Both the position numbers and the translations under genes were made by a program. From Halohasta litchfieldiae (GTDB lineage Archaea; Halobacteriota; Halobacteria; Halobacteriales; Haloferacaceae): a stretch of 64,000 bases of DNA. This document shows, piece by piece, positions 1 through 64,000 of the stretch; within the stretch, counting starts at the first letter, position 1; every line of letters starts with the position of its first letter. The stretch is taken from NCBI RefSeq assembly GCF_002788215.1, contig NZ_CP024845.1, forward strand, positions 930,001-994,000. Reading direction: 5' to 3'. The notes beneath the pieces are model-generated. The model did not search any database. It was not told where the DNA came from and worked only from the letters and a program-made list of their open reading frames with translations.

Positions 1-1379
1 ACCAGTACGTCCTTCACAAGGCCTACGGCAAGTTCGCGCTCCCAACCAAGGGCAAACAGGAGTCCGAGGACTTCGAGGGCGGGGCTGTTTTCGATCCGAT
101 TACCGGCGTCAAAGAAAACGTCACCGTGCTCGACTTGAAGTCACTCTACCCGATGTGTATGGTGACGATCAACGCAGGCCCAGAGACCAAGGTCGACGAG
201 GATTTCGAGGGCGAAACCTACCGTGCGCCCAATGGGAGTCGGTTCCGCAAGCAGCCCGACGGGATCATGCGGGAGATGGTCGACGAACTGTTGACCGAAC
301 GAGAAGAAAAGAAGAAACTCCGCAACGAGCACAGTCCTGATAGCTCCGAATACGCCATTTACGACACCCAGCAGGCCGCTGTGAAGGTTATCATGAACTC
401 GCTCTACGGCGTTACGGGGTGGGATCGGTTTCGACTCTACGACAAGGAGGGCGCAGCCGCGGTCACCGCCACAGGTCGAGAAGTGATCGATTTCACCGCA
501 ACGGCGGCCAACGAACTCGATTACGAGATCGCATACGGAGATACGGACTCGGTAATGCTCGAACTCGGACAAGACATCGAGAAGGCCGACGCTATCGACC
601 AATCCTTCGAGATCGAGGAGTACATCAACGGCCGGTATGACGACTTCGCGCGCGAAGAACTCAACGCAGACAACCATCGATTTCAGATCGAGTTTGAGAA
701 GCTCTACCGGCGGTTCTTCCAAGCCGGTCGCAAGAAGCGATACGCGGGTCACATTATCTGGAAAGAGGGCAAGGACGTCGACGACATCGACATCACCGGC
801 TTCGAGTACAAGCGCTCGGATATCGCCCCGATCACCAAACGCGTCCAAAAAGACGTTATCGAGACGATTGTCACTGGCGAGGAGATCGACGACGATCTCG
901 AAGAAGTCAGAACCTATCTGACAACTGTTATCGAGGAGTTCCTGAACGATGATCGGAGCGTCGACGAGATCGGGATTCCGGGCGGGATCGGCAAGCGACT
1001 CGACGCCTACGAGACACCGACGGCCCAAGTTCGTGGGGCACAGTACGCCAACCTCATGTTGGGCACCAATTTCGACCGCGGTTCGAAACCCAAGCGACTG
1101 TATCTGGAGAATGTTCATCCCTCCTTCTTCCGACGGATGGAAGACGAGAACGGGCTCGATCCACAGCGCGACCCCCTCTACGGCGAGTTCAAACGGGATC
1201 CGGATGTGATCTGCTTCGAGTATGCCGACCAACTCCCCGAAGAGTTCGAAGTCGACCTTGAAAAAATGCTTGACAAAACCCTCAAAGGGCCAATTTCACG
1301 CGTAATCGAGGCGCTCGACATGTCGTGGGAAGAGATTAAAACGGGTCAAACCCAGACCGGACTCGAACAATACTGGTAG
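1..1379 (+). CDS. polB: Family B DNA polymerase, C-terminal part (gene starts before the window)
   Basis: This is the polymerase domain of an archaeal replicative family B DNA polymerase. The frame is open from base 3, so the exonuclease domain lies before the window; the GTG at 126 falls inside the gene. Motif A (DLKSLYPM) is at about 132-155, motif B (KVIMNSLYG) at 384-410 and motif C (YGDTDS) at 534-551, with both catalytic aspartates of motif C present. Motifs A, B and C are all uninterrupted, so none of these common haloarchaeal intein sites is occupied here. The last eight residues, QTGLEQYW, fit the PCNA-interacting box Qxx[ILM]xx[FY][FW], as expected for a polymerase held by the sliding clamp. 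The suf operon follows on the same strand after 135 bases. Family assignment is firm; which PolB paralogue it is cannot be told without the N-terminus. Confidence 0.96.
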   Translation, partial: QYVLHKAYGKFALPTKGKQESEDFEGGAVFDPITGVKENVTVLDLKSLYPMCMVTINAGPETKVDEDFEGETYRAPNGSRFRKQPDGIMREMVDELLTEREEKKKLRNEHSPDSSEYAIYDTQQAAVKVIMNSLYGVTGWDRFRLYDKEGAAAVTATGREVIDFTATAANELDYEIAYGDTDSVMLELGQDIEKADAIDQSFEIEEYINGRYDDFAREELNADNHRFQIEFEKLYRRFFQAGRKKRYAGHIIWKEGKDVDDIDITGFEYKRSDIAPITKRVQKDVIETIVTGEEIDDDLEEVRTYLTTVIEEFLNDDRSVDEIGIPGGIGKRLDAYETPTAQVRGAQYANLMLGTNFDRGSKPKRLYLENVHPSFFRRMEDENGLDPQRDPLYGEFKRDPDVICFEYADQLPEEFEVDLEKMLDKTLKGPISRVIEALDMSWEEIKTGQTQTGLEQYW

Positions 1380-1456
1380 GAATCACATCACTATACGCCC
1401 GGTCTTTTTCGATTAAGAAATTTTTCTTTCCCCATTAGCAGATTTCGGGGGGTGAA

Positions 1457-1492
1457 TGCGTAACCATTATGTGCGTAACCTCCCACGTAACT
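1457..1492 (+). promoter_or_regulatory. Spaced direct repeats upstream of sufC, possible operator
   Basis: The 9-mer tgcgtaacc occurs at 1457-1465 and again at 1472-1480, with a related cacgtaact at 1484-1492. The copies lie 15 and 12 bases apart and 23-58 bases before the sufC start. They flank an A/T stretch (ccattatg) that could be the TATA element. Repeats around a promoter suggest a binding site for an iron- or redox-responsive regulator. That is inference; no regulator gene is nearby. Confidence 0.3.
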
Positions 1493-1514
1493 CATACGAG
1501 GCAACGAATCAACA

Positions 1515-2429
1515 ATGGCAACACTTGAAATCAAAAACGTACACGCAGAAGTCGCAGAAGAGGATGGAGAGACGATTCTTCGGGGCGTCGACCTCGAAGT
1601 CAACTCGAACGAGATCCACGCGCTGATGGGTCCCAACGGCTCCGGGAAGTCGACGCTGGCCAAAATCATCGCCGGCCATCCCGCCTATCGCGTCACCGAC
1701 GGCGAGATCCTCCTTCACCTCGACGACGAGGACGTCGAAGACATCGATGAGGATCTCGACGACGACGATCTCACGTGGAATCTTCTCGAACTGGAGCCGA
1801 ACGAGCGCGCCGCGCTCGGTATCTTCCTCGGCTTCCAGTACCCCGCTGAGATCGAAGGCGTCACCATGACCAGCTTCCTCCGACAGGCGCTCAACGCCAA
1901 AGCCGAGGAACGCGAGGAACTGTTCGAGGACGAAGACGAAGAGGCAGCCGACGAAGAAGACGAAGGCTACGACACCTCGCCGATGGAAGGTCCCGCCGAC
2001 GATGGCGCGGTCAGCGTCGCCGAGTTCCAGCAGATCCTCTCGGAGAAGATGGAGCTGCTCGACATGGACGAGAAGTTCATGCACCGTTATCTCAACGCCG
2101 GCTTCTCCGGCGGCGAGAAAAAGCAGAACGAGGTCCTCCAGGCCGCACTCCTCGAACCCTGTGTTGCGGTCCTCGACGAGATCGACTCCGGGCTCGACAT
2201 CGACCGCCTGCAGGACGTCTCGAAAGGCATCAACGCCCTTCGCGACGAACAGGGCACTGGTGTCCTCCAGATCACCCACTACCAGCGAATCCTCGACTAC
2301 GTCGAACCCGACCACGTCCACGTCATGCTCGACGGCAAGATCGCCAAAAGCGGCGGTGCCGAGCTGGCCGAGAAACTCGAAGACAAGGGCTACGACTGGG
2401 TCCGCGAGGACGTCTACGAGACCGCGTAA
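1515..2429 (+). CDS. sufC: Fe-S cluster assembly ATPase SufC
   Basis: SufC is the soluble ABC-type ATPase that drives the SufBCD scaffold building Fe-S clusters in the cytoplasm. Walker A GPNGSGKST is at residues 39-47, the ABC signature FSGGEKKQNE at 197-206 and Walker B with the catalytic glutamate (CVAVLDEIDSGLD) at 216-228. The protein has 304 residues; bacterial SufC has about 250. The excess is two very acidic insertions, about residues 68-86 and 137-165, typical of haloarchaeal surface-loop expansion. It is the first gene of sufC-sufB-sufD, with 51 bases to sufB. The ATG start gives the expected N-terminus (MATLEIKNVHAEV). Confidence 0.97.
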   Translation: MATLEIKNVHAEVAEEDGETILRGVDLEVNSNEIHALMGPNGSGKSTLAKIIAGHPAYRVTDGEILLHLDDEDVEDIDEDLDDDDLTWNLLELEPNERAALGIFLGFQYPAEIEGVTMTSFLRQALNAKAEEREELFEDEDEEAADEEDEGYDTSPMEGPADDGAVSVAEFQQILSEKMELLDMDEKFMHRYLNAGFSGGEKKQNEVLQAALLEPCVAVLDEIDSGLDIDRLQDVSKGINALRDEQGTGVLQITHYQRILDYVEPDHVHVMLDGKIAKSGGAELAEKLEDKGYDWVREDVYETA

Positions 2430-2480
2430 CCAGAGCCGTTTACGCACAGCACTATAAGCAACCAACACCAAACACCATAC

Positions 2481-3908
2481 ATGAGTTCCGAAGAACACAT
2501 CAAACAGACAGACACTGAGTCCCGGTTCGAGTTCAAGAAGGAGGAAGCATCCGCCTTCAAGAGCGAAAAGGGGCTGACCGAGGAGACCGTCCGGGTCATC
2601 TCGGAAGACAAAGACGAGCCAGAGTGGATGCTCCAGAGCCGCCTTCGCGCCCTCGAGCATTTCCAGAACATGCCAATGCCGACCAACTGGCCCGAGATCC
2701 CGGACCTCTCGGAGGTCGATGTCAGCGAGATTGTTCCGTATATCCGACCTGACATCGACGTCCGCGGCGGCGTCGACGACTGGACGGACCTGCCGGACGA
2801 CATCAAGGACACTTTCGACAAGCTCGGCATCCCAGAAGCCGAAAAGAACGCCCTCTCGGGCGTTGGTGCCCAGTACGAGTCCGAAATCGTCTACCAGAAC
2901 ATGCAGGAGCAGTGGGAGGAAAAAGGCGTGATCTTCTGTGACATGGACAAGGCAGTCCGTGACCACGAAGAGATCGTCCGCGAGCACTTCATGAACAAGT
3001 GCGTCCCACCGAGCGACAACAAGTTTGCCGCGCTTCACGGCGCGATCTGGTCGGGCGGCTCGTTCGTCTACGTTCCAGAAGACACGACGGTCGACATGCC
3101 GATTCAGGCCTACTTCCGAATGAACTCGGAAGGCATGGGCCAGTTCGAACACACGCTCATCATCGCTGAGGAGGGCTCCGAGGTTCACTACATCGAGGGC
3201 TGTTCAGCCCCGAAATACTCCGAGTTCAACCTCCACTCGGGCGGCGTCGAGGTCTTCGTCGGCGAAGACGCTCACGTTCAGTATTCGACCGTCCAGAACT
3301 GGTCGAAGAGTACCTACAACCTCAACACCAAGCGCGCCATCGTCGAGAAGAACGGCCGCATGGAGTGGATTTCGGGCTCGATGGGCTCGAAGGCCACGAT
3401 GCTCTACCCGGCGTCGATCCTCAAGGGTCGCGGCGCGTCGGACAACCACATCACCATCGCCTTCGCGGGCGAGGGCCAGAACATCGACACCGGTGCAAAG
3501 GTCTACCACAACGCTCCCGAGACGAAGTCGACAGTCGAGTCGAAATCGATCTCGAAAGACGGTGGCCGGACCAACTACCGTGGACTGGTCCACATCGCAG
3601 ACGGCGCTCACGACTCCTCGACCGCAGTCGAGTGTGACGCGCTGATGTTCGACAACGAGTCGACCTCCGATACGATGCCGTATATGGAGATCAACGAGTC
3701 CCGAGTCGACGTCGCCCACGAGGCCACCGTCGGTAAGATCGGCGACGAGGACATCTTCTACCTCCAGAGCCGGGGTCTCGACGACGACGACGCCAAGCAG
3801 ATGATCGTCTCGGGCTTCATCGAGCCACTGACCGAAGAACTGCCAATCGAGTACGCGGTCGAACTCAACCGCCTCGTGGAACTCGAAATGGAGGGCTCGC
3901 TCGGATGA
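2481..3908 (+). CDS. sufB: Fe-S cluster assembly protein SufB
   Basis: SufB is the scaffold subunit of the SufBC2D complex on which the nascent Fe-S cluster is assembled. The 475-residue length is normal. The C-terminal two thirds shows the characteristic SufB/SufD core rich in beta structure, including the conserved stretch around SSTAVECDALMFDN near residue 380 and the final ESRVDVAHEATVGKI segment that carries the conserved histidine. The stop codon overlaps the sufD start by four bases (ATGA at 3905-3908), so the two related subunits are probably translated in a coupled way and in equal amounts. Confidence 0.97.
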   Translation: MSSEEHIKQTDTESRFEFKKEEASAFKSEKGLTEETVRVISEDKDEPEWMLQSRLRALEHFQNMPMPTNWPEIPDLSEVDVSEIVPYIRPDIDVRGGVDDWTDLPDDIKDTFDKLGIPEAEKNALSGVGAQYESEIVYQNMQEQWEEKGVIFCDMDKAVRDHEEIVREHFMNKCVPPSDNKFAALHGAIWSGGSFVYVPEDTTVDMPIQAYFRMNSEGMGQFEHTLIIAEEGSEVHYIEGCSAPKYSEFNLHSGGVEVFVGEDAHVQYSTVQNWSKSTYNLNTKRAIVEKNGRMEWISGSMGSKATMLYPASILKGRGASDNHITIAFAGEGQNIDTGAKVYHNAPETKSTVESKSISKDGGRTNYRGLVHIADGAHDSSTAVECDALMFDNESTSDTMPYMEINESRVDVAHEATVGKIGDEDIFYLQSRGLDDDDAKQMIVSGFIEPLTEELPIEYAVELNRLVELEMEGSLG

Positions 3909-5113
3909 GCGTGCAGGTACCAGCAACCATCTCCGAGGAAACGGTCCGAGAGATCTCCGAGAAGCGCAACGAGCCCGAGTGGCTCCTCGAACAGCGTCTC
4001 GCAGCACTCGACGCGCTCGACGATCTCGAACTCCCGGACGTCATCAAGACGCCGGGTCGACGCTGGACGGATCTCGAAAGCCTCGACTTCGAAGCGCTGG
4101 TCGACCCCCTCGACCAGTCCGACGAAACCGAGCGCGTCGAAGCCGAGGGCGCAACCGTGCTCTCGTTTGTCGACGCACTTGCCGAGCACGAAGAGCTCGT
4201 CCGCGAGCATTTCGGCTCGATTGTCGACCCCGAAGAGAACTATCTGACCGCACTGTCGGCAGCCCTGTTCACGACCGGCACGGTCGTCTACGTCCCAGAG
4301 GGCGTCGAGGCCGAAGATATCACAATCCGCGCGGAAATGAACTCCCGGTCGCTGTTCAGCCAGACGCTGGTCATCACCGAGAAATCCGCTTCCGCGACGA
4401 TCCTAGAGTCGATTGAATCAGGCGAGGATGTCGAGGGAGACCGCTACTTCAGCAATATCGTCGAAGTCGTGGCCGGCGAGAACAGCTACGTCCAGTTCGG
4501 TTCGCTCCAGAACCTCGATCAGGAGACCTACCACGTCACGCTCAAGCGTGCGGTGACAGACACCTACGCCAACGCCAACTGGATCGAGGGCAACATCGGC
4601 TCACGGCTCACCCGCTCGGACGTCGAAACGCAGCTCGAGGGCGACGGCTCGGAGACGAAGATCGTCGGTGCGTTCTTCGGCCACGAAGACCAGCACCTCG
4701 ACGTCAACGCCCGAGTCTGGCACCGTGCCGAACACACGACCGCTGACCTCGTCACCCGTGGTGTACTCGACGATGTCGCACGCTCGGTGTACGAGGGTGT
4801 CCAGGACGTCGGCGAAGGCGCATGGAACACGAGTTCCTACCAGCGTGAGAACACGCTGATGCTGTCGGATGATTCGGAAGCCGACGCCTCGCCAAAGCTG
4901 ATCATCAAGAACCACGACACCGAAGCCAGCCACTCGGCGACTGTGGGGCAGGTCGACCAGGAGGACTTGCTGTATATGACCTCCCGATCTATCGACCCCA
5001 ACACGGCCCGCAACATGCTCGTTGAGGGCTTCTTCGTGCCGGTGTTCGAAGAGATCGACGTCGAAGACTTCCGCGATGATCTCTCGGACCTCATCATCGC
5101 ACGGCTCGACTGA
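3905..5113 (+). CDS. sufD: Fe-S cluster assembly protein SufD
   Basis: SufD is the partner of SufB in the SufBC2D scaffold and is needed for iron acquisition by the complex. It is a 402-residue paralogue of the upstream protein: both start with a similar segment (SEETVREISEKRNEPEWLL here) and share the ending EASHSATVGQVDQEDLLYM-like block. It is the last gene of the operon. Convergent glpK ends 73 bases further on, and the gap contains an A/T-rich cgttttataaaag stretch that may serve termination of both units. Confidence 0.95.
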   Translation: MSVQVPATISEETVREISEKRNEPEWLLEQRLAALDALDDLELPDVIKTPGRRWTDLESLDFEALVDPLDQSDETERVEAEGATVLSFVDALAEHEELVREHFGSIVDPEENYLTALSAALFTTGTVVYVPEGVEAEDITIRAEMNSRSLFSQTLVITEKSASATILESIESGEDVEGDRYFSNIVEVVAGENSYVQFGSLQNLDQETYHVTLKRAVTDTYANANWIEGNIGSRLTRSDVETQLEGDGSETKIVGAFFGHEDQHLDVNARVWHRAEHTTADLVTRGVLDDVARSVYEGVQDVGEGAWNTSSYQRENTLMLSDDSEADASPKLIIKNHDTEASHSATVGQVDQEDLLYMTSRSIDPNTARNMLVEGFFVPVFEEIDVEDFRDDLSDLIIARLD

Positions 5114-5186
5114 GGCGCTGCTCGACCCGCCGTTCTGCTGTTCTACCGTTTTATAAAAGATTGGTGAGCGATTGCTACCGCGTCGA

Positions 5187-6725
5187 CTACTCGTCGTCGT
5201 CCTGGGCCCAGCCCATCGACCGGTCGACGGCGTCGTGCCAGCGCTCGAACTCTTTGCTGTAGTCGGCATCCTCGTTGGGTTCGAACTCGCGGTCGACCTG
5301 CCAGTTCTTACGGAGTTCGTCGACCGTCTCCCAGTAGCCGACCGCGAGACCGGCGGCGTAGGCAGAACCGAGTGCTGTGGTCTCGTCGACTACCGGCCGG
5401 ACGATGTTCGTGTCGACGATATCGGCCTGGAGCTGACAGAGGAAGTTGTTTTTGACCGCGCCGCCGTCGACACGGAGGTCCGCGAGGTCGATATCCGCGT
5501 CTTCGACCATCGCCTCGGCGACGTCTTTGGTCTGGTAGGCGATTGCCTCAAGCGTCGCACGCACGACGTGGGCTGGTCGGGTGCCACGGGTCATCCCGAC
5601 GATGGTGCCGCGTGCGCGCTGATCCCAGTGTGGAGCCCCGAGACCGGTGAATGCGGGAACGAGATAAACGCCGTCAGTCGAATCGACACTCCGAGCAACG
5701 CTTTCGGACTCCATTGCGTCGTCGATCAACGTCATGTCTTCGAGCCACTCGATTGCTGCGCCGGTGATGAAGATCGCGCCTTCGAGGGCGTACTGGACCG
5801 GCTCACCGGAGCGCTGGAAGCCCACGGTGGTAAGCAGGCCGTGGTCGCTCATCACGGCCTCGTTGCCGGTGTTCATCAGCATGAACGAGCCGGTGCCGTA
5901 GGTGTTTTTGGCGTCTCCAGAATCAAAGCAGGTCTGGCCGAAGAGGGCGGCCTGCTGGTCGCCGAGGGCACCCGCAACGGGCACTTCGGCACCGAGGAAG
6001 CCGCCAGCGTCGGTCGACCCGTAGGTCTCGTCGTCCGAGGAGGGTCGCACTTCGGGCAGCGTCTCGGCAGGGACGTTGAACTCGTCGAGGAGTTCTTGGT
6101 CCCAGTCCATGTCGTGGATGTTGAACAGCATCGTCCGGGAGGCGTTCGAGACGTCGGTGATGTGGTTGCCGGTGAGGTTGTAGATCACCCACGTGTCCAT
6201 CGTCCCGAACATGAGATCGCCAGCCTCGGCGCGTTCCCGAACGTCCTGCGGGCGGGCGCGCTGGAGTTTGATCGGATCAGTGTTGTCCAGCAGCCATTCG
6301 GCTTTGGTCGCCGAAAAGTAGGCGTCGGGTTCGAGCCCGGTCTTCTGTTGGACCATGTCGGCTTTCCCCTCGTCTTCGAGAGTTTCGATCCGGTCTGTGG
6401 TCCGGCGATCCTGCCAGACGATGGCGTTGGCGATTGGCGCACCGGTTTCGGCATCCCACAGCAGCGTCGTCTCACGCTGGTTGGTGACACCGATTGCCTC
6501 GAGCTGCTCTGGGTCGAGGCCACCCTTGTCGAGGGCGGTGTTCATGACGCTTTTCGTGTTCTCCCAAACCTCCATCGCGTCGTGTTCGACCCACCCGGGC
6601 TCTGGATAGATCTGTTCGTGTTTCTCGTAGGCGCTCGCTACAACGTTACCGCCATGGTCGAAGACCATGAACCGTGTCCCTGTGGTCCCTTGGTCGACGG
6701 AACCAACATATGTATCAGTTGCCAT
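5187..6725 (-). CDS. glpK: Glycerol kinase
   Basis: Glycerol kinase phosphorylates glycerol to sn-glycerol 3-phosphate using ATP, the entry step of glycerol catabolism and an important carbon route in haloarchaea living beside Dunaliella. The N-terminal FGGY-family phosphate motif VDQGTTGTRFMVFD is at about residues 6-19, and the C-terminal ATP-binding block (RVDGGAVKNNFLCQLQADI) is present. With the ATG at 6725 the protein has 512 residues, normal for GlpK. An in-frame ATG three codons upstream (6734) is possible but gives an unusual N-terminus. It stands alone here, without the glpABC dehydrogenase or a glycerol facilitator. The leader contains a large dyad (6746-6811). Confidence 0.96.
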   Translation of the reverse strand: MATDTYVGSVDQGTTGTRFMVFDHGGNVVASAYEKHEQIYPEPGWVEHDAMEVWENTKSVMNTALDKGGLDPEQLEAIGVTNQRETTLLWDAETGAPIANAIVWQDRRTTDRIETLEDEGKADMVQQKTGLEPDAYFSATKAEWLLDNTDPIKLQRARPQDVRERAEAGDLMFGTMDTWVIYNLTGNHITDVSNASRTMLFNIHDMDWDQELLDEFNVPAETLPEVRPSSDDETYGSTDAGGFLGAEVPVAGALGDQQAALFGQTCFDSGDAKNTYGTGSFMLMNTGNEAVMSDHGLLTTVGFQRSGEPVQYALEGAIFITGAAIEWLEDMTLIDDAMESESVARSVDSTDGVYLVPAFTGLGAPHWDQRARGTIVGMTRGTRPAHVVRATLEAIAYQTKDVAEAMVEDADIDLADLRVDGGAVKNNFLCQLQADIVDTNIVRPVVDETTALGSAYAAGLAVGYWETVDELRKNWQVDREFEPNEDADYSKEFERWHDAVDRSMGWAQDDDE

Positions 6726-6745
6726 ATTTATCACTAAGCTGTGGA

Positions 6746-6811
6746 GGTAGTGAATGACGTACTGTTCGCTGAGGACAGCCTAGAACTCCTGAACAGTGAG
6801 TAATCACTACC
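6746..6811 (-). promoter_or_regulatory. Nested dyad in the glpK leader
   Basis: Upstream of glpK two inverted repeats are nested around nearly the same centre. The outer arms are ggtagtga (6746-6753) and tcactacc (6804-6811). The inner arms are actgttc (6761-6767) and gaacagt (6791-6797). The best TATA candidate on the minus strand is the A/T run at 6868-6882, which would start transcription near 6847 and place the whole dyad in a leader of about 120 bases. It could be an RNA hairpin or a pair of operator half-sites. No regulator gene is adjacent. Confidence 0.4.
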
Positions 6812-6871
6812 TGATCCACGAGTAGTAATCATTGATTCATACAATAAGTATTATCATTGTACTGATAATTT

Positions 6872-7045
6872 TTATAAAATCTCGGTATAGTCAATCGAAT
6901 ACGGCAAGCGTTCGCTCTCCCACTGTAGAGGCGAAATCCCGCTGAAGAAGTTGCCCAGCGAGTTACGGGCCGAGATCCCGAGAACGAGTCCGATCACACC
7001 CGTAGAGGCCAACAGCGGTTCGACAGCCCGGAGACGGCAAACATT
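6872..7045 (-). pseudogene. Decayed fragment of an MscS-type mechanosensitive channel gene
   Basis: Too small to be a gene, this minus-strand stretch still reads as the pore-helix region of a small-conductance mechanosensitive channel: STGVIGLVLGISARNSLGNFF, then FSGIS and a degenerate LQWE...PYSID, before a TAA at 6872-6874. Intact family members read G(L/V)xLGxxxxxxLGNFFxGI here and continue for 100 or more residues into the cytoplasmic domain. No start codon with a preceding membrane region exists, because the stress-protein gene begins right upstream, and the end looks scrambled by small indels. The gap 6735-7071 otherwise holds only the glpK leader and an A/T-rich stretch. Confidence 0.6.
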
Positions 7046-7071
7046 ACTCGCTGATTTCGGAGTCGGAGGGA

Positions 7072-7470
7072 CTACTCGACGACTTCGAGTGTCGTGTTGA
7101 GACTGCCAGTGAGTTCGGCTTCGAGATCAGGGTAGAGGCCGAACAGCTGGCCGAGTCGACGTCGAATTCGCCCGCGTTTGGTTTTGCCGACGATCACGCG
7201 GTCGGCCGTTTGTCTGGCGGCCTCGTCGACGATGGCTTCTTCGAGGACGTACCCCTGCCGGACGATGTAGTGGGCCCGGATGTCACTGAACTCGGCTTCG
7301 ACGGCCGTCTGGAGCTCCTGTCGGGTGAGTGAATCACCGTTTTGGAGGAGTGAAACGTGGAGGACGATCAGCGAATCCGTGTCATCGGACACATAATCAA
7401 GCCCACGGGTGATCGTCCGATGGCTGTCTTCGGTGAGCGGGTACCGGACCGAAACGAGCGTGGTTGTCAC
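7072..7470 (-). CDS. Universal stress protein (UspA) family protein
   Basis: A single UspA-type nucleotide-binding domain of 132 residues. The N-terminal strand MTTTLVSVRYPLTED and the block DRVIVGKTKRGRIRRRLGQ near residues 90-108 match the domain's core; the usual G-2x-G-9x-G(S/T) phosphate loop is only partly kept. The start is GTG at 7470 with a TATA box about 28 bases before it, which fits a leaderless mRNA. TrkH lies directly upstream on the same strand. UspA proteins often pair with haloarchaeal Trk systems, so this one may sense ATP or stress for the potassium channel; that link is inference. Confidence 0.8.
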   Translation of the reverse strand: MTTTLVSVRYPLTEDSHRTITRGLDYVSDDTDSLIVLHVSLLQNGDSLTRQELQTAVEAEFSDIRAHYIVRQGYVLEEAIVDEAARQTADRVIVGKTKRGRIRRRLGQLFGLYPDLEAELTGSLNTTLEVVE

Positions 7471-7491
7471 GACCGATAGTAGTTCGGCTGG

Positions 7492-7502
7492 TATATTTAT
7501 AT
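7492..7502 (-). promoter_or_regulatory. TATA box of the UspA gene
   Basis: On the minus strand the sequence reads aatataaatat, centred about 27 bases before the GTG start at 7470. This spacing is the usual one for leaderless haloarchaeal transcripts and also supports the GTG as the true start. Confidence 0.6.
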
Positions 7503-7573
7503 TGCTCTTACAAAATCGGATTTGATACGCAGAAATTCACCGACTGAGCGACCGCCTTTGGAGTAGGATCTAC

Positions 7574-9088
7574 TCACGACTGCCAAAACGAGCGTGTGAA
7601 CAACACGAGTACCGGGATGATCTCGATCCGACCGATCCACATGATGGCTACCATCGCGGCTTTGGTCGACATCGAAAACACGTCGTAAGTGCCGTAGGGA
7701 CCGGCCGCGCCGAAGGCGGGACCGATGTTGAGGAACGTCGACGCGGCCGCACCCAGCGCGTCAAACTCGCTGAAGCCAAGAGCGATGTCATAGAGACCGG
7801 TCCGTGCGCCATTGACCACGATCAGTACCGTCACGAAGAAGACGCCGACGACGGCGATCAGCGTGTAGGAGTAGATGTCTCGGATCGTGTCCTCGTCGAC
7901 TGTGGTCCCGCTGAGTCGGATCGGCCGGATCGCCTCGGGATGAATCACCGTAAACAGATCCCGACGGAACGCCTTGAACACCACCAGCCAGCGGAGCGAT
8001 TTGATCGAACAGGTCGTCGACCCCGCCATCCCGCCGAGGAACATACACATGAACAGCAGATGTTTGGCGAACGGCGACCAGAGATCGAAATTCGCGTTGG
8101 CGTAACCCGTTGTCGTAATGATCGAGACGACGTTGAACACCGACTGCCGAAACGTTTCGGGAAAGCCGGTCCCAGTCGGGTTTTCTTTGAGCAAGAGAAT
8201 CGAAACGATCAGCCCCGAAAAGACGAGGACAGTGCCGAGATAGAACCGGAACTCTTCGCTGTTGCGGAGTCGCTCTATGTTCCCTTTGAGAACGAAATAG
8301 ATGAGCACGAAGCTGGTCGACCCCAGAAACATCACGACGATGAGTACCCAGTGAACGATTGGGGCAAAGGCCTCGATGCTGAGTGGCTCCGTGGAGAACC
8401 CGGCCGTCGACACACTCGTGAAGGCGTGGGCGACCGCGTTGTACAGATGCATATTCGGTGCGAGGCCACCGAGATACAGCCCGTACAGAACTGCAATCGT
8501 CGCGACGGTGAAGCCGAGATACAGTTTGCCGATGAGGCGGGCCGTGTCTTCGATACGGGGGGTGAGCTTGTCGACGCTGTCGTACTGGGTTTCGGTCTCC
8601 ATCAGCCGTGCACCACCGACAGACAGCTGCGAGAGGATAGCTGTCGCAAGAATCAGGATTCCGAGCCCGCCGAGCCACTGCGTGAGCTGTCGCCACATCA
8701 TGATCGACCGACTGTGAATATCGAACTCCCGAAGGACAGTTGCGCCCGTTGTCGTGATCCCACTCATCGCCTCGAAGGCTGCGTTAATCGGATGGGCAAT
8801 CGTCCCACGTCCGGCAACGACAAACGGAATCGCACACAGGAGTCCGACAAACAGCCACGTCAGCGAGACCATCAGCAGTGCCTCCCGTGGACCAAGGCGG
8901 TCGTCGCCATCGAGCTGTTCAAGCAGCCAGCCGAACAGTACAGTCACACCCATCGTGACCAAAAACGGTGCAACTGGCTCGCTGTAGTAGAGCGCCACCA
9001 GCAGCGGAAAACACAGCGGGACAGCCAGCCATTTGACGATAGTACCAGTCAAATTGAGACTGTACCGCCACGAAACCCGAATGCTCAT
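7574..9088 (-). CDS. trkH: Trk-type potassium uptake protein TrkH
   Basis: TrkH is the membrane subunit of the Trk potassium system, essential for the salt-in strategy. The 504-residue protein is hydrophobic throughout and contains the four pore-loop repeats with their selectivity-filter glycines, visible as SGITTTGAT near residue 110, STAGFST near 230, TTTGYANAN near 320 and a final loop around the GPAFGAAGPYGTYD segment near 460. No trkA (NAD-binding regulator) gene is adjacent; instead a UspA-type gene follows after about 100 bases. The start MSIRVSWRYSLNL gives a short cytoplasmic tail before the first helix. Confidence 0.94.
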   Translation of the reverse strand: MSIRVSWRYSLNLTGTIVKWLAVPLCFPLLVALYYSEPVAPFLVTMGVTVLFGWLLEQLDGDDRLGPREALLMVSLTWLFVGLLCAIPFVVAGRGTIAHPINAAFEAMSGITTTGATVLREFDIHSRSIMMWRQLTQWLGGLGILILATAILSQLSVGGARLMETETQYDSVDKLTPRIEDTARLIGKLYLGFTVATIAVLYGLYLGGLAPNMHLYNAVAHAFTSVSTAGFSTEPLSIEAFAPIVHWVLIVVMFLGSTSFVLIYFVLKGNIERLRNSEEFRFYLGTVLVFSGLIVSILLLKENPTGTGFPETFRQSVFNVVSIITTTGYANANFDLWSPFAKHLLFMCMFLGGMAGSTTCSIKSLRWLVVFKAFRRDLFTVIHPEAIRPIRLSGTTVDEDTIRDIYSYTLIAVVGVFFVTVLIVVNGARTGLYDIALGFSEFDALGAAASTFLNIGPAFGAAGPYGTYDVFSMSTKAAMVAIMWIGRIEIIPVLVLFTRSFWQS

Positions 9089-9150
9089 TTAGGTATGTAT
9101 CTGTTACTGTCTGTGCTGCCAATTAAAGCCGACTATCACCGACGGCTAGG

Positions 9151-10449
9151 TTACTCCCAGTCGTCGTAGGTCGGCCGGGTGAGGTTGCCGGGGAAGTCGT
9201 CTATCGGTGCGGTCGTCTGGTCGCCGGTTGCCATCTCCTTGAGCGTGATCTCGCCGTTTTCGAGGTCGCGCTCGCCGACGATAACGACCGTCTCGGCGTT
9301 GATCGAGTCCGCATAGCTCATTTGTGCGCCGAAGCTCCGATCCGAGACGTCGCTTTCGACCACGTGGCCCAACTCGCGGAGTTCCCGGGCCACAGCGGCG
9401 GCGACTGCGCGGGTGTCGCCAACCGACAGCACGTAGTAATCGGTCGACGGAGCCTCCTCGGGCCAGACACCGGCCCGCTCACAGAGCAACTGCAGGGTGG
9501 CGTGGCCGGGGGCGACGCCGACTGCGGGGGTTGGCTGGCCACCGAAGCTCTCGATGAGGTCGTCGTAGCGGCCGCCGCCGAACACGGAGCGGGAGACCTC
9601 GCCCGTCGAGTCGAAACACTCGAAGACGACACCCGTGTAGTAGTCCAGCCCACGGGCAGTCTCAAGGGAGACCTCGCAGTACTCGCGTGCGCCGAAGTCC
9701 TCGGCCGCATCGAGGACGGCCTGCAAGTTCGAGACAGCGTCGGTAACCCGGTCGGTTTCGGCGAAGGCAACCAGATCGTCGAGGTCGTCAGTGCCGAGTA
9801 GATCGTCAAAGGTTTCGGCCTGATCGTACCGGAGCCCGGCCTCGTTTAACAGATCGTAATATTCGGCGTCCTCGATTTTGTCCGATTTGTCGACCGCCCG
9901 AATCGCGGCCTCGGTGTCGACGTCGGCGTCGAACGCCTCCAAGAGTCCGCCCAGAATATCGCGGTGAGAGACTCGGAACTCGAAGTCATCGCGGGTCAGT
10001 CCCAGATCTGTCAGGGCGTCGGCTGCAAAGGCGAGGATCTCGGCGTCTGCGGTGGGTTCACTGGAGCCGAAGATGTCGACGTTAGTCTGATAGAACTCCC
10101 GAAAGCGACCCTGTTGGACCTGCTCGTAGCGCCAAAAGGGTCGCGTCGAGCGCCATTTGATCGGCTTCGACAGCGCCTGACTTTTCGCGACGACCATCCG
10201 GGCGACCGTCGGCGTCAGTTCGGGCGTCAGCGTCACCTCGCGGCCACCTTGGTCGGTGAAGTTGTACAGCTGGTCGACGATCTCGTCGCCGGATTTGTCC
10301 GTGTACAGCTCGGTTGCCTCTAGGGTCGGGGTCCCGATTTCACGGAAGCCGTAGCGGGCTGCCGCATCCTCGACAGTGTCGATGACCTCCCGGCGGGCGG
10401 TCATCTCGTCGGGGTAAAAATCACGAAACCCTTTGAGTCGGTCGTACAT
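9151..10449 (-). CDS. hisS: Histidyl-tRNA synthetase
   Basis: Class II synthetase charging tRNA-His. Beginning at the ATG at 10449 (MYDRLKGFRDFYPDEM) the protein has 432 residues, the normal size; the frame is open upstream for another 129 codons but that part is unlike any HisRS and rich in out-of-frame residues. Class II motif 1 (GFREIGTPTLE), motif 2 (FRYEQVQQGRFREFYQ-like, here written as FWRYEQVQQGRFREFYQTN) and the histidine-specific block ARGLDYYTGVVFE are visible, followed by the C-terminal anticodon-binding domain. It is apparently transcribed alone, divergent from the hypothetical gene at 10672. Confidence 0.96.
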   Translation of the reverse strand: MYDRLKGFRDFYPDEMTARREVIDTVEDAAARYGFREIGTPTLEATELYTDKSGDEIVDQLYNFTDQGGREVTLTPELTPTVARMVVAKSQALSKPIKWRSTRPFWRYEQVQQGRFREFYQTNVDIFGSSEPTADAEILAFAADALTDLGLTRDDFEFRVSHRDILGGLLEAFDADVDTEAAIRAVDKSDKIEDAEYYDLLNEAGLRYDQAETFDDLLGTDDLDDLVAFAETDRVTDAVSNLQAVLDAAEDFGAREYCEVSLETARGLDYYTGVVFECFDSTGEVSRSVFGGGRYDDLIESFGGQPTPAVGVAPGHATLQLLCERAGVWPEEAPSTDYYVLSVGDTRAVAAAVARELRELGHVVESDVSDRSFGAQMSYADSINAETVVIVGERDLENGEITLKEMATGDQTTAPIDDFPGNLTRPTYDDWE

Positions 10450-10671
10450 GGGGATGGGTTTGCGGAGGCCGCGCTTGAAACCTGTCTTTTGTCGTTTGGC
10501 AGCCGTCCAGTCGACAGCACTACCACGGTTTGTGTCGGCGTAGGATGTCACTAGCAGAGAGTAGTGACTGCCAAACCGGGTGACAAGTGGCTGTATAACG
10601 ATATGCAATTCTGCAGATCTGAACAGTAGACAGCGGTCGGTCAGCCAGTCGACCGACCGTCCCCCCCATCT

Positions 10672-11103
10672 ATGACAGACCTCTCCGTTCGTACCTTCCT
10701 CCAGACGGAACTCCAGCGGCTCCGAGAGTGGCTCACAGAGACACCGGACTCCCTTGATGCTGTCGACACCATCGCCACAGTTGGCGATTATATCGAACCC
10801 TACAGCATCCCCAGTCGACTCCCTGACGGCTGGCACGTCGAGTGCGACATGGTCCAGTTTGGCGACGAATCGCTCGCGGAGGTCGTTCGGCTCACCGACA
10901 GCGGCGACGGCTACCGGATCACGCTTAAACCGGTCGACGTAGCGGCTCCGACCGACCGAATCGAGCTGTATACGCGTCGCTCACCGTTCGATAGCCGCCA
11001 ACATCGGACCACCGTTGGCTCGCTGACCGAGGCGATCACAGCCGCTGCGGAGATCGCAGCCACCCATCAGGAGAGAGGCCGAGAGTCAGCCGCCACTCGA
11101 TAG
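10672..11103 (+). CDS. Hypothetical protein, 143 residues
   Basis: I do not recognise this family. The protein is soluble, acidic and without Cys motifs or membrane segments. It starts with a helical stretch (VRTFLQTELQRLREWL), has a central part with alternating beta-like segments (GWHVECDMVQFG, GYRITLKPV) and ends in an alanine-rich helix (LTEAITAAAEIAATH). Codon use matches its neighbours, which favours a real gene. It is divergent from hisS across about 220 bases that hold both promoters, and an insertion sequence sits 12 bases after its stop codon without damaging it. Confidence 0.75.
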   Translation: MTDLSVRTFLQTELQRLREWLTETPDSLDAVDTIATVGDYIEPYSIPSRLPDGWHVECDMVQFGDESLAEVVRLTDSGDGYRITLKPVDVAAPTDRIELYTRRSPFDSRQHRTTVGSLTEAITAAAEIAATHQERGRESAATR

Positions 11104-11115
11104 AAAGACCGTCGA

Positions 11116-12184
11116 GAGGGTGTCATAGAAAGCGTCACACACGAAGACGCAGGATGTTGGAACTGTGTCTACGAGCGCCAGCATCCTGCAAGAGGAGACT
11201 TCTATCGACGAGTTCTTCAATGTAATGGCGACCGAGACGCTCGCGTTGTTCGAGCATCTTGAGTTCGACTTTCTCGAAGAATTCGATGTGTTCGCCCCCG
11301 CTCGCCGGGGGCGAACACGAGATCATCACCCACCAGCACTCTTCCGAGCGTTCCTGCACTGCTACTACAAGAACGTCTACGGCATCCGTCCAGTCACGCG
11401 AGAACTCCAGAACACGGTCGTCTGGCTCAGCTGTGGCTTCGATCGACCGCCGTCGAGAGACGCGGTCGATCGCTTCCTCACCGACCTCGAACACGTCGTC
11501 GACGAGGTCTTCGACCGCCTCGTCGAGCAGGCCGCCTGCCGCGGCCTGCTCGACTTGACCTACTCCATCGATTCCACCGACGTGAGGACGATGCCCGCCG
11601 ACCAAGACGCGTCGAAAGGCTACGATCCAACCGCCGAAGAGTACTACCACGGCTACGGCTGTACGATCGTCTCGACCGGGCAAAAGATCCCGATTGCCGC
11701 GGAGTTCACCGAGAGCAAGCAAGCGCCAGAGGAGACGGCGATGCGCGTCACGTGTGACGCGCTCGCCGTCGAGAAACCGATCTGGATGCTTGGAGACAGC
11801 GCCTACGACACGCTCGGCTGGCACGACCACCTGCTGGCCGCAGGGGTCGTGCCAGTCGCTCCGTACAACGCACGAAACACCGACGATCCGAAAGACATCG
11901 AGTACAGGGTCGAAGCCCGCATCGACGAACACAGCGAGGACGTTCAGCTGAAGCAATCGACGCTAGACGAGACGTACAACCGCCGGAGTGGAGTCGAACG
12001 AACCAACGACGCCGTCAAGGACTGCGGCCTCGGGCACGTTCGCGCCCGAGGCCGCGTCCACGCACGAGCACAAGTGTTCCTCGCGCTGTGCCTTCGTCTC
12101 GTTATTGCGATCACCAACGACGAACGCGGAGACAATCCAGGAAGCACCGTCATCACGCTATGAGAACTATTCTATGACACCCTC
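11116..12184 (+). mobile_element. ISH11-like insertion sequence, copy 1 (1,069 bp)
   Basis: The element is bounded by perfect 15-bp terminal inverted repeats, gagggtgtcatagaa at 11116-11130 and its complement at 12170-12184. It is flanked on both sides by the 10-base direct repeat agaccgtcga (11106-11115 and 12185-12194). Length, repeat length and a single transposase of about 330 residues match the haloarchaeal ISH11 type (IS5 superfamily), whose target duplication is normally 7 bases. The second copy in this window does show 7, so the 10 bases here may be a 7-base duplication extended by chance or a variable cut. It lies between genes and breaks none. Confidence 0.92.
11165..12163 (+). CDS. 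IS5-superfamily (ISH11-like) transposase, copy 1
   Basis: A 332-residue DDE transposase that cuts and joins the ends of its own element. The first catalytic Asp is in YSIDSTDV near residue 140, the second in GDSAYDT near 220, and the Glu in YNRRSGVERTNDAVK near 275, which matches the Y-2x-R-3x-E-6x-K signature exactly. The start could be GTG at 11165 or the in-frame ATG at 11225 (MATETLALFEH). The reading frame is intact, and the protein is identical to the copy at 47828-48826, so both are probably recent and active. Confidence 0.94.
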   Translation: MSTSASILQEETSIDEFFNVMATETLALFEHLEFDFLEEFDVFAPARRGRTRDHHPPALFRAFLHCYYKNVYGIRPVTRELQNTVVWLSCGFDRPPSRDAVDRFLTDLEHVVDEVFDRLVEQAACRGLLDLTYSIDSTDVRTMPADQDASKGYDPTAEEYYHGYGCTIVSTGQKIPIAAEFTESKQAPEETAMRVTCDALAVEKPIWMLGDSAYDTLGWHDHLLAAGVVPVAPYNARNTDDPKDIEYRVEARIDEHSEDVQLKQSTLDETYNRRSGVERTNDAVKDCGLGHVRARGRVHARAQVFLALCLRLVIAITNDERGDNPGSTVITL

Positions 12185-12219
12185 AGACCGTCGACAGAAC
12201 ACAGGGAATAAACTACTAG

Positions 12220-13098
12220 TTAAATCGCAATCAGCGTCACACCGATAACGGCGAGCACTGCGGCCACGACTCGCATACCGAAATACTGCTCCTTGAGGAG
12301 TACACCACCGAGAATAACCGCAACGATTGCTTGGGCGTTGATGATTGGAGAAGCAATACTCGCCGGAACGAGCGAGAACGCCAGTGTCGTAATATACTCA
12401 CCGACGGCGACAAAGCCTCCAGCGACGACGAACTGTGGGAGATCCGAGCGGATAGTCGATGGAGGAGACCGGAGAACCGAGGGAAGCAGGACGACGATCA
12501 CGCCGCCGAACAACAGTGGTACCCACAGTGTCGTCGGAATCGCAAGCTCCTGGAGTCCAACCCGTTTACCGACATCGCTCACCGCAAAAAACACGGCACT
12601 CAGTAGCGCGAGCTGTGCAGCCCGCGAACTGGCCGCCCGCCGGAGCGGTTCGAGCAGCGATCCCCCCTGAAAATTGGCGACGTAGACGGCTACCGTAGCG
12701 ATGAACACGCCAATGATTTGCAGCGGTGTTAGAAACTGCCCAAGGAAAAGTACCTCAATTGGGAGGACGAAGACAGGGACGACCTTGTTGATCGGCGCAA
12801 CGTACGATACATCACCAATCGCTAGCGCCCGCAGAAAAGCGACGTTCGCCCCAGCAATCGTGACGACTGTCAGTGCGAGCACGCCCACGTCGTCTGCGCC
12901 GAAGCCAACAAGTGCGTCTGCTGCGTCACCGAAGCCGAACGAGACGCCGAGAATTGGTAGATACCAGCCCAGTGCGAACGCATTTACTAAAACCGTCAGC
13001 GTCGAGGCCGTATACCCCCGAAACGCCCGTTTGAGATAGAAGAGATACAGGCCCCAGACGACTGCAGCAACGACTGCATAGCCGATACCCCGTTCCAT
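12220..13098 (-). CDS. EamA-family (DMT superfamily) transporter
   Basis: A 292-residue inner-membrane protein with about ten hydrophobic segments arranged as two similar halves, the mark of EamA/RhaT-type drug/metabolite transporters. The first half ends with the segment containing LTPLQIIGVFIATVAVYVANF and the second with GMRVVAAVLAVIGVTLIAI, the corresponding last helix. The substrate is unknown. The gene is flanked by the insertion sequence downstream and has an A/T-rich promoter with a near-perfect palindrome over the TATA position, so expression may be controlled by a local repressor encoded elsewhere. Confidence 0.88.
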   Translation of the reverse strand: MERGIGYAVVAAVVWGLYLFYLKRAFRGYTASTLTVLVNAFALGWYLPILGVSFGFGDAADALVGFGADDVGVLALTVVTIAGANVAFLRALAIGDVSYVAPINKVVPVFVLPIEVLFLGQFLTPLQIIGVFIATVAVYVANFQGGSLLEPLRRAASSRAAQLALLSAVFFAVSDVGKRVGLQELAIPTTLWVPLLFGGVIVVLLPSVLRSPPSTIRSDLPQFVVAGGFVAVGEYITTLAFSLVPASIASPIINAQAIVAVILGGVLLKEQYFGMRVVAAVLAVIGVTLIAI

Positions 13099-13104
13099 TA
13101 TAAA

Positions 13105-13131
13105 AATTAATTACTACAGTAGTTATTAATT
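13105..13131 (-). promoter_or_regulatory. Operator-like palindrome on the EamA promoter
   Basis: A 27-base palindrome with arms aattaattactac (13105-13117) and gtagttattaatt (13119-13131), one base apart and nearly perfectly complementary (mismatch at one pair of positions). It lies 7-33 bases before the EamA start codon, where the TATA box and transcription start are expected. A symmetric site of this size on the promoter suggests a dimeric repressor. Confidence 0.45.
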
Positions 13132-13247
13132 ATTCGATTAAATAGGCAAACAATTAGATAGCTGTCACACGGGGTTGGAGCACGAATCGACCGTTAATCT
13201 GTCTCTACCACTATATTACAGTCCAACTACCGCGTTACTGCGTAGTG

Positions 13248-13844
13248 CTACGGATCACGTCGACCGTGGACATAGGTCTGCTCGTGGGCAGGAAACACCT
13301 CGGCGACTGCCTCAATACCGTGGCGGTCAGTCAACAGCGTTCGGAGTTCGTCCTCGTAGTCGGCCTTTTCGACCTCCTCGCTTGGTCCGACCTCGACCTC
13401 GAAGATGGCCTCGACGAGCTGGTCGACCGCGTGGCGACCGAACCCCGAGAGGGGCGCAATGTAGTCGACGTCATACCGATCCTCGATGCTCTGGGCAGTG
13501 GCCCGCGAAACGTTCGGCACACGGTCATCTCGTCGGGTGCCGTCGGCGATGGCCGCCACATCGAGTGCGGCAACGGTTTCGAGCGCGTGATCGTGGACCT
13601 GTTGAATCCCGTTTCGGGGATAGCCGTCCTCGGCCATTCGGTCGACGGCCTCCTTGGCGATCGTCGGATCGAGGTCGACGGTCTCGAACGGGAAACCGAG
13701 GGCCTCGGCGGCGCTCCGGGCGTGTTGCCAGTCGTCGGTGAGCCCGAAGGTGGCGGTCACAAGCGTGAGGTCGTAAAACTCATCGAGAACAAGCGCGGCA
13801 AGCGAGGAGTCTTTGCCGCCACTGTACAGCAACGCGAGCTCCAT
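13248..13844 (-). CDS. PP-loop (N-type) ATP pyrophosphatase family protein
   Basis: The N-terminal SGGKDS motif at residues 9-14 is the pyrophosphate loop of N-type ATP pyrophosphatases, enzymes that adenylate a carbonyl or carboxyl group before an amine or sulphur attacks it. A second conserved block, ADGTRRDDRVPN near residues 99-110, follows. At 198 residues it is a bare catalytic domain without the THUMP, ferredoxin or anticodon-binding parts of the tRNA-thiolation relatives. It follows the PDCD5 and S19e genes on the same strand with 4 bases to PDCD5, an order I know from other haloarchaea, which points to RNA or ribosome modification. The substrate is unknown. Confidence 0.82.
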   Translation of the reverse strand: MELALLYSGGKDSSLAALVLDEFYDLTLVTATFGLTDDWQHARSAAEALGFPFETVDLDPTIAKEAVDRMAEDGYPRNGIQQVHDHALETVAALDVAAIADGTRRDDRVPNVSRATAQSIEDRYDVDYIAPLSGFGRHAVDQLVEAIFEVEVGPSEEVEKADYEDELRTLLTDRHGIEAVAEVFPAHEQTYVHGRRDP

Positions 13845-13848
13845 TGGG

Positions 13849-14205
13849 TTATCGCCGCTGAATATCGAAGGATTTCGATTCGGGCTGGAGCTCCTTGAGG
13901 AGGGCCTTCATCTGGTCTTCATCGATTCGGTCCTGAATCCGGCCGCTCTGGGCTAAGGCGACGATCTGCTGTTCGACCTTCTCAGCGAACTGTGGTTTCG
14001 ACATCTGGACGGCGTTGAGTCGCTGGCGGGCCCCATCAGTGAGATGCTGTTTCAACATCGCCTCCTTCTGGGCTTCGGCCTGCTGTTGGGCGGCCTCTTG
14101 GGCCTCCTGGTCCTGTGGCGATCCGCCCTGCTTGCGCTGTTCGAGCTCTTTGCGCTTCTGTTCGCGTAGCTCTTCGAGCCGGTCGTCGTCAGGGCTGTTG
14201 CTCAT
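13849..14205 (-). CDS. PDCD5 family DNA-binding protein
   Basis: Archaeal homologue of human programmed cell death protein 5, a small helical nucleic-acid-binding protein. The chosen ATG at 14205 gives [20 protein letters not shown] and 118 residues, the usual size; the frame is open 41 codons further upstream but that part is a shadow. A charged, glutamine-rich helical N-terminus is followed by the conserved domain with [20 protein letters not shown] and the ending that contains the conserved ALLKELQP. It sits between S19e and the PP-loop ATPase, an arrangement that suggests a role at the ribosome. Confidence 0.92.
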
Positions 14206-14266
14206 ACCTACGTGTTTCCGTGCAGTCCCAAAAACGGTTTCGGAGCGGTCGACAGTCGAAGAAGAT

Positions 14267-14722
14267 CTACGCGTAGCGTTCGAGTTCCGGCCGGTCGAGG
14301 GATTCGAAGACGTCCTGTGCGACCTCATCGAGGAACGAATCGCCCTCGGCGGTGGTCCGTCGACCCTCGCCCTGTGCGGTCTGGAGCAGGTCCTCGTCTT
14401 CGAGCTGGATCAGAACCTCGCGGATGATCTTTTTCGAACCCGAGACGTGGTTGGCCGGCGCAACCGAATACCGGTTGGAGCCGTCCTTGGTACCGCCGTA
14501 CTCAGTAGCGAGTCGCTCGACACCGATTGGACCGTTCATCGCGACCTTCCGGAGGAGGCTGGCACCGCGTGTCTCCCAGAAGTCTTCCTGCTGTGGTGGC
14601 AGTTCGCGGTCTTGGCCGGTTTTCGTAAACTCGACCCAGTCAGGCGCTTCGAGGCGGTCGGCGAGCCGGTCGGCGAGTTCGTCGATGAACTCCTCGGCCG
14701 GGACGTCGTAGAGAGTTACCAT
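14267..14722 (-). CDS. rps19e: 30S ribosomal protein S19e
   Basis: Small-subunit protein found only in archaea and eukaryotes. The 151-residue sequence shows the family's N-terminus ([19 protein letters not shown]), the conserved WVEFTKTG at about 36-43 and the winged-helix core [20 protein letters not shown]. The stop codon is 61 bases before the PDCD5 start, so the two may share a transcript. Confidence 0.96.
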
Positions 14723-14803
14723 GAGAGCGTATTCCGGATTGCCGCGTTTAAAGCCATCGTATTGCCGACGGACGGCGTATGCGGATCGGTAGCGTCCGAA
14801 GGG

Positions 14804-15844
14804 CTACGAGTCACGCTGTCGACGCTGTCTGACTGCGGACTCCGCAAAAACGATGCCGCCGGTCGCGGTCGGCAGCCAAAACGCCACCCCACGGAACAAC
14901 ACGACGCCAGCGACCACCGACGCCGCCGGAAGCGTCGACAGCGGTGTCGCGACGAGCAACCCGACTAACAGCCCCTCGATCCCACCCGCACCGCCCGGCA
15001 AGGGTAGGGCCGCCGCCACGGATCCAATCGGGACCACGACGAGCGCAGCCGCGAACGAGATCGGCGCGCCGATAGCTTCGAACGCGGCCCAGAGCGCAGC
15101 GATCTGACACAGCCACCCAACTGCGGAGTAGCCGAAGACAACAGTCAGTGTCCGTCGACTCCCGGCAATCAGTTCGAGATCAGCAACAAACCCCTCAATG
15201 CGGGCGGTCAATTTGGCCCGACTCGGCGGCGTTAATCGTGGCATAACGCTCCCAATCGGGCGAGCAATATGGGAGAGACCGGCAGCGAGACGAGCCGCAA
15301 GCCCGCTCCGTCGACGCCAGCCCGCCACACCGAGCAATGAGCCGACGACGGTGGCCACCACAGCAGCCACGGCAACAATAGTAAGCTGGTGGCTAAGCGA
15401 GCTGTCAACCGCGATCCAGCCGAGGCCCACCAGTCCAAACCCAACAGATGGAAAGACGTTGACCGTGTCGACGGTCGCCATCGCCGCGATTCCTCGCTCG
15501 TAAGGGGCTGAAGTTCGGTCGACGATTAACAGTCCCGTCAGCGGCTCCCCACCGGCGTGACCGAACGGCGTGACGTTGTTAGCAAACCCCGCGCCTGCTG
15601 ACAGTAAGATACCAGTTACCGACGAGGTTGGGGTGTCCAACGCTCTGAGAACGTCTCGAATACCGAACCCCCATGCGGCAACCCAGCCACAGATCAGCAG
15701 TCCAACGAGCCCAACACCGCGGTTGTCGGCCTGCCGAAGGATCGCCACGACCTCGTCGACGCCAACGAGCCAGCCCAGAACAGCCAACACGACCCCCGCA
15801 AGGAGGAATCCGAGTGCTGTCGTTCGGAGCTGGCGGCTATCCAT
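14804..15844 (-). CDS. Flippase-like domain membrane protein (UPF0104/LPG synthase TM type)
   Basis: A 346-residue integral membrane protein of the lysylphosphatidylglycerol-synthase transmembrane family. Start chosen at the ATG at 15844 (MDSRQLRTTALGFLLAG), which begins right before the first helix; the open frame further upstream is not membrane-like. Family hallmarks are the GFANNVTPFGHAGGEP segment near residue 85 and the glycine-rich PLPGGAGGIEGL near 290. Family members are thought to move or modify lipids or lipid-linked sugars. The substrate here is unknown. It follows rps19e in the opposite functional context, probably as a separate transcript. Confidence 0.88.
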   Translation of the reverse strand: MDSRQLRTTALGFLLAGVVLAVLGWLVGVDEVVAILRQADNRGVGLVGLLICGWVAAWGFGIRDVLRALDTPTSSVTGILLSAGAGFANNVTPFGHAGGEPLTGLLIVDRTSAPYERGIAAMATVDTVNVFPSVGFGLVGLGWIAVDSSLSHQLTIVAVAAVVATVVGSLLGVAGWRRRSGLAARLAAGLSHIARPIGSVMPRLTPPSRAKLTARIEGFVADLELIAGSRRTLTVVFGYSAVGWLCQIAALWAAFEAIGAPISFAAALVVVPIGSVAAALPLPGGAGGIEGLLVGLLVATPLSTLPAASVVAGVVLFRGVAFWLPTATGGIVFAESAVRQRRQRDS

Positions 15845-16068
15845 AGCGGGAGCATGAATTGAATCCAAAAGAACACACCGATCAGCTCTCGACGACACTT
15901 GCGGTCCAGAGAGTCCGCCAGTAATCAAGGATTATCCAGCGTCATCGAACCAACTCTGTCGGTATGAGGGTCTTAACTATACGTTTGATCTTGCCTGCGC
16001 GTGTCGACTGTCGATCACAATGGGTACGATGTTCCTAACGAAAACCGTCGACTGTGTAGGGCCACATC

Positions 16069-16452
16069 ATGGCTCCTGCTATCGTTCATTTCACTGCTGG
16101 GTTCGTGACTGTGCTCATGATCCTCTGGCTACTACCGATCACCCGCTATCGTCTCACAGGCGCGTTTCTGGGTGGGGTCTGGGCGCTCCTCCCGGATATG
16201 CGTAAAATCGTCGACGGAGATCTGGCAGCAAATCTCGAGGCGCTTCATGATAGCGGAGTCGCCGACCTGTTCTTTTTTCATCATATGCTTGATCAGCCGT
16301 TTGTTCGAGAGAACTTTATCGTATTCGTGTTCCTCTCGCTTGCGGCACTCGGTGTTTCGTTCCTGCTGTACGACTGGCGGTTCGGCCAACGTACACCCCC
16401 CGTGCGGCTGTTTGGCTCATCGACCGACCCGTCGCGGACGAAATCCGAGTAA
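16069..16452 (+). CDS. Small membrane protein of unknown function
   Basis: A 127-residue protein with a hydrophobic N-terminal hairpin (residues about 4-24 and 30-44), a polar middle with the paired histidines of FFFHHMLDQP near residue 70, and a third hydrophobic segment NFIVFVFLSLAALGVSFLL. The pattern GAFLGGVWALLPDMRK resembles the short motif of YdjM/LexA-induced metal-dependent membrane hydrolases, where an Asp lies at a membrane end, but the rest is too short to claim that. The gene is divergent from the flippase-like gene; the 224 bases between hold the two promoters. Confidence 0.65.
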   Translation: MAPAIVHFTAGFVTVLMILWLLPITRYRLTGAFLGGVWALLPDMRKIVDGDLAANLEALHDSGVADLFFFHHMLDQPFVRENFIVFVFLSLAALGVSFLLYDWRFGQRTPPVRLFGSSTDPSRTKSE

Positions 16453-16485
16453 CTCCCGTCGGATCAGTCGACAGTATGCGTTGTG

Positions 16486-16526
16486 GTAGCGTACCTCTTT
16501 CGAAATTCGGAAAATCGCTACGGATC
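16486..16526 (+). promoter_or_regulatory. Inverted repeat upstream of carB
   Basis: The arms gtagcg and cgctac enclose the near-palindrome tttcgaaattcggaaa about 50-90 bases before the carB start codon. A pyrimidine- or arginine-responsive regulator could bind here. This is a weak call that rests on symmetry alone. Confidence 0.25.
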
Positions 16527-16575
16527 TCGCAATTTATCGTCGGCCTTATTACGATGAGCGTACTTCGCCCGTGTA

Positions 16576-19500
16576 ATGAGTACTGAGAGCAGTTCGGGGA
16601 GCTCGCAGGAAGACCGTACAATCCTGCTCATCGGCAGTGGACCGATCCAGATCGGCCAAGCCGCTGAGTTCGACTACTCGGGCGCACAGGCCTGCCGAGC
16701 ACTCCAAGAGGAGGGCGCGCGGGTCGTGTTGGTCAACTCCAACCCGGCGACGATCATGACCGACCCCGAGATGGCCGACGAGGTCTACATCGAGCCGATC
16801 ACGACCGAAGCCATCGCCGACATCATCGAACAGGAGCGACCGGACGGCGTCATCGCCGGCCTCGGTGGCCAGACCGGCCTCAACGTCACCGCCGAACTCG
16901 CCGAGGAGGGCGTTCTCGAAGAGTTCGACGTCGAGATCATGGGGACGCCGCTGGACACCATCTACGCAACAGAGGACCGCGACCTGTTCCGTCAGCGGAT
17001 GCAGAACATCGGCCAGCCGGTTGCGAAATCCGTAACGCTCTCGCTTGACGAAGGCGAATCCGTCACTGATTTCGATTCGGGCGCGCTCCGCGACCGCGTC
17101 GAACAGGCCGTCGACGACGTTGGTGGCCTGCCTGTCATCGCCCGAACAACCTACACGCTGGGTGGCTCCGGCTCCGGTATCGTCGACGAGATGGACGAAC
17201 TCGTCGAGCGCGTCCGCAAAGGGCTCCGCCTCTCGCGCAACAGCGAAGTGCTCGTCACCGAGTCCATCGCTGGCTGGGTCGAACTCGAATACGAGGTGAT
17301 GCGCGACGCCGACGATTCCTGTATCATCATCTGTAATATGGAGAACATCGACCCGATGGGGATCCACACCGGCGAGTCGACGGTCGTCACCCCCTCGCAG
17401 GTCATCCCCGACGATGGCCACCAGGATATGCGCACGGCGGCACTCGATGTCATTCGAGAGTTGGGCATTCAGGGCGGCTGTAACATCCAGTTCGCGTGGC
17501 GGGACGACGGTTCGACCGGCGGCGAGTACCGCGTTGTCGAGGTCAACCCGCGTGTCTCCCGCTCGTCGGCACTGGCCTCGAAGGCCACCGGCTACCCGAT
17601 TGCCCGTGTCACCGCGAAGGTCGCACTCGGCAAACGCTTGCATGAGATCTCAAACGAGATTACCGGCGAGACGACCGCCGCCTTCGAGCCAGCCATCGAC
17701 TACATCGTGACGAAAGTCCCACGCTGGCCGATAGACAAGTTCGACGATGTCGACTTCGAACTCGGCACGGCAATGAAATCCACCGGAGAGGCGATGGCCA
17801 TCGGTTCGACCTTCGAGGAGTCGCTCCTGAAGGCACTCCGGTCGTCGGAGTACGACCCCGCCGCCGACTGGGACGAGATCGACGACGAGACCCTAGAGTC
17901 TGAATACATCGAGAAACCGACGCCGGACCGTCCGTACGCCATGTTCGAGGCCTTCGACCGCGGCTACACGGTCGACGAGATCATCGAACTCACGGGGATC
18001 AAAGAGTGGTACGTCGAGCGGTTCAGCCGCGTGGCTGAGTCGGTGACCGCGGCCCAGAACGGCGACTTCACCCCGGCCGCGGTCGCCGGTCACACGAACG
18101 CCGAAATCGCTGCCGTCGCCGGTGGCGGCACCGATGTCGGCACTGTCGAACAAGAGGTTCCCGGCCGCAACTACAAACAGGTCGACACCTGTGCGGGCGA
18201 GTTCGCTGCCGAAACCCCGTACTACTACTCCGCACGTCTGCCGGAGTTCCAGAAAGGCCCGCTTCTCGGCGACGCCGCTGCGGGTGAACTGCGTGTCGAC
18301 AAAGAGGTCGACAGCGTGGTCGTCGTTGGCGGCGGTCCGATCCGAATCGGACAGGGAGTCGAGTTCGACTACTGTTCGGTCCACGCGATTCAGGCACTGC
18401 GTGACCTAGATATCGAGGCCCACGTCGTCAACAACAACCCCGAAACCGTCTCTACTGATTACGATACCTCCGACGGACTCTTCTTCGATCCGATTTCGGC
18501 CGAAGAGGTCGCCGACGTGATCGAAGCCACCGGCGCAAACGGTGTGATGGTTCAGTTCGGCGGCCAGACATCGGTCAACATCGGCGAGCCGCTCCAGACC
18601 GAAATCGACCGCCGTGGACTCGACTGTGAGGTGCTGGGGACGACCGTCGAGGCGATGGACCTCGCCGAGGACCGCGACCGGTTCAACGCCCTCATGGATG
18701 AGCTAGGCATCGCCCAGCCAGAGGGTGGCACCGCGACCTCGAAAACTGAAGCACTGGAACTCGCCCACGAGATCGGCTACCCCGTTCTCGTGCGTCCGAG
18801 CTACGTGCTGGGTGGCCGTGCGATGCGTGTCGTCCACGACGATCAGGAGCTCGAACACTACATCGAGGAGGCCGTGCGTGTCTCACCGGACAAGCCAATC
18901 CTCGTCGACCAGTTCCTCGACGACGCGGTCGAACTGGATGTCGATGCCGTCTCGGATGGCGAAAACGTCCTGATCGGCGGCGTGATGGAACACGTCGAGA
19001 GCGCGGGTGTCCACTCCGGCGACTCGGCGTGTATGATCCCGCCGCGCTCGCTGGACGACGCAACGATGGCCCGCGTGCGCGACGTCACCGAAGGCATCGC
19101 TGAGGCCCTCGAAACCGTCGGCCTGCTGAACGTCCAGCTTGCGGTGAAAGACGGCGTGGTGTACGTCTTGGAGGCGAACCCACGTTCCTCACGTACGGTT
19201 CCGTTCGTCTCGAAGGCCACGGGCGTTCCGATTGCCAAAATCGCCGCCAAGGTGATGACCGGCAAAACGCTCGCCGAACTCGCGGTCGAGGAGCAGATCC
19301 CCGAACAGACGAGCGTCAAGGAGGTCGTCCTGCCGTTCGACCGCCTGCAGGGATCCGATCCGCGTCTCGGACCGGAGATGAAATCCACCGGCGAAGTGAT
19401 GGGCAGTGCCGACACGTTCGGCAAGGCCTACGCCAAAGCCCAAGACGCCACCAACAAATCGATCCCACAGTCGGGTGTCGTCGCAATCGATCTCTCCGAT

Positions 19501-19797
19501 GATGCGTTCCCGGACCCCGATACTGAGGCTGGCGAGGAACTCGTCGATGGGTTCGGCGAGTTCTTCGAATTCTGTGAGGCCGTCGACCTCGTCGATGCCG
19601 CCCGCAAAGGTGACGTAGATCTGATCATCTCCCGTGACCGCAACCTGCTTGAGGTCGCCGTCGAGGAGAACCTTACCTACTTCTCGACCGCGGCCAGCGC
19701 AAACGCCGCGCTTGAAGCAATCCGCGCGGCTGACGAACCACTCGACGTGGTCTCGATTGCGGACCGTCCGAAACGCATCGCCCAGTGGGGCCGGTAG
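16576..19797 (+). CDS. carB: Carbamoyl-phosphate synthase large subunit
   Basis: Makes carbamoyl phosphate from bicarbonate, ammonia (delivered by the small subunit's glutaminase) and two ATP, feeding pyrimidine and arginine synthesis. The 1,073-residue length is normal. The two homologous ATP-grasp halves are both intact: the first begins with TILLIGSGPIQIGQAAEFDYS (split here as the family's opening) and contains EVNPRVSRSSALASKATGYP; the second repeats the pattern with VVVGGGPIRIGQGVEFDY and EANPRSSRTVPFVSKATG. The C-terminal allosteric domain with the MGF-like region ends the protein. No carA lies in the window, unusual because carA and carB are often adjacent. Confidence 0.97.
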   Translation: MSTESSSGSSQEDRTILLIGSGPIQIGQAAEFDYSGAQACRALQEEGARVVLVNSNPATIMTDPEMADEVYIEPITTEAIADIIEQERPDGVIAGLGGQTGLNVTAELAEEGVLEEFDVEIMGTPLDTIYATEDRDLFRQRMQNIGQPVAKSVTLSLDEGESVTDFDSGALRDRVEQAVDDVGGLPVIARTTYTLGGSGSGIVDEMDELVERVRKGLRLSRNSEVLVTESIAGWVELEYEVMRDADDSCIIICNMENIDPMGIHTGESTVVTPSQVIPDDGHQDMRTAALDVIRELGIQGGCNIQFAWRDDGSTGGEYRVVEVNPRVSRSSALASKATGYPIARVTAKVALGKRLHEISNEITGETTAAFEPAIDYIVTKVPRWPIDKFDDVDFELGTAMKSTGEAMAIGSTFEESLLKALRSSEYDPAADWDEIDDETLESEYIEKPTPDRPYAMFEAFDRGYTVDEIIELTGIKEWYVERFSRVAESVTAAQNGDFTPAAVAGHTNAEIAAVAGGGTDVGTVEQEVPGRNYKQVDTCAGEFAAETPYYYSARLPEFQKGPLLGDAAAGELRVDKEVDSVVVVGGGPIRIGQGVEFDYCSVHAIQALRDLDIEAHVVNNNPETVSTDYDTSDGLFFDPISAEEVADVIEATGANGVMVQFGGQTSVNIGEPLQTEIDRRGLDCEVLGTTVEAMDLAEDRDRFNALMDELGIAQPEGGTATSKTEALELAHEIGYPVLVRPSYVLGGRAMRVVHDDQELEHYIEEAVRVSPDKPILVDQFLDDAVELDVDAVSDGENVLIGGVMEHVESAGVHSGDSACMIPPRSLDDATMARVRDVTEGIAEALETVGLLNVQLAVKDGVVYVLEANPRSSRTVPFVSKATGVPIAKIAAKVMTGKTLAELAVEEQIPEQTSVKEVVLPFDRLQGSDPRLGPEMKSTGEVMGSADTFGKAYAKAQDATNKSIPQSGVVAIDLSDDAFPDPDTEAGEELVDGFGEFFEFCEAVDLVDAARKGDVDLIISRDRNLLEVAVEENLTYFSTAASANAALEAIRAADEPLDVVSIADRPKRIAQWGR

Positions 19798-19944
19798 TCG
19801 ACGACAACGGTCGCTAACTGACGACGACTGATTTTTCTGTACGTGTTGGTGGTGATTACTCGCGTCGATTATGAGAGGATATCTGAATGGTTCTGGAAGG
19901 GTAATATAAAACCAGTCGCTGTAGTCGTTTGTGAAATACGACCG

Positions 19945-19997
19945 ATATTTATAAGCATATTTTTGAGACTGCTTTGTAAGGCAGCTATATTTATAAG
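19945..19997. promoter_or_regulatory. Two identical TATA-like elements in a convergent gap
   Basis: The 11-mer atatttataag occurs at 19945-19955 and 19987-19997, 42 bases apart, in the 208-base A/T-rich gap between the converging carB and nadK genes. Promoters are not needed there for either gene. The elements could drive a short non-coding or antisense RNA, or be part of termination. Nothing else is visible in the gap. Confidence 0.3.
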
Positions 19998-20005
19998 TCG
20001 ACAAC

Positions 20006-20833
20006 TCAGGAGAGTTTGCCGAGTGCTTCGAAGAAATCGGCGACTGGGCCAGCGAGTCGAACCGGTGGTTCGGCCCGCGAGACCGTGATTTCGCATGGGA
20101 CATCGAGTTCGTGTGGCCGTCGACCATCGCTGACGACCACCACGTGATCGGCGTCCGCAACCGAGATGGTGACCTCGCAGTCGCCAGCCACCACCAGCGG
20201 TGGCATTGCCTCCGTGCCACACATCTCGTTGATGATCAGGCCGTTGATCGACGGGTGGACAAGCGGCCCGCTCTCGCTGAGATTGTAGGCTGAACTCCCA
20301 GTTGGGGTGGCGATCAGGATACCATCAGCGTGGCCGCTGGTGTAATGTGAGCCGTCGATCTCGACCTCGAACGTTGCGCCGCCGCCGTGGCCGCGCCGCG
20401 GGCCGGTGACGACGATCTCGTTGACTGCGGGGACGCTTTCCCACTCCTCGAAGCTGGCAGTGAGCCGTGGGGCCTCCCGGACCTCCTGTCTCCCCTCGCG
20501 GAGCGACTCAACCTCCTCGCGGACGGCCTCAATGGCCTCGTCGGGCCTGACGGCATTTAAAAAGCCGACTTCGCCGAGGTTGACGCCCAGAATCGGCGTA
20601 CCGCCAGCCCCGCGGGCGGCGAACAGAAACGTGCCGTCGCCACCGATGCTGACCACGAGATCACACTCCGCAAAGCTGTCGACGTCCGCGCCAGCCGCGG
20701 GCGCGTCGACCGTGCTGGCGGTCGCCTCGTCGAGCCGACAGTCGACGCCCGCCGCACCGAGTGTGGCTCTGATCTCGGCAGCTAGTGCTGTTGCCCGGCT
20801 GTTGCCCCGCTGTGCGACGATTCCGACCTCCAT
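20006..20833 (-). CDS. nadK: NAD kinase
   Basis: Phosphorylates NAD to NADP with ATP or polyphosphate. The catalytic GGDGT motif is at about residues 64-68 ([14 protein letters not shown]), followed by [11 protein letters not shown] and the NAD-binding block containing [15 protein letters not shown]. Length, 275 residues, is normal. The start [11 protein letters not shown] matches the family. A perfect 6-bp stem with an AAAA loop (gagggc/gccctc, 20852-20867) lies 19 bases before the start codon. The gene is divergent from the KaiC-like gene and its small upstream ORF. Confidence 0.94.
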
Positions 20834-20918
20834 GCACGCCGATTGAGAGCCGAGGGCAAAAGCCCTCCGTCACCGTTTCGACGGGAACATTCATACTTAC
20901 GGATATTCTTGAGTCGGT

Positions 20919-20996
20919 ATGAATCATCAACCACTGCGATGGACGGTCGCATCCCGCGAGATGCGAGTTCGCAGTCAGGTGGGTGAGAGCCGATGA
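20919..20996 (+). CDS. 25-residue upstream ORF coupled to the KaiC-like gene
   Basis: An ATG at 20919 opens a frame of 25 codons (starting MNHQPLRWTV) whose TGA stop overlaps the ATG of the next gene as ATGA at 20993-20996. That overlap is the usual sign of translational coupling elsewhere in this window. The peptide is arginine-rich, in contrast to the acidic proteome. It could be a leader peptide, a tiny DNA- or RNA-binding protein, or chance. No homologue is known to me. Confidence 0.35.
   Translation: MNHQPLRWTVASREMRVRSQVGESR
20933..20975 (+). promoter_or_regulatory. Nested stem-loop before the KaiC-like gene
   Basis: Outer arms actgcga (20933-20939) and tcgcagt (20969-20975) enclose inner arms cgcatc (20948-20953) and gatgcg (20960-20965). 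Both pairs are perfectly complementary and share a centre to within three bases. The structure lies inside the 25-codon ORF and ends 18 bases before the ATG at 20993, so it could block or expose that start in the mRNA. Confidence 0.4.
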
Positions 20997-22615
20997 GTGG
21001 CGACTGGTTCGAGGAGGCCATCAGCGAACTCGACGAGGAGGAGTTGGACGACGAGGATCTCAAAGCGTTAGAAGAAAACGGTGAGATCGAGGATCTCGAC
21101 AGCGATAGCGAGACCGAAGATTCTGAGGACGACACCGAAACAGCCGACTCAGACGTTGACACACCAGCAGCGCCGGATGACGAGCCGGCGGCTGCAGAGG
21201 CGACTGACGACGAGTCAGCAGCCGATGTGTTCGGGTTCTCGGCTGATGAGCCCGATGAGGCCGATGCCGCCGGGGATGAAACCGAGGCAACGCACGAGTC
21301 GACTGACGAGTTCGGATTCGGTGCCGACGATCCCGAACTGGAAGTAAACGAGGTCGACGGGAGCAACGACACGGTCGACCAACAGGAACCGACTGAACCG
21401 ACCGATGACCCAGTCGACACGGCCGACGGAGAAGCCACCAGCAGTGCCGACGAGTTCGACGCTGACAGTACGGACGAACAGCCGTCTGTACCCCCATCCG
21501 AGACTGACGATAACAGTACGGATGACGCAGGCATCGATCAGACGGAGACAGACACAGTGGCGTCGGATGCTGTCGACGCCGGCGAGCAGGCTGGGCCATC
21601 GACGGCCCAATCCCCCGAGGAGTTCGGCTTCAGTATCGAAGATGAAGGCGACGAGACGGCCACCTCAACCGACCCACCACCAGATACCAACGAGGCGTCG
21701 ACGCCGGAGCCTGATTCGGAGCCATCGGACGATCCGTTCGGCTTCGGCAACAGTGGCGGCGGAAGTAGCGGTGGTAGCGGTGGTGGCGGGATGGGAGACT
21801 CTGATGACGACGATTTCGGCTTCGGTGGGTTCAGCGGCGGCGGTGGCGGTGGCGGTGGTGGCGGCGCACCGAGCCCATCGAGCCCCGAGGATTTCGACGA
21901 GGAGAATTTCGAATCTGATATCGACCGGATCGATCTCGGGATCAAGGGACTCGACGAGATGATCCTCGGCGGCGTCCCCGAGCGGTCGCTGATCGGTATC
22001 ATCGGTGGGGCCGGGACCGGGAAAACCACCTTCGCCCTCCAGTTTTTGAACGAAGCCCTCGAAAACGGCGAGCGCGCGGTCTTCATCACGCTCGAACAGA
22101 CCGAAGAGGCCGTGTTGTCGACCGCCGAGGAGAAGGGGTGGCCGTTCCGGGAGTACGCCGACGACAACCAACTCGCAGTCGTCGTCCTCGACCCAGTCGA
22201 GATGGCAAACAGTCTGGCAACGATTCGGAGCGATATCTCGCGGTTGATCCGCGAGTTCGGTGCCTCGCGGCTCGTGCTGGACTCCGTATCCCTGCTTGAG
22301 ATGATGTACGACCATCCAGCCAAGCGACGGAGCGAAGTGTTCGACTTCACGCGCTCGCTCAAAGACGCCGGGGTGACGACACTGCTGACCTCCGAGGCCA
22401 GCGAGGACTCCTCGCATGCCTCTCGCTACGGCGCGGTCGAATACCTCACGGATGCCTTCTTCGTCCTGCGGTACGTCCGGACCTCGAACTTCGAGGAAAC
22501 CCGGCTGGCCATCGAGATCCAGAAGATCCGGGATGCAAACCACTCCCGAGCGACGAAACCCTACGACCTCACCGACGAGGGGATGAGCGTCCACCGACAG
22601 GCCAACATCTTCTGA
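20993..22615 (+). CDS. KaiC/Rad55-like RecA-superfamily ATPase with long acidic N-terminus
   Basis: The C-terminal 230 residues are a KaiC-type ATPase domain: it opens with DRIDLGIKGLDEMILGGVPE, has Walker A GGAGTGKTT at 338-346, the acidic pair after the next strand (TLEQTEE near 366-372) and Walker B RLVLDSVS at 426-433. Such single-domain archaeal proteins act as signalling ATPases or accessory motor and recombination factors. The first 305 residues are disordered, Asp/Glu-rich and carry five copies of [DE]xFGF[GS] near residues 80, 107, 211, 249 and 275, then a linker of ten consecutive glycines. The 540-residue protein is much longer than typical KaiC-like ATPases of 230-280. Function unknown. 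Confidence 0.88.
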   Translation: MSGDWFEEAISELDEEELDDEDLKALEENGEIEDLDSDSETEDSEDDTETADSDVDTPAAPDDEPAAAEATDDESAADVFGFSADEPDEADAAGDETEATHESTDEFGFGADDPELEVNEVDGSNDTVDQQEPTEPTDDPVDTADGEATSSADEFDADSTDEQPSVPPSETDDNSTDDAGIDQTETDTVASDAVDAGEQAGPSTAQSPEEFGFSIEDEGDETATSTDPPPDTNEASTPEPDSEPSDDPFGFGNSGGGSSGGSGGGGMGDSDDDDFGFGGFSGGGGGGGGGGAPSPSSPEDFDEENFESDIDRIDLGIKGLDEMILGGVPERSLIGIIGGAGTGKTTFALQFLNEALENGERAVFITLEQTEEAVLSTAEEKGWPFREYADDNQLAVVVLDPVEMANSLATIRSDISRLIREFGASRLVLDSVSLLEMMYDHPAKRRSEVFDFTRSLKDAGVTTLLTSEASEDSSHASRYGAVEYLTDAFFVLRYVRTSNFEETRLAIEIQKIRDANHSRATKPYDLTDEGMSVHRQANIF

Positions 22616-22678
22616 CCGCCAAGAGTTCACAACTCGGTCTGACCGGTGTTATTTCACCACTCGTTGCGATAGACGCGT

Positions 22679-23827
22679 ATGGAGCTATTCGATGACAGCA
22701 TTGTCCCCGAGCACGCACGGGAACGGAAACAGGCGGCTCGGGCGTTTGCGGCCGACGAGATTAGCCCGGTTGCGGCCGACTACCACGCCTCCGGCGACTA
22801 TCCGTGGGACGTCCTAGAGGCTGCAATGGACGAGGGGTTTGTCGCCCAAGAGATCAGCGAGGAGTACGGCGGCGAGGGGTACGACCTCTATCAGCTGTTG
22901 GCAACTGCCGAGGAATTTTTCCGAGCCGACGCTGGCATTGCGCTGACTCTCCAACTGGCCGGGTTCGGCTGTGAGATGATCGAACGCTACGGCTCCGAGT
23001 CACAGAAAGAAGCCTACCTCCGGCCTATCGCAGCCAATGATCAGATCTCTGGATTGGCGGTTTCCGAACCGCAGACAGGATCGGATCTCGCCGGAATGTC
23101 GACTGAAGCGACAAAAGTAGACGGTGGCTACCGACTCAACGGTGAGAAGTACTGGGTCGGTAACGCCGTCGAGGCCGACTGGCTCACCCTCTATGCAAAA
23201 ACGGGTGACCGGGAAGACCGGTACAGTAATTTCTCTATTTTCATAGTCGACACCGACCGCGAGGGATACCATGCCGAACACGTCCCCGAGAAAATCGGCA
23301 TGCGGGCCTCCAAACAGGGCCACATCGTGTTGGATGATTGTTTCGTCCCCGAGGAAGCCCTCATCGGCACCGAGGGTGGCGGCTTCTACATGCTCACGGA
23401 GTTCTTTAATAAAGGCCGAGTGATCGTCGGCGGCCACGGACTGGGTCTGGCGGCGGCGGCCATCGAGGAAGCCGAGGCGTTCGTCCACGAGCGTGAGGCC
23501 TTCGGGCGGACGGTCGACGAGTTTCAGGCCGTCCAGCATACGCTGGCGGATATGCGACTCCAGTTCGAATCTGCCCGAGCGCTCACGTGGCGGGCCTGCC
23601 GGAAGGTCGTCGAGGGCGAGAACCCGGGCTACTGGGCGGCGCTGGCCAAGACACACGCGACCGAGGCGGCGATCTTCTGTGCCGAACAGGGAATGCAGCT
23701 TCACGGCGGGCGGTCGATCTTTGCGGATCGACGCATCTCGCGGGTCTATCGTGACGTGCGGATTCCGGCCATCTATGAAGGGGCCAACGAGATCCAGCGA
23801 AACCTGATCTACCGCCATCGACCGTAG
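22679..23827 (+). CDS. Acyl-CoA dehydrogenase
   Basis: FAD-dependent enzyme that introduces a double bond next to the thioester of an acyl-CoA. The 382-residue length fits. The conserved FAD-contact block SEPQTGSDLAGM and the ending with the catalytic base region YEGANEIQRNLIYR are present, as is the substrate-binding segment FGRTVDEFQAVQHTLADM. Haloarchaea have many paralogues, so chain-length or branched-acid preference cannot be read. No electron-transfer flavoprotein or thiolase genes are close. Confidence 0.93.
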   Translation: MELFDDSIVPEHARERKQAARAFAADEISPVAADYHASGDYPWDVLEAAMDEGFVAQEISEEYGGEGYDLYQLLATAEEFFRADAGIALTLQLAGFGCEMIERYGSESQKEAYLRPIAANDQISGLAVSEPQTGSDLAGMSTEATKVDGGYRLNGEKYWVGNAVEADWLTLYAKTGDREDRYSNFSIFIVDTDREGYHAEHVPEKIGMRASKQGHIVLDDCFVPEEALIGTEGGGFYMLTEFFNKGRVIVGGHGLGLAAAAIEEAEAFVHEREAFGRTVDEFQAVQHTLADMRLQFESARALTWRACRKVVEGENPGYWAALAKTHATEAAIFCAEQGMQLHGGRSIFADRRISRVYRDVRIPAIYEGANEIQRNLIYRHRP

Positions 23828-23849
23828 CGTCGACGGATCGAACGCTTGT

Positions 23850-24602
23850 TTAAACCGAGACGTCGGCGACGTTCTGTTTGAGTCGGGTCGTGAGCACGAG
23901 CAGGAACGTAATGAACATGATCGTCAGCACGATACTAATGGACTCGACGAGGGCGGACTGAACCCCGACGAGGACGCCGACCTCGACCGCGCTCGCAGCG
24001 CCTGCGCTGAGGAGGATGGCGATAATGTAGGTCAACATCGTATCGAGGACCGTTCGGCTCGACATTGCGGCTCCTTTGATCCGTGCCGCAAACGAGACGC
24101 CATACAGCGTAAAGCCAATACTCGCGGCCAGCTGGACGACAAGGGTCACGCTATTCAATCCAAGCAGGATGATGATCATGAACTGGATGAAGGCGATGAA
24201 CAGAAACCCCGCCTCGATCCAGCGGATACTCTCGATTGAGATCGGCATCGAGACCCCCCTGTCTTCGGTCTGCTGTGGCGATTCGAAGTACAGTTCCCGC
24301 ATCGCCAGCGCGAAAAAGATAATAACGAACAGCTGGCAGAGCCGCCGGATCGAACCGACGAAGCCGGCGCTGGCCGGAACGATATCCGCCGCCGCGATTA
24401 CCTCGGCAGTGCCTGTCACGGCGTACAACGCGCCGACGATCCCAGCCAGAATGACGTACTCCCACATCTCCGAGTTGATCGTCCGCCGGTTGGAGTTCTG
24501 CATCGTGTAATAGGTCAAACTGATCGAGGCAACGAACAGCAGCATATAGGCCGTCAGCCGAGTGACGATCACAGTCCCTTCCGGATTCTCCAACAGTGTC
24601 AT
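23850..24602 (-). CDS. Seven-helix membrane protein of unknown function, paired with the pseudokinase
   Basis: Beginning at the ATG at 24602 (MTLLENPEGTVIV) the protein has 250 residues and seven hydrophobic segments of about 20 residues, at roughly 10-30, 47-67, 80-100, 130-150, 158-178, 190-212 and 218-238. No retinal-type lysine motif or other known signature is evident in the last helix. Its start overlaps the stop of the upstream kinase-like gene as ATGA, so the two are almost certainly made together. A receptor or membrane anchor for the kinase-like protein is an inference from this coupling. A longer frame upstream lies inside the kinase gene and is not credible. Confidence 0.8.
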   Translation of the reverse strand: MTLLENPEGTVIVTRLTAYMLLFVASISLTYYTMQNSNRRTINSEMWEYVILAGIVGALYAVTGTAEVIAAADIVPASAGFVGSIRRLCQLFVIIFFALAMRELYFESPQQTEDRGVSMPISIESIRWIEAGFLFIAFIQFMIIILLGLNSVTLVVQLAASIGFTLYGVSFAARIKGAAMSSRTVLDTMLTYIIAILLSAGAASAVEVGVLVGVQSALVESISIVLTIMFITFLLVLTTRLKQNVADVSV

Positions 24603-25954
24603 ATTGCCCCCCCGCTGAGTGCCTGTCTGAGTTCGGTCCGGAAATCCTGTACCGTGTTGTAGCGGTAGAGTTTGGACTTCCGGAAACATTTCGCGAGCAC
24701 CGTGTCGACGCCATCCGAAAGCTCGTCGGTAAACTGGCTGGCCGGCGGTGGCTGTTCTTCGACGACCTTCTGCAGCACGACTCCCGGCTGGCCGTCGAAC
24801 GGCAACCGCCCGGTAAGGAGTTCGTAGACAATTAGCCCCAGATGGTAGATATCGGTCGAGGCGTCGACGCCACCGAACTGGTCGGGCTTGACCTGCTCGG
24901 GGGCCGCATACATCGGCGGCACTCCCATCGGCAGCGCCGACAGCTGACAGAGCAACTGCGAGATACCCCAGTTGCTAATCTTGGGATAGGGCCAGACGTT
25001 GCCATCGTAGGTCCGGCTGAAGATCACGTTCCGTGGCGTCAGCCCGCCGTGGATCACACCCGAGCCGTGGGCATGACAGACGGCGTCGACGATGCGGTCG
25101 ATGATCCAGCGAGCCTCTCGATCCGACAGTGAGCCGAGACGGTCGCTGAGCCGTTGGCCCTCCTGATACTCGACGACGAACCACGGCTTTGGGATCGTGC
25201 CGTGGGCGACAACCGGCACGATGGCGTCGTGATCGTCGACTGACTGCCACTCGTTGAGTGTCTCGGTGAACTCAGTGTCGAACTCAGCGGGGGCGCGGTG
25301 TTGAATCTGGGTGAGCAGCGCGGAGTGCGTTCTCTCTCTGTCCGAGTACCGGACCAACCAGAGGTCGACGTGACTCCCCGAGCCGCGGGATTTGATCGGG
25401 TCGAACGCCTCACGTCTGGCCTCGACCGGCGGCGGGGTCGGCGGTGGCTCAGTTGGAGGTCGACCGCGCTCCTCGCGGTCTGGGGGCTCCTCGACGGTCT
25501 CATCGTCCTCGGCGGCAGTGCCGAGTCCCTGATACTCGGAGGCCTCACCGGTGAGCGTCGTCACCGACCCCGAGAGTTCGCGGTCACGGATCGACGCGAT
25601 CAGCTGTTTGTTGTGGACGTCGTCCCGGAGATCGAGATCCTCGATAGCGTCTCTGACGAGCTCTGGATACTCCGCGGCGATGTAACCCAGTGCACGAATA
25701 ATGTCCTCGTGAACCGACTCCGGCTCGCTTTCGAGCAGTGAGGCGAGTGCACGAACGGAGCCAGTCACGGCCTCGGGGTTGGCCGACACGACGAGACCAA
25801 GTGCCCACGACGCCGAGAGCCGGACTGTCTTGTCCGTACTCTCGAAGAGATGGAGAATCCGGTTCAACTCCTTTGAGTCGAACGTCTCAGGCTCTGTGAT
25901 CGCCGCGTTTAGGACCGTCTCTGCGGCCCGTTGTTCTGTCCCCGATCCATCCAT
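24599..25954 (-). CDS. HEAT-repeat protein with a predicted pseudokinase domain
   Basis: Residues 1-125 form helical HEAT-like repeats (SASWALGLVVSANPEAV, DIIRALGYIAAEYPELV). A proline/acidic linker (135-180) leads to a Hanks-type protein kinase fold at 190-445. The fold is clear: FVVEYQEGQRLSDRL, a catalytic-loop position IHGGLTPRN (301-309), APEQ (351-354) and DIYHLGLIVYELLTG (368-382). However the catalytic Asp of HRD is Gly304, the metal-binding Asp of DFG is Asn328 within SNWG, and no VAIK lysine is seen near 205-215. All three key residues are therefore missing, which suggests a scaffold or nucleotide sensor rather than an active kinase. The downstream 7-TM gene is coupled by ATGA. Confidence 0.87.
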   Translation of the reverse strand: MDGSGTEQRAAETVLNAAITEPETFDSKELNRILHLFESTDKTVRLSASWALGLVVSANPEAVTGSVRALASLLESEPESVHEDIIRALGYIAAEYPELVRDAIEDLDLRDDVHNKQLIASIRDRELSGSVTTLTGEASEYQGLGTAAEDDETVEEPPDREERGRPPTEPPPTPPPVEARREAFDPIKSRGSGSHVDLWLVRYSDRERTHSALLTQIQHRAPAEFDTEFTETLNEWQSVDDHDAIVPVVAHGTIPKPWFVVEYQEGQRLSDRLGSLSDREARWIIDRIVDAVCHAHGSGVIHGGLTPRNVIFSRTYDGNVWPYPKISNWGISQLLCQLSALPMGVPPMYAAPEQVKPDQFGGVDASTDIYHLGLIVYELLTGRLPFDGQPGVVLQKVVEEQPPPASQFTDELSDGVDTVLAKCFRKSKLYRYNTVQDFRTELRQALSGGAI

Positions 25955-26179
25955 TATTCTACGTACTTAGTTTTCTACCATATAATTTCTCTGAATAGAG
26001 AGCTACAGCCCGTCAGACGGGAGCCAATCCCGACGCCGCCACCGGCCGAATACACCCGCTTTGTATCGGCTGTCGACAGAGAGAAATACCGCGAATTCGG
26101 AGAGTAGAGAATTCCTAACCAAAGACTAGTGGCCAACTACCACCGAGGATTTACCCGTCTTGAGAGCCAATGGCACAGT

Positions 26180-26470
26180 GTGAAAAAAACCGAGCTTGTT
26201 CACCTGCATGCACTTTTAGTGCTCCTCTCGGAGCGGGTCGTCGACCAAGGAATCGTCGACCGCTCGTATTTCGAGCCCTACGCTGAGCTCGACGTCACGC
26301 CGGTTTCCTTTCGGGCGCGCCGCGACCGCCACGAGGAGGCCGTGCTCCTGTTGGCGGCACTGCTGGCGGCGGCAGTGAGCGACGAGTATGAGCCACCACC
26401 AGATGTCGAGACCATCCGCACCGAATCGGATTCGACGCCGTCGTCTCACTCTTCGGCACCGTCGTCGTAG
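26180..26470 (+). CDS. UPF0058 family protein
   Basis: A 96-residue helical protein of the archaeal UPF0058 family, recognisable from KKTELVHLHALLVLLSERV at the start, the Y-rich middle (YFEPYAELDVTPVSFRARRD) and the hydrophobic helix HEEAVLLLAALLAAA. The GTG at 26180 is chosen because it places the family's usual start right before KKTEL; the frame is open 17 codons further up. Function is unknown. The 225 bases before it are A/T-rich and show no other gene. The C-terminal 30 residues are a Ser/Thr/Pro-rich tail not typical of the family. Confidence 0.8.
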   Translation: MKKTELVHLHALLVLLSERVVDQGIVDRSYFEPYAELDVTPVSFRARRDRHEEAVLLLAALLAAAVSDEYEPPPDVETIRTESDSTPSSHSSAPSS

Positions 26471-26496
26471 CCGGTCATCTCCCCCGAAGTGGTCGG

Positions 26497-26946
26497 TTAC
26501 CCCCACGTCCATTTCGAATCGAGGACGAACCGATAGATACCACTGATAACGATAGCAACCCCGTTGCCCACCAAGACGATGGCAACCCCGTCTTCAGCCA
26601 AGTATGGAATCAAAAGCCATTCGACGAGTACGTAGAGGATTCCGAGCTGGATCGGGATCGCCGAGCCACGGACGAGGTTTGTTTTTAAAAGGCCGATCAG
26701 ATACGCGACCGTACCGGTATTTTGGGACTGCTCAAACGTCCACGCGTTGTTGAGAATATAGGAGAGAATGATCGTCAGTTCGATAGCGATCAAGGCTCCC
26801 AAGAGGTAGTTCAGATCGCCCCAATCGAGAAACAGCCACAACAAGAACTGTTGGACACCAGCGGTGAGCGCGCCGACGATAACGAACCGCCGTAGGAGTG
26901 TGACAAGTGGACCATGGGTGAGATTCCGCAGAAAGGATCTGAACAT
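26497..26946 (-). CDS. GtrA-like family membrane protein
   Basis: A 149-residue protein with four hydrophobic segments, the GtrA/DPMS pattern: the first starts RRFVIVGALTAGVQQFLLWLF, the second holds ALIAIELTIILSYILNNAWTF with the conserved N and WTF, and the last ends in YRFVLDSKWTWG. GtrA proteins help move lipid-linked sugars across the membrane. Its ATG follows the stop codon of the sulfatase gene with no gap (26947 and 26946), so both belong to one operon that probably acts on surface glycans. Confidence 0.9.
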   Translation of the reverse strand: MFRSFLRNLTHGPLVTLLRRFVIVGALTAGVQQFLLWLFLDWGDLNYLLGALIAIELTIILSYILNNAWTFEQSQNTGTVAYLIGLLKTNLVRGSAIPIQLGILYVLVEWLLIPYLAEDGVAIVLVGNGVAIVISGIYRFVLDSKWTWG

Positions 26947-28386
26947 CTATTTGTAGCCAAGGGCTTCGAGGCGGGCGTTGAGGTCCTCGTCGACAGCGTC
27001 GTCGGCCGCAGCCGTCGCTGTCGACTGGTCGCTGGCCAACAGCGTGAGATGCTCCTCGACGCGCTCGCTGAATCGGTCGATCACGGCCTGTTGCTCTGTG
27101 GTCGGGTCGGCCGCGAGATCAGTCTGTTGGGTCGGGTCCGAGGGTCGGTCGTAGAGTTCGACCTTGCCGGTGTCGACGTTCTCGATGTATGTCCAGTCGC
27201 GGTCACGGACACTCACGAGGAGCTCTCCATCCGACAGCGACCGCGGGATCGGCTGGGAGGTGACCTCCTCGCCACGGACAGTCACCGAGACAATCGGCTC
27301 GTCGACCGGATTTTGGCCGGAGGTGACCGCCGAGACGAGCGAGTGACCCACCCAGTCGGGGTGAGGGTCGACGCCGAGCAGATCGGCCACCGTCGGCGGG
27401 ATATCGGCCAGACTCACCTGTGGGTCGACACAGCGTGGGTCCTCGCCGGGCACGTCGATAATAAAGGGGACGTGAATCAGTTCGTCATACAGTTTGGGGT
27501 AGTGGGCGAGATGGCCGTGTTCCTGAAATTCCTCGCCGTGGTCGCCAGCGATGATGATCGCGGTGTCGTCGGCCAGTCCGTTTGCTTCGAGGGCGTCGCG
27601 CAGTCGACCAATGGAGGCGTCGACCTGTCGGACGGCCGCCTGATACAGCGTTCGAAGTTCAGTGAGCGTCCGCTCGTCGACCTCCAGTCCGAGTCCGGTT
27701 CGGGTGTGGGCGTGAAGCATGCGATGGGTCCCAAACAGGTTCGACGAAACCTCCCGGATGTAGCGCGGCGCGGGAACGTACGGCGTGTGGGCATCCATGT
27801 AATGGACCCAGCAAAAAAACGGCGAATCAGCGTCTTCGAGGAATGACGTGGCGGCATGTTCGACATCGAACATTCGGGAGGTGTCGAGAAACGGCCGGTC
27901 GTCGGAGTTCCCGCGGAGCCACGACCCCGCCCGGCGGAGCGGGGAGGTGGCCAACTGAATCCAAGCCTCGACGGTCGGATGGGTGGCGAGATACTTACTA
28001 TAGATACTCGACCCCACGCTGGCGACAAAGGGCTCGAACTCGTCGAAGCCAGCGTCGTACCCCCAGTGAGAGGTCAGAAATCCATTGGCGGCGTTGAAGC
28101 CACCGGTCGAGATGTCTGCTTCCGAAAGCACCGAGGCGAGTGCGCGTGACTCGGTGATCCCGACCCGGTCGGAATCCGCAAACACCGGCCGCGAAGAGAG
28201 AATCGACGGAAAGGAAAATGGCGTCCAGTTGCCGTTCGCAAACGCTCGCTCGAAGCGGGTTCCCGACTCGGCGAGCGAATCCATCACCGGCGTGAGTCGA
28301 CTCTCGTCATATGCGCCGACAGCATCCGCTCGGAGCGAGTCGACCGTAATAAGAACAACATTTGACACGTCTCTAGAACGATCCAT
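26947..28386 (-). CDS. Sulfatase / alkaline phosphatase superfamily hydrolase
   Basis: A 479-residue enzyme of the alkaline phosphatase superfamily, sulfatase branch. The N-terminal metal-binding segment NVVLITVDSLRADAVGAY is typical, and a second metal block IIIAGDHGEEFQEHGHL is present near residue 280. At the position of the Cys/Ser that becomes formylglycine the sequence reads WTPFSFPSILSSR, so there is no Cys and the canonical CxPxR is not kept; serine or threonine may serve as nucleophile, as in phosphoglycerol transferases. It is followed at once by a GtrA gene, which suggests a role in cell-envelope glycan or lipid modification. Cytoplasmic location is likely since no signal peptide is visible. 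Confidence 0.88.
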   Translation of the reverse strand: MDRSRDVSNVVLITVDSLRADAVGAYDESRLTPVMDSLAESGTRFERAFANGNWTPFSFPSILSSRPVFADSDRVGITESRALASVLSEADISTGGFNAANGFLTSHWGYDAGFDEFEPFVASVGSSIYSKYLATHPTVEAWIQLATSPLRRAGSWLRGNSDDRPFLDTSRMFDVEHAATSFLEDADSPFFCWVHYMDAHTPYVPAPRYIREVSSNLFGTHRMLHAHTRTGLGLEVDERTLTELRTLYQAAVRQVDASIGRLRDALEANGLADDTAIIIAGDHGEEFQEHGHLAHYPKLYDELIHVPFIIDVPGEDPRCVDPQVSLADIPPTVADLLGVDPHPDWVGHSLVSAVTSGQNPVDEPIVSVTVRGEEVTSQPIPRSLSDGELLVSVRDRDWTYIENVDTGKVELYDRPSDPTQQTDLAADPTTEQQAVIDRFSERVEEHLTLLASDQSTATAAADDAVDEDLNARLEALGYK

Positions 28387-28512
28387 GATTGGTTGTGAGT
28401 GTACTGAATAGAGATGTGACTCCGCTTGATATTTTCGGTTAGTCGCTTATATTTGGACAGAAAGTTCCCATTTGTTCACATATTGGACCCCACGTCGTCG
28501 CTATCGGCGTGG

Positions 28513-29214
28513 CTACTGGAGTCGGTCGACCAGCTCGCGGAGCGTTTCGAGGTCATACTGGCCGGGCGCGGTCGCCCCCTCGGGGTCGACTGGCGCGTAG
28601 CCGATTGCCGAGCCGTAGACCGGCGCAACTGCTCGGGTATGCTGACCCGCTGTACCCATCGCCATCGTGGCAACGGTCTGTCCCGCCTCGACCGCACTGT
28701 GTGTCGCCGACAGCACGGCGAGAGCGTCGCTCCGGTCAGTAGCGGTCACGGCGAGTTTGCCGACATCACCTTCGTTGCTTGCGTGAGCTAAGAGATCGAT
28801 CATCCCGTCGACCGATGGCGTCGACTCGAAGTCGTGGACCGAGGCGATGACACTAACGCCAGCCTCGCGGGCGGTCGTTCGGAGTTCGCGTGCCTGATCG
28901 GTTGCCGCTTCGGAGACGCTGCCGTCGAGTGCACCGAGTTCGAGGTCGACCGCTGCCACCGCCTCGTGATCGAGTGCCGAATTGAGGGTGTCGAGTCGAC
29001 TGGCTTCGTCGTCGGCCTCGCCGCCCTCCCATGCAGCGCGATTGGTGACGATCAGCGGGAGGTCGCCGCTGTAGGCGTCGATTTGGGTGAGTGAATCAGT
29101 GGCGAGATCCAGCCGGAACTCCACGGCATCTGCATGATCGCGGGCCGCAGGCTCCGCCGAGAGGTCGTCGGTCGCCGCCGCAAGCACGAACGAGTCGAAA
29201 TCGAGGCTGGTCAT
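28513..29214 (-). CDS. aroD: 3-dehydroquinate dehydratase, type I
   Basis: Third step of the shikimate pathway, dehydrating 3-dehydroquinate through a Schiff base. The start at 29214 (MTSLDFDSFVLAAATDD) gives 233 residues, normal for type I AroD; the 71 extra open codons upstream are not conserved-looking. The family pattern of AVEFRLDLA near residue 30, the ASVHDFESTP block near 133 and KLAVTATDRSDALAVL carrying the Schiff-base lysine are present, as is the C-terminal glycine/serine region. No other aro genes lie in the window. Confidence 0.92.
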   Translation of the reverse strand: MTSLDFDSFVLAAATDDLSAEPAARDHADAVEFRLDLATDSLTQIDAYSGDLPLIVTNRAAWEGGEADDEASRLDTLNSALDHEAVAAVDLELGALDGSVSEAATDQARELRTTAREAGVSVIASVHDFESTPSVDGMIDLLAHASNEGDVGKLAVTATDRSDALAVLSATHSAVEAGQTVATMAMGTAGQHTRAVAPVYGSAIGYAPVDPEGATAPGQYDLETLRELVDRLQ

Positions 29215-29281
29215 AGTGGGCGATTCTCGGCGACCCGCAAAACAGCACCGTTCGGCCCTGCTGGCTCTCGGTGTCTCGCAG

Positions 29282-29719
29282 CTATCCGCGTCGGTCGACA
29301 ATACGGTCGACAATCGACCCGGTTGAGAGCAGTTCGTCGGGATACTGCTGGTCGCGGGCACTCGCGCGCTCGACCCGGCAGTCGATCCCCCGGTCGGCCA
29401 ATGCTGCTCGAATACCGTCGGCGTCATGATGTTGGTCGTAGCCGAGAACGATCACGTCGGGTTGGATCTCCTCAATCGGGACGAAAATGTCATCGGGATG
29501 GCCCAGTCGGGCGACGTCGACGACCGCCAAGGCCTGAACCATGTCGAGTCGTTGGCGATCCGAAAGGATCGGCGGTGCTTTGTGCGTCACGTTGTCTGAG
29601 CGGGCGACGATGACGTGGAGTTCGTCGCCATAGGTCGCGGCATCCTCGAGATAGTGGACGTGGCCCGGATGCAGGATGTCGAACGTGCCTTGGGCGACCG
29701 CACGCGTTGGTCGAGTCAT
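29282..29719 (-). CDS. ribL: FAD synthase (archaeal RibL)
   Basis: Archaeal-type FMN adenylyltransferase that makes FAD from FMN and ATP or CTP. The nucleotidyltransferase signature [14 protein letters not shown] occupies residues 11-24 and the later block [16 protein letters not shown] matches the cytidylyltransferase fold. Length, 145 residues, is right. The start codon overlaps the stop of the JAMM gene as ATGA (29716-29719), so the two are translated together, an association seen in other haloarchaea. Confidence 0.93.
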
Positions 29720-30195
29720 GAGAGTTCCTCGTCGATGTCTTCCTGGGTGAAATCAAAGAAGGTCTCCTCGGGGAGATCAACGTCGAGAACATCAATCGAG
29801 CGGGGGTCGCCGTTGCTGTCGAAGACGCGCCAGTCGCCCCAGTCGTAGGGCGCGCCGATGATGATGTGGACATCGCCCTTGTGGAAGGTGCCGAGATCCG
29901 CGTTGCTCGGTCGGAGGACGCCGTTTGGGTGCGAATGGACCGAGCCGACGGCCTTGATGTCGTTGGGGACCATGTTGGTCTGGACGGTCGCGCTCATCGG
30001 GTCCGATTTCGTGCCGGGGATCACGAGCACGTCGGTGATGACCTGGCCCTCTTTTTCGAGACCGAGTTTGCGGGCATCTTCGGCCCGCAGGAAGCCCATG
30101 TACTCGTTGGGATGGGTTTCCTCGGAGGCTTCGAGCGCGAACTCTAGGGTGTCGCGGGCGATGCCGAGAATCTCGCTCGATCTGAAGAGCCGCAT
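29716..30195 (-). CDS. JAMM/MPN-domain metalloprotease
   Basis: A 159-residue zinc-metalloprotease domain of the Mov34/MPN+ class, related to the haloarchaeal enzymes that remove ubiquitin-like SAMP modifiers. The catalytic Glu is in NEYMGFLRA near residue 31, and the zinc motif [14 protein letters not shown] (HxHP-8x-SxxD type) is near residues 90-103, so all ligands are present. Start chosen at 30195 ([15 protein letters not shown]). The order JAMM-ribL followed by a divergent DHH nuclease resembles the Haloferax arrangement that includes HvJAMM2; substrate specificity here is inferred, not shown. Confidence 0.9.
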
Positions 30196-30330
30196 TGTCG
30201 GTGTTCGGGTGGGCGACCATCTAAGGTTTCCGAACTGTCGACTCAGCCGAGTTCCGAACGGTCGACTCCCCCACTCGGCTGGCGGCACGAGATAATAAGC
30301 TTAACACGTGGGTCACGCATACGGGTCTGT

Positions 30331-32229
30331 ATGACAGACGATACCGCCGGGGAGTCCGGCGAGCGGGATGATTCGCGTCCCGTTGTCTTCGACCTCGCGC
30401 CTGACTGCACACTTGCAGACATCGAGCAGGGTGCGAACTATCACGCCGTCGTCAACGGTGTTGTTGCCTACGGCGTTTTCGTTGACATCTCCGACTCCGT
30501 CTCCGGCCTCGTTCACGAATCGAATCTCGACCACGACTACAGCGTCGGCGACCGCCTCGTCGTCGAACTCGAAGAGCTCAAAGAAAACGGTGACGTCGCC
30601 TTTGACGTCCCTGACATCGACAACTACCGAACCGAGGTCGTCGACCACGAACCCGACATTACGCCAATCGGTGACCTCCAGACCGGCAGCGAGTCGACCA
30701 TCGAAGGCTCTGTCGTCCAGATCAAACAGACCGGCGGGCCGACGATCTTCCACATCAACGACGGCACCGGCATCGTCAGCGCCGCCGCCTTCGAGGCCGC
30801 CGGCGTCCGGGCCTACCCGGAGGCCGAAATCGACGACATGGTTCGGGTCAGCGGCAGTGTCGAAACCCACCAAGACGTCCAGCAGATCGAAGTCGACTCG
30901 CTTGCAGTCCTCGATGGCGAGACCGAAGTCGACGCCCAAGCGTCCTTGCAGTCGGAACTCGACGAGCGGTCGGCCGCCGCCGACATCGAGCCGCTGATCG
31001 AGTGGCCCGCTTTCGAGCCTATTTTCGAGGAACTCAAGGACGTCGCCCAACTGCTTCGGGAGACCGTCCTTGAGGGTCGACCACTGCGCGTCCGCCACCA
31101 CGCCGACGGTGACGGCATGTGTGCGGCCGCACCGGTCCAGTTGGCACTCGAAAACCTGATCGCCGACGTTCACGGCGACCCGGAGGCCCCACGCCACCTG
31201 TTCAAACGACTGCCGAGCAAGGCCCCCTACTACGAGATGGAGGACGTCACTCGTGACCTGAACTTCGCCCTCGAAGGACAGGAGCGACACGGCCAGAAGC
31301 TTCCATTCCTCCTCATGCTCGACAACGGGTCGACTGAGGAGGACGTGCCTGCCTATCAGAACCTCGCTCACTACGATATCCCAATCGCAGTGATCGACCA
31401 CCACCATCCGGATCCCGAGGCCGTCGAGCCGCTCCTCGATGCCCACGTCAACCCGTATCTGTACGGTGAGGACTACCGCATCACCACCGGGATGATGTGT
31501 GTCGAACTCGCTCGCCTGATCGATCCCTCGATCAGCGAGGATCTCGAACACGTGCCGGCGGTTGCGGGGCTTTCGGATCGCTCGAAAGCCGATGTGATGG
31601 CCGACTACGTCGACCTCGCAAACGAGGCCGGCTACGACCGCTCGCACCTCGAAGACATTGGTGAAGCACTCGACTACGCCGCCCACTGGCTCCGCTACAG
31701 CGAGGGCAAAACCCTCGTGACTGATGTCTTGGACGTCGGCTGTGACGACCCAGCGCGCCACGAGCAACTCATCGAGTTCCTCTCGGAGCGCGCCGAGCGG
31801 GATATCGACCGCCAACTCGACGCGGTCGAACCCCACGTCGAACACGAGCGACTTGATTCGGATGCGCATCTCTACCGCGTCGACCTCGACAACTTCGCCC
31901 ACCGATTCACCTACCCTGCGCCGGGCAAGACCACCGGCAATCTCCACGACCGCAAGGTCACTGAGACCGGCGAACCCGTCATCACCATCGGCTACGGGCC
32001 GGATTTCGCCGTCCTCCGGAGCGATGGAGTCCGACTCGACATTCCGCGGATGGTCACCGAACTCAACGAGGAGCTCCCCGGTGCCGGTGTCTCCGGCGGC
32101 GGTCACCTCGTTGTCGGCTCGATCAAGTTCGTCAAGGGTCGACGTGAGTCCGTCATCGACCTTCTCGTAGAGAAGATGGCCGAAGCCGACCTCGACGAGT
32201 CGCTGTCGACGGCCGCGCCCCTCGAATAG
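30331..32229 (+). CDS. DHH-family phosphoesterase with S1 and OB domains (RecJ-like)
   Basis: A 632-residue archaeal nuclease-type protein. An S1 RNA-binding domain (YHAVVNGVVAYGVFVDISD) comes first at about 30-95, then an OB nucleic-acid-binding domain at about 110-200 (IEGSVVQIKQTGGPTIFHIND). The DHH catalytic part starts near residue 245 with HHADGDGMCAA, then LLMLDNGSTEED and IDHHHPD, all metal-binding motifs. A DHHA1 domain with GGGHLVVGSIKF closes the protein. Such proteins degrade single-stranded nucleic acid 5' to 3' or process RNA. An A/T element (ataataagctta) about 30 bases before the ATG is the probable promoter. Confidence 0.92.
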   Translation: MTDDTAGESGERDDSRPVVFDLAPDCTLADIEQGANYHAVVNGVVAYGVFVDISDSVSGLVHESNLDHDYSVGDRLVVELEELKENGDVAFDVPDIDNYRTEVVDHEPDITPIGDLQTGSESTIEGSVVQIKQTGGPTIFHINDGTGIVSAAAFEAAGVRAYPEAEIDDMVRVSGSVETHQDVQQIEVDSLAVLDGETEVDAQASLQSELDERSAAADIEPLIEWPAFEPIFEELKDVAQLLRETVLEGRPLRVRHHADGDGMCAAAPVQLALENLIADVHGDPEAPRHLFKRLPSKAPYYEMEDVTRDLNFALEGQERHGQKLPFLLMLDNGSTEEDVPAYQNLAHYDIPIAVIDHHHPDPEAVEPLLDAHVNPYLYGEDYRITTGMMCVELARLIDPSISEDLEHVPAVAGLSDRSKADVMADYVDLANEAGYDRSHLEDIGEALDYAAHWLRYSEGKTLVTDVLDVGCDDPARHEQLIEFLSERAERDIDRQLDAVEPHVEHERLDSDAHLYRVDLDNFAHRFTYPAPGKTTGNLHDRKVTETGEPVITIGYGPDFAVLRSDGVRLDIPRMVTELNEELPGAGVSGGGHLVVGSIKFVKGRRESVIDLLVEKMAEADLDESLSTAAPLE

Positions 32230-32238
32230 TCGCTGACG

Positions 32239-33894
32239 TTATCTCTTTTCGGCGAAGGTGAGTCGACGGTTCAACACCAACACAACCCCACCAGCGACAC
32301 CGATAGCGACGACGAGGATGCCGACAGGGAGGTCGTCAGCTCCGCCGCCGGACCAGTCGCCGTCGAACACCGCGGCGTAGTAGTCGGCAACCTCGGCATC
32401 TTCGATAGCAAGAGCCACCTCACGGTTGTTGTCGACCGAGTTTTCGTTCCAGTTGATGCTCCCGACAACAGCCGTATCATCAGCAACGATGCCTTTGGCG
32501 TGAATCTTGCCGAACCGGCCGTTGCCCGCCGCCAGTCGTACGGTTAACGTCTCGGACTGCCCGGTTCGCTCGCGGAGCGTCGACGCCAATGCCTTGTTTT
32601 CCTCTTCGTTGTACCAGCGACTCCCCAACAGAATCCGGACGTCGACGCCGCGGTCGGCCGCCCGAAGCGCGGCCCGAAGCAGTCGAAACTCGCGGTCGCC
32701 AATCGACGGCTGGACGATCAACAGTCGGTCGTCGGTGCTGTTTATAAGCTGTATAAGCTCCTCGTCGGCGTTGTCCGGCGCAGTAAGAACGGTGACTGCA
32801 TCGGCAGTGGCAGTCATCGGCGGCTGGTTTTGTGAGTAGGAGCCGGTTGCGGCCTCCACTTCTGTAGTCTCGGCCGTCGACCGGAACTTGCTCCACGAGA
32901 CGGTGTCGTTCCACGTCGCATCGTGGGTAAATACCGCCGCCAGTTCGTCGGCCGTTTTCGGTGAGTCGACGGTCACCCCCCAGCCGCGGTTTTCGCGGCC
33001 GCCGGTGCCCGAGGGTTTCCAGTTTTCGGTGAGGACGACCGCGCGGTCGTCGACCACCGCGTATTTGGGATGATGATAGCGAAATCGGGCCTGCTCGCCG
33101 GTCATCACTTGCACGTCGACACCTGCCTCGGTGAGCCTGTTCAGCCGGTCGGCCTGCTGGGTCGACATCCCACCCACTGGCCCGCCCTCGACGAGTACTC
33201 GCACGGTCGTCCCACGCTCATGGGCGGCGATCAGTTCGTCGACTACGCGCTGGGACGTGAGCGTATACGCCGCAAGATACAGTCGCTGGTCGGCTCCCTC
33301 GATGGCTGCAAGCGGCGCGTCGGGGCTGTCGGGGAGGACGAACGCCTCGACCGGCGTCGAGTTGATGGTCGCTGGCTCCCGCGGTTGGAACCCATTCGGC
33401 AACCAGTGTGACTCGTGGTCGCGGTGCCAGCGCTGGCTCTCGGGGGCATCCTCGTAGCTGACGCGGTCGACAAGTTGGCCATCCCGCCGCAGTTCGAGGC
33501 GTTCGCCACCGACCGCGAGTTGGAGATTGGCCGAGGTCTCGACGACCGTCGCGTTCGTGTGAGTGGCCGTCTTGTCCGGGTGGCGAGTGATCGCGAACTC
33601 GCCGATTCCGTCGGGGAGACGGGCAGTTCCCTCGCCGTCGGAGAGCGTCCAGTTGCCCGCTTTGTCGATGTCGACTGTTACGAATTCGCCGTGGTTCTGT
33701 GGGGTCGTTGGGTTGGGATACAGTTCGACGATTCGGCCATCGGCGGCCTCAGTTGCGGTGTGTGTCGACTGGTGGTTTCCAGTGCTGTGGGCGACAGCCG
33801 TGCCGCTCATGATGGCAACACCGACGATGGCGAGCCAGCAGCCGATGACAAGGGCCTGTCGGAACCGTGAGTCGACGGAGATGCGAGGGACCAC
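32239..33894 (-). CDS. Secreted or surface-bound phospholipase D-like protein
   Basis: A 551-residue protein with an N-terminal signal segment (ALVIGCWLAIVGVAIMSGTAVA, residues about 14-35), a beta-rich domain of lamin-tail type (residues 50-165) and two PLD/HKD catalytic halves: HHPKYAVVDDRAVVL near 265 and HAKGIVADDTAVVGSINWN near 478. A single hydrophobic helix near 525-545 followed by LNRRLTFAEKR anchors the C-terminus, so the active domain faces outside. Function may be nuclease or phospholipase. It is convergent with the DHH gene (9 bases apart). Confidence 0.9.
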   Translation of the reverse strand: MVPRISVDSRFRQALVIGCWLAIVGVAIMSGTAVAHSTGNHQSTHTATEAADGRIVELYPNPTTPQNHGEFVTVDIDKAGNWTLSDGEGTARLPDGIGEFAITRHPDKTATHTNATVVETSANLQLAVGGERLELRRDGQLVDRVSYEDAPESQRWHRDHESHWLPNGFQPREPATINSTPVEAFVLPDSPDAPLAAIEGADQRLYLAAYTLTSQRVVDELIAAHERGTTVRVLVEGGPVGGMSTQQADRLNRLTEAGVDVQVMTGEQARFRYHHPKYAVVDDRAVVLTENWKPSGTGGRENRGWGVTVDSPKTADELAAVFTHDATWNDTVSWSKFRSTAETTEVEAATGSYSQNQPPMTATADAVTVLTAPDNADEELIQLINSTDDRLLIVQPSIGDREFRLLRAALRAADRGVDVRILLGSRWYNEEENKALASTLRERTGQSETLTVRLAAGNGRFGKIHAKGIVADDTAVVGSINWNENSVDNNREVALAIEDAEVADYYAAVFDGDWSGGGADDLPVGILVVAIGVAGGVVLVLNRRLTFAEKR

Positions 33895-33976
33895 GGAGAG
33901 GGTGGTCCCATATTCCTATAAAAACGTCCGGGCGGATGGACATGGCACTTATTGGTCGGTACAACGTGAAACCAGT

Positions 33977-34459
33977 ATGGTTGAGTTGGTGCTCGTCGTC
34001 GCCGTGGTGCTCCTCATTGTCGGGGTCGTCGGCAGTGTCCTGCCACTGGTACCCTCGGGGCTGGTCTCGCTCGCGGGAGTCTGGACATACGTCTTGTTCG
34101 GCAGCGAGCCAGTCGGGGTGTTCGTGGTGGTGAGCCTGACGCTGGCGGGGATCGCGGCGGTACTCTTTGATCATTTCGCCGGGCCGATTGCGGCCCGCGC
34201 CAGCGGCGCCTCGACCGAAACGATGATCGCGTCGACGATTGGTGGACTGGTGATGCTACTCGTGTTGGGACCGATTGGGATCATCGTCGGCGTCGTCGGC
34301 ACCGTCTTCCTGCTCGAACTGAGAAACGGTAGCGAGATGGATATCGCCACGAAGCGCGCGCTGTACACCACTGTCGGCGTGCTCGCCTCATCAGTCGTGC
34401 AGGTGTTAGTGACGCTGTCGATGCTCGGTGCCTTCGTGCTGTTCGTGGTCGTCTTCTGA
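33977..34459 (+). CDS. DUF456 family membrane protein
   Basis: A 160-residue protein with five to six hydrophobic segments and the DUF456 features LPLVPSGLVSLAGVW near residue 25 and a glycine-rich later segment IGGLVMLLVLGPIGIIVGVVGTVFLLEL. The ATG at 33977 is chosen; the frame is open for 138 more codons upstream, but those run antisense through the PLD-like gene. The function is unknown. Its start context gaaaccagtATG is repeated exactly at the next gene. Confidence 0.86.
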   Translation: MVELVLVVAVVLLIVGVVGSVLPLVPSGLVSLAGVWTYVLFGSEPVGVFVVVSLTLAGIAAVLFDHFAGPIAARASGASTETMIASTIGGLVMLLVLGPIGIIVGVVGTVFLLELRNGSEMDIATKRALYTTVGVLASSVVQVLVTLSMLGAFVLFVVVF

Positions 34460-34505
34460 CTCACTATCCCAAAAGAATATATCGGAGTCACCTGTCGAAA
34501 CCAGT

Positions 34506-35039
34506 ATGAAACGACGACTGTATGCCGGACTGGTAGGTATGACGATGCTATCGGGCTGTTCGGCGATTACGGGTGGTGATTTCTCGAACGACGAAGTCGG
34601 CCAGACCTACAGTACCGACGATAGTATTGATCTGACGCTCGATCAGGTCGAGACACAACAAGGCGGGCGAGTCTGGTTTGGCGAGGAGAGTCCGATCACT
34701 GGTCAGAGCGACAGGATTCAGTTCGTCCTGCTGCATCTCGTCGCAACGAACACGACTGAGTCGGCGATAGCGATGCCGTCGGCCGACGATTTCTCGCTGA
34801 TGGTCGGTGATTCCCAACACGATCCGCTGCAGGTGAAGTATGCCGAACTCATCGACGGTATCGAATCGCCGCTGACCGACCCGGTTTCGGGACCCCTATT
34901 TCCGCCAGGCGACGAAATCGGCCCCGACGAGGAACTCGCTGGCTGGTTCGTCTTTACGATCCCAACGAATGCGTCGACGGTAGTGTTGGAGCTCCGACGG
35001 AACGACGACATCGAACTCGACTGGTCAGTTACCCTGTGA
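34506..35039 (+). CDS. Putative lipoprotein, immunoglobulin-like extracellular domain
   Basis: A 177-residue protein with a short signal peptide and the lipobox LSGC at residues 16-19, so Cys19 is the likely lipid anchor. The rest is beta-rich (FVLLHLVATNTTESAI, GWFVFTIPTNASTVVLEL) and resembles the telokin-like DUF4352 fold seen in many haloarchaeal surface proteins. The start at 34506 is chosen because it gives the signal peptide directly. It may form a two-gene unit with DUF456. No specific function can be assigned. Confidence 0.8.
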   Translation: MKRRLYAGLVGMTMLSGCSAITGGDFSNDEVGQTYSTDDSIDLTLDQVETQQGGRVWFGEESPITGQSDRIQFVLLHLVATNTTESAIAMPSADDFSLMVGDSQHDPLQVKYAELIDGIESPLTDPVSGPLFPPGDEIGPDEELAGWFVFTIPTNASTVVLELRRNDDIELDWSVTL

Positions 35040-35240
35040 GATCGTGCTCGACCAAGTGGATGCTGGTCGACGATCTGTAGCGAACTCGGTGTCGGTGCTG
35101 ATCGCTGATCAGTAGGTAGCGATACAGACAGTCGTCGACATGTGGGTATACGCCTGCACAGGTCAGCTATTCACACAGGGCCAGCAGTCAGAAACAAAGC
35201 TATTCAGCAGCTGTTTGTGAGCCCTAACCGACACACACGT

Positions 35241-36119
35241 ATGGAACTATCGGCTACTCAAGGGCCGGAAACGCGGAGCGAAATCACCCACCTCGTCGAG
35301 ACGGTTATCGAGCAACTCCCGGAGATCAAGACCATACTGGCGAGAGAGCGCGGGACCAGTGGGAAAACAAATCCCAGTGGCGATACCCAGAAAGTCGCTG
35401 ACGACAAGATCGACGAGCTCCTCTTCGATGCGATGGTCGACCTCGACGGCTTCGGAGAGTTCCTCAGCGAAGAACGCGAAGAGATCGAACAGATCGGCTC
35501 GGGGCTCTCGATTGCGACCGACCCGCTCGATGGCTCCTCGAACATCCAAACGAACACCACCGTCGGGACGATCATCGGCGTCTACGACGCCCCGTTGCCC
35601 GCTGTCGGACGTGATCTAATTGCGAGCGTTTTCGTGGTGTTCGGGCCACTGACGACGGTTGGGGTTGCGGCCAACGACGAACTCGTCGAGTACATCATTC
35701 AGGACGGCGAGATCATCGAGGCAGAACAACTCACGATGCCTGCGGAGGATGGCATCTGGAGCTTTTCGGGACAGCCGACCGAGTGGACGCCCGCACTGCG
35801 ATCCTACAAGGAGGCACTGAGCGAACGATACAAACTCCGGTACACCGGGGCGATGATTGCCGACGTCAGGATGCTGCTTTCGTACGGTGGCCTGCTTGGC
35901 TACCCGGCACGGTCGACCAAGCCCGATGGGGTGCTCCGACTCCAGTACGAATCGAACCCGATTGCCTACGCCGTCGAGTGTGCCGGCGGCGCTGGGTCGA
36001 CCGGCAGCCAGCGAATCCTCGATCTCGAACCCGAGGGACGCCACCAGCGCGTGCCGACCTACTTCGGCACCGAGTCGCTCATCGACGAACTCGAAGATCG
36101 ACTCGCAGCCGACGCGTGA
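35241..36119 (+). CDS. fbp: Fructose-1,6-bisphosphatase
   Basis: Hydrolyses fructose 1,6-bisphosphate to fructose 6-phosphate in gluconeogenesis. The family signature DPLDGSSN with the metal-binding aspartates lies near residues 95-102, preceded by VADDKIDELL near 55, and the C-terminal segment contains RLQYESNPIAYAVECAGGAGS. Start chosen at 35241 (MELSATQGPETRSE), 292 residues. It converges on the 1-phosphofructokinase gene with only 18 bases between stops. The pairing puts opposite steps around fructose 1,6-bisphosphate side by side. About 200 bases upstream hold its promoter. Confidence 0.93.
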   Translation: MELSATQGPETRSEITHLVETVIEQLPEIKTILARERGTSGKTNPSGDTQKVADDKIDELLFDAMVDLDGFGEFLSEEREEIEQIGSGLSIATDPLDGSSNIQTNTTVGTIIGVYDAPLPAVGRDLIASVFVVFGPLTTVGVAANDELVEYIIQDGEIIEAEQLTMPAEDGIWSFSGQPTEWTPALRSYKEALSERYKLRYTGAMIADVRMLLSYGGLLGYPARSTKPDGVLRLQYESNPIAYAVECAGGAGSTGSQRILDLEPEGRHQRVPTYFGTESLIDELEDRLAADA

Positions 36120-36137
36120 ACGCGGCTGGATTCGTTG

Positions 36138-37058
36138 TTACTGCTCATAGGTAGTGATCTCGACCTGCGCCGTGAGATCGTCGAGATCGTCGACCGCTGG
36201 GAGTTTGGTGCCCGGAACAGTCACCATCCGGGAGGCGACAGCGACCCCACGCTGGAGGGCTCTACGGGCGTCGTTGCCACGGGCGAGTTCGAGCAGGACA
36301 CCCGAGACCATCGCATCACCCGCACCGACGGTGTCGACGACATCGACTGCGAGCGCCTCAGCGTGAAGCGTTTCGTCCGCGCCAACCAGCAGCGCGCCCT
36401 CGCTACCGAGAGAGGTCACGACGCGGTCGAAGCCGGTCGACCGGAGCTGGTGGGCGGCCGCGATACAGTCATCGAGTGAGTCGATACTCTGCCCCGTGGC
36501 GGCTTCGAGTTCGGGCCGGTTCGGTTTACAGAGCGCGTAGTCGGCGTCGAGTTGGGCGAGACGCTCGCCGCCAACGTCGGCGACGGTCTCCCACGGTCCA
36601 GCCTCGGCAATGCGGTCGATTGCGTGGGAGTCGAGTCCCGGCGGGAGGCTCCCCGCCACCAGCACCATCGAGGGGTCGTGTTCGATGAGGATCTCGATAA
36701 CAGCAGCAATCGCTCCGGCGTCGACCGTCGGTCCGGTGTGGTTAATTTTATACTCTACCTCGTTTTCGGAGTCGAGAATCGTCGTGTTGAGTCGTGTTTG
36801 CCCATCGATGTCGACGAACTCGAAATCAAGGCCCTCAGCTCGCAGCGCCCGTGTGATGTAGTCGCCAAGGAAGTCGCCGACGAGACCGGTCGCCAGCGTC
36901 TCAGCGCCGAGGGCCGAGAGGTTCTGGGAGACGTTGATGCCTTTCCCGCCGGCATCGAACTGCGCGGTGTCGGTTCGGGCGACAGTATCGGGGGCTGGCA
37001 GCGATTCGACTTGGATCGTGTGGTCGACGGCTGGGTTGAGTGTAACGGTGAGTATCAT
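36138..37058 (-). CDS. pfkB: 1-phosphofructokinase (PfkB family)
   Basis: Phosphorylates fructose 1-phosphate, the product of the fructose PTS, to fructose 1,6-bisphosphate. The 306-residue protein carries the two PfkB signatures: the glycine-rich GGKGINVSQNLSALG near residues 38-52 and VVDTVGAGDAMVSGVLLEL near 243-261, which contains the catalytic Asp. It is divergent from the PTS genes across a 413-base control region. In Haloferax volcanii the equivalent gene belongs to the same cluster and is repressed by GlpR; neither glpR nor the aldolase gene fba is present next to it here. Confidence 0.92.
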   Translation of the reverse strand: MILTVTLNPAVDHTIQVESLPAPDTVARTDTAQFDAGGKGINVSQNLSALGAETLATGLVGDFLGDYITRALRAEGLDFEFVDIDGQTRLNTTILDSENEVEYKINHTGPTVDAGAIAAVIEILIEHDPSMVLVAGSLPPGLDSHAIDRIAEAGPWETVADVGGERLAQLDADYALCKPNRPELEAATGQSIDSLDDCIAAAHQLRSTGFDRVVTSLGSEGALLVGADETLHAEALAVDVVDTVGAGDAMVSGVLLELARGNDARRALQRGVAVASRMVTVPGTKLPAVDDLDDLTAQVEITTYEQ

Positions 37059-37471
37059 TGGTCAGACCTCGTAACGACCTCGACGATCCCTCGTTGCCGT
37101 GCTTCAGGGACCATGGGCGACTCAGTAGAGACTGTTCTCGTGGCTCCCAAATAGTGGTACTGAAAAATATCGTTTGTATCTATTCGAAATTTAATCTAAG
37201 ACACAAAAAATACACTAATTGAACAAAGACAATCATTTTGAAAGTATTAATAATGCAAAATAAGAGGCATGAATTCAGTAGCGCACCGATATGTGGCGTC
37301 GGCTGTCAAATTATGGGCCCTTCTCCGACATATTTATCATCATTAAATATACACGATGTGTTATTTTTCTATTATCGTGATTGACAAAATATAAATTTCT
37401 CTAAAGGATACAGAAATAATCAAACTCGAAGACCCTATCCTATCTGTCACGGTAGTTCATGGTGGATTACA
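37059..37471. promoter_or_regulatory. Divergent pfkB-ptfC control region
   Basis: This 413-base gap is distinctly A/T-rich from about 37140 on and contains no credible gene. For the PTS operon the best TATA element is aaaatataaa at 37386-37395. Immediately downstream lies an inverted repeat with arms atttct (37395-37400) and agaaat (37412-37417), covering the expected start site near 37413 and leaving a leader of about 55 bases. For pfkB the A/T-rich stretch near 37165-37185 could be the promoter, giving a leader of roughly 100 bases. A repressor of the GlpR type is the expected regulator by analogy with Haloferax; the site is unproven. Confidence 0.5.
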
Positions 37472-38623
37472 ATGGCAACAAAAGAACAAGCAAAAACCCG
37501 ACTCAGGTCAGATCTCACATCAGTAAAGGAAGACCTCATGACAGGGGTCTCGTATATGATCCCGTTTGTCACGATTGGTGGGATCTTCCTCGCACTGGGG
37601 TTCATGGTTGCCGAGTTGCCGTTTACCCCCGGAGATACCGAAACTGTCTTCGAGACCACCGGCTCGCTGGCGTGGTATTTCGCGGAGATCGGGAGCCTCG
37701 GACTGACGATCATGATCCCGATCTTGGGCGCGTTCATCGCCTACTCGATTGCGGACAAGCCCGGTCTCGCACCGGGGTTCATCCTCTCGTATACGATCCA
37801 ACAGCCCCAGATTATCGACGCAGCGGGCAGTTTCGTCGGCGTCAACGCGGAAGGAGCTGTCGCTGGCTTCCTCGGTGCGATTGTCGCCGGGTTGCTGGCT
37901 GGCTACGTCGCTCGGTGGATGAAAGGATGGAGTGTCCCCACCGTCGTCAAGCCGATGATGCCAATTCTCGTGATTCCGATCATCACGACTGCACTGCTCA
38001 TCCCGGTGGTCGTTTTCGCCCTCGGGGTCCCCATCGCGCTGGTCGACAGCGCGCTAACGGCGACACTCGAAGGAATGCAGGGCGCAAACGCGGCCCTCCT
38101 TGGCCTCATCCTCGGTGCGATGATGGCCTTCGACATGGGTGGGCCAGTCAACAAAGTCGCCTACGTGTTCGGAACTGTGCTCGTCGCTGACGGGATCTAC
38201 GGCCCGATGGCGGCGGTGATGATCGCCGGGATGACACCGCCGCTCGGACTTGCCCTGTCGTATTTCATCGCGCCACACAAGTACCCCGACCAGATGCGAG
38301 AGAGCGCCGTCGCCGCCGTGCCGATGGGACTGTCCTTTATCACTGAGGGCGCGATTCCGTTTGCGGCATCCGATCCCCTGCGTGTGATTCCGAGCATCGT
38401 CGTCGGCAGTGCGACCGCCGGAGCCACCGCAATGGCACTCGGTGTGACGATGCCAGCCCCCCACGGTGGCATCTTCGTTGTCATCCTCTCGAATAGCATC
38501 CTCGGCTTCCTCGGGGCGATTGCACTCGGAACAGCCGTCACCGCCGTTCTGGTCACGCTGCTCAAACCGGACCACACCGAAACCGAAGCAACAACAACCA
38601 CATCGTCGAGTCAGACCGCCTAA
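37472..38623 (+). CDS. ptfC: Fructose PTS permease component EIIC
   Basis: Membrane channel that carries fructose while it is phosphorylated. The 383-residue protein has about nine hydrophobic segments and the fructose-type EIIC features LMTGVSYMIPFVTIGGIFLA near residue 22 and SFITEGAIPFAASDP near 290, the latter holding the conserved glutamate. EIIC is a separate protein, whereas many bacterial versions are fused to EIIB. It leads an operon of EIIC, EIIA, HPr, EI and EIIB, the same order as in Haloferax volcanii. Confidence 0.95.
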   Translation: MATKEQAKTRLRSDLTSVKEDLMTGVSYMIPFVTIGGIFLALGFMVAELPFTPGDTETVFETTGSLAWYFAEIGSLGLTIMIPILGAFIAYSIADKPGLAPGFILSYTIQQPQIIDAAGSFVGVNAEGAVAGFLGAIVAGLLAGYVARWMKGWSVPTVVKPMMPILVIPIITTALLIPVVVFALGVPIALVDSALTATLEGMQGANAALLGLILGAMMAFDMGGPVNKVAYVFGTVLVADGIYGPMAAVMIAGMTPPLGLALSYFIAPHKYPDQMRESAVAAVPMGLSFITEGAIPFAASDPLRVIPSIVVGSATAGATAMALGVTMPAPHGGIFVVILSNSILGFLGAIALGTAVTAVLVTLLKPDHTETEATTTTSSSQTA

Positions 38624-38689
38624 CTCGACGCTAACCACGGGAGTACACCGGCCACCACATACTCCCCATTTCACACCAGATATCCCCCA

Positions 38690-39154
38690 ATGGCACACCA
38701 CGACCACAAACCACTCACGACCGACCTGATCGATCTCGACCACGAACCGGAAACCAAACCCGAAGCTATCGAACAGCTACTCGACCTTGCAGTCGACGCA
38801 GGCCGCGTCAACGACCGCGAGCAGGCGCTTACAGATCTCCACGCACGCGAGAAAGAGGCGACCACCGGCGTCGGCATGGGAATCGGCATCCCCCACGCCA
38901 AGAGCAGTGCAGTCGAGGCCCCCACGATTGCATTCACGCGCTCGTCGGAGGGAATCGATTTCGACGCGATGGACGACGAGCCAGCAACGCTGATCTTCAT
39001 GTTGTTGGTCCCCGCGGCGGGTGGCGAGGAACATCTCCAGATGCTCAGTTCGCTCTCGCGGTCGCTGATGCACGAGGAGACACGAACCGCCCTGCAGAAG
39101 GCCGAGTCGCCCGAACGCGTCGAATCGATCATTCTGGAGGCAGTCGAACAATGA
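38690..39154 (+). CDS. ptfA: Fructose PTS component EIIA
   Basis: Cytoplasmic EIIA of the fructose/mannitol type, taking phosphate from HPr and giving it to EIIB. The phosphorylated histidine is His69 in GIGIPHAKSS. Length, 154 residues, is typical. The start lies 66 bases after the EIIC stop, and its stop overlaps the HPr start as ATGA (39151-39154). Confidence 0.95.
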   Translation: MAHHDHKPLTTDLIDLDHEPETKPEAIEQLLDLAVDAGRVNDREQALTDLHAREKEATTGVGMGIGIPHAKSSAVEAPTIAFTRSSEGIDFDAMDDEPATLIFMLLVPAAGGEEHLQMLSSLSRSLMHEETRTALQKAESPERVESIILEAVEQ

Positions 39155-39435
39155 TCGAACGAACGATCACTGTCGTCCCCGAAGACGGTCTCCATGCCCG
39201 GCCCGCCTCGCAAGTCGTCGAAGCCGCAAACAGCTACGAGAGCAAGGTCACTGTCGGCCCAGCCGGCAGCGATGGCGTCGACGCTGCCAGCATGCTCGCA
39301 GTAACTGGGCTGGGTGTCGGTCCCGGCGACGAGGTCGACATCACGGCCGACGGCCCCGACGAGGAGGCTGCTATCGACGATCTTGAAGAAATACTAACCA
39401 CTCCAGAACACGGCGACAACGGTGAGGAGCAATGA
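39151..39435 (+). CDS. ptsH1: Phosphocarrier protein HPr
   Basis: Small phosphocarrier that passes phosphate from EI to EIIA. The active-site histidine is His15 in DGLHARPAS. The fold ends near residue 82, and an acidic tail of about ten residues follows, common in salt-adapted proteins. No HPr kinase gene is present, so control by serine phosphorylation is not expected. It overlaps both neighbours by four bases. Confidence 0.95.
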   Translation: MIERTITVVPEDGLHARPASQVVEAANSYESKVTVGPAGSDGVDAASMLAVTGLGVGPGDEVDITADGPDEEAAIDDLEEILTTPEHGDNGEEQ

Positions 39436-41138
39436 CTGTCGACGAGACACAGTCGACGCCGGAGTCGGTCTCGGGTGTCAGCGTCACGCCGCTGTCTGGA
39501 CTTGGAACCGTCCGTTGGTACCGGCCCGAAGGACATCCGAGTCCCGAAGACGCCTCGGCTGGCTCTCCCGAGGAGGAACAGCAGCGGTTTGACGATGCCC
39601 GCCAACTGGCTCGTGACGAACTCGAACGCGAGCGGGAACGTACCGCGGAGCGAGTCGGTGACGAGGAGGCCGCCGTCTTCGATGCCCACCTCAAGTTCCT
39701 CGAAGACCCCCAACTCATCGAGGGGATTGGCGACGAAATCGACGCGGGCGAGGCCGCGGAGTTGGCCGTCGACCGGGCGTACGGCGACGCTATCGAACAG
39801 TTCGAAGGGATGGACGGTCTCATGGCCGAACGCGCCGACGACCTACGAGATATTCGGGACCGACTGCTCCGATTGCTGTCGGGCGGCGAGCGAATCGATC
39901 TGACAGCCCTCCCCGAGGGGACGATCCTGCTTGCGGAGCGACTCACGCCGAGCGACACCGCACAGCTCGATCCCGAGGCAGTAGCCGGGTTTGCCACCGT
40001 TACCGGAGGTCGAACCTCACACGTCGCCATCTTCGCCCGTTCGTTGGGCATCCCCGCGATTGTCGGTGCTGGCGATGATCTGTTGAACATCCCCGAGGGC
40101 ACGGCGGTCGCTGTCGACGCCGAGAACGAATCGGTCGTCGTCGACCCCGATGAAGAGGTCCGCGAACGCGTCACTGCTGGCCGCGACGTGACTGTCCGCG
40201 AGGAACGCGTCGAAACGAGGGATGGCAAAGAGATCGAGGTCGCTGCAAACATCGGGACGACGGCCGAAATCGACGGCGCAATCGGGCAGGGAGCCGACGG
40301 CGTCGGGCTGTTCCGGACCGAGTTTCTCTTTCTCGACCGCGAGTCGCCGCCCGACGAGGACGAGCAGTTCGAAACCTACGTCGACGCCCTCGAAGCCTTC
40401 CCCGAGGGCCGGGTCGTCGTCCGCACCCTCGACATCGGCGGCGACAAACCGATTCCCTACCTTGAGCTTCCCGAAGAGGAAAACCCCTTCTTGGGTGATC
40501 GTGGGATTCGTCGCTCGCTCGGCGACGACGCCCATCTCTTCGAGAGCCAACTCCGGGCGCTGCTGCGTGCTGCAGGAGCAACCGACGGGACGCTATCAGT
40601 CATGTTCCCGTTGGTTGCGACCGTCGACGAACTCACTGCAGCACTCGACGAGGTCGACCGCGTTGCCGAGGACCTCGCTGATGAAGGCACCGAGTATGCG
40701 GTTCCCGAACTCGGCGTGATGGTCGAGACGCCCGCGGCCGTCATGATGGCCGAGGAGTTCGCCGAGCGCGTCGACTTCCTCTCGATTGGCACCAACGACC
40801 TCGCACAGTACGTGATGGCTGCCGACCGCGAGAACGACGCCGTTGCCCACCTGCATAATCCACAACAGCCAGCCGTGTTGCGGGCGATTCGGCGGAGCGT
40901 CGAAGCCGCCCACGAGCATGGCGCGTGGATCGGCATGTGCGGCGAGATGGCCGGTGATCCGGCGTCGACGGAACTGCTGGTCGGCCTCGGACTCGACGAA
41001 CTCTCGATGAGTGCGGTCACCGTCCCGGCGGTCAAAGCCAACATAACCGAAATCGACAGCACAGACGCTGCTGCCGTGGCCGATCAGGCGCTCACGGCAG
41101 CGACGAAACAGCACGTCACAGACACCATAGACCAATGA
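39432..41138 (+). CDS. ptsI: PTS enzyme I (PEP-protein phosphotransferase)
   Basis: Starts the phosphate relay by taking phosphate from PEP. The active histidine is His197 in TGGRTSHVAIFARSLGIPAIV. The C-terminal TIM-barrel holds the PEP-binding block GVGLFRTEFLFL and the final signature FLSIGTNDLAQYVMAADR. Length, 568 residues, is normal. Its product, pyruvate, can be turned back to PEP by the synthase encoded just downstream. Confidence 0.96.
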   Translation: MTVDETQSTPESVSGVSVTPLSGLGTVRWYRPEGHPSPEDASAGSPEEEQQRFDDARQLARDELERERERTAERVGDEEAAVFDAHLKFLEDPQLIEGIGDEIDAGEAAELAVDRAYGDAIEQFEGMDGLMAERADDLRDIRDRLLRLLSGGERIDLTALPEGTILLAERLTPSDTAQLDPEAVAGFATVTGGRTSHVAIFARSLGIPAIVGAGDDLLNIPEGTAVAVDAENESVVVDPDEEVRERVTAGRDVTVREERVETRDGKEIEVAANIGTTAEIDGAIGQGADGVGLFRTEFLFLDRESPPDEDEQFETYVDALEAFPEGRVVVRTLDIGGDKPIPYLELPEEENPFLGDRGIRRSLGDDAHLFESQLRALLRAAGATDGTLSVMFPLVATVDELTAALDEVDRVAEDLADEGTEYAVPELGVMVETPAAVMMAEEFAERVDFLSIGTNDLAQYVMAADRENDAVAHLHNPQQPAVLRAIRRSVEAAHEHGAWIGMCGEMAGDPASTELLVGLGLDELSMSAVTVPAVKANITEIDSTDAAAVADQALTAATKQHVTDTIDQ

Positions 41139-41614
41139 AATTCGTTGCAATCACCGCCTGTCCAACCGGAATCGCCCACAGCCAGATGGCTGCTGAAAAC
41201 CTCCAAAATACGGCCGAAGAGCGAGGCCACGACATCCACGTCGAAATCCACGGCGCGATGGGAACTGAAAACGAGATCTCGGACGATACTCTTGCGGCTG
41301 CTGACGCCGTGATCATTGCCGCCGACACCGGCGTCTCACAGGATCGCTTCGGGAACCATATCGTCGTCAAGGGAACGGTCAAAGACGGCGTCAACGACGC
41401 CGGCGGCCTCATCGATGAGGCCGTCGAGCGCGTTCAGGACGGTGCCACAGCCGCCGACCCAACGGACGCGGCGGATGAGGCTTCCACCGAGTCGACCGCA
41501 GCAGAGACGGAGGAAACGGACCACCCCGCCGAACCCGACTCGGCGACAGAACCCGACTCGGCGTCCGACAACGACACCGGGGTGATCGCCCGTCTCAGGC
41601 GGCTGTTCTCCTGA
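41135..41614 (+). CDS. ptfB: Fructose PTS component EIIB with acidic linker and basic tail
   Basis: The domain at residues 1-101 is a standard fructose EIIB with the phosphorylated cysteine Cys9 in ITACPTGIAHSQMAAENL. Unlike a bare EIIB of about 100 residues, it continues with a disordered acidic linker (103-148) and a short basic amphipathic end, GVIARLRRLFS (149-159). Such an end could rest on the membrane or EIIC and keep this soluble subunit at the channel. It closes the operon with an ATGA overlap to ptsI. Confidence 0.93.
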   Translation: MKFVAITACPTGIAHSQMAAENLQNTAEERGHDIHVEIHGAMGTENEISDDTLAAADAVIIAADTGVSQDRFGNHIVVKGTVKDGVNDAGGLIDEAVERVQDGATAADPTDAADEASTESTAAETEETDHPAEPDSATEPDSASDNDTGVIARLRRLFS

Positions 41615-41717
41615 GCAGTCGATGAACAGTGATCGTTCAACGGAGTACACAGATTATCTTCATGATTATTGAAAATAGATTCTTGCGTCGAACGCTGAAA
41701 CCATACAGGTACAGACA

Positions 41718-44093
41718 ATGACGACACAATGGCTCGAAAACACGCGGTCGACCGATCTGGAGACAGTCGGCGGGAAGGGAGCCTCGCTGGGCGAGTTGAC
41801 CGATGCGGGGCTGCCCGTACCGCCGGGATTCGTCGTGACCGCCGAGACGTACCGCACGTTCCTCGAAACCGCCGGGATCGAGACGAAGCTGTTCGAGGAG
41901 ATCCTAGCGGTCGACGCCGACGATTCGGCGGGGCTTGCGGCCGCCGCTGCCGAAGCCCGCGACCTGATTCGGGACACCCCGCTCCCGGAGACGGTTCGTG
42001 AGGACATTCTCACCGCCTACAGGGAACTGGGTGAGCAGTCCGACAGCGAGACCAATGGGCAGGGCAGCGAGCCGTTCGTCGCCGTTCGCTCGTCGGCGAC
42101 CGCCGAGGATCTGCCCGATGCCTCGTTTGCCGGCCAGCACGAAACGTTCCTCAACGTCACCGAGGAGGACCTCGTTGAACGCGTCAAAGCGTGTTGGGCC
42201 TCGCTGTTTTCCGAGCGGGCGGTTCATTACCGAAACAACAACGGGTTCGATCACGCGTCGGTCGACATTGCGGTCGTCGTCCAGCAGATGGTCGACGCCG
42301 AGAAATCCGGCGTGATGTTCACCTGCCATCCCTCGACGGGCGACCGACAGATGATCATCGAATCCGCGTGGGGACTCGGCGAAGCCGTCGTTTCGGGGGC
42401 CGTCTCACCGGACCACTACGTCATCGATCCCGACACGGCCGAAATCGTCGAGTCGACCATCGCCGACAAGAAACAGCAGATGATCAAAGACCCCGAGACG
42501 GGCGAAACCGCCCTCCAGCCGGTCGACGCCGAGCGGCGAACGGCTCGTGTAGTCACCGACGAAGAGATCGAACAACTGATCGAACTCGGCAGGCTTGTCG
42601 AAGATCATTACGGCGAGCCCCAAGATGTGGAGTGGGCCATCGTTGATGGGGAAGTATTCATGCTCCAGTCCCGGCCGATCACGACTATCGACACCGGCCC
42701 GGAACGGGAGGGCGTCTCGGAGACGGCCGACGCGCCAACCGTCGACGGCGGCCTCTCCAGCGACGAACAGCAGGCGGCCGCACTGGAGGAGTCGACCGAG
42801 GAAGCCGACGAGGTCCTCGTTCGTGGCGTGAGCGCAAGCCCCGGTAAAGGATCGGGTGAAGTTAGAATTATCAAAAAACTCGACCACCTCGACCAGGTGA
42901 CCGACGGCGACATCATCGTTAGCAAGATGACGATGCCGGATATGGTGCCCGCGATGAAGCGCGCGGCGGCAATCATCACCGACGAGGGCGGGATGACCTC
43001 TCATGCCTCGATTGTCTCTCGCGAGATGGGTGTCCCCGCAGTCGTCGGCACCCGCGATGCGACACAGGTGTTAACAGACGGCCAACTGGTCACCGTCGAC
43101 GGCGATATGGGCGTCGTCCGTGAGGGTGGTCCTGCTGAGGAAGACGACGAGTCAGCGATCCAGCCCGACCCGGTCGAATCAGTCCGCCCTCAGACGCCGG
43201 TCAAACCGATGACCGCCACGGAAGTCAAAGTCAACCTCTCGATTCCCGAGGCCGCCGAGCGCGCCGAAGCAACCGGGGCTGATGGGGTGGGACTCCTGCG
43301 AATCGAACACATGGTGATCTCGCTTGGCAAGACGCCCGAGCAGTATATCGAAGATCACGGCGAGGATGCCTACATCAGCGAACTCGTCGACGGGATTCGG
43401 ACGGTCGCCGAGGAGTTCTACCCCCGGCCAGTCCGCGCACGGACGCTCGATGCCCCAACTGACGAGTTCCGTGAACTCAAGGGCGGCACCGACGAACCAC
43501 ACGAACACAATCCGATGTTGGGCTACCGGGGGATTCGTCGCAGCCTCGACAAACCCGACCCGTTCCGGTGTGAGCTGGCCGCCTTTAAACGGCTGTTCGA
43601 TGTGGGTTACGACAACGTCGAACTCATGTTGCCGCTGGTCAACGACGCCGAAGACGTCGAGCGGGCGAAACTGCTGATGGAAGACGTCGGCATCGACCCC
43701 GAGAAGGTCCGGTGGGGCGTGATGGTCGAAACGCCCGCCAGCGCGCTGTTGATCGAGGAAATCGCCGCCGCTGGCATCGATTTCGTCTCCTTCGGCACCA
43801 ACGACCTCACCCAATACACGCTGGCGGTCGACCGCAACAACCAGCACGTCGTCGACCGGTTTGACGAACTCCACCCTGGCGTGCTGAAGCTGATCGAGTC
43901 GACCATCGAGACCTGCCGCGAACTCGGCGTCGACACGAGTATCTGCGGCCAAGCCGCCTCGAAACCCCCGATGGTCGACTTCCTCGTCGAACAGGGCGTG
44001 AGTTCGATCAGCGCGAATATCGACGCGGTGCGGGATGTCCAACACGAAGTCAAACGGATGGAACAGAAACTGCTGCTGGACTCAGTCCGTTAA
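41718..44093 (+). CDS. ppsA: Phosphoenolpyruvate synthase
   Basis: Makes PEP, AMP and phosphate from pyruvate and ATP. The 791-residue protein has the N-terminal ATP-binding domain (GGKGASLGELTDAGLPVPPGF), the central swivelling domain with the catalytic histidine in DEGGMTSHASIVSREMGVPAV and the C-terminal PEP/pyruvate barrel with VSFGTNDLTQYTLAVDR. It lies 103 bases after the PTS operon on the same strand. Position and reaction fit restoring the PEP that fructose uptake consumes, in addition to its role in gluconeogenesis. Confidence 0.96.
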   Translation: MTTQWLENTRSTDLETVGGKGASLGELTDAGLPVPPGFVVTAETYRTFLETAGIETKLFEEILAVDADDSAGLAAAAAEARDLIRDTPLPETVREDILTAYRELGEQSDSETNGQGSEPFVAVRSSATAEDLPDASFAGQHETFLNVTEEDLVERVKACWASLFSERAVHYRNNNGFDHASVDIAVVVQQMVDAEKSGVMFTCHPSTGDRQMIIESAWGLGEAVVSGAVSPDHYVIDPDTAEIVESTIADKKQQMIKDPETGETALQPVDAERRTARVVTDEEIEQLIELGRLVEDHYGEPQDVEWAIVDGEVFMLQSRPITTIDTGPEREGVSETADAPTVDGGLSSDEQQAAALEESTEEADEVLVRGVSASPGKGSGEVRIIKKLDHLDQVTDGDIIVSKMTMPDMVPAMKRAAAIITDEGGMTSHASIVSREMGVPAVVGTRDATQVLTDGQLVTVDGDMGVVREGGPAEEDDESAIQPDPVESVRPQTPVKPMTATEVKVNLSIPEAAERAEATGADGVGLLRIEHMVISLGKTPEQYIEDHGEDAYISELVDGIRTVAEEFYPRPVRARTLDAPTDEFRELKGGTDEPHEHNPMLGYRGIRRSLDKPDPFRCELAAFKRLFDVGYDNVELMLPLVNDAEDVERAKLLMEDVGIDPEKVRWGVMVETPASALLIEEIAAAGIDFVSFGTNDLTQYTLAVDRNNQHVVDRFDELHPGVLKLIESTIETCRELGVDTSICGQAASKPPMVDFLVEQGVSSISANIDAVRDVQHEVKRMEQKLLLDSVR

Positions 44094-44114
44094 AAATAAC
44101 TTAGCAGTCGACGA

Positions 44115-44978
44115 TCAGTAGAACTCGCGGACGAGATCCATCGCGCCCTCCGGTGCACCGTCGGGAATCTCGGCGGTGTTTTCGGTGACGCCGTGGGACT
44201 GCTCGTAGGAGTCCGCGGCCTCGTTCTGGTAGAGCACACCCTGATACTCCTTGTCCATATCCATAATGATCTCCTTGGCGGCGTCGTAGTCGCTGCGGTC
44301 GTGGTCAGTGTCTGCGACATCCACGAGCGAATCGCGGAAGTAGTCGTAGGTGTCGACGTCGTTGAACGTCACACACGGACTGAAGACGTTGACGAAGCCG
44401 AACCCGTCGTGTTCGATTGCCTCCTGGACGATCTCGGCGTGCCGCATCGCATCCGAGGAAAAGGACTGGGCAATGAACGTGGCTCCCGCAGACAGCGCCA
44501 GCGCAAGCGGATTCACGGGTGGCTGTTTCGGGCCGTCGGGCGTGGTAGAGGTCTCGAAGTCCTCGCGCGACGTTGGCGAGGCCTGCCCCTTCGTGAGGCC
44601 GTAGATCCGGTTGTCCATCACGATGTAAGTCATGTCGACGTTGCGCCGGACGGCGTGGATGAAGTGGCCCACACCGATAGAGTAGCCGTCACCGTCGCCA
44701 CCCGCAACCATCACTTCGAGGTTCGGGTTGGCGAGTTTGACACCCGTGCCGACAGGCAGCGCGCGGCCGTGGACACCGTGGAGCGCGTAGCTGTGCATGT
44801 AGGTGCCGATCTTTCCGGAACAGCCGATCCCGGCGACCACGAAGGTGTTATCGGGGTCGTTGCCGGTGTTGGCGAGTGCTTTCATCATGCCGTTCATCGT
44901 CCCGAAGTCACCGCAGCCGGGACACCAAGTCGGTTGTTTGTCGGATTTGAAATCCGTGAATCGAACGTCTGAGCTCAT
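44115..44978 (-). CDS. korB: 2-oxoacid:ferredoxin oxidoreductase, beta subunit
   Basis: Thiamine-diphosphate-binding subunit of the enzyme that oxidatively decarboxylates 2-oxoacids and reduces ferredoxin. CPGCGDFGTMNGMMKAL near residues 19-35 supplies cysteines for an Fe-S cluster, and GGDGDGYSIGVGHF near 94-107 is the TPP-binding loop. At 287 residues, with an alpha partner of 586, the pair matches haloarchaeal KorAB (2-oxoglutarate) better than PorAB, although the specificity is inferred. Its start overlaps the korA stop as ATGA. Confidence 0.9.
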   Translation of the reverse strand: MSSDVRFTDFKSDKQPTWCPGCGDFGTMNGMMKALANTGNDPDNTFVVAGIGCSGKIGTYMHSYALHGVHGRALPVGTGVKLANPNLEVMVAGGDGDGYSIGVGHFIHAVRRNVDMTYIVMDNRIYGLTKGQASPTSREDFETSTTPDGPKQPPVNPLALALSAGATFIAQSFSSDAMRHAEIVQEAIEHDGFGFVNVFSPCVTFNDVDTYDYFRDSLVDVADTDHDRSDYDAAKEIIMDMDKEYQGVLYQNEAADSYEQSHGVTENTAEIPDGAPEGAMDLVREFY

Positions 44979-46735
44979 TGGGTTACCTCCTCTTGGCCGA
45001 GCGCAGCCTTGATTTCGTCGGCTAGCTCGTCGGCTTTGTATCTGACACCGTTGTACTTGTTGACGCGCTGGACACGAGCAAGCGCGTCGTGTTCCAGAAT
45101 ATCCGCGAACTGACCGGTGTTGTTACACTCGACCACCAGCACGTCATCCGCACTGTTGATCTCGTCGCTGAGATCCGGTCGTGGGAAGATGTATGGCACC
45201 GAGATGAAGTGGACGCTGATGTCTTCTTCAGCCAGCAGATCAATCGCTTCGACCATCGCGCCCTCGTTCGAGCCCCACGAGATGACGAGGTTGTCGCTTT
45301 CGGGGTCGCCGAACTCGCGTGGACTCCAGTCCTCTTCGGCCTGGGCGGTCTCGACTTTTCGATTGCGTTTGTCGACCTGCTCGATCCGCATCTCTCCCTC
45401 TTCGGTTCGTCGACCGAGTTCGTCGTGTTCGAGGCCCGTGGTCATGTGAGCCCCGTCAGTCGTTCCGGGGAACGTCCGCGGACTGACGCCGTCCTCGGTG
45501 ATGGCGTGGGGCTGGAACTGCCCTTTCTCGTTTTGCCACTCGTCGAGTGTTTCCTCGTCGACGACCTTGCCGCGGTCGATCTCGACGGCGTCCATATCGA
45601 ACGCCTCGGGTGGGAACGTCTGTTCGGTCACCGCGAGGGCAAGGTCGCCCGCGAGGTAGACCGGGAGCTGGTACTTTTCGGCCAGATTGAACGCCTCGAC
45701 CGTTTTCCAGAAACACTCGTCGATGGTCGTCGGCGTGAGGACGAACCGCGGAATCTCGCCGTGGCCACCGTACAGCATCTGGTTGATGTCGCCCTGTTCT
45801 TGCTTCGTGGGCATCCCCGTCGACGGACCGGAACGCATCACGTTACAGATAACCAGTGGCGTTTCGGTGGTCGCCACGAGACCGAAGGTTTCGGTCATGA
45901 GGTCAATTCCGGGGCCGGAGGTGGCGGTCATCGACCGCGCGCCAGTTCGTGCCGCGCCGAGGGCCATGTTGATCGCCGACAGCTCGTCCTCGGCCTGGAC
46001 GACGTGGCCGCCGTAGTTCTCGATTCGCCCCGTTAGGTACTCCATAACGTTGGTTGCCGGGGTAATCGGATAGCCCGCGTAAAACCGGCAGCCAGCCGCG
46101 ATGGCACCCATTCCGATGGCCTCGTCGCCGTTAATCAGGACATAATCCTCGTCGGTCGTCTCCAGTTCGTAGTTGAACTCGTGGTCGAAGTTTTCGAGGA
46201 CGTAGTCCCGGCCCGCGCGGGCGGCCTCTTTGTTGTTGTCGACCAACTTCTGTCCCTTCGAGCCGAACCGTTTCTGGAGAGCGCTGTCGAGGTTTTCGAT
46301 TGGGAAGTCAGCGACAGCGCAGGCCGCGCCGAGGGCGACGACGTTGCGCATGATTGCGCCACCGGCCTCCTCGGCCAGTGCTTTGAGTGGGACGTCGAGA
46401 CCGACCATCTCCTCGGGGATGGTGGCGTTCTGCATCGTCGTCCGCTCGCCGTCGTAGATGATGACTGATCCGTCGTGCAGTTCCGAGAGATTCTCTTCGA
46501 TGGTCCGGGGCGTCAACGCGATGAGGACGTCCAGACGGTCGACGACACTCTGGACCTGCTCGACAGAGGTGCGGATCTTGTAGGCCGTGTACCCGCCGCG
46601 GATACGCGACGCAAAATCCTTCGAGGTAAACACGTGTCGACCGGCCCGCGAGAGTGCCTGAGCGAAGATTTTTCCCGTAGAGTCAATGCCGTCGCCGGCC
46701 TCGCCGCCGACAGCCCAGTTGAAGTCCGCAGGCAT
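44975..46735 (-). CDS. korA: 2-oxoacid:ferredoxin oxidoreductase, alpha subunit
   Basis: Alpha subunit in which the gamma domain (residues about 1-185, opening NWAVGGEAGDGIDSTGKIF) is fused to the alpha domain (from about 195, with the conserved AIGMGAIAAGCRFYAGYPITP block). Start chosen at the ATG at 46735 (MPADFNWAVG), 586 residues; the frame continues nine codons upstream. The haloarchaeal length and its neighbours, korB and the flavin reductase-like gene across the divergent promoter, support a 2-oxoglutarate enzyme feeding the TCA cycle. Confidence 0.9.
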   Translation of the reverse strand: MPADFNWAVGGEAGDGIDSTGKIFAQALSRAGRHVFTSKDFASRIRGGYTAYKIRTSVEQVQSVVDRLDVLIALTPRTIEENLSELHDGSVIIYDGERTTMQNATIPEEMVGLDVPLKALAEEAGGAIMRNVVALGAACAVADFPIENLDSALQKRFGSKGQKLVDNNKEAARAGRDYVLENFDHEFNYELETTDEDYVLINGDEAIGMGAIAAGCRFYAGYPITPATNVMEYLTGRIENYGGHVVQAEDELSAINMALGAARTGARSMTATSGPGIDLMTETFGLVATTETPLVICNVMRSGPSTGMPTKQEQGDINQMLYGGHGEIPRFVLTPTTIDECFWKTVEAFNLAEKYQLPVYLAGDLALAVTEQTFPPEAFDMDAVEIDRGKVVDEETLDEWQNEKGQFQPHAITEDGVSPRTFPGTTDGAHMTTGLEHDELGRRTEEGEMRIEQVDKRNRKVETAQAEEDWSPREFGDPESDNLVISWGSNEGAMVEAIDLLAEEDISVHFISVPYIFPRPDLSDEINSADDVLVVECNNTGQFADILEHDALARVQRVNKYNGVRYKADELADEIKAALGQEEVTQ

Positions 46736-46748
46736 GCTATGGACTACC

Positions 46749-46770
46749 CTTTTGAACGGCAAATCAAAAG
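46749..46770 (-). promoter_or_regulatory. Palindrome on the korAB promoter
   Basis: Arms cttttga (46749-46755) and tcaaaag (46764-46770) with an 8-base spacer lie 14-35 bases before the korA start codon, which is where the TATA element of a leaderless transcript must be. A symmetric site there suggests repression. The rest of the 274-base gap holds a second palindrome for the divergent gene. Confidence 0.42.
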
Positions 46771-46935
46771 GCTTCTGAAAAGCACCCTGCCGTCTTTTCT
46801 GGTCATTATGTGATTGTTTCCGGGCAATAATGGATGAATATTCAATTTATCTGTAAAGGTGTGCTGTATGTAGTCGCATACCATGGATCAAGTGGAGAGA
46901 AGGACCTTTGGGGTCTGTTGTAGACGGCTCCCGTT

Positions 46936-46986
46936 CGACCGCCACCGTGGGCGGTCGAGTGAGGACTGCCGACAATAAACCGTATT
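46936..46986 (+). promoter_or_regulatory. Palindrome and TATA box before the flavin reductase-like gene
   Basis: A perfect 8-bp dyad, cgaccgcc (46936-46943) and ggcggtcg (46950-46957), lies upstream of an A/T element (caataaaccgtatt, 46973-46986). That element is about 31 bases before the ATG at 47010 and fits a leaderless start. The dyad is just upstream of the TATA/BRE position, where an activator could bind. Confidence 0.4.
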
Positions 46987-47009
46987 AGTCCACGGCAAGA
47001 ACACAGCCT

Positions 47010-47648
47010 ATGGACGCGACGGTTACGGTCACCAACAGCGAGACAGTAGGCCCCGACACGGTTGCGATCAGTTTCGAGACACCCGAGGGGTTCGAGGCCC
47101 AACCCGGCCAGTTCGTCAAACTCAGCGCCGATATCGACGGCGACGGATACGCCCGGTTTTATACGATTTCCTCGCCGGATATGGTTGAGGACTTCGAAGT
47201 GACAGTCGAGATCGATCCCGACGCGAGCGGTCCCTTCAGTAACCATCTCGCCGATCTCTCGGCGGGCGACACAATCGCAATGAGCGGCCCGTTCGGCTCG
47301 GACTACTACGAGGGCGAGGCGCGCGTGGTCGTCCTTGCGGGTGGTCCCGGCATCGGTCCCGCAGTCGGCATCGGCGAGCGCGTCATCAACGACGGCGGCG
47401 AACTGGCGGTCGTTTATAAAGACGACACACCGGCTCACGAGGACCGACTCGCCGAACTCGATGCGGCGGGCGCAAGCGTCGCGATCACTGACGGCGATAT
47501 CACCGAGGCCGTCGACGCTGCGGTCACCGGTCAGGAGGACGAACAGATCTTCGTCTACGGCTTTGCGACATTCCTTGATGAGGCAACCAAGGCCATCGAG
47601 GCCGCGGGTGTCGACCCCGACGGTATGAAAGTCGAGAACTTCGGCTAA
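47010..47648 (+). CDS. FAD-dependent oxidoreductase of the ferredoxin reductase type
   Basis: A 212-residue flavoprotein with the ferredoxin-NADP reductase fold. The FAD motif RFYTISS is near residues 50-56, the family's opening beta barrel precedes it (EAQPGQFVKLSA), and the nucleotide-binding loop VLAGGPGIGPAVGIGE is near 110-125. It lacks an iron-sulphur domain. Divergent from korAB, it is probably the reductase that exchanges electrons between ferredoxin and NAD(P)H, an arrangement also found in Haloferax; the partner is inferred. Confidence 0.88.
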   Translation: MDATVTVTNSETVGPDTVAISFETPEGFEAQPGQFVKLSADIDGDGYARFYTISSPDMVEDFEVTVEIDPDASGPFSNHLADLSAGDTIAMSGPFGSDYYEGEARVVVLAGGPGIGPAVGIGERVINDGGELAVVYKDDTPAHEDRLAELDAAGASVAITDGDITEAVDAAVTGQEDEQIFVYGFATFLDEATKAIEAAGVDPDGMKVENFG

Positions 47649-47670
47649 CGCGACGGCGAACAGAACACAG

Positions 47671-47806
47671 CTACGCTTCGTCTTCGGCGTCGACGGTCGG
47701 TTTCTCGGCTGGCTCGACGCCAGTGATTTCGAACTGACTGCCACCGTCGTCACCGTTCCGTGCGGTAATCGTCCAGCCGTGGGCCTCGACGATTTTGGCG
47801 ACGATA
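47671..47806 (-). pseudogene. C-terminal piece of the histidine kinase split by the insertion sequence
   Basis: On the minus strand, just beyond the insertion sequence, the frame reads IVAKIVEAHGWTITARNG and ends in an acidic tail at the stop (47671). It is the last helix and strand of a HATPase domain and joins exactly to the kinase that breaks off at 48876: both pieces share the target duplication, so ...GLGLSIV continues as AKIVEAHGW. The 43 codons have no start of their own and are therefore not expressed as a protein. Confidence 0.88.
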
Positions 47807-48875
47807 GAGGGTGTCATAGAATAGTTCTCATAGCGTGATGACGGTGCTTCCTGGATTGTCTCCGCGTTCGTCGTTGGTGATCGCAATAACGAGACGAAGG
47901 CACAGCGCGAGGAACACTTGTGCTCGTGCGTGGACGCGGCCTCGGGCGCGAACGTGCCCGAGGCCGCAGTCCTTGACGGCGTCGTTGGTTCGTTCGACTC
48001 CACTCCGGCGGTTGTACGTCTCGTCTAGCGTCGATTGCTTCAGCTGAACGTCCTCGCTGTGTTCGTCGATGCGGGCTTCGACCCTGTACTCGATGTCTTT
48101 CGGATCGTCGGTGTTTCGTGCGTTGTACGGAGCGACTGGCACGACCCCTGCGGCCAGCAGGTGGTCGTGCCAGCCGAGCGTGTCGTAGGCGCTGTCTCCA
48201 AGCATCCAGATCGGTTTCTCGACGGCGAGCGCGTCACACGTGACGCGCATCGCCGTCTCCTCTGGCGCTTGCTTGCTCTCGGTGAACTCCGCGGCAATCG
48301 GGATCTTTTGCCCGGTCGAGACGATCGTACAGCCGTAGCCGTGGTAGTACTCTTCGGCGGTTGGATCGTAGCCTTTCGACGCGTCTTGGTCGGCGGGCAT
48401 CGTCCTCACGTCGGTGGAATCGATGGAGTAGGTCAAGTCGAGCAGGCCGCGGCAGGCGGCCTGCTCGACGAGGCGGTCGAAGACCTCGTCGACGACGTGT
48501 TCGAGGTCGGTGAGGAAGCGATCGACCGCGTCTCTCGACGGCGGTCGATCGAAGCCACAGCTGAGCCAGACGACCGTGTTCTGGAGTTCTCGCGTGACTG
48601 GACGGATGCCGTAGACGTTCTTGTAGTAGCAGTGCAGGAACGCTCGGAAGAGTGCTGGTGGGTGATGATCTCGTGTTCGCCCCCGGCGAGCGGGGGCGAA
48701 CACATCGAATTCTTCGAGAAAGTCGAACTCAAGATGCTCGAACAACGCGAGCGTCTCGGTCGCCATTACATTGAAGAACTCGTCGATAGAAGTCTCCTCT
48801 TGCAGGATGCTGGCGCTCGTAGACACAGTTCCAACATCCTGCGTCTTCGTGTGTGACGCTTTCTATGACACCCTC
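47807..48875 (-). mobile_element. ISH11-like insertion sequence, copy 2 (1,069 bp)
   Basis: Same length and same 15-bp terminal inverted repeats as the first copy (47807-47821 and 48861-48875), in the opposite orientation. It is flanked by the 7-base direct repeat gacgata at 47800-47806 and 48876-48882, the size known for ISH11. It has split a sensor histidine kinase gene. The intact duplication and intact transposase show a recent insertion. Confidence 0.94.
47828..48826 (-). CDS. IS5-superfamily (ISH11-like) transposase, copy 2
   Basis: 332 residues, identical in translation to the copy at 11165-12163, with the same DDE motifs (YSIDSTDV, GDSAYDT, GVERTNDAVK). It lies on the same strand as the gene it interrupts, so kinase transcription may read into it. 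Confidence 0.94.
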   Translation of the reverse strand: MSTSASILQEETSIDEFFNVMATETLALFEHLEFDFLEEFDVFAPARRGRTRDHHPPALFRAFLHCYYKNVYGIRPVTRELQNTVVWLSCGFDRPPSRDAVDRFLTDLEHVVDEVFDRLVEQAACRGLLDLTYSIDSTDVRTMPADQDASKGYDPTAEEYYHGYGCTIVSTGQKIPIAAEFTESKQAPEETAMRVTCDALAVEKPIWMLGDSAYDTLGWHDHLLAAGVVPVAPYNARNTDDPKDIEYRVEARIDEHSEDVQLKQSTLDETYNRRSGVERTNDAVKDCGLGHVRARGRVHARAQVFLALCLRLVIAITNDERGDNPGSTVITL

Positions 48876-51527
48876 GACGATAGACAGCCCAAGCCCGGAT
48901 TCGGACTCGTGGGTTTCGCTGTCGAGCTGTGGTGGTTCCTCATCCTCGAAGCCGTGGCCATCGTCGGCGATGATAAACCGGTCGTCGTGGCATTCGACGG
49001 TGATCGTCAGGTCGGGACCGCCGTGTTCGACCGAGTTCCGGAACAGGTTCTCGAAGACCTGCTGGAGCCGCGGGGCGTCGGCCTCGACGGTCAACTCGCC
49101 CTCAATGACGAACTCGGCGTCCCGTGAGTCGACCGACTCCCAAGCCCACTGGGCGACCGTCTCGACGTTGGTCGGGCCGACCATATCGATGATCTCGCCT
49201 TTGCGAGCGAGCAGGAGCATATCCTCGATCAGCGTCTGCATCCGGTCGTGGGCGCGCTCGACCGCCGCCAGCGTGTCGGTGTTGCCGGTCGACTTGATTT
49301 GGTCGACGTAGCCCTGAGCCACGCTCAGTGGGTTCCGCAGGTCGTGGGAGACATAGCCGGTAAACTCCGAGAGCCGGTCGTTCTGCCGCTGGAGTTCGGC
49401 CTCGCGTTCGACCCGTACCATCGCCGCGCTGACGCTGGCAGCCAAAATTCGCAACAGGTCGACTTCGAGATCCGAAAACGACCGCTGTTCGAGCGTCGCA
49501 CTCACCAACACGCCGTAGGATTGGACCGGAACGATGATCTCGGATTTGGTCTCGGTGTCGTCGTTGTACCGATCCGGTTCGGACTGGACGTCGTCGACGA
49601 CCACCACCGAGTTCATCGCATACGCCTTCCAGACGAGGCCGTCACCCGACTCGAAGCGGGGCTGGTTATCGAAATGAAGGACAGCTTGATCGGTTTGGGC
49701 CATCGGCAGGAGTGCATCATCGTCCCCGTCGTGCCGCCACAACGCGGTCAGTGGGAGTTCGAGAATGTCGGCGGCGGCCTCCATGGCGAGTTCGATAACG
49801 GCCTCCTCGTCGTCGGCAGTGAGGAACGCCTGTGTGGTCTCCTGAAGTTCACGGAGTTTCGACTCGGTCGACCGGCGTTCGAGCTGGTAGCTCACCCACT
49901 TGGTCAACACCTCGACGAAGGCGAGTTCGGTGTCAGTGAACGGCCGCTCCCGACAGTTGTCATCGGCAAACCACAGCGTCCCATACAGCCTGCCGTCGAT
50001 CTTGATCTTGCCGCCGAGGTAACAGTCGAGGCCGAGAGACTGATAGGCCGGATCGTCACTCCACCCCTCGGTAGTCGCGTCTTCGAGCGTGAATAGCGAC
50101 TCCTGTTGGATCGTTTTCCGGCAGTAACTTTCGGACAGCGGCGAACTCCACCCCGGCTCGATCTGCTCGTGGTCGCCGTGGGCGTAGACGATCTGCTGGA
50201 GGTCGTCGGTGACTGTCGTCAAAAAGCCGTAGCTGAGGCCGAGCCGGTCACAAGTCAGCGCAAGCACGCGCTCGATCCGGTCGGGAAACGACAGCGAGGT
50301 GTCGGCCGACAGCTGATAGAGCCGTCGCAGCGAGTCGACGTTTTCTCGAAGCTGGGTTTCGAGCCGTCGACGCTCGGTGATATCCTGTACCGAGCCGATG
50401 ATCTCTGTGACCTTGCCGTTGGTTCGCTTCGGCGAGCCGTGTATCCGGACCCATTTTTTGGTGCCGTCAGTTGTCCGCAATCGGGCTTCGAGGTCGACTG
50501 GCTCGCCCTCACGCAGCTGCTCGAAGGCCGCTCTGACCTCGCCCGTTGGGTCGGGGTGATACTGGAGGATGTTGGTGATCGTCGGATGGAAGTCCTCGGG
50601 GACCTCGTAGATGGCATACACCTCGTCGGTGAACTCGACGGTGTCGTCAGTGAGATCCCACGCCCAGCCGCCGATGTCGGCCAGCTGTTGGGCCTGCCGG
50701 AACAGATCGTTCTGGCGCTCCATCCGGCGCTGTTCGGCCAACTGTTCGGTGACATCCCGACCGATGCCGACGATGCCGACGATTTCACCCCTGTCGTCCC
50801 TGTAGGGGCGGGTAAGAATATCGGTCGTGTAGGTGGCGACGTTGTCTGGGTCGAGCGTCAGCTGACTCCGGAACTGTGCGCGCTCGCCGTCGAGAAGGTC
50901 GGTCAGCCCCTGCTCGAAAGTCTCGTACTCCGAACAGTCGAGCAGCTTTCCCTTGAAAATATCTCGGAGGGGTTGGCCGATGAGGTCGCTGGCTGTGAGG
51001 TTGAGTCGTTCGACGAGCCGGTTGTTGACGTAGCTGATCCGGAGCTGTGAGTCGAGTACCCACGCGGCGTCCTGCATCTGCTCGACAATCGCCTCGTGGA
51101 GCGCCGAGGTGTCGACCGTCTCCGCACCTGCCGTCTTCGAGACCGGGTCCTCGGTGCCGATTCGGGCTTCGAGCTTCGCGGCGCTCTCCTCGCCGGCCGG
51201 CACATAGCCGTCTGCTTGGGTCACGAGCACGTTCCGAACTGCTGTCGGGTTGTCGGGACCGGCGACGATAAGCGGGATAGAAAACGACTCCGGAAGCGCC
51301 GCAAGCACCGATTCGACGTCTTCGATGGCGTTGGTCCGCCAGCGGTAGACCACCGCAGCATACCGGCTGTCGGTCGACTCCTCGCTGAGCGTCTCGACGG
51401 TATCCGTGTGGTCGACATCGAACGTCGACCACAGCGATGTATAGAAATCAGACTGGTAGGATCCAACGGCGTCGCTCGCCGGGTCGTAGACGAGTATCGG
51501 ATCTCTGTCAGTCTGTGTCTCAATCAT
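48876..51527 (-). pseudogene. Multi-sensor histidine kinase, N-terminal 884 residues (interrupted by the insertion sequence)
   Basis: The gene starts at the ATG at 51527 (MIETQTDRDPILVYDPAS). It encodes a receiver-like N-terminal region (about 10-120), two PAS domains (about 145-262 and 280-390), two GAF domains (395-550 and 555-705), a HisKA domain with the phospho-acceptor His728 in YVSHDLRNPLS, and a HATPase domain with N box FENLFRNSVEHGG (825-837), G1 DDGHGF (855-860) and G2 GLGLSIV (878-884). The insertion sequence hits right after the G2 box. The broken frame reads on for 49 residues inside the element, replacing the native last 42. The repaired protein would have 926 residues. It is divergent from acs. 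Confidence 0.93.
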
Positions 51528-51740
51528 CGTTACTCTCGTCGGACGTGTTCTTCTGGGTGTGACGGTTTGGGTCAGAATAAACCCATTGATGCGATTACAT
51601 GGTTCACAGCGACACTGCATGGGGTGTGGCTCCGGACACTCTGTCGACCTCGGTAGGCTGGATATCGTGCTTGGCTCCGTCGACCGATAATATCCAACTT
51701 ATTTCGCAAACAGACTTTTTTCCCATGATGGTTGTTGGCA

Positions 51741-51768
51741 TAGATTTATCATTGTCAATAGAGACAAT
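51741..51768 (+). promoter_or_regulatory. acs promoter with palindrome at the start site
   Basis: The TATA-like tagatttatc (51741-51750) lies about 31 bases before the acs ATG. Directly downstream is a perfect inverted repeat, attgtc (51751-51756) and gacaat (51763-51768), between the TATA element and the start codon. A repressor bound there would block initiation; this layout resembles the one at ptfC. Confidence 0.45.
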
Positions 51769-51776
51769 CGGTACGT

Positions 51777-53768
51777 ATGTCTGAGACAGATGTCGACCTT
51801 GAGGCCAGATTGGCCGAACAGGACTCGTTCGAACCCCCCGAATCGTTTGTCGAACAGGCGAACGTCTCCGACCCCTCAATTTACGATGAGTTCGAGAACA
51901 ACTGGCCGGAGTGTTGGGAGGCCGCCGCCGACCTCCTCGACTGGAACAGCGATTACGACCAAGTCCTCGACGACAGTAATCCCCCATTTTATGAATGGTT
52001 CGTCGACGGCGAACTCAACGCCTCCGAGAACTGTCTGGACCGCCATCTCGACGAGCGGAGCGACGAAGCCGCCATCGAGTGGGTCGGCGAACCAGTCGAC
52101 GAGGCGAACCGAACCTACACATATGGCGAACTCCACCGCGAGGTAAACGAGTTCGCCGCCGCGCTCCGCGATATGGGCGTCGAAGAGGACGACGTGGTGA
52201 CGATGTATATGCCGATGATCCCGGAGCTCCCGGTCGCCATGCTGGCGTGTGCCCGGATCGGTGCCCCCCACTCGGTCGTCTTCGCCGGCTTTTCGGCCGA
52301 CGCACTGGCCACCCGGATGAACGCCGCCGATTCCGAATACCTGGTCACCTGTGACGGCTACTACCGCCGTGGCGACCCCCTCGACCACCTATCAAAAGCC
52401 AACGAGGGGCTTGATGGCGTCGACCACGGGACCGACACGGTGGTCGTCGACCGCCTGCCCGACGACGATTCGTTCGGCCACGAGCGGAGCGACACACAGC
52501 ACAGCTACGCCGACCTCGTCGACGACCACGAGGGCGAAACGATCGAGCCGGTCGACCGGGACGCCGAGGACATGCTGTTCCTCATGTACACCTCGGGAAC
52601 CACCGGCCAGCCGAAGGGTGTCAAACACACCACGGGTGGCTATCTCTCGTGGGCTGCGTGGACCTCTCAGTCCGTCTTGGACATCAAACCCGACGACACC
52701 TACTTCTGTGCGGCGGATATCGGCTGGATCACTGGCCACTCCTACATCGTCTACGGCCCGCTCGCGCTCGGCACGACGACGATGATGTACGAGGGAACAC
52801 CCGACTACCCCGACCGCGACCGCCTCTGGGAGATCATCGAGGAGTACGAAGCCAATCAGCTCTACACCGCGCCAACGGCGATTCGAGCCTTCATGAAGTG
52901 GGGCGAAGAGTACCCCGACAGCCACGATCTCTCCTCGCTGCGACTGCTTGGAACAGTGGGCGAGCCAATCAATCCGCGCGCGTGGAAATGGTACTACCAA
53001 CATATCGGCGACGAGGAGTGCCCGGTCATCGACACCTGGTGGCAGACCGAAACTGGCGGGATGATGCTCACGACCTTGCCGGGCGTTGGCAAGATGAAAC
53101 CCGGCTCGGCCGGGCCGCCGCTGCCGGGGCTCAGTGCCGACGTCGTCGACATGAGCGGTAGCCCCGTCGGGGCCGGTGAGGCCGGTTACCTCGTTGTCAA
53201 CAAGCCGTGGCCCGGCATGCTCCGCACCCTCTACAAAAACGACGAACGATTTATCAACGAGTACTGGCGGGAGTATTCGGACGTCGACAGCGACGATTCG
53301 TCGGACTGGGTATACTTCCCAGAGGACGGCGCGAAGATCGACGAGGACGGTTACATCACCGTGCTGGGTCGTGTCGACGACGTGCTCAACGTCTCGGGCC
53401 ACCGCCTCGGTACCATGGAGATCGAGTCGGCGATCGTCGGCGTCGAGGGCGTCGCCGAAGCAGCGGTCGTCGGCGGCGACCACGATATCAAGGGCGAGGC
53501 CGTCTACACCTACGTCATCACCGAGGACGGCTACGAAGAAAACGAGGAGCTCCGGGAGGCGATCATCGAGGGCGTCGAGGACGCTATCGGGCCGATTGCC
53601 CGACCCGAAGCCGTGATCTTCACGCCTGAGCTGCCGAAGACGCGGTCTGGAAAGATCATGCGTCGACTGCTCGAAAACATCGCCAACGAGGACGAACTCG
53701 GCGATACCAGCACCCTGCGGAACCCGGATGTCGTCTCCGACATCCAGCAGCAAGCACAGAACGACTAA
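51777..53768 (+). CDS. acs: Acetyl-CoA synthetase (AMP-forming)
   Basis: Activates acetate to acetyl-CoA through acetyl-AMP. The 663-residue protein has the AMP-binding motif MYTSGTTGQPKGVKHT near residue 265, the acetate-pocket region VIDTWWQTETGGMM near 420 and the C-terminal LPKTRSGKIMRRLL with the catalytic, acetylatable lysine. It heads an acetate module with a symporter pair and a stress protein downstream. A hairpin follows its stop codon. Confidence 0.95.
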   Translation: MSETDVDLEARLAEQDSFEPPESFVEQANVSDPSIYDEFENNWPECWEAAADLLDWNSDYDQVLDDSNPPFYEWFVDGELNASENCLDRHLDERSDEAAIEWVGEPVDEANRTYTYGELHREVNEFAAALRDMGVEEDDVVTMYMPMIPELPVAMLACARIGAPHSVVFAGFSADALATRMNAADSEYLVTCDGYYRRGDPLDHLSKANEGLDGVDHGTDTVVVDRLPDDDSFGHERSDTQHSYADLVDDHEGETIEPVDRDAEDMLFLMYTSGTTGQPKGVKHTTGGYLSWAAWTSQSVLDIKPDDTYFCAADIGWITGHSYIVYGPLALGTTTMMYEGTPDYPDRDRLWEIIEEYEANQLYTAPTAIRAFMKWGEEYPDSHDLSSLRLLGTVGEPINPRAWKWYYQHIGDEECPVIDTWWQTETGGMMLTTLPGVGKMKPGSAGPPLPGLSADVVDMSGSPVGAGEAGYLVVNKPWPGMLRTLYKNDERFINEYWREYSDVDSDDSSDWVYFPEDGAKIDEDGYITVLGRVDDVLNVSGHRLGTMEIESAIVGVEGVAEAAVVGGDHDIKGEAVYTYVITEDGYEENEELREAIIEGVEDAIGPIARPEAVIFTPELPKTRSGKIMRRLLENIANEDELGDTSTLRNPDVVSDIQQQAQND

Positions 53769-53780
53769 CCGATAGTTACT

Positions 53781-53799
53781 CGCGGCTGCTCCAGCCGCG
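53781..53799 (+). terminator. Strong hairpin after acs
   Basis: A perfect 8-bp stem, cgcggctg and cagccgcg, with a 3-base loop begins 13 bases after the acs stop. There is no T run behind it, so it may be a processing or stabilising end that separates acs from the symporter genes, rather than a classic terminator. Confidence 0.35.
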
Positions 53800-53868
53800 C
53801 CAGTTCATCTACTCCGACGAGGGGGGATGGCTTGGCTGTAACTATAATGATTAAAAGTAAATAACACA

Positions 53869-54330
53869 ATGGAAGATACTGACACGCACGGTCGTTCATC
53901 CGAGGTCTCCGACGGCATCGAAACGGATGGCGGCATGACGGATGTAGAACGAGAGCGACAAACAGAGTACCTCGACGTGGAGATCAATCTCCTCAAGCCG
54001 GCGACCCCGTTCATGCGGGATCATCTGAAGATTATTTGGATCGGGTTCGCGATCTGGACGTTCACCACGTTCGGCCCGATCACGCTGACCCGCATCGCGC
54101 CGGAGTTGATGACGTCGACGATGCCGGTAATCGGCTTCCCGCTGCACTACTTTTTGATTGCAATCGGTGCCCCATCGTCGGCGTTGCTGCTGTCGGTGTG
54201 GTACGCACGCAAACGCGACCAGATCGACGAGAAGTACGGCATCACCCAGATGCGCGCCGAGGAGATGGGGACGACAGAGACGACCGGCAGCGAGGACGTT
54301 GCGGCGACTGACGGGGGTGTCGACGGATGA
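53869..54330 (+). CDS. DUF4212 small membrane subunit of the symporter
   Basis: A 153-residue protein with an acidic cytoplasmic N-terminus, then two hydrophobic helices: IIWIGFAIWTFTTFGPITL-type at about 56-80 and PLHYFLIAIGAPSSALLLSVWYA at about 93-118, followed by a charged tail. This is the DUF4212 (sodium:solute symporter small subunit) pattern. It overlaps the symporter start as ATGA, so the two are made as a complex. An A/T-rich promoter (aactataatgattaaaagt) lies just upstream. Confidence 0.88.
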   Translation: MEDTDTHGRSSEVSDGIETDGGMTDVERERQTEYLDVEINLLKPATPFMRDHLKIIWIGFAIWTFTTFGPITLTRIAPELMTSTMPVIGFPLHYFLIAIGAPSSALLLSVWYARKRDQIDEKYGITQMRAEEMGTTETTGSEDVAATDGGVDG

Positions 54331-56030
54331 GCCTCAGTGCGACCGTGCTCCAACAGGAACTGCTGCCGGAAGGACTCAACATTTCGTTCAAACTCCTGCC
54401 GGGAATCATCGTCGTGACGATGATGCTGTCGTTCCTCGGCGTTGGCTACTTCTACAAAGTCGCCGACACCGGCAACATGTGGGTTGCTGGCCGCTCAATC
54501 GGGAACGTCGAAAACGGAATGGCAATTGGAGCCAACTGGATGTCGGCGGCCTCCTACCTCGGGATGGCCTCCCTCATCGCGTTGTCGGGCGTCTACGGGC
54601 TGGCCTACGTCGTCGGCTGGACGACGGGGTACTTCATTTTGCTCATCTTCCTAGCCGCCCAGATGCGACGGTTCGGCAAGTACACCGCCCCGGACTTCGT
54701 CGGCGACCGATTCAACTCGGATGCCGCTCGCGCGCTGGCGGCGGTCACCACGTTCCTTATCGGCTTCGTCTACGCACTCGGTCAGGCCCGCGGGATGGGG
54801 CTGGTCGGGATGTACATCCTCGGTGATATCACGAACGTCGTTCCGCTGGCCGGGTTGAGCGCCTACCAAGCCATGATGGTCCTGTTCATGGTCGTCACCA
54901 TCGGCTACTTAGCGCTGTCAGGCATGCTGGGGGCGACCAAGAACATGGTGTTACAGTTCGTCATCCTGATCAGTGCGTTCCTGATCGGATTACTCGTCAC
55001 CGGCTGGTCGGCGGGGTTCTCGACGGTCCTCCCGCAGATCGAGTACGGTATGTTGATTAGCGAACTCAGTGCAGAGTTCTCCGCGCCGTTCGCCGGCGGG
55101 AGCTACTACCTGTGGATTGCGACCTGTTTCAGCCTCGTCTTCGGAACCTGTGGGCTGCCGCACGTCCTCGTGCGGTTCTACACGGTCCAAAACGAGCGCG
55201 TCGCCCGCTGGTCCTGCACCTGGGGCCTGTTTTTCATCTGCCTACTCTACCTGAGCGCGCCCGCCTTCGCGGCGTTCGGAACCGCGCTGTACGGCCGCGA
55301 GATCGGGGCGGTGTACGGTGACCCCGGAATGAGTAGTGCCGCCGGCGACGTGATCGTCGTGTTGGCCTCACAGCTCGCCGGGCTGCCGACGTGGCTCGTC
55401 GGACTGGTGGCCGCCGGCGGGATCGCCGCCGCAGTTGCAACGGTCGCGGGACTGTTCATCGCCGCCTCCTCGGCGATCTCCCACGACATCTACGCCAACA
55501 TCATCAACGAGGACGCGACCCAGCGCCAGCAGGTGTTGGTTGGTCGACTGAGCATCATCGCCATCGGCCTGCTGACAATCGTCTTCGCGCTCGATCCACA
55601 GCAGCCGATTGCCGCACTCGTCGGCTTTGCGTTCTCACTGGCCGCCATCGTGCTGTTCCCGATGTTCTTCCTTGGACTCTGGTGGGAAAACGCCAACCGA
55701 CAGGGCGCACTCGCCGGGATGGTCTCGGGGCTCGTCCTCTGGTTCATTCCGATGCTCAACGAGGGCAACTTCGGGATCGTTAACGGTGGCGAGGGGTGGG
55801 GCATCGAGTTCCTTGCGACGTGGATGCCAGCAGTCGGCTCGGCGCTCATCGCAACGCCAATCGTCTTCTGTATCGTGATCGCCGTCTCGGCGGTGACCGA
55901 CGAACCACCGGTCGACACGAAGATGATGGTCCGACAGTGTCACAGCCCCGATCCGATGCCGAAAGACAAGACGGCGGCCGATGTGGTTGCCGAAAAGCGT
56001 AACAACAACCGAACCCCCGCAGACGACTAA
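54327..56030 (+). CDS. Sodium:solute symporter (acetate permease-like)
   Basis: A 567-residue secondary transporter of the SSS family with 13 or so helices. Features of the acetate/pyruvate branch include MWVAGRSIGNVENGMAIGANWMSA near residues 50-72 and the TM region FGTCGLPHVLVRFYTV near 270. Its place after acs and DUF4212, a layout typical of ActP-like permeases, indicates uptake of acetate or another short monocarboxylate driven by sodium. The C-terminus is hydrophilic and probably cytoplasmic. Confidence 0.92.
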   Translation: MSLSATVLQQELLPEGLNISFKLLPGIIVVTMMLSFLGVGYFYKVADTGNMWVAGRSIGNVENGMAIGANWMSAASYLGMASLIALSGVYGLAYVVGWTTGYFILLIFLAAQMRRFGKYTAPDFVGDRFNSDAARALAAVTTFLIGFVYALGQARGMGLVGMYILGDITNVVPLAGLSAYQAMMVLFMVVTIGYLALSGMLGATKNMVLQFVILISAFLIGLLVTGWSAGFSTVLPQIEYGMLISELSAEFSAPFAGGSYYLWIATCFSLVFGTCGLPHVLVRFYTVQNERVARWSCTWGLFFICLLYLSAPAFAAFGTALYGREIGAVYGDPGMSSAAGDVIVVLASQLAGLPTWLVGLVAAGGIAAAVATVAGLFIAASSAISHDIYANIINEDATQRQQVLVGRLSIIAIGLLTIVFALDPQQPIAALVGFAFSLAAIVLFPMFFLGLWWENANRQGALAGMVSGLVLWFIPMLNEGNFGIVNGGEGWGIEFLATWMPAVGSALIATPIVFCIVIAVSAVTDEPPVDTKMMVRQCHSPDPMPKDKTAADVVAEKRNNNRTPADD

Positions 56031-56032
56031 CA

Positions 56033-56497
56033 ATGTACGACCGCATACTCGTCCCAACCGACGGAAGTAGTGTCGCCGAGGCAGCCGTCGACCACGCGGT
56101 CGACCTCGCCGCAAAGTACGACGCCGAACTCCACGCGCTGTTCGTCGCCGACGTCGACGCCGTCAGCTACGGTCTCGGCACCGAACAGCTCGACCGGATC
56201 AGTCAAGGTAATTTCGGGGGGATGACCGATCTCCGCGAAGACGCCGAGGCGGCCACCGGCTACGTCCGAGAGCAGGCAGAGCCACTCGGCGTCTCGGTGG
56301 TCGAACATCACGCCGGCGGTCGACCCCACGCCGTCGTCGCCGACTACGCCGACGAGTACGACGTCGACCTCATCGTGATGGGCAGCCACGGCCGGTCGGG
56401 CGTCCGACGCGCACTGCTCGGCAGCGTCACCGAACGCACGCTCCGGTCGACCCACGTCCCCGTCCTCGTGGTCGACTACCTACGAGACGACGAATGA
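56033..56497 (+). CDS. Universal stress protein (UspA) family protein
   Basis: Single UspA domain of 154 residues: MYDRILVPTDGSSVAEAAVDHA at the start and the ATP-binding loop VMGSHGRSGVRRALLGSVTERTLR (G-2x-G-9x-GS/T type) near residues 118-141, so this copy should bind ATP. It starts two bases after the symporter stop and very likely belongs to the same transcript, which suggests a role in tuning acetate transport. Confidence 0.92.
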   Translation: MYDRILVPTDGSSVAEAAVDHAVDLAAKYDAELHALFVADVDAVSYGLGTEQLDRISQGNFGGMTDLREDAEAATGYVREQAEPLGVSVVEHHAGGRPHAVVADYADEYDVDLIVMGSHGRSGVRRALLGSVTERTLRSTHVPVLVVDYLRDDE

Positions 56498-56513
56498 CCG
56501 ATCAGGAGTCCAC

Positions 56514-56732
56514 ATGAGCCTCGTCGACCGGCTTCGTGAGCATGCCAGCGAGAACAGAACCGGGATGCTCCACGACCTGATGTTCGCGGTCGTCTGGGTC
56601 GGGCTCGTGTCGCTCCTGTTCGATCTCGTCTTCGTGACCGCTCCCACATGGGCATTCTATCTGTTCATGGTCGCGGGAATCCCGGCCTACTTCGGATTCT
56701 TCTTTTCGCTCGGACAGGCCACAAAGCAGTAA
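56514..56732 (+). CDS. Small membrane protein, 72 residues
   Basis: Two hydrophobic helices (MLHDLMFAVVWVGLVSLLFDLVFV and WAFYLFMVAGIPAYFGFFFSL) with a charged cytoplasmic start. It follows the UspA gene after 16 bases in the same direction, so it is the last member of the acetate module. I do not recognise a family. Its high hydrophobicity and conserved-looking codon use support a real gene. Confidence 0.7.
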   Translation: MSLVDRLREHASENRTGMLHDLMFAVVWVGLVSLLFDLVFVTAPTWAFYLFMVAGIPAYFGFFFSLGQATKQ

Positions 56733-56754
56733 CCTGCGACCGGCTGGGTCGCTT

Positions 56755-56982
56755 TTACGGAGCGTCCTGTGCAGCGATATACCGCTGTCTGAGACGAAAC
56801 GAGATGATGCTCGCAGCACCGAACACAATCGGCAGCGCGATATCCCCGGGTGAACCAGAGAGTGCCGGATACACGCTCATCCCGGCCATCAGCGCGAACA
56901 GAAACGCGAGCAGTCCCGTAATCGGAATCGCAAATCCATCCGGAAACGCGCTTCCACCGTCTCGTCTCGATTCGTTTCCCAT
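56755..56982 (-). CDS. Small membrane protein, 75 residues
   Basis: Two predicted helices (FAIPITGLLAFLFALMAGMSVY and IALPIVFGAASIISFRL) behind a short polar N-terminus. Convergent with the preceding gene, 22 bases apart. No family recognised. Possibly a single-gene transcript. Confidence 0.65.
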   Translation of the reverse strand: MGNESRRDGGSAFPDGFAIPITGLLAFLFALMAGMSVYPALSGSPGDIALPIVFGAASIISFRLRQRYIAAQDAP

Positions 56983-57043
56983 AGCTACCCCTTCGGTCGA
57001 CTGTCGGTAAAAAGCTCGCCCAGTAGAGAGAGGAGGCTACAGG

Positions 57044-57967
57044 CTACTTCGAGTCGCCTTTGCGTTTGACGAACTCGAAGCCGCTGTCATCGTCTGCGGC
57101 GTCGGTGGTCGACAGTTCGTCGTCCTCCAGCGGTCGGGTCGAGCCATCGAGGTTGTCGGGGTCGGCGTTGGCCGCGCTTTCGGCGATCTTCTCGGCGTTC
57201 TGGAGGTCGCTCACGCCGCCGGTGCCGAGGACTTCCTCGCTGTCATCGCCCGAGTTGGGTGCCGAGAGAATCAGGTTGTCGGCGATCTGCTGGTAGGCTT
57301 CGGCCGCCGGGCTCTCTGGATCGTACGACGAGACCGGCTGGCTCCGATCTTGAGCCTCGGCGACTGTCGGATCGTTCGGCACCGAGCCCAGCAGGTCGGC
57401 GTCGAGAAAGCCCGCCAATCGCTCCGGCGGGGGTGCCTTGCCGGTGCCTGCGCGGACGAAGACGACGCCGCCGACCGTCCCGTTGACGCGGTCGGCCAGC
57501 TCAATAGTCTTTTTCGCATCCCGGATCGAGGCGACCCGCGGCGTTGAGACGATAATCACCTCGTCGGAGAGTCGAAGCGGGTAGATCGTCTCTGGACTCA
57601 CGCCCGCGGCGGTGTCGAGGATGATCCAGTCGTAGGCCGGTCGCAGGCTGCGGACGACCGGCGCAAGTGCGGCGACGTTGATCGCGTTGAAATCCGCGAG
57701 TTCGGTGCCCGCCGGGAGCACGTGGAGTCGGTCTTCGATAGCATAGAGTGCCTCAGTTGTCGTAACGGTTCCGGACAGTACGTCGTGGAGGGTTTTGTCG
57801 GGTTCGAACTGGAGGAAGTCGACGATGTTGGCCATCGCTAGATCCATCTCGACGATGGCGACTGTCTCGCCTGCTTCGGCGAGCGCAACGCCGAGATTTA
57901 CCGCTGTGGTGGTCTTGCCGACGCCGCCTTTCGCTCCGGCGACCGCGAGGACGCGCCCGTCTGCCAT
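57044..57967 (-). CDS. minD: MinD/ParA-type ATPase with acidic C-terminal tail
   Basis: A 307-residue SIMIBI ATPase. The deviant Walker A GAKGGVGKTT is at residues 11-20, the switch regions VEMDLAMANI and ILDTAAGVSP near 40 and 113. Archaeal MinD homologues position structures such as archaella and chemoreceptor arrays rather than the division site. The last 80 residues form an acidic tail that lacks the amphipathic membrane helix of bacterial MinD and ends in EFVKRKGDSK. The ATG at 57967 follows an A/T-rich promoter stretch (acatgataaatcc). Confidence 0.88.
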   Translation of the reverse strand: MADGRVLAVAGAKGGVGKTTTAVNLGVALAEAGETVAIVEMDLAMANIVDFLQFEPDKTLHDVLSGTVTTTEALYAIEDRLHVLPAGTELADFNAINVAALAPVVRSLRPAYDWIILDTAAGVSPETIYPLRLSDEVIIVSTPRVASIRDAKKTIELADRVNGTVGGVVFVRAGTGKAPPPERLAGFLDADLLGSVPNDPTVAEAQDRSQPVSSYDPESPAAEAYQQIADNLILSAPNSGDDSEEVLGTGGVSDLQNAEKIAESAANADPDNLDGSTRPLEDDELSTTDAADDDSGFEFVKRKGDSK

Positions 57968-58030
57968 ACGATGCCATCATGGGGACAACATGATAAATCC
58001 ACGTTTGTGAAAATCACGGCTGAGAATAGA

Positions 58031-58777
58031 TCAGAGGTAGGCGGCGTCCCACCGGGTGGGTTTCCGCGCGTTGCCACAGTCGCTACATTCGAGTCGACCC
58101 ATCGGGTCCATCCCGACGTCGGTGCTGTTGCAGGGCCCGCAGACGTAGCCATAGCGGTCGTTGCGGTCGGTGTCGGTGTAGGCCGGATAAAACGGGCCAG
58201 CCGACCCCCGCTCGCGTTCGTCGGTGGCGATATACAACTGCTCGGCGTCGGTCTCGAACGATGAGAGGGTCGGCTCCTCGCCATCGTACCGTTTCCGGTA
58301 TCGCCGCTCGGTGAACTCTCGGCCACCGATCTCGACGGTTCGCTCGGTGGTCTCACTGAACGAATGGGACACATAGAAGTCGCCGCCAGCGGTGTTGGCT
58401 GCCAGCACCCGACCCTCGATCACGTCGACGCTTTGCTCGCGGAGTCGCTGTTCGATTCGACTGAGGAGCGAACTCCCGACCCCCTCGCCGCGGCGCTTGG
58501 GGTCGACGTGGAGCCAGTCGATCCGCCCGACGAGATCCGGTCCCTCGATGACCTCACCCTGAACGACGCCGACGACCGAACCGTCCTCGATGGCGACGAT
58601 GAACGCCGTGGCGTCGTCGTCGAGGCGGTCGGCAACGGTGTCGGGGTCGTACCACGCTTTGAGGGCCTGCTCGCGGGTGTCGTCGTCGACCGCGTGGCTG
58701 TAGGAGGCATCCAACGATGCCTCGGCCACATCGCGGATCGCCTCGTGGTCGGTCGCTGCTGCTGGCCGGATTTCCAT
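58031..58777 (-). CDS. GNAT acetyltransferase with C-terminal zinc ribbon
   Basis: Residues 1-150 are a GNAT N-acetyltransferase domain, with the acetyl-CoA loop DPKRRGEGVGSSLLSRIE near residues 90-107. A strongly charged middle follows. The last 50 residues form a zinc ribbon with two Cys pairs, YVCGPCNSTD and LECSDCGNAR, which may recognise nucleic acid or protein. Start chosen at 58777 (MEIRPAAATDHEAIRD); an ATG five codons further up is possible. The combination is known in haloarchaea but its target is not. Confidence 0.85.
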   Translation of the reverse strand: MEIRPAAATDHEAIRDVAEASLDASYSHAVDDDTREQALKAWYDPDTVADRLDDDATAFIVAIEDGSVVGVVQGEVIEGPDLVGRIDWLHVDPKRRGEGVGSSLLSRIEQRLREQSVDVIEGRVLAANTAGGDFYVSHSFSETTERTVEIGGREFTERRYRKRYDGEEPTLSSFETDAEQLYIATDERERGSAGPFYPAYTDTDRNDRYGYVCGPCNSTDVGMDPMGRLECSDCGNARKPTRWDAAYL

Positions 58778-58951
58778 GTGTACTGTTACCATAGACTGCC
58801 ACTAAAAACCAGTGACTGATCAGAAATATCTCCAGTTAGGGTTTAAAATCGTGTTTGAGATTGCAGTAGCAGTATAACAACTCATATTTCGGTCTAAAAT
58901 TGAACAGTTGACTACTGTTCGATCACCCCTCGGCAGTAGCGTCGACCGTCT

Positions 58952-60748
58952 CTACCCCTGTGACTGGATCGTATACAGTTTCGAATACTCGCCATCGTCG
59001 GTCAGGAGCTCGTGGTGGGTGCCGGTTTCGACGATCTCGCCGTCGTCGACCGTATAAATGCGATCCGCGTTCTGCACTGTCGAGAGCCGATGTGCGATAG
59101 CGATGATCCCGTACTCTCGATTCATCGACTCGATTGCGGCCTGTACATCGCGCTCTAAGCTCGAATCGAGGTCACTCGTGGCCTCGTCCAACACGAGGAA
59201 GTCCGCATCCTTCAGCAGTGCCCGAGCGAGTGCCAACCGTTGTCGTTGGCCACCCGATAACCGAACCCCGTCATCACCGAGTTGAGATTCGTAGCCGTTC
59301 GGGAGACCGTCGACGAACTCGTCGACTTTTGCGATTTGACAGACACGCTCGACGTCGGCGCTGGTCGCCTCGCGGTTGCCAATCGTCACGTTGTTTGCTA
59401 GCGTGTCGTTGAAGATGTAGGGCTGTTGGCGCACCACGGCGATTCGCTCGCGCCACGCTGTGAGGTCGTACTCGGCAATCGGAACCCCGTTGGCCAGAAT
59501 GTCGCCTCGGTCGGGGTCGTACATCCGGGCCAGAAGCGAGACGATTGTCGACTTCCCGGCCCCCGACTGGCCAACAAACGAAATGAACTCGCCTTTCTCG
59601 ATCTCGAAGGAGAGCCCGGAGAGTACCTGTTCGTCCTTGTCGTACGAAAACGAGACCCCATCGAATCGAATGTGGCGAACCTCGGAGACCGGCCGCTCGC
59701 CGGTGTCTTCGACCTGCTGTTGTAACCGTTCGACAAACGATTGGGTTCGAATGAGGTGCGACAAGTTTCCCTCGGCCTGATACACATGACTGTTCAGTCG
59801 ACTCGTGAGTGGGGCGAGACGGAACATCGCAAAGAGCAAAATACCGAGAGCGCCCAGCGAGAGTCCGGAGTACCTAAAGCCGACATAGATCAGCGCGAAA
59901 AGCGAGAGCGCGGCCGCGAGATCGTAACCGTTCTGCAGTGCGGCTTTGTTCCGCTCCAAGTTGATCGACGACCGTGTGTACTGTCGGACCGACTGGAGGA
60001 ACTCCGCGAACAGTTCCTCACCGAGACCGAACAGTTTGACGTCACGAATGCCCTGTGTGCCGGCTTGCACCGACTGCTGGATCGCCTCGTTCGCGCTGGC
60101 GACACGATCACCGACTGTGTATCCCGGTTCGATCACGTTGCGGAGGAGATAGGTAATCCCACCGAGCAAGACGATTGCATACAGCGTCATCCGCGGGGCG
60201 ATAAACAGCATGATACCGAGGTAAATTAGCATCAAAAACAGCGTCTCCATCGCTTCGACGCCGCGCCGAATCACACGTCCCGAATACCGCGTTTCGGTGA
60301 TAATCGCGTTCAGAATGTCGTCCGATCCCGCGTCGTCGAAGTAGCCGACGTCAGCATCGAGCGTGGAGTCGAACGCTTGGGTCCGTAGCTCCTCTTGGTA
60401 ACTCATCTCCAGGATAGACCGCAGCCACGCAACGAGGAACGAGGAGGTAAACCGAATGATCATCACCCCACTGATCCCCAACACCAAATAGCCCAACTCG
60501 AACGGAACGCCAGCTATCTCGTAAACCGTGAGAAAGCCGTCCATGATCGGACCCGAGGGCAGCGTCTCGCCATCCGACTGGGCGACCTCCATAATCGGAT
60601 AAATGAAGCTGAGGCCGATTCCTTCGAGAAACGCGGTACACCCACCTAAGACGACGAGTCCAGCGAGGAACCGCGGTCGGAACGCAACGACGTTGCGTAT
60701 CGCAGCCGCCTTCTCCCGCCACGAAATATCGTGTTGTCTATCGTTCAT
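58952..60748 (-). CDS. ABC exporter (fused membrane and ATPase domains)
   Basis: A 598-residue half-transporter of the MsbA/PglK type. Six membrane helices occupy about residues 20-310. The ATPase domain has Walker A GQSGAGKST near 405, signature LSGGQRQRLA near 505 and Walker B FLVLDEATSDLD near 527, followed by the switch histidine region AHRLSTV. Start chosen at 60748 (MNDRQHDISWREK); the frame further upstream only mirrors the glycosyltransferase. Last gene of an operon with an epimerase and a glycosyltransferase, so a lipid-linked sugar or glycolipid is the likely cargo. Confidence 0.93.
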   Translation of the reverse strand: MNDRQHDISWREKAAAIRNVVAFRPRFLAGLVVLGGCTAFLEGIGLSFIYPIMEVAQSDGETLPSGPIMDGFLTVYEIAGVPFELGYLVLGISGVMIIRFTSSFLVAWLRSILEMSYQEELRTQAFDSTLDADVGYFDDAGSDDILNAIITETRYSGRVIRRGVEAMETLFLMLIYLGIMLFIAPRMTLYAIVLLGGITYLLRNVIEPGYTVGDRVASANEAIQQSVQAGTQGIRDVKLFGLGEELFAEFLQSVRQYTRSSINLERNKAALQNGYDLAAALSLFALIYVGFRYSGLSLGALGILLFAMFRLAPLTSRLNSHVYQAEGNLSHLIRTQSFVERLQQQVEDTGERPVSEVRHIRFDGVSFSYDKDEQVLSGLSFEIEKGEFISFVGQSGAGKSTIVSLLARMYDPDRGDILANGVPIAEYDLTAWRERIAVVRQQPYIFNDTLANNVTIGNREATSADVERVCQIAKVDEFVDGLPNGYESQLGDDGVRLSGGQRQRLALARALLKDADFLVLDEATSDLDSSLERDVQAAIESMNREYGIIAIAHRLSTVQNADRIYTVDDGEIVETGTHHELLTDDGEYSKLYTIQSQG

Positions 60749-61358
60749 TCGAGCCTGATTTATGTTTCCTGATACACAGCTCAGTCTCTTCTGCTTGGGC
60801 CATGTTCCCGTTTTTGCCGTGGGCCGTGTCGAAGCCGCCCAACTCGTCGAAGATGTCGGCGCGAAACGCGATATTGCAGCCGTAGGTGTTTCTGATCTCT
60901 GTTGCTTCGTCGTGGTATGGACCGCCACCGATCAGCCAGTCGAACTCACGCGGGATGTGTATCGGTCTCTCAGCGGGCCATTCGGGTATCGCTGGACCGC
61001 CAGCCGCGATGGCTCCATCCTCGAAGGCGTCGACGAGTTCAGCAACCCAGTCGGGAGCCGCAACGCAGTCGTCATCGAGGAACGCATAGATATCGCCACT
61101 GGCGTTGTCTGCGCCACGGTTCCGAGCTTCAGCTAACCCCGTCGTTTCCGGGTTATACGTGATCTCGACACCGCCATCAGTCAGTAGCTCAGTCGTCTCG
61201 ACCATATCCGGGTCGCCATCGAGTGGGAGGACAAGCTCGATATCATCGTAGGTCTGATTTTGGATCGACTGGATCGCCTCTTTGAACAGCCCGTATCGTC
61301 CCCAGGTGTGTGAGGCGATGATAACCGAGACCGTTTTGTCGGTCTCTCGGTCACTCAT
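60738..61358 (-). CDS. Glycosyltransferase family 2, shortened at the C-terminus
   Basis: A 206-residue GT-A enzyme. The N-terminus TVSVIIASHTWGRYGLFKEAI, the nucleotide-sugar part GLAEARNRGADNASGDIYAFLDDDC with the metal-binding DxD and the later IAFRADIFDELGGFDTAHGKNGN block are all typical. Related archaeal enzymes continue about 80-100 residues with a catalytic-acceptor region and membrane helix; here the protein ends soon after ETELCIRKH. The stop lies 11 bases inside the ABC gene. It overlaps the epimerase stop as ATGA. Activity is doubtful unless the family member is naturally short. Confidence 0.85.
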   Translation of the reverse strand: MSDRETDKTVSVIIASHTWGRYGLFKEAIQSIQNQTYDDIELVLPLDGDPDMVETTELLTDGGVEITYNPETTGLAEARNRGADNASGDIYAFLDDDCVAAPDWVAELVDAFEDGAIAAGGPAIPEWPAERPIHIPREFDWLIGGGPYHDEATEIRNTYGCNIAFRADIFDELGGFDTAHGKNGNMAQAEETELCIRKHKSGSNER

Positions 61359-62329
61359 CCCTCCACCTCTATCCCTTCGACTGCCTCCGGCGCAGTGTAC
61401 GGTGCACAGACTCGTCGGACTCCCTCTTCGAACTCGACCTGCGGCGTCCATCCTGTCGACTCCCGAAACGTCGATGTGTCGGCGAGGGTATCGCTCACGT
61501 AGCCATCGAACGGACAGTCGACGTAGATCGGCTCGACGTCGGTCCCGAGAGCGTCGTTGATGAGCCGAACCATCTCGTTGAACGAGTACGACTCCCCGGT
61601 GCCGACGTTGTAGACGCCTGTGAGCTGCTCGGCAGCAGTCAGATCGAGCGCCCGAACGACATCGTCGACATGCGTAAAGTCACGCGTCTGGCTACCGTCA
61701 CCGAACAGTTCCGGCTGCTGGCCGGTGGCGATTGCATCGGCGAACTGGGCGACCGTGTTCGCAAACTGGCCTTTGTGGGCCTCGTTGCCACCGAACCCCT
61801 GATACACCGAGAAAAACCGGAGCCCCGCGATGTTCAGCCCGTGGTGGTTGCTGTAGTACTCGGCGTACCGTTCCCGGGCGAGTTTCGATGCCTCGTAGCC
61901 CGTTTCGGCCTCCACATCCATCGAGGTCGGAGACGGCTCCGTTCGATCCCCGTAGATCGATGACGTCGACGCGTAGACGACTGACTCACACGTCTCACGA
62001 ACGGACTCGATGGTGTTGACGAACCCTTCGACGTTCACCCGAACCCCTTGCTGTGGGTTCGACTCGTGCATCTGGCGGGAGGAAAGCGCCGCCAAATGAT
62101 ACAGCACGTCGACGTCACCGACTGCTTCGTCGAGATCGTCATCGAGGACACTCCGTTCTTTGAACGTCACGTCGTCGACGAGGTTCGATTCCGTCCCGAG
62201 ATACAGATCGTCGACGGCGATGACGTCGTTGGCGGTCGACAGATAGTTCGCGAGGTTCGAGCCGATGAACCCAGCGCCGCCGGTAATAAGCACTCGCTTA
62301 TCAGTGAGGGCTGGGTCGGACTGGTTCAT
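61355..62329 (-). CDS. NAD-dependent nucleotide-sugar epimerase/dehydratase
   Basis: A 324-residue short-chain dehydrogenase of the extended (GalE/RmlB) type. The NAD-binding glycine motif GGAGFIGSNLANYL is at about 16-29, the SSIYGD serine region near 130 and the catalytic Y-x3-K in YEASKLARERYAEYY near 155. It probably converts UDP-glucose or a related sugar nucleotide for the glycosyltransferase encoded after it. First gene of the operon; its start is preceded by a structured leader. Confidence 0.9.
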   Translation of the reverse strand: MNQSDPALTDKRVLITGGAGFIGSNLANYLSTANDVIAVDDLYLGTESNLVDDVTFKERSVLDDDLDEAVGDVDVLYHLAALSSRQMHESNPQQGVRVNVEGFVNTIESVRETCESVVYASTSSIYGDRTEPSPTSMDVEAETGYEASKLARERYAEYYSNHHGLNIAGLRFFSVYQGFGGNEAHKGQFANTVAQFADAIATGQQPELFGDGSQTRDFTHVDDVVRALDLTAAEQLTGVYNVGTGESYSFNEMVRLINDALGTDVEPIYVDCPFDGYVSDTLADTSTFRESTGWTPQVEFEEGVRRVCAPYTAPEAVEGIEVEG

Positions 62330-62384
62330 ACACCACCCCCGTCAGTCTGCGGCTGCCGAGTGGTCGGTGTTGGTTGTACTCGTC

Positions 62385-62480
62385 GGTTGGTGTGTGGAGG
62401 GGACACCATAGCGTCTCCTCCTAGGACACCACACCAACCGGCATCTATCTAGGGAATTACACGTAATGCTATTTATATCC
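62385..62480 (-). promoter_or_regulatory. Structured leader and promoter of the epimerase operon
   Basis: The minus-strand TATA box ggatataaat (62471-62480) predicts a start near 62449, leaving a leader of about 120 bases before the ATG at 62329. This is long for a haloarchaeal mRNA. It contains a 10-bp perfect inverted repeat, ggttggtgtg (62385-62394) with cacaccaacc (62430-62439), and an inner ggagg/cctcc pair. The remainder of the 333-base gap 62330-62662 shows a short hairpin (arms accgct/agcggt) after the next gene and no other feature. Confidence 0.42.
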
Positions 62481-62662
62481 AGACAGACGGTCTCGAATCC
62501 GAATCTAACGGGTTCGAATAATAGAGACGATCTAACCAGTAAGCACGCTTAATTAAATGTACGTAGATGACGTACAGCTAAGAGAGATGCGAGTGCTGTT
62601 TGACAGTATGGGGCTGTGTGAGAGGCGGTCACATTCGCGACCACCGCTGAGCGGTGTGGAAC

Positions 62663-63043
62663 TCAGTCCTTGGTCGACTTGGTCGACTCGGTCGACTCGG
62701 TTGACTGCTCGACGGAGTCGGTCGACTGTGGTGTCGAACTGGTCGGCTGTGCTGCTGAATCTGTCGACTCAGTCGACTCCTCGGAACCGGGATCGGCGTC
62801 ATCGAATCGGGTGGAGACCGCAGTGACTGCGAGCAGTAGGATGCCAAGCAGGAGGCCGATAGTCAGCGCGCCGAACGCCGCCAGCCCCAGCGGTGTCGGG
62901 GGAAACTCGATAAGAAACAGGAACCGTGGCGGGTTGATCTGGTCGACGACGGAAGCGGTCATGTAGCCAGCGAAACCGGTGAAGGCGACGATGATGAGAT
63001 ACAGCCCGACGACGACTCGTTGGCCGCGCAGTCCGGAGGACAC
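62663..63043 (-). CDS. Small membrane protein with Ser/Thr-rich tail
   Basis: A 126-residue protein with two hydrophobic helices (VVVGLYLIIVAFTGFAGYMT and GLAAFGALTIGLLLGILLLAVTAV) and a 45-residue polar tail of repeated Ser-Thr-Asp/Glu units ending STESTKSTKD. The tail is encoded almost entirely by repeats of gtcgac-containing triplets and may vary in length. Haloarchaea have related proteins of unknown function. The promoter faces the microprotein gene across a short divergent gap. Confidence 0.75.
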   Translation of the reverse strand: MSSGLRGQRVVVGLYLIIVAFTGFAGYMTASVVDQINPPRFLFLIEFPPTPLGLAAFGALTIGLLLGILLLAVTAVSTRFDDADPGSEESTESTDSAAQPTSSTPQSTDSVEQSTESTESTKSTKD

Positions 63044-63124
63044 ACCTACATTCGAGGCGGGACGAAATTAGGCGTTTCGTCTGTCGACCGACGCCGTTTT
63101 GCACTGCGGCGGCCAACACCCTGT

Positions 63125-63208
63125 ATGGAAGACAGCGACCTGCTTGGGCTGGTCCTCGCCGGAATCGCCCTCATGATGTTTACGACCGGTATCGTGCTGA
63201 TTATGTAG
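63125..63208 (+). CDS. 27-residue single-helix membrane microprotein
   Basis: ATG at 63125 encodes MEDSDLLGLVLAGIALMMF and eight further residues (TTGIVLIM): a charged head and one 21-residue hydrophobic helix. The frame is open further upstream, but that part is not hydrophobic and looks spurious. The last eight bases overlap the 3' end of the converging lipoprotein gene. Such tiny membrane proteins often regulate a larger membrane partner. Confidence 0.5.
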   Translation: MEDSDLLGLVLAGIALMMFTTGIVLIM

Positions 63209-63725
63209 CCTCGCGTGAGGGAGAGTCAGTGTCGGTGAGTCGGTCGTGGAACGTCTCGGCCTGCGTCCGACTCTCGAAGGTGAGAATAAACGAGCCGTCC
63301 CACTCGCCGGCAGCCATTTCCGAGGCCAACGATGGAGCGATCCCGAACCGATTGAGTTCCTCGCCATCGAGCATAATGGCGATTTCTGCGTTCCCATACG
63401 TTTCGTCCAACCGTACCGTCTCGGCCGTCTCGGTGACGCCGGTCGTTCCGTCGCTCGTGAGTTCGACTGGGACGGTTGGTCCCATCCGCTCGCTCACCGA
63501 GACGGCACCAATCGAAGCGATATCACTCGCGGTGAACAGCAGACGCTCGGTGCCGAGATGGAGTGTCGCCCGAAAGTCGACGGTCGTGTTGATGTCGGTG
63601 AACTCGGTAGTCGACTCACCGGTTGGTGAATCGCCGTTCTCTCCGACGCTCCCCAGACAGCCAGCAATGCCAGCCACACCCGCGGTTCCACAGCACAGCA
63701 CCACTCGGCGTCTCGTCAGTGTCAT
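63201..63725 (-). CDS. Putative Tat-exported lipoprotein
   Basis: A 174-residue protein with a twin-arginine start, LTRRRVVLCCGTAGVAGIAGC, in which Cys23 of the lipobox GIAGC is the probable lipid anchor. The mature part has no recognisable domain; it is beta-rich with RATLHLGTERLLFTASDI and EWDGSFILTFESRTQAETF. A TATA box lies about 30 bases before the ATG at 63725, fitting a leaderless transcript. Confidence 0.82.
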   Translation of the reverse strand: MTLTRRRVVLCCGTAGVAGIAGCLGSVGENGDSPTGESTTEFTDINTTVDFRATLHLGTERLLFTASDIASIGAVSVSERMGPTVPVELTSDGTTGVTETAETVRLDETYGNAEIAIMLDGEELNRFGIAPSLASEMAAGEWDGSFILTFESRTQAETFHDRLTDTDSPSREAT

Positions 63726-63750
63726 CGTTCGTGTTTCTCAGATGCAGTGA

Positions 63751-63760
63751 TATAAAAATA
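63751..63760 (-). promoter_or_regulatory. TATA box of the lipoprotein gene
   Basis: The minus strand reads tatttttata, centred about 30 bases before the start codon at 63725. The spacing is that of leaderless haloarchaeal transcripts and supports the chosen start. Confidence 0.55.
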
Positions 63761-63854
63761 GGCCACTGACAGAACTGGCGACAATCAGTTCGTCGGTGGG
63801 TTGGATACGAAACACACGTCAGCCAGTCGACTCCGTCGACATCCTTTGAACGTC

Positions 63855-63902
63855 GGAAAAAAGGGAAAAAAGGGAAAAAAGGGAAAAGGAAAAAGGAAAA
63901 AG
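63855..63902 (-). terminator. Tandem T-tract repeat, probable terminator
   Basis: Directly after the stop codon at 63903 the minus strand carries seven T runs of four to six bases separated by two or three C residues, including three copies of a nine-base unit (ggg plus six A on the plus strand). T-rich tracts end archaeal transcription, so this probably stops the gene that enters from the right. Confidence 0.55.
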
Positions 63903-64000
63903 CTACTCCGAGTCGGTCGTCTCAGCCGTCTCGTCGACTGGCTGTCCACCGTCGGTCGCCACGTCGGCGTCTTCATCGCCACCGTCAGTGGCCAGCGAGG
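63903..64000 (-). CDS. C-terminal end of an acidic protein (gene starts beyond the window)
   Basis: The minus-strand frame reads ...SLATDGGDEDADVATDGG and continues to the TAG at 63903-63905. It is a strongly acidic, Thr/Gly-rich tail of unknown protein, typical of haloarchaeal C-termini. Only 31 codons are visible, so no function can be given. A T-tract terminator follows. Confidence 0.6.
   Translation of the reverse strand, partial: SLATDGGDEDADVATDGGQPVDETAETTDSE

Follow-up and report, generated by a model that had tools for sequence, protein, structure and literature searches.

A conserved haloarchaeal module of a HEAT-domain pseudokinase and a seven-helix membrane protein

The 64,000-nucleotide stretch of the Halohasta litchfieldiae genome analysed here (the window, part of a 3.33 Mb single-contig genome) encodes a kinase-fold protein that is catalytically dead, as predicted from the residues it has lost, together with a seven-helix membrane protein whose gene lies directly 3′ of it. 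We refer to the two genes as K (24599–25954, minus strand, 451 amino acids, start at 25954, TGA stop at 24601-24599 included) and M (23850–24602, minus strand, 250 amino acids); the stop codon of K and the start codon of M share an ATGA overlap at 24599–24602. The pairing of K and M is well supported, and because the genes adjoin or co-occur in more than 70 related species, their products probably work together in sensing or scaffolding at the membrane. On balance, we consider it probable, although well short of certain, that K acts jointly with M as a non-catalytic scaffold or relay. The original prediction concerned K only and read it as a pseudokinase scaffold with all three catalytic residues replaced. 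That interpretation was right in kind and incomplete; it is partly supported, since the three-residue loss holds for this species and not for the family at large, and the partner M, the strongest clue to function, was missed. The data describe a conserved haloarchaeal pseudokinase/seven-helix module, the function of which we infer.

The open reading frame of K is real and lies on the minus strand, which had been left unstated. A putative archaeal TATA box (AAATTATA, 25981–25988, minus strand), recognised by eye, is located about 27 nt 5′ of the start codon. The proposed kinase fold was confirmed by a Pfam Pkinase match (PF00069) to residues 242–433 (E 2.5e-19, 70.1 bits against a cut-off of 31.7) and by an AlphaFold2 model built from 72 sequences (mean pLDDT 87.4), which predicts a helical array at residues 6–128, a low-confidence linker and a confident PknB-like kinase fold at residues 185–446 (24617–25402, minus strand). 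The closest solved structures to the latter are Stk1/PknB (Foldseek E 6.5e-15, TM by target 0.83). With a Pfam score above the cut-off and a kinase fold, K belongs to the protein kinase superfamily. The HEAT-like repeats and Pro-rich linker that had been proposed were likewise recovered. Residues 6–128 (25571–25939, minus strand) are modelled with high pLDDT as seven helices in the tandem antiparallel pairs of HEAT/Arm repeats, and region 36–94 gives a Pfam Arm match (E 4e-6, 27 bits against a cut-off of 20.6) and a weak HEAT match; in a relative from Halorussus (L212), HEAT_2 scores above its cut-off. The linker (residues 129–184; 25403–25570, minus strand) is variable, Pro-rich/acidic and predicted to be disordered, with pLDDT below 50 at residues 125–150. 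A small-protein gene divergent from K (26129–26470, plus strand) shows conservation within Halohasta and, in part, in three further genomes.

We verified on the DNA the codons of Thr215, Gly304, Asn309, Asn328, Glu353 and Asp368 of K. As had been reported, Gly304 (25043-25045) occupies the HRD Asp position within the degenerate catalytic loop HGGLTPRN (25028–25051, minus strand), and Asn328 (24971–24973, minus strand) occupies the DFG Asp position in SNWG, as seen from codon and alignment. The VAIK Lys position is taken by Thr215 (25310–25312, minus strand), and the αC Glu is also absent. Thus, K has none of the three residues (VAIK Lys, HRD Asp and DFG Asp) of an active Hanks-type kinase, and the kinase fold, the absence of all three and a kinase-domain dN/dS of 0.10 make it a pseudokinase by sequence criterion. 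The APE motif (24896–24904, minus strand) and the F-helix Asp368 (24851–24853, minus strand) are kept, as is Asn309. In the family alignment, Pro352 is invariant, as are the HRD His302, the APE Glu353, Arg431 and Asp368, which indicates that the kinase-core architecture has been kept and catalysis has not. In contrast, the retention of Asn309, noted for K in the window, does not extend to the family, where only 10 of 76 members have it.

Full-length orthologues of K were found in all four Halohasta genomes, Natronocalculus, Halalkalirubrum, SHRA6 and several Halorubrum species, and the HRD Asp is present in none of them. The missing VAIK Lys holds for the window species but not for its three genus-mates (ALLKR, ALLKQ and ALFKQ), Natronocalculus, Halalkalirubrum or SHRA6, all of which have Lys; most family members have Arg. 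The DFG position is Asn in Halohasta and Natronocalculus and Asp in Halalkalirubrum, SHRA6 and most Halorubrum. Because the VAIK and DFG states vary among orthologues, the catalytic losses are stepwise, with only the HRD loss universal, and the loss of all three residues is a trait of the window species and not of the K family.

An alignment of 167 related kinase domains, 76 with an M partner and 91 without, bore this out. The HRD Asp occurs in none of the 76 M-paired kinases and in 84 of the 91 unpaired ones, the αC Glu in 3/76 versus 78/91, the VAIK Lys in 8/76 versus 80/91, and the DFG Asp in 37/76 versus 88/91, counts whose rows lack phylogenetic independence. With the catalytic columns left out of the tree calculation, the paired kinases and four others (L009, L156, L088 and L092) form one clade of 80 with SH-aLRT support of 82, and none of the 80 has the HRD Asp; support is 90 when L017, which also lacks the Asp, is joined. 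The remaining unpaired rows without the HRD Asp (L012, L017 and L019) sit on long or divergent branches, and a search of their genomes found no M. The HRD Asp loss is clade-wide and far beyond chance, and the simplest reading of the sequences is one ancestral loss with no reversal in the sample. Restoration of HRD and DFG in most homologues, which the original prediction had named as counter-evidence, is thus seen at HRD in no paired kinase and in none of the four further clade members, and at DFG in about half of the family. Since the DFG Asp is kept to that extent, some members may bind nucleotide. Two Halosimplex genomes (loci L088, L092 and L293, L294) encode two family pseudokinases each, the M-paired one with HGALDP and the other with HAGIDP; no M adjoins the extra pseudokinase in the stretch examined.

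In comparison with H. litorea, dN/dS was 0.10 for the kinase domain, 0.15 for the HEAT domain, 0.25 for the linker (the highest of the gene) and 0.12 for M, values that are simple pairwise estimates at a dS near 0.8. Within K, purifying selection is strongest on the kinase domain, which is therefore functional.

The association of K with M was evident in the first 14 loci: at every one of them M lies immediately 3′ of K, and the outer neighbours differ. An M-profile scan across 392 sampled Halobacteriales genomes was read against the K scan and the fetched regions. By our count, M was present in at least 73 of the 392, all of which also have a pseudokinase gene, and in 70 of the 73 that gene is immediately upstream of M on the same strand. 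In the other three, both genes are present but have moved: they are 3.4 kb apart and divergent in one genome (G298), 92 kb apart in another (G051) and on different contigs in the third (G326). That both were retained after separation points to a functional tie. The genes overlap or are no more than 3 nt apart in 49 of the 73 linked pairs measured. A phylum-wide scan with the M profile gave matches restricted to the same order and found no M outside Halobacteriales. In Halorussus, a gene for a small CxxC protein without a Pfam match is found immediately 3′ of K and in opposite orientation to it (L212, 4826-5069, minus; L222, 4690-4936, minus; L009, 2446-2686, minus), between K and M where these are linked.

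Since the outer neighbours change from one family to the next, four kinds of gene near K in the window (GtrA, sulfatase, acyl-CoA dehydrogenase and KaiC-like ATPase) were rejected as members of the module, and no pathway common to the outer neighbours emerged among the loci compared. The KaiC-like ATPase (window 20993–22615, plus strand) has an acidic, Gly-rich, low-complexity N-terminal extension of about 300 residues and an ATPase domain that is approximately 95% identical within the genus. At Haloarculaceae-type loci, K-M is adjacent to, and divergent from, a rhodopsin gene and a gene for an HtrII-like MCP transducer (e.g. L242, 6306-9329, plus; L247, 326-3379, minus; and others among L239–L265); a transducer-type cluster is found in 20 loci and a rhodopsin cluster in 16. 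This sensory-rhodopsin linkage suggests a membrane-signalling setting for K-M, although, being confined to one family, it may be an inherited linkage only.

M has no convincing family in Pfam or NCBIfam and no match among PDB sequences. AlphaFold2 predicts seven long helices (mean pLDDT 89.5, pTM 0.85). Loops 1, 3 and 5 and the C-terminus have Lys plus Arg values of about 1.9–2.6, as opposed to 0.03–0.45 outside; these positive charges place them in the cytoplasm, giving a predicted N-out/C-in topology. Conservation of the helices is higher in their cytoplasmic halves than in their outer ones (2.68 versus 2.30 bits; rank test p 2e-4, with columns that are not independent). Helix 3 ends with Arg102 and neighbouring Glu/Tyr, and helix 6 begins with Thr184 and Asp187; the conserved residues are at the cytoplasmic ends, and no conserved charged residue was found in mid-membrane. 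Foldseek matched M best to GPCRs and to a designed GPCR-like fold, yet weakly (E 5e-3 at best, TM 0.6–0.7), and seven-helix bundles match easily in fold comparison. The model makes M loosely GPCR-like, and the claim is of common topology, not of homology. Seven helices and the predicted orientation are likewise shared with microbial rhodopsins (PF01036), which M does not match in Pfam; the core of its helix 7 has no Lys, and M accordingly lacks a rhodopsin-type retinal site. HisKA_7TM (PF16927), a seven-helix sensor domain like M and common in the host genome, was rejected by profile-profile comparison (probability 0.3). Other haloarchaea encode a further, second group of seven-helix proteins that resemble M (L266–L269, in genomes G399, G311, G057 and G434; profile probability 99), with no kinase gene within the fetched stretches.

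An alternative is that M works as a transporter, a channel or a membrane enzyme instead of as a receptor, with K as its regulatory subunit. The pairing fits such a protein equally well, the fold match to receptors is weak, and ABC-transporter genes lie near K-M in Haladaptataceae, as do glycosyltransferase and ABC genes in another family. However, the location of the conserved residues of M, at the cytoplasmic ends and not as charges in mid-membrane, argues against transport or catalysis, no transporter family matches M convincingly, and the transporter neighbours vary between families. We regard this alternative as unlikely, yet it is the strongest of those considered. The best reading is that M is a seven-helix membrane sensor and that K serves it as a dedicated cytoplasmic non-catalytic scaffold or switch, by a mechanism that we infer. 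M would span the cytoplasmic membrane, the variable side facing outward and the conserved side inward, and K would dock on its inner face, as the conservation of that face and the near-universal pairing suggest. M would take in the signal as a sensor, and K would relay or scaffold it by conformational change and protein binding, without phosphate transfer, partners presumably being bound through the HEAT surface together with the locked kinase fold.

We also considered that K, like SelO or SidJ, might retain an unconventional catalytic activity through relocated residues. Consistent with this, the DFG Asp persists in part of the family, His302 is invariant, and position 306 is Asp in about one-third of members, the HGGIDP type included. 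On the other hand, K of the window has lost all four of the Lys, αC Glu, HRD Asp and DFG Asp, and the family has no invariant polar replacement; a relocated Lys of the WNK type, sought in the glycine loop of the family alignment, was not seen, that position not being Lys. We think that such catalysis is improbable. More doubtful still is the possibility that K is the allosteric activator of another protein kinase that is itself active, in the way that STRAD activates LKB1, a common pseudokinase role elsewhere. Active relatives of K are numerous in haloarchaea of other lineages, but in the host genome K is the sole Pkinase match above the cut-off, weaker matches being read as RIO- and ABC1-type proteins. 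K is therefore probably not the regulator of a second Hanks-type kinase, and the partner conserved with it, M, is no kinase. Finally, that K is a decaying gene, as its patchy distribution in Halorubrum and the Halorubrum ezzemoulense locus L065, with the K frame broken into two open reading frames (a damaged gene or an assembly error), might suggest, can be dismissed almost entirely given a kinase-domain dN/dS below that of the rest of the gene and intact frames with the partner in several families; within Halohasta, the dN/dS values and intact K-M pairs rule it out.

K resembles the PknB/Stk1-type bacterial Ser/Thr kinases (PF00069) in its kinase fold, APE motif and F-helix Asp, and differs from them in the missing catalytic Lys, HRD Asp and DFG Asp, in a HEAT N-domain in place of TM-PASTA, and in having its membrane partner on a separate gene. 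Nearest to it in sequence are active archaeal kinases from haloarchaea and methanogens (L011, L030 and L087 among them), which have in common with it the conserved Trp residues and the motifs DWG and AAPE; unlike K, they have intact catalytic motifs (HLDLKP/HRDIKP, DWG, AAPEQ and TDIY, in that order) and no M in the stretches examined. Eukaryotic pseudokinases have been studied extensively. A prokaryotic one that, as proposed for K, is tied to a membrane machine is YukC/EssB of type VII secretion, although EssB has its own transmembrane helix and no HEAT domain. The bacterial families ActPs1-3, GLW, CP1, DLHK and DYD are wholly or largely pseudokinase, and several lack all three motifs and are membrane-associated (2025 review, PMC12599244). 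The families described there are bacterial, and haloarchaea go unmentioned (PMC12599244). Our search of an open-access library found no description of a haloarchaeal pseudokinase family of this kind.

The family also poses an annotation problem, as relatives carry protein kinase and phosphorylation labels; for instance, the family pseudokinase at 60818-62383 of NZ_CP100466.1, which lacks the HRD Asp, has been given the name 'protein kinase' and the GO term protein phosphorylation. Bacterial pseudokinases have been catalogued recently; the K family is haloarchaeal, and its catalysis appears to have been lost on a single branch. The catalytically dead state has persisted in several haloarchaeal families, together with the pairing to a seven-helix protein not described before. 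With one Hanks-type domain in the host and one partner, K-M offers a clean system for non-catalytic kinase-fold signalling. More tentatively, and with the odds somewhat against it, the module may be a haloarchaeal receptor system in which a predicted N-out/C-in seven-helix protein signals through a dedicated HEAT-pseudokinase on the cytoplasmic face. If this is true, its layout would parallel, in a prokaryote, that of a 7TM receptor and its intracellular transducer, without a phosphorelay or G protein.

Follow-up and report, generated by a model that had tools for sequence, protein, structure and literature searches.

Two overlapping genes of Halohasta litchfieldiae encode a soluble pseudokinase with a HEAT/Arm-like region and a seven-transmembrane (7TM) protein of no known family, and, judged from gene trees and gene order across the Halobacteria, this pair moves as one heritable unit. 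The sequence comparisons leave the functional coupling of the two proteins well supported. We lean, by a modest degree, toward a single membrane-bound complex as their joint product, in which the pseudokinase would be docked on the 7TM protein as a relay or scaffold.

The genes lie in the window, by which we mean the whole 64,000-nucleotide stretch analyzed here, taken from a genome that forms a single contig of 3.33 Mb. The pseudokinase gene (24599..25954, minus strand; an open reading frame with Pfam matches) encodes 451 residues, and the membrane protein gene (23850..24602, minus strand; recognized as an open reading frame and by hydropathy) encodes 250 residues without a family-library match. 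They share an ATGA start/stop overlap at 24599..24602 on the minus strand, exactly as originally predicted. The downstream neighbor, an acyl-CoA dehydrogenase gene (22679-23827, plus strand), is convergent with the pair, and the upstream neighbor, a UPF0058 gene (26129-26470, plus strand), is divergent from it. Because opposite-strand genes flank both sides, the transcription unit comprises, by strand, the two genes that had been predicted to be the sole members of their operon. A TATA-like promoter element of this unit (25980..25986, minus strand) is located ~29 nt ahead of the kinase ATG, in a context (CAGAGAAA.TATAT) that is common to the Halohasta litorea locus L031. Such a distance from box to ATG is the spacing typical of a leaderless haloarchaeal transcript, and it fits a leaderless transcript for the pair. 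Within its own genome, the pseudokinase has one match (E ≤ 0.001), as does the 7TM protein.

Halohasta litorea and Halohasta salina are the closest named relatives at this locus, with membrane-protein identities of 84% and 76%. The window also encodes a KaiC-domain protein (TIGR03880, 1.1e-86; 20993-22615), the N-terminal half of which is long, acidic, glycine-rich, and of low complexity; in the other two Halohasta genomes, a gene resembling it in length and position only directly adjoins the pair. Halohasta salina further carries an MCP-type transducer gene near the pair (L035:3556-5292); the corresponding position of the window showed none.

The 7TM protein displays seven hydrophobic segments on the Kyte-Doolittle scale, the number originally predicted, and the same number is found in 23 of 29 aligned relatives, with six segments in four of them and eight in two. 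In the paired clade, positive charge amounts to 2.5, 3.5, 3.4, and 2.2 in loops 1, 3, and 5 and the C-terminus, and to 0.2-0.3 in the N-terminus and loops 2, 4, and 6. This distribution points to an N-out/C-in orientation, so that topology prediction, which had been proposed as a check, returns seven segments with a cytoplasmic C-terminus from hydropathy and loop charge alone. The best-conserved polar or aromatic positions (W47, R102, E103, T184, D187, and Q243 in window numbering) are mostly situated in cytoplasmic loops or at the cytoplasmic ends of helices rather than within the membrane, with the conserved polar sites of the family falling at the end of TM3, at the start of TM6, and in a C-terminal L.Q motif. 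An AlphaFold2 model of low confidence (pLDDT 44.6) likewise places a helix at each of the seven segments, one helix being interrupted; this model and that of the pseudokinase were each built on a three-sequence alignment of the window protein and two relatives.

No member of the 7TM family could be assigned to a known family. None of the 29 members has a Pfam match above cut-off, and searches of NCBIfam and PADLOC returned no fitting family either, which bears out the earlier statement that the protein lacks a recognized signature. A profile search of the PDB gave two weak matches (E 0.018 and 0.17) that we regard as chance. We also considered whether the protein could be a degenerate opsin. 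None of the 29 members matches the rhodopsin family PF01036 at E ≤ 0.1, alignment of the family to haloarchaeal rhodopsins with hhalign yields a probability of 1%, and the Schiff-base lysine of TM7 is present in 0 of 29 members; we therefore rejected this reading. The same procedure gives at most 0.6% against PF16927, the 7TM domain of histidine kinases, and, together with the missing Pfam match, this led us to reject a derivation from that domain as well. The positive controls for these alignments (paired versus solo members, and split halves of the other two families) reached 99-100%. Homology to known 7TM receptors is thus undetectable, and seven helices alone say little of function. The window genome (G000) itself contains nine HisKA_7TM domains and three rhodopsins, the latter located far from the pair. 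Of 392 genomes drawn from across the phylum, 26 match the 7TM protein, all of them labeled as the window genome's own or as belonging to its family or order.

Among 391 Halobacteria genomes, the single 7TM sequence matches 102 and the 7TM profile 127, a few of these being fragments; the kinase profile matches 122 at 1e-20, a figure that includes unpaired relatives and derives from scoring the best four candidates per genome. From the 102 matched genomes, 60 were taken as wide stretches, picked for family spread before the kinase was examined, and 20 + 14 further regions were added for later questions, so that the resulting 94 loci constitute a non-random sample. Together with the window, these make 95 sources, 79 of which contain a 7TM match, 48 paired and 31 unpaired; pairing was counted from six-frame profile matches, since script-made gene calls may miss or misplace genes. 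The 7TM tree, comprising 77 rows after exclusion of the fragments L086 and L139 (L083 has no match), splits with full support into 27 kinase-less rows and the 50 rows of the window's clade, although a few deep forks are weakly supported and long branches drew a warning from the tree-building program.

Within the window's clade, the pseudokinase is encoded directly upstream in 48 of 50 rows, spanning five families. The two exceptions are L047 and L057; in L047 (G024), the kinase lies ~92 kb away and clusters with the kinases that are paired in related genomes. Frequent separation of the genes in relatives, named in the original prediction as the finding that would speak against it, is hence not what the window's own clade presents, and the proposed search for the pair across Halobacteria was borne out there, but not for the broader 7TM family, which also exists without a kinase (27 of 27 rows of the other clade). 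The genes overlap by start and stop in 36 of 47 scored loci, 14 times by 4 nt, and their spacing does not exceed 10 nt in 41 of the 47, counts that are biased toward short spacings because the possible start closest to the stop was taken; one of the 48 loci has no start. The kinase-less clade (L072, L074-L082, L084, L087, L088, L091-L093, and L100-L105) belongs mainly to family f4 and to genus g37. Genes for UvrA and a universal stress protein are among its neighbors in f4, and L094-L098 are more distant solo members.

The kinase-less clade is what would be expected of a membrane protein with an activity of its own, and it supports the most serious alternative to a signaling complex, to which we give a real though minor chance: the pseudokinase would be the regulatory subunit of a 7TM protein that works as a transporter, channel, or membrane enzyme. 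In family f2 (g26), moreover, the pair is followed by same-strand genes including an ABC-type permease. There is also a bacterial precedent in Mycobacterium, where the pseudokinase domain of MviN, a member of the ActPs3 family, is described as regulating this cell-wall membrane protein by recruiting FhaA to it (PMC12599244). As there, a kinase fold with degraded motifs would serve a multi-helix membrane protein. However, the MviN pseudokinase is reported as fused to the membrane protein and acts in a cell-wall pathway, whereas the archaeal pseudokinase is separate and soluble, carries a HEAT-like region, and has a 7TM partner of no known family; the ActPs3/MviN trait of a single chain bearing both a pseudokinase and membrane helices is absent from the archaeal pair. 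Assignment of the membrane protein to a known transporter family, which had also been named as a potential refutation, did not emerge: Pfam contains no transporter family that matches above cut-off, and sub-threshold matches (Mntp, Cation_efflux, etc.) are isolated, each occurring in 1 of 29 members. The position of the conserved polar residues, mainly at helix ends and in loops and not inside the membrane, likewise argues against transport.

In family f3, the pair is frequently located beside the genes for a sensory rhodopsin II (SRII) and its transducer. Across 15 loci with coordinates, from eight genera, the transducer and kinase genes are arranged head to head, and the sensory-rhodopsin gene follows that of the transducer. 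The best PDB match of the f3 rhodopsin is SRII (2.4e-48; other rhodopsins 7e-33 or weaker), and that of the transducer, which is of the HtrII type and matches MCP, HAMP, and, weakly, Cache, is the SRII transducer. An SRII-type gene is present in 70 of the 146 f3 genomes (at 1e-50), the 7TM gene in 68, and both in 43; in 38 of these 43, the two genes lie no more than 10 kb apart, in all 38 on opposite strands, the exceptions being G164, G418, G365, G116, and G098. This arrangement could indicate that the pair serves the SRII/HtrII phototaxis system as an accessory component, a reading that we nonetheless consider improbable. In f3, 27 genomes have an SRII-type gene without a 7TM match and 25 show the reverse, at least eight of these in the paired clade. 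The pair is kept in L133 and L137, where the SRII-HtrII block is missing as a unit. Outside f3, no linkage between the pair and SRII was seen in the loci examined, and the window contains no rhodopsin or transducer match. Since the pair and the SRII block are lost separately, we rejected an obligate role of the pair in SRII phototaxis. A 40-residue C-terminal 7TM remnant (L139:8417-8536), a decaying copy of the pair, persists beside intact SRII-HtrII genes. By gene content and order, then, the pair is its own module, often but not always housed beside the SRII photoreceptor in f3. In several f3 genera, a glycerophosphodiester phosphodiesterase gene is convergent to the 7TM gene (L056, L060, L061, L064, L065, L068, L071, and L135).

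The soluble partner combines two regions. Residues 1-106 (25637..25954, minus strand) form an N-terminal HEAT/Arm-like helical repeat region, which is missing from the description in the original prediction; Pfam Arm matches it above cut-off (4.3e-6), HEAT models fall below cut-off, and AlphaFold2 models it as helical with block-mean pLDDT of 63-87, within a whole-protein model averaging 46.1. A protein-kinase-fold domain follows at about residues 192-433 (24656..25381, minus strand; PF00069 2.5e-19, PF07714 3e-11), the nearest PDB relatives of which by profile are PknB/StkP-type kinases (PknB 4.6e-43). No membrane segment was seen in the kinase proteins by 19-residue hydropathy, the highest value being 1.0 in the window protein and 1.47 over 22 aligned relatives. 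PADLOC matches to the anti-phage systems PD-T4-6 and MAD6 span the kinase domain alone, as expected of any Hanks-type kinase, and the 7TM protein has none; an anti-phage kinase was rejected on these grounds.

The catalytic motifs of this domain are degraded in the window protein and in its relatives. HRD reads HGG at residues 302-304 (25043..25051, minus strand), with loss of the catalytic aspartate, and DFG reads NWG at residues 328-330 (24965..24973, minus strand). The three catalytic positions of the window protein, i.e., the VAIK lysine, the HRD aspartate, and the DFG aspartate, are occupied by T, G, and N. Across the 48 paired kinases, window included, the HRD aspartate is present in none, whereas the HRD histidine, the APE glutamate, and the helix-F aspartate are each present in all 48. 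This suggests a maintained scaffold rather than a decaying gene, and the paired kinase-like protein is confirmed by its sequence as a pseudokinase, in keeping with the original prediction. The DFG aspartate is retained in 15 of 48 and a lysine in the VAIK column, where the alignment is less certain, in 6 of 48, so those members may still bind nucleotide. These remnants could also speak for an enzyme that has kept catalytic activity through some unusual mechanism, such as the alternative nucleotide transfer of SelO-type pseudokinases. Given the universal loss of the HRD aspartate, a glycine loop that is unconserved across the paired kinases, and the residues at the three catalytic positions in the window, we regard such activity as still more doubtful than an accessory phototaxis role.

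The histories of the two genes point to coupling rather than to chance proximity. In trees built from the same 48 loci, the 7TM protein and the kinase share 38 of 45 splits. Of these, 26 have support in each of the two trees, and wherever a 7TM split is supported, the kinase tree contains no supported split that conflicts with it. Their pairwise distances correlate with r = 0.92, compared to a maximum of 0.17 over 500 permutations. Correlated distances would also be expected from a shared species history; shared departures from taxonomy would not, and both trees contain two of these: two g37 genomes (family f3) cluster with f1, and three g17 genomes (f1) cluster with f10. Joint transfer of both genes accounts best for these departures. 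The genes are also lost together. In the f3 genomes L127-L129, both are missing from an otherwise kept block in which the SRII genes are present; in L127 and L129, the transducer gene is directly adjoined by the genes that come next in the block (318 and 236 aa), and L128 is arranged likewise in mirror order. That the two genes are mere neighbors with no functional link, as their single-copy, patchy occurrence and the short gene spacings common in compact archaeal genomes might allow, is therefore strongly disfavored, given adjacency in 48 of 50 rows across families, concordant trees, and joint transfer and loss.

For the complex that we favor, the following arrangement can be proposed. The 7TM protein would sit N-out/C-in in the membrane, and the soluble HEAT-pseudokinase would dock on its cytoplasmic face, where the loops and the C-terminus carry positive charge and most of the conserved polar 7TM positions lie. 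The pseudokinase would not carry out canonical phosphorylation and would instead act as a conformational relay or scaffold. A change sensed by the 7TM protein at or in the membrane could then alter the state of the docked pseudokinase, which the HEAT region may pass on by recruiting a further partner. Physical contact, relay role, sensory input, and HEAT partner are all steps that we infer. Against a complex of this kind stand the 27 related 7TM proteins with no adjoining kinase, which suggest that the membrane protein can work, possibly as an enzyme or transporter, on its own; the patchy occurrence of the pair, the 7TM profile reaching no further than its 127 genomes; and the confinement of the photoreceptor linkage to one family. 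Of the sensory or transport-control complex originally proposed, the coupling has thus gained support from adjacency and from the lack of a transporter family, but its sensory or transport role stays inferential. The divergent linkage to SRII and transducer genes in f3 leans toward sensing, although no rhodopsin lies nearby in the window, nor does every other occurrence of the pair have one. A more far-reaching version, which we hold to be rather unlikely and slightly less probable than a transporter with a regulatory subunit, is a receptor system of a new kind: a non-opsin, non-HisKA 7TM family that would signal via a docked HEAT-pseudokinase instead of an enzyme or a methyl-accepting transducer, passed between haloarchaea as a single cassette and possibly tuning the neighboring SRII in f3.

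Several known systems resemble parts of the pair. Like SRII-HtrII, which directly adjoins it in f3, the pair comprises a 7TM protein, predicted to be N-out/C-in, encoded with a signaling partner; unlike SRII, the archaeal 7TM protein has neither detectable sequence similarity to rhodopsins nor a TM7 lysine, and its partner is not an MCP. Haloarchaeal opsin-related proteins are described as 7TM proteins without the retinal lysine, often encoded beside signaling genes (PMC4915679). As presented in that account, they are recognizable type-1 opsin homologs, often with MCP transducers, whereas the present family matches no opsin profile. PF16927 likewise contributes seven helices heading archaeal signaling proteins, but the 7TM protein shows no similarity to it and is unfused to a histidine kinase. 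The bacterial Hanks-type kinases PknB, PrkC, and StkP, although profile comparison makes them the closest relatives of the kinase domain with a solved structure, are active enzymes, in contrast to the archaeal paired kinases, all 48 of which are without the catalytic aspartate.

The seven bacterial pseudokinase families are described from bacteria, with no archaeal one in the available parts of that description (PMC12599244), and in the titles and abstract openings of the open-license literature searched, no description of a pseudokinase paired with a 7TM protein was found. The new element here is the 7TM family without a known assignment; a membrane-linked pseudokinase is already known, and the archaeal protein is set beside the bacterial pseudokinase families by description alone. 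Most work on pseudokinases concerns eukaryotes, with bacteria a recent addition, and the pair provides a compact archaeal case. Kept together through transfer and loss, it offers a small setting in which to test how a dead kinase may relay the signal of a membrane protein, and it adds uncharacterized genes beside the SRII/HtrII photoreceptor.

Two further groups of haloarchaeal kinases were encountered. Six f3 loci (L107-L112) carry second-copy pseudokinases of the same family without an adjoining 7TM gene; no common partner was seen in their gene listings by eye, and all six cluster with the paired kinase of L066 in the f3 part of the kinase tree. The other group is a cluster of active-looking kinases (L113, G062), which have the same fold, come from the same class of organisms, and are matched by the same profile as the paired proteins, but differ from them in having kept HLDIKPEN, ALK, and ADWG; one of these kinases is 1096 aa long and has an N-terminal hydrophobic region.
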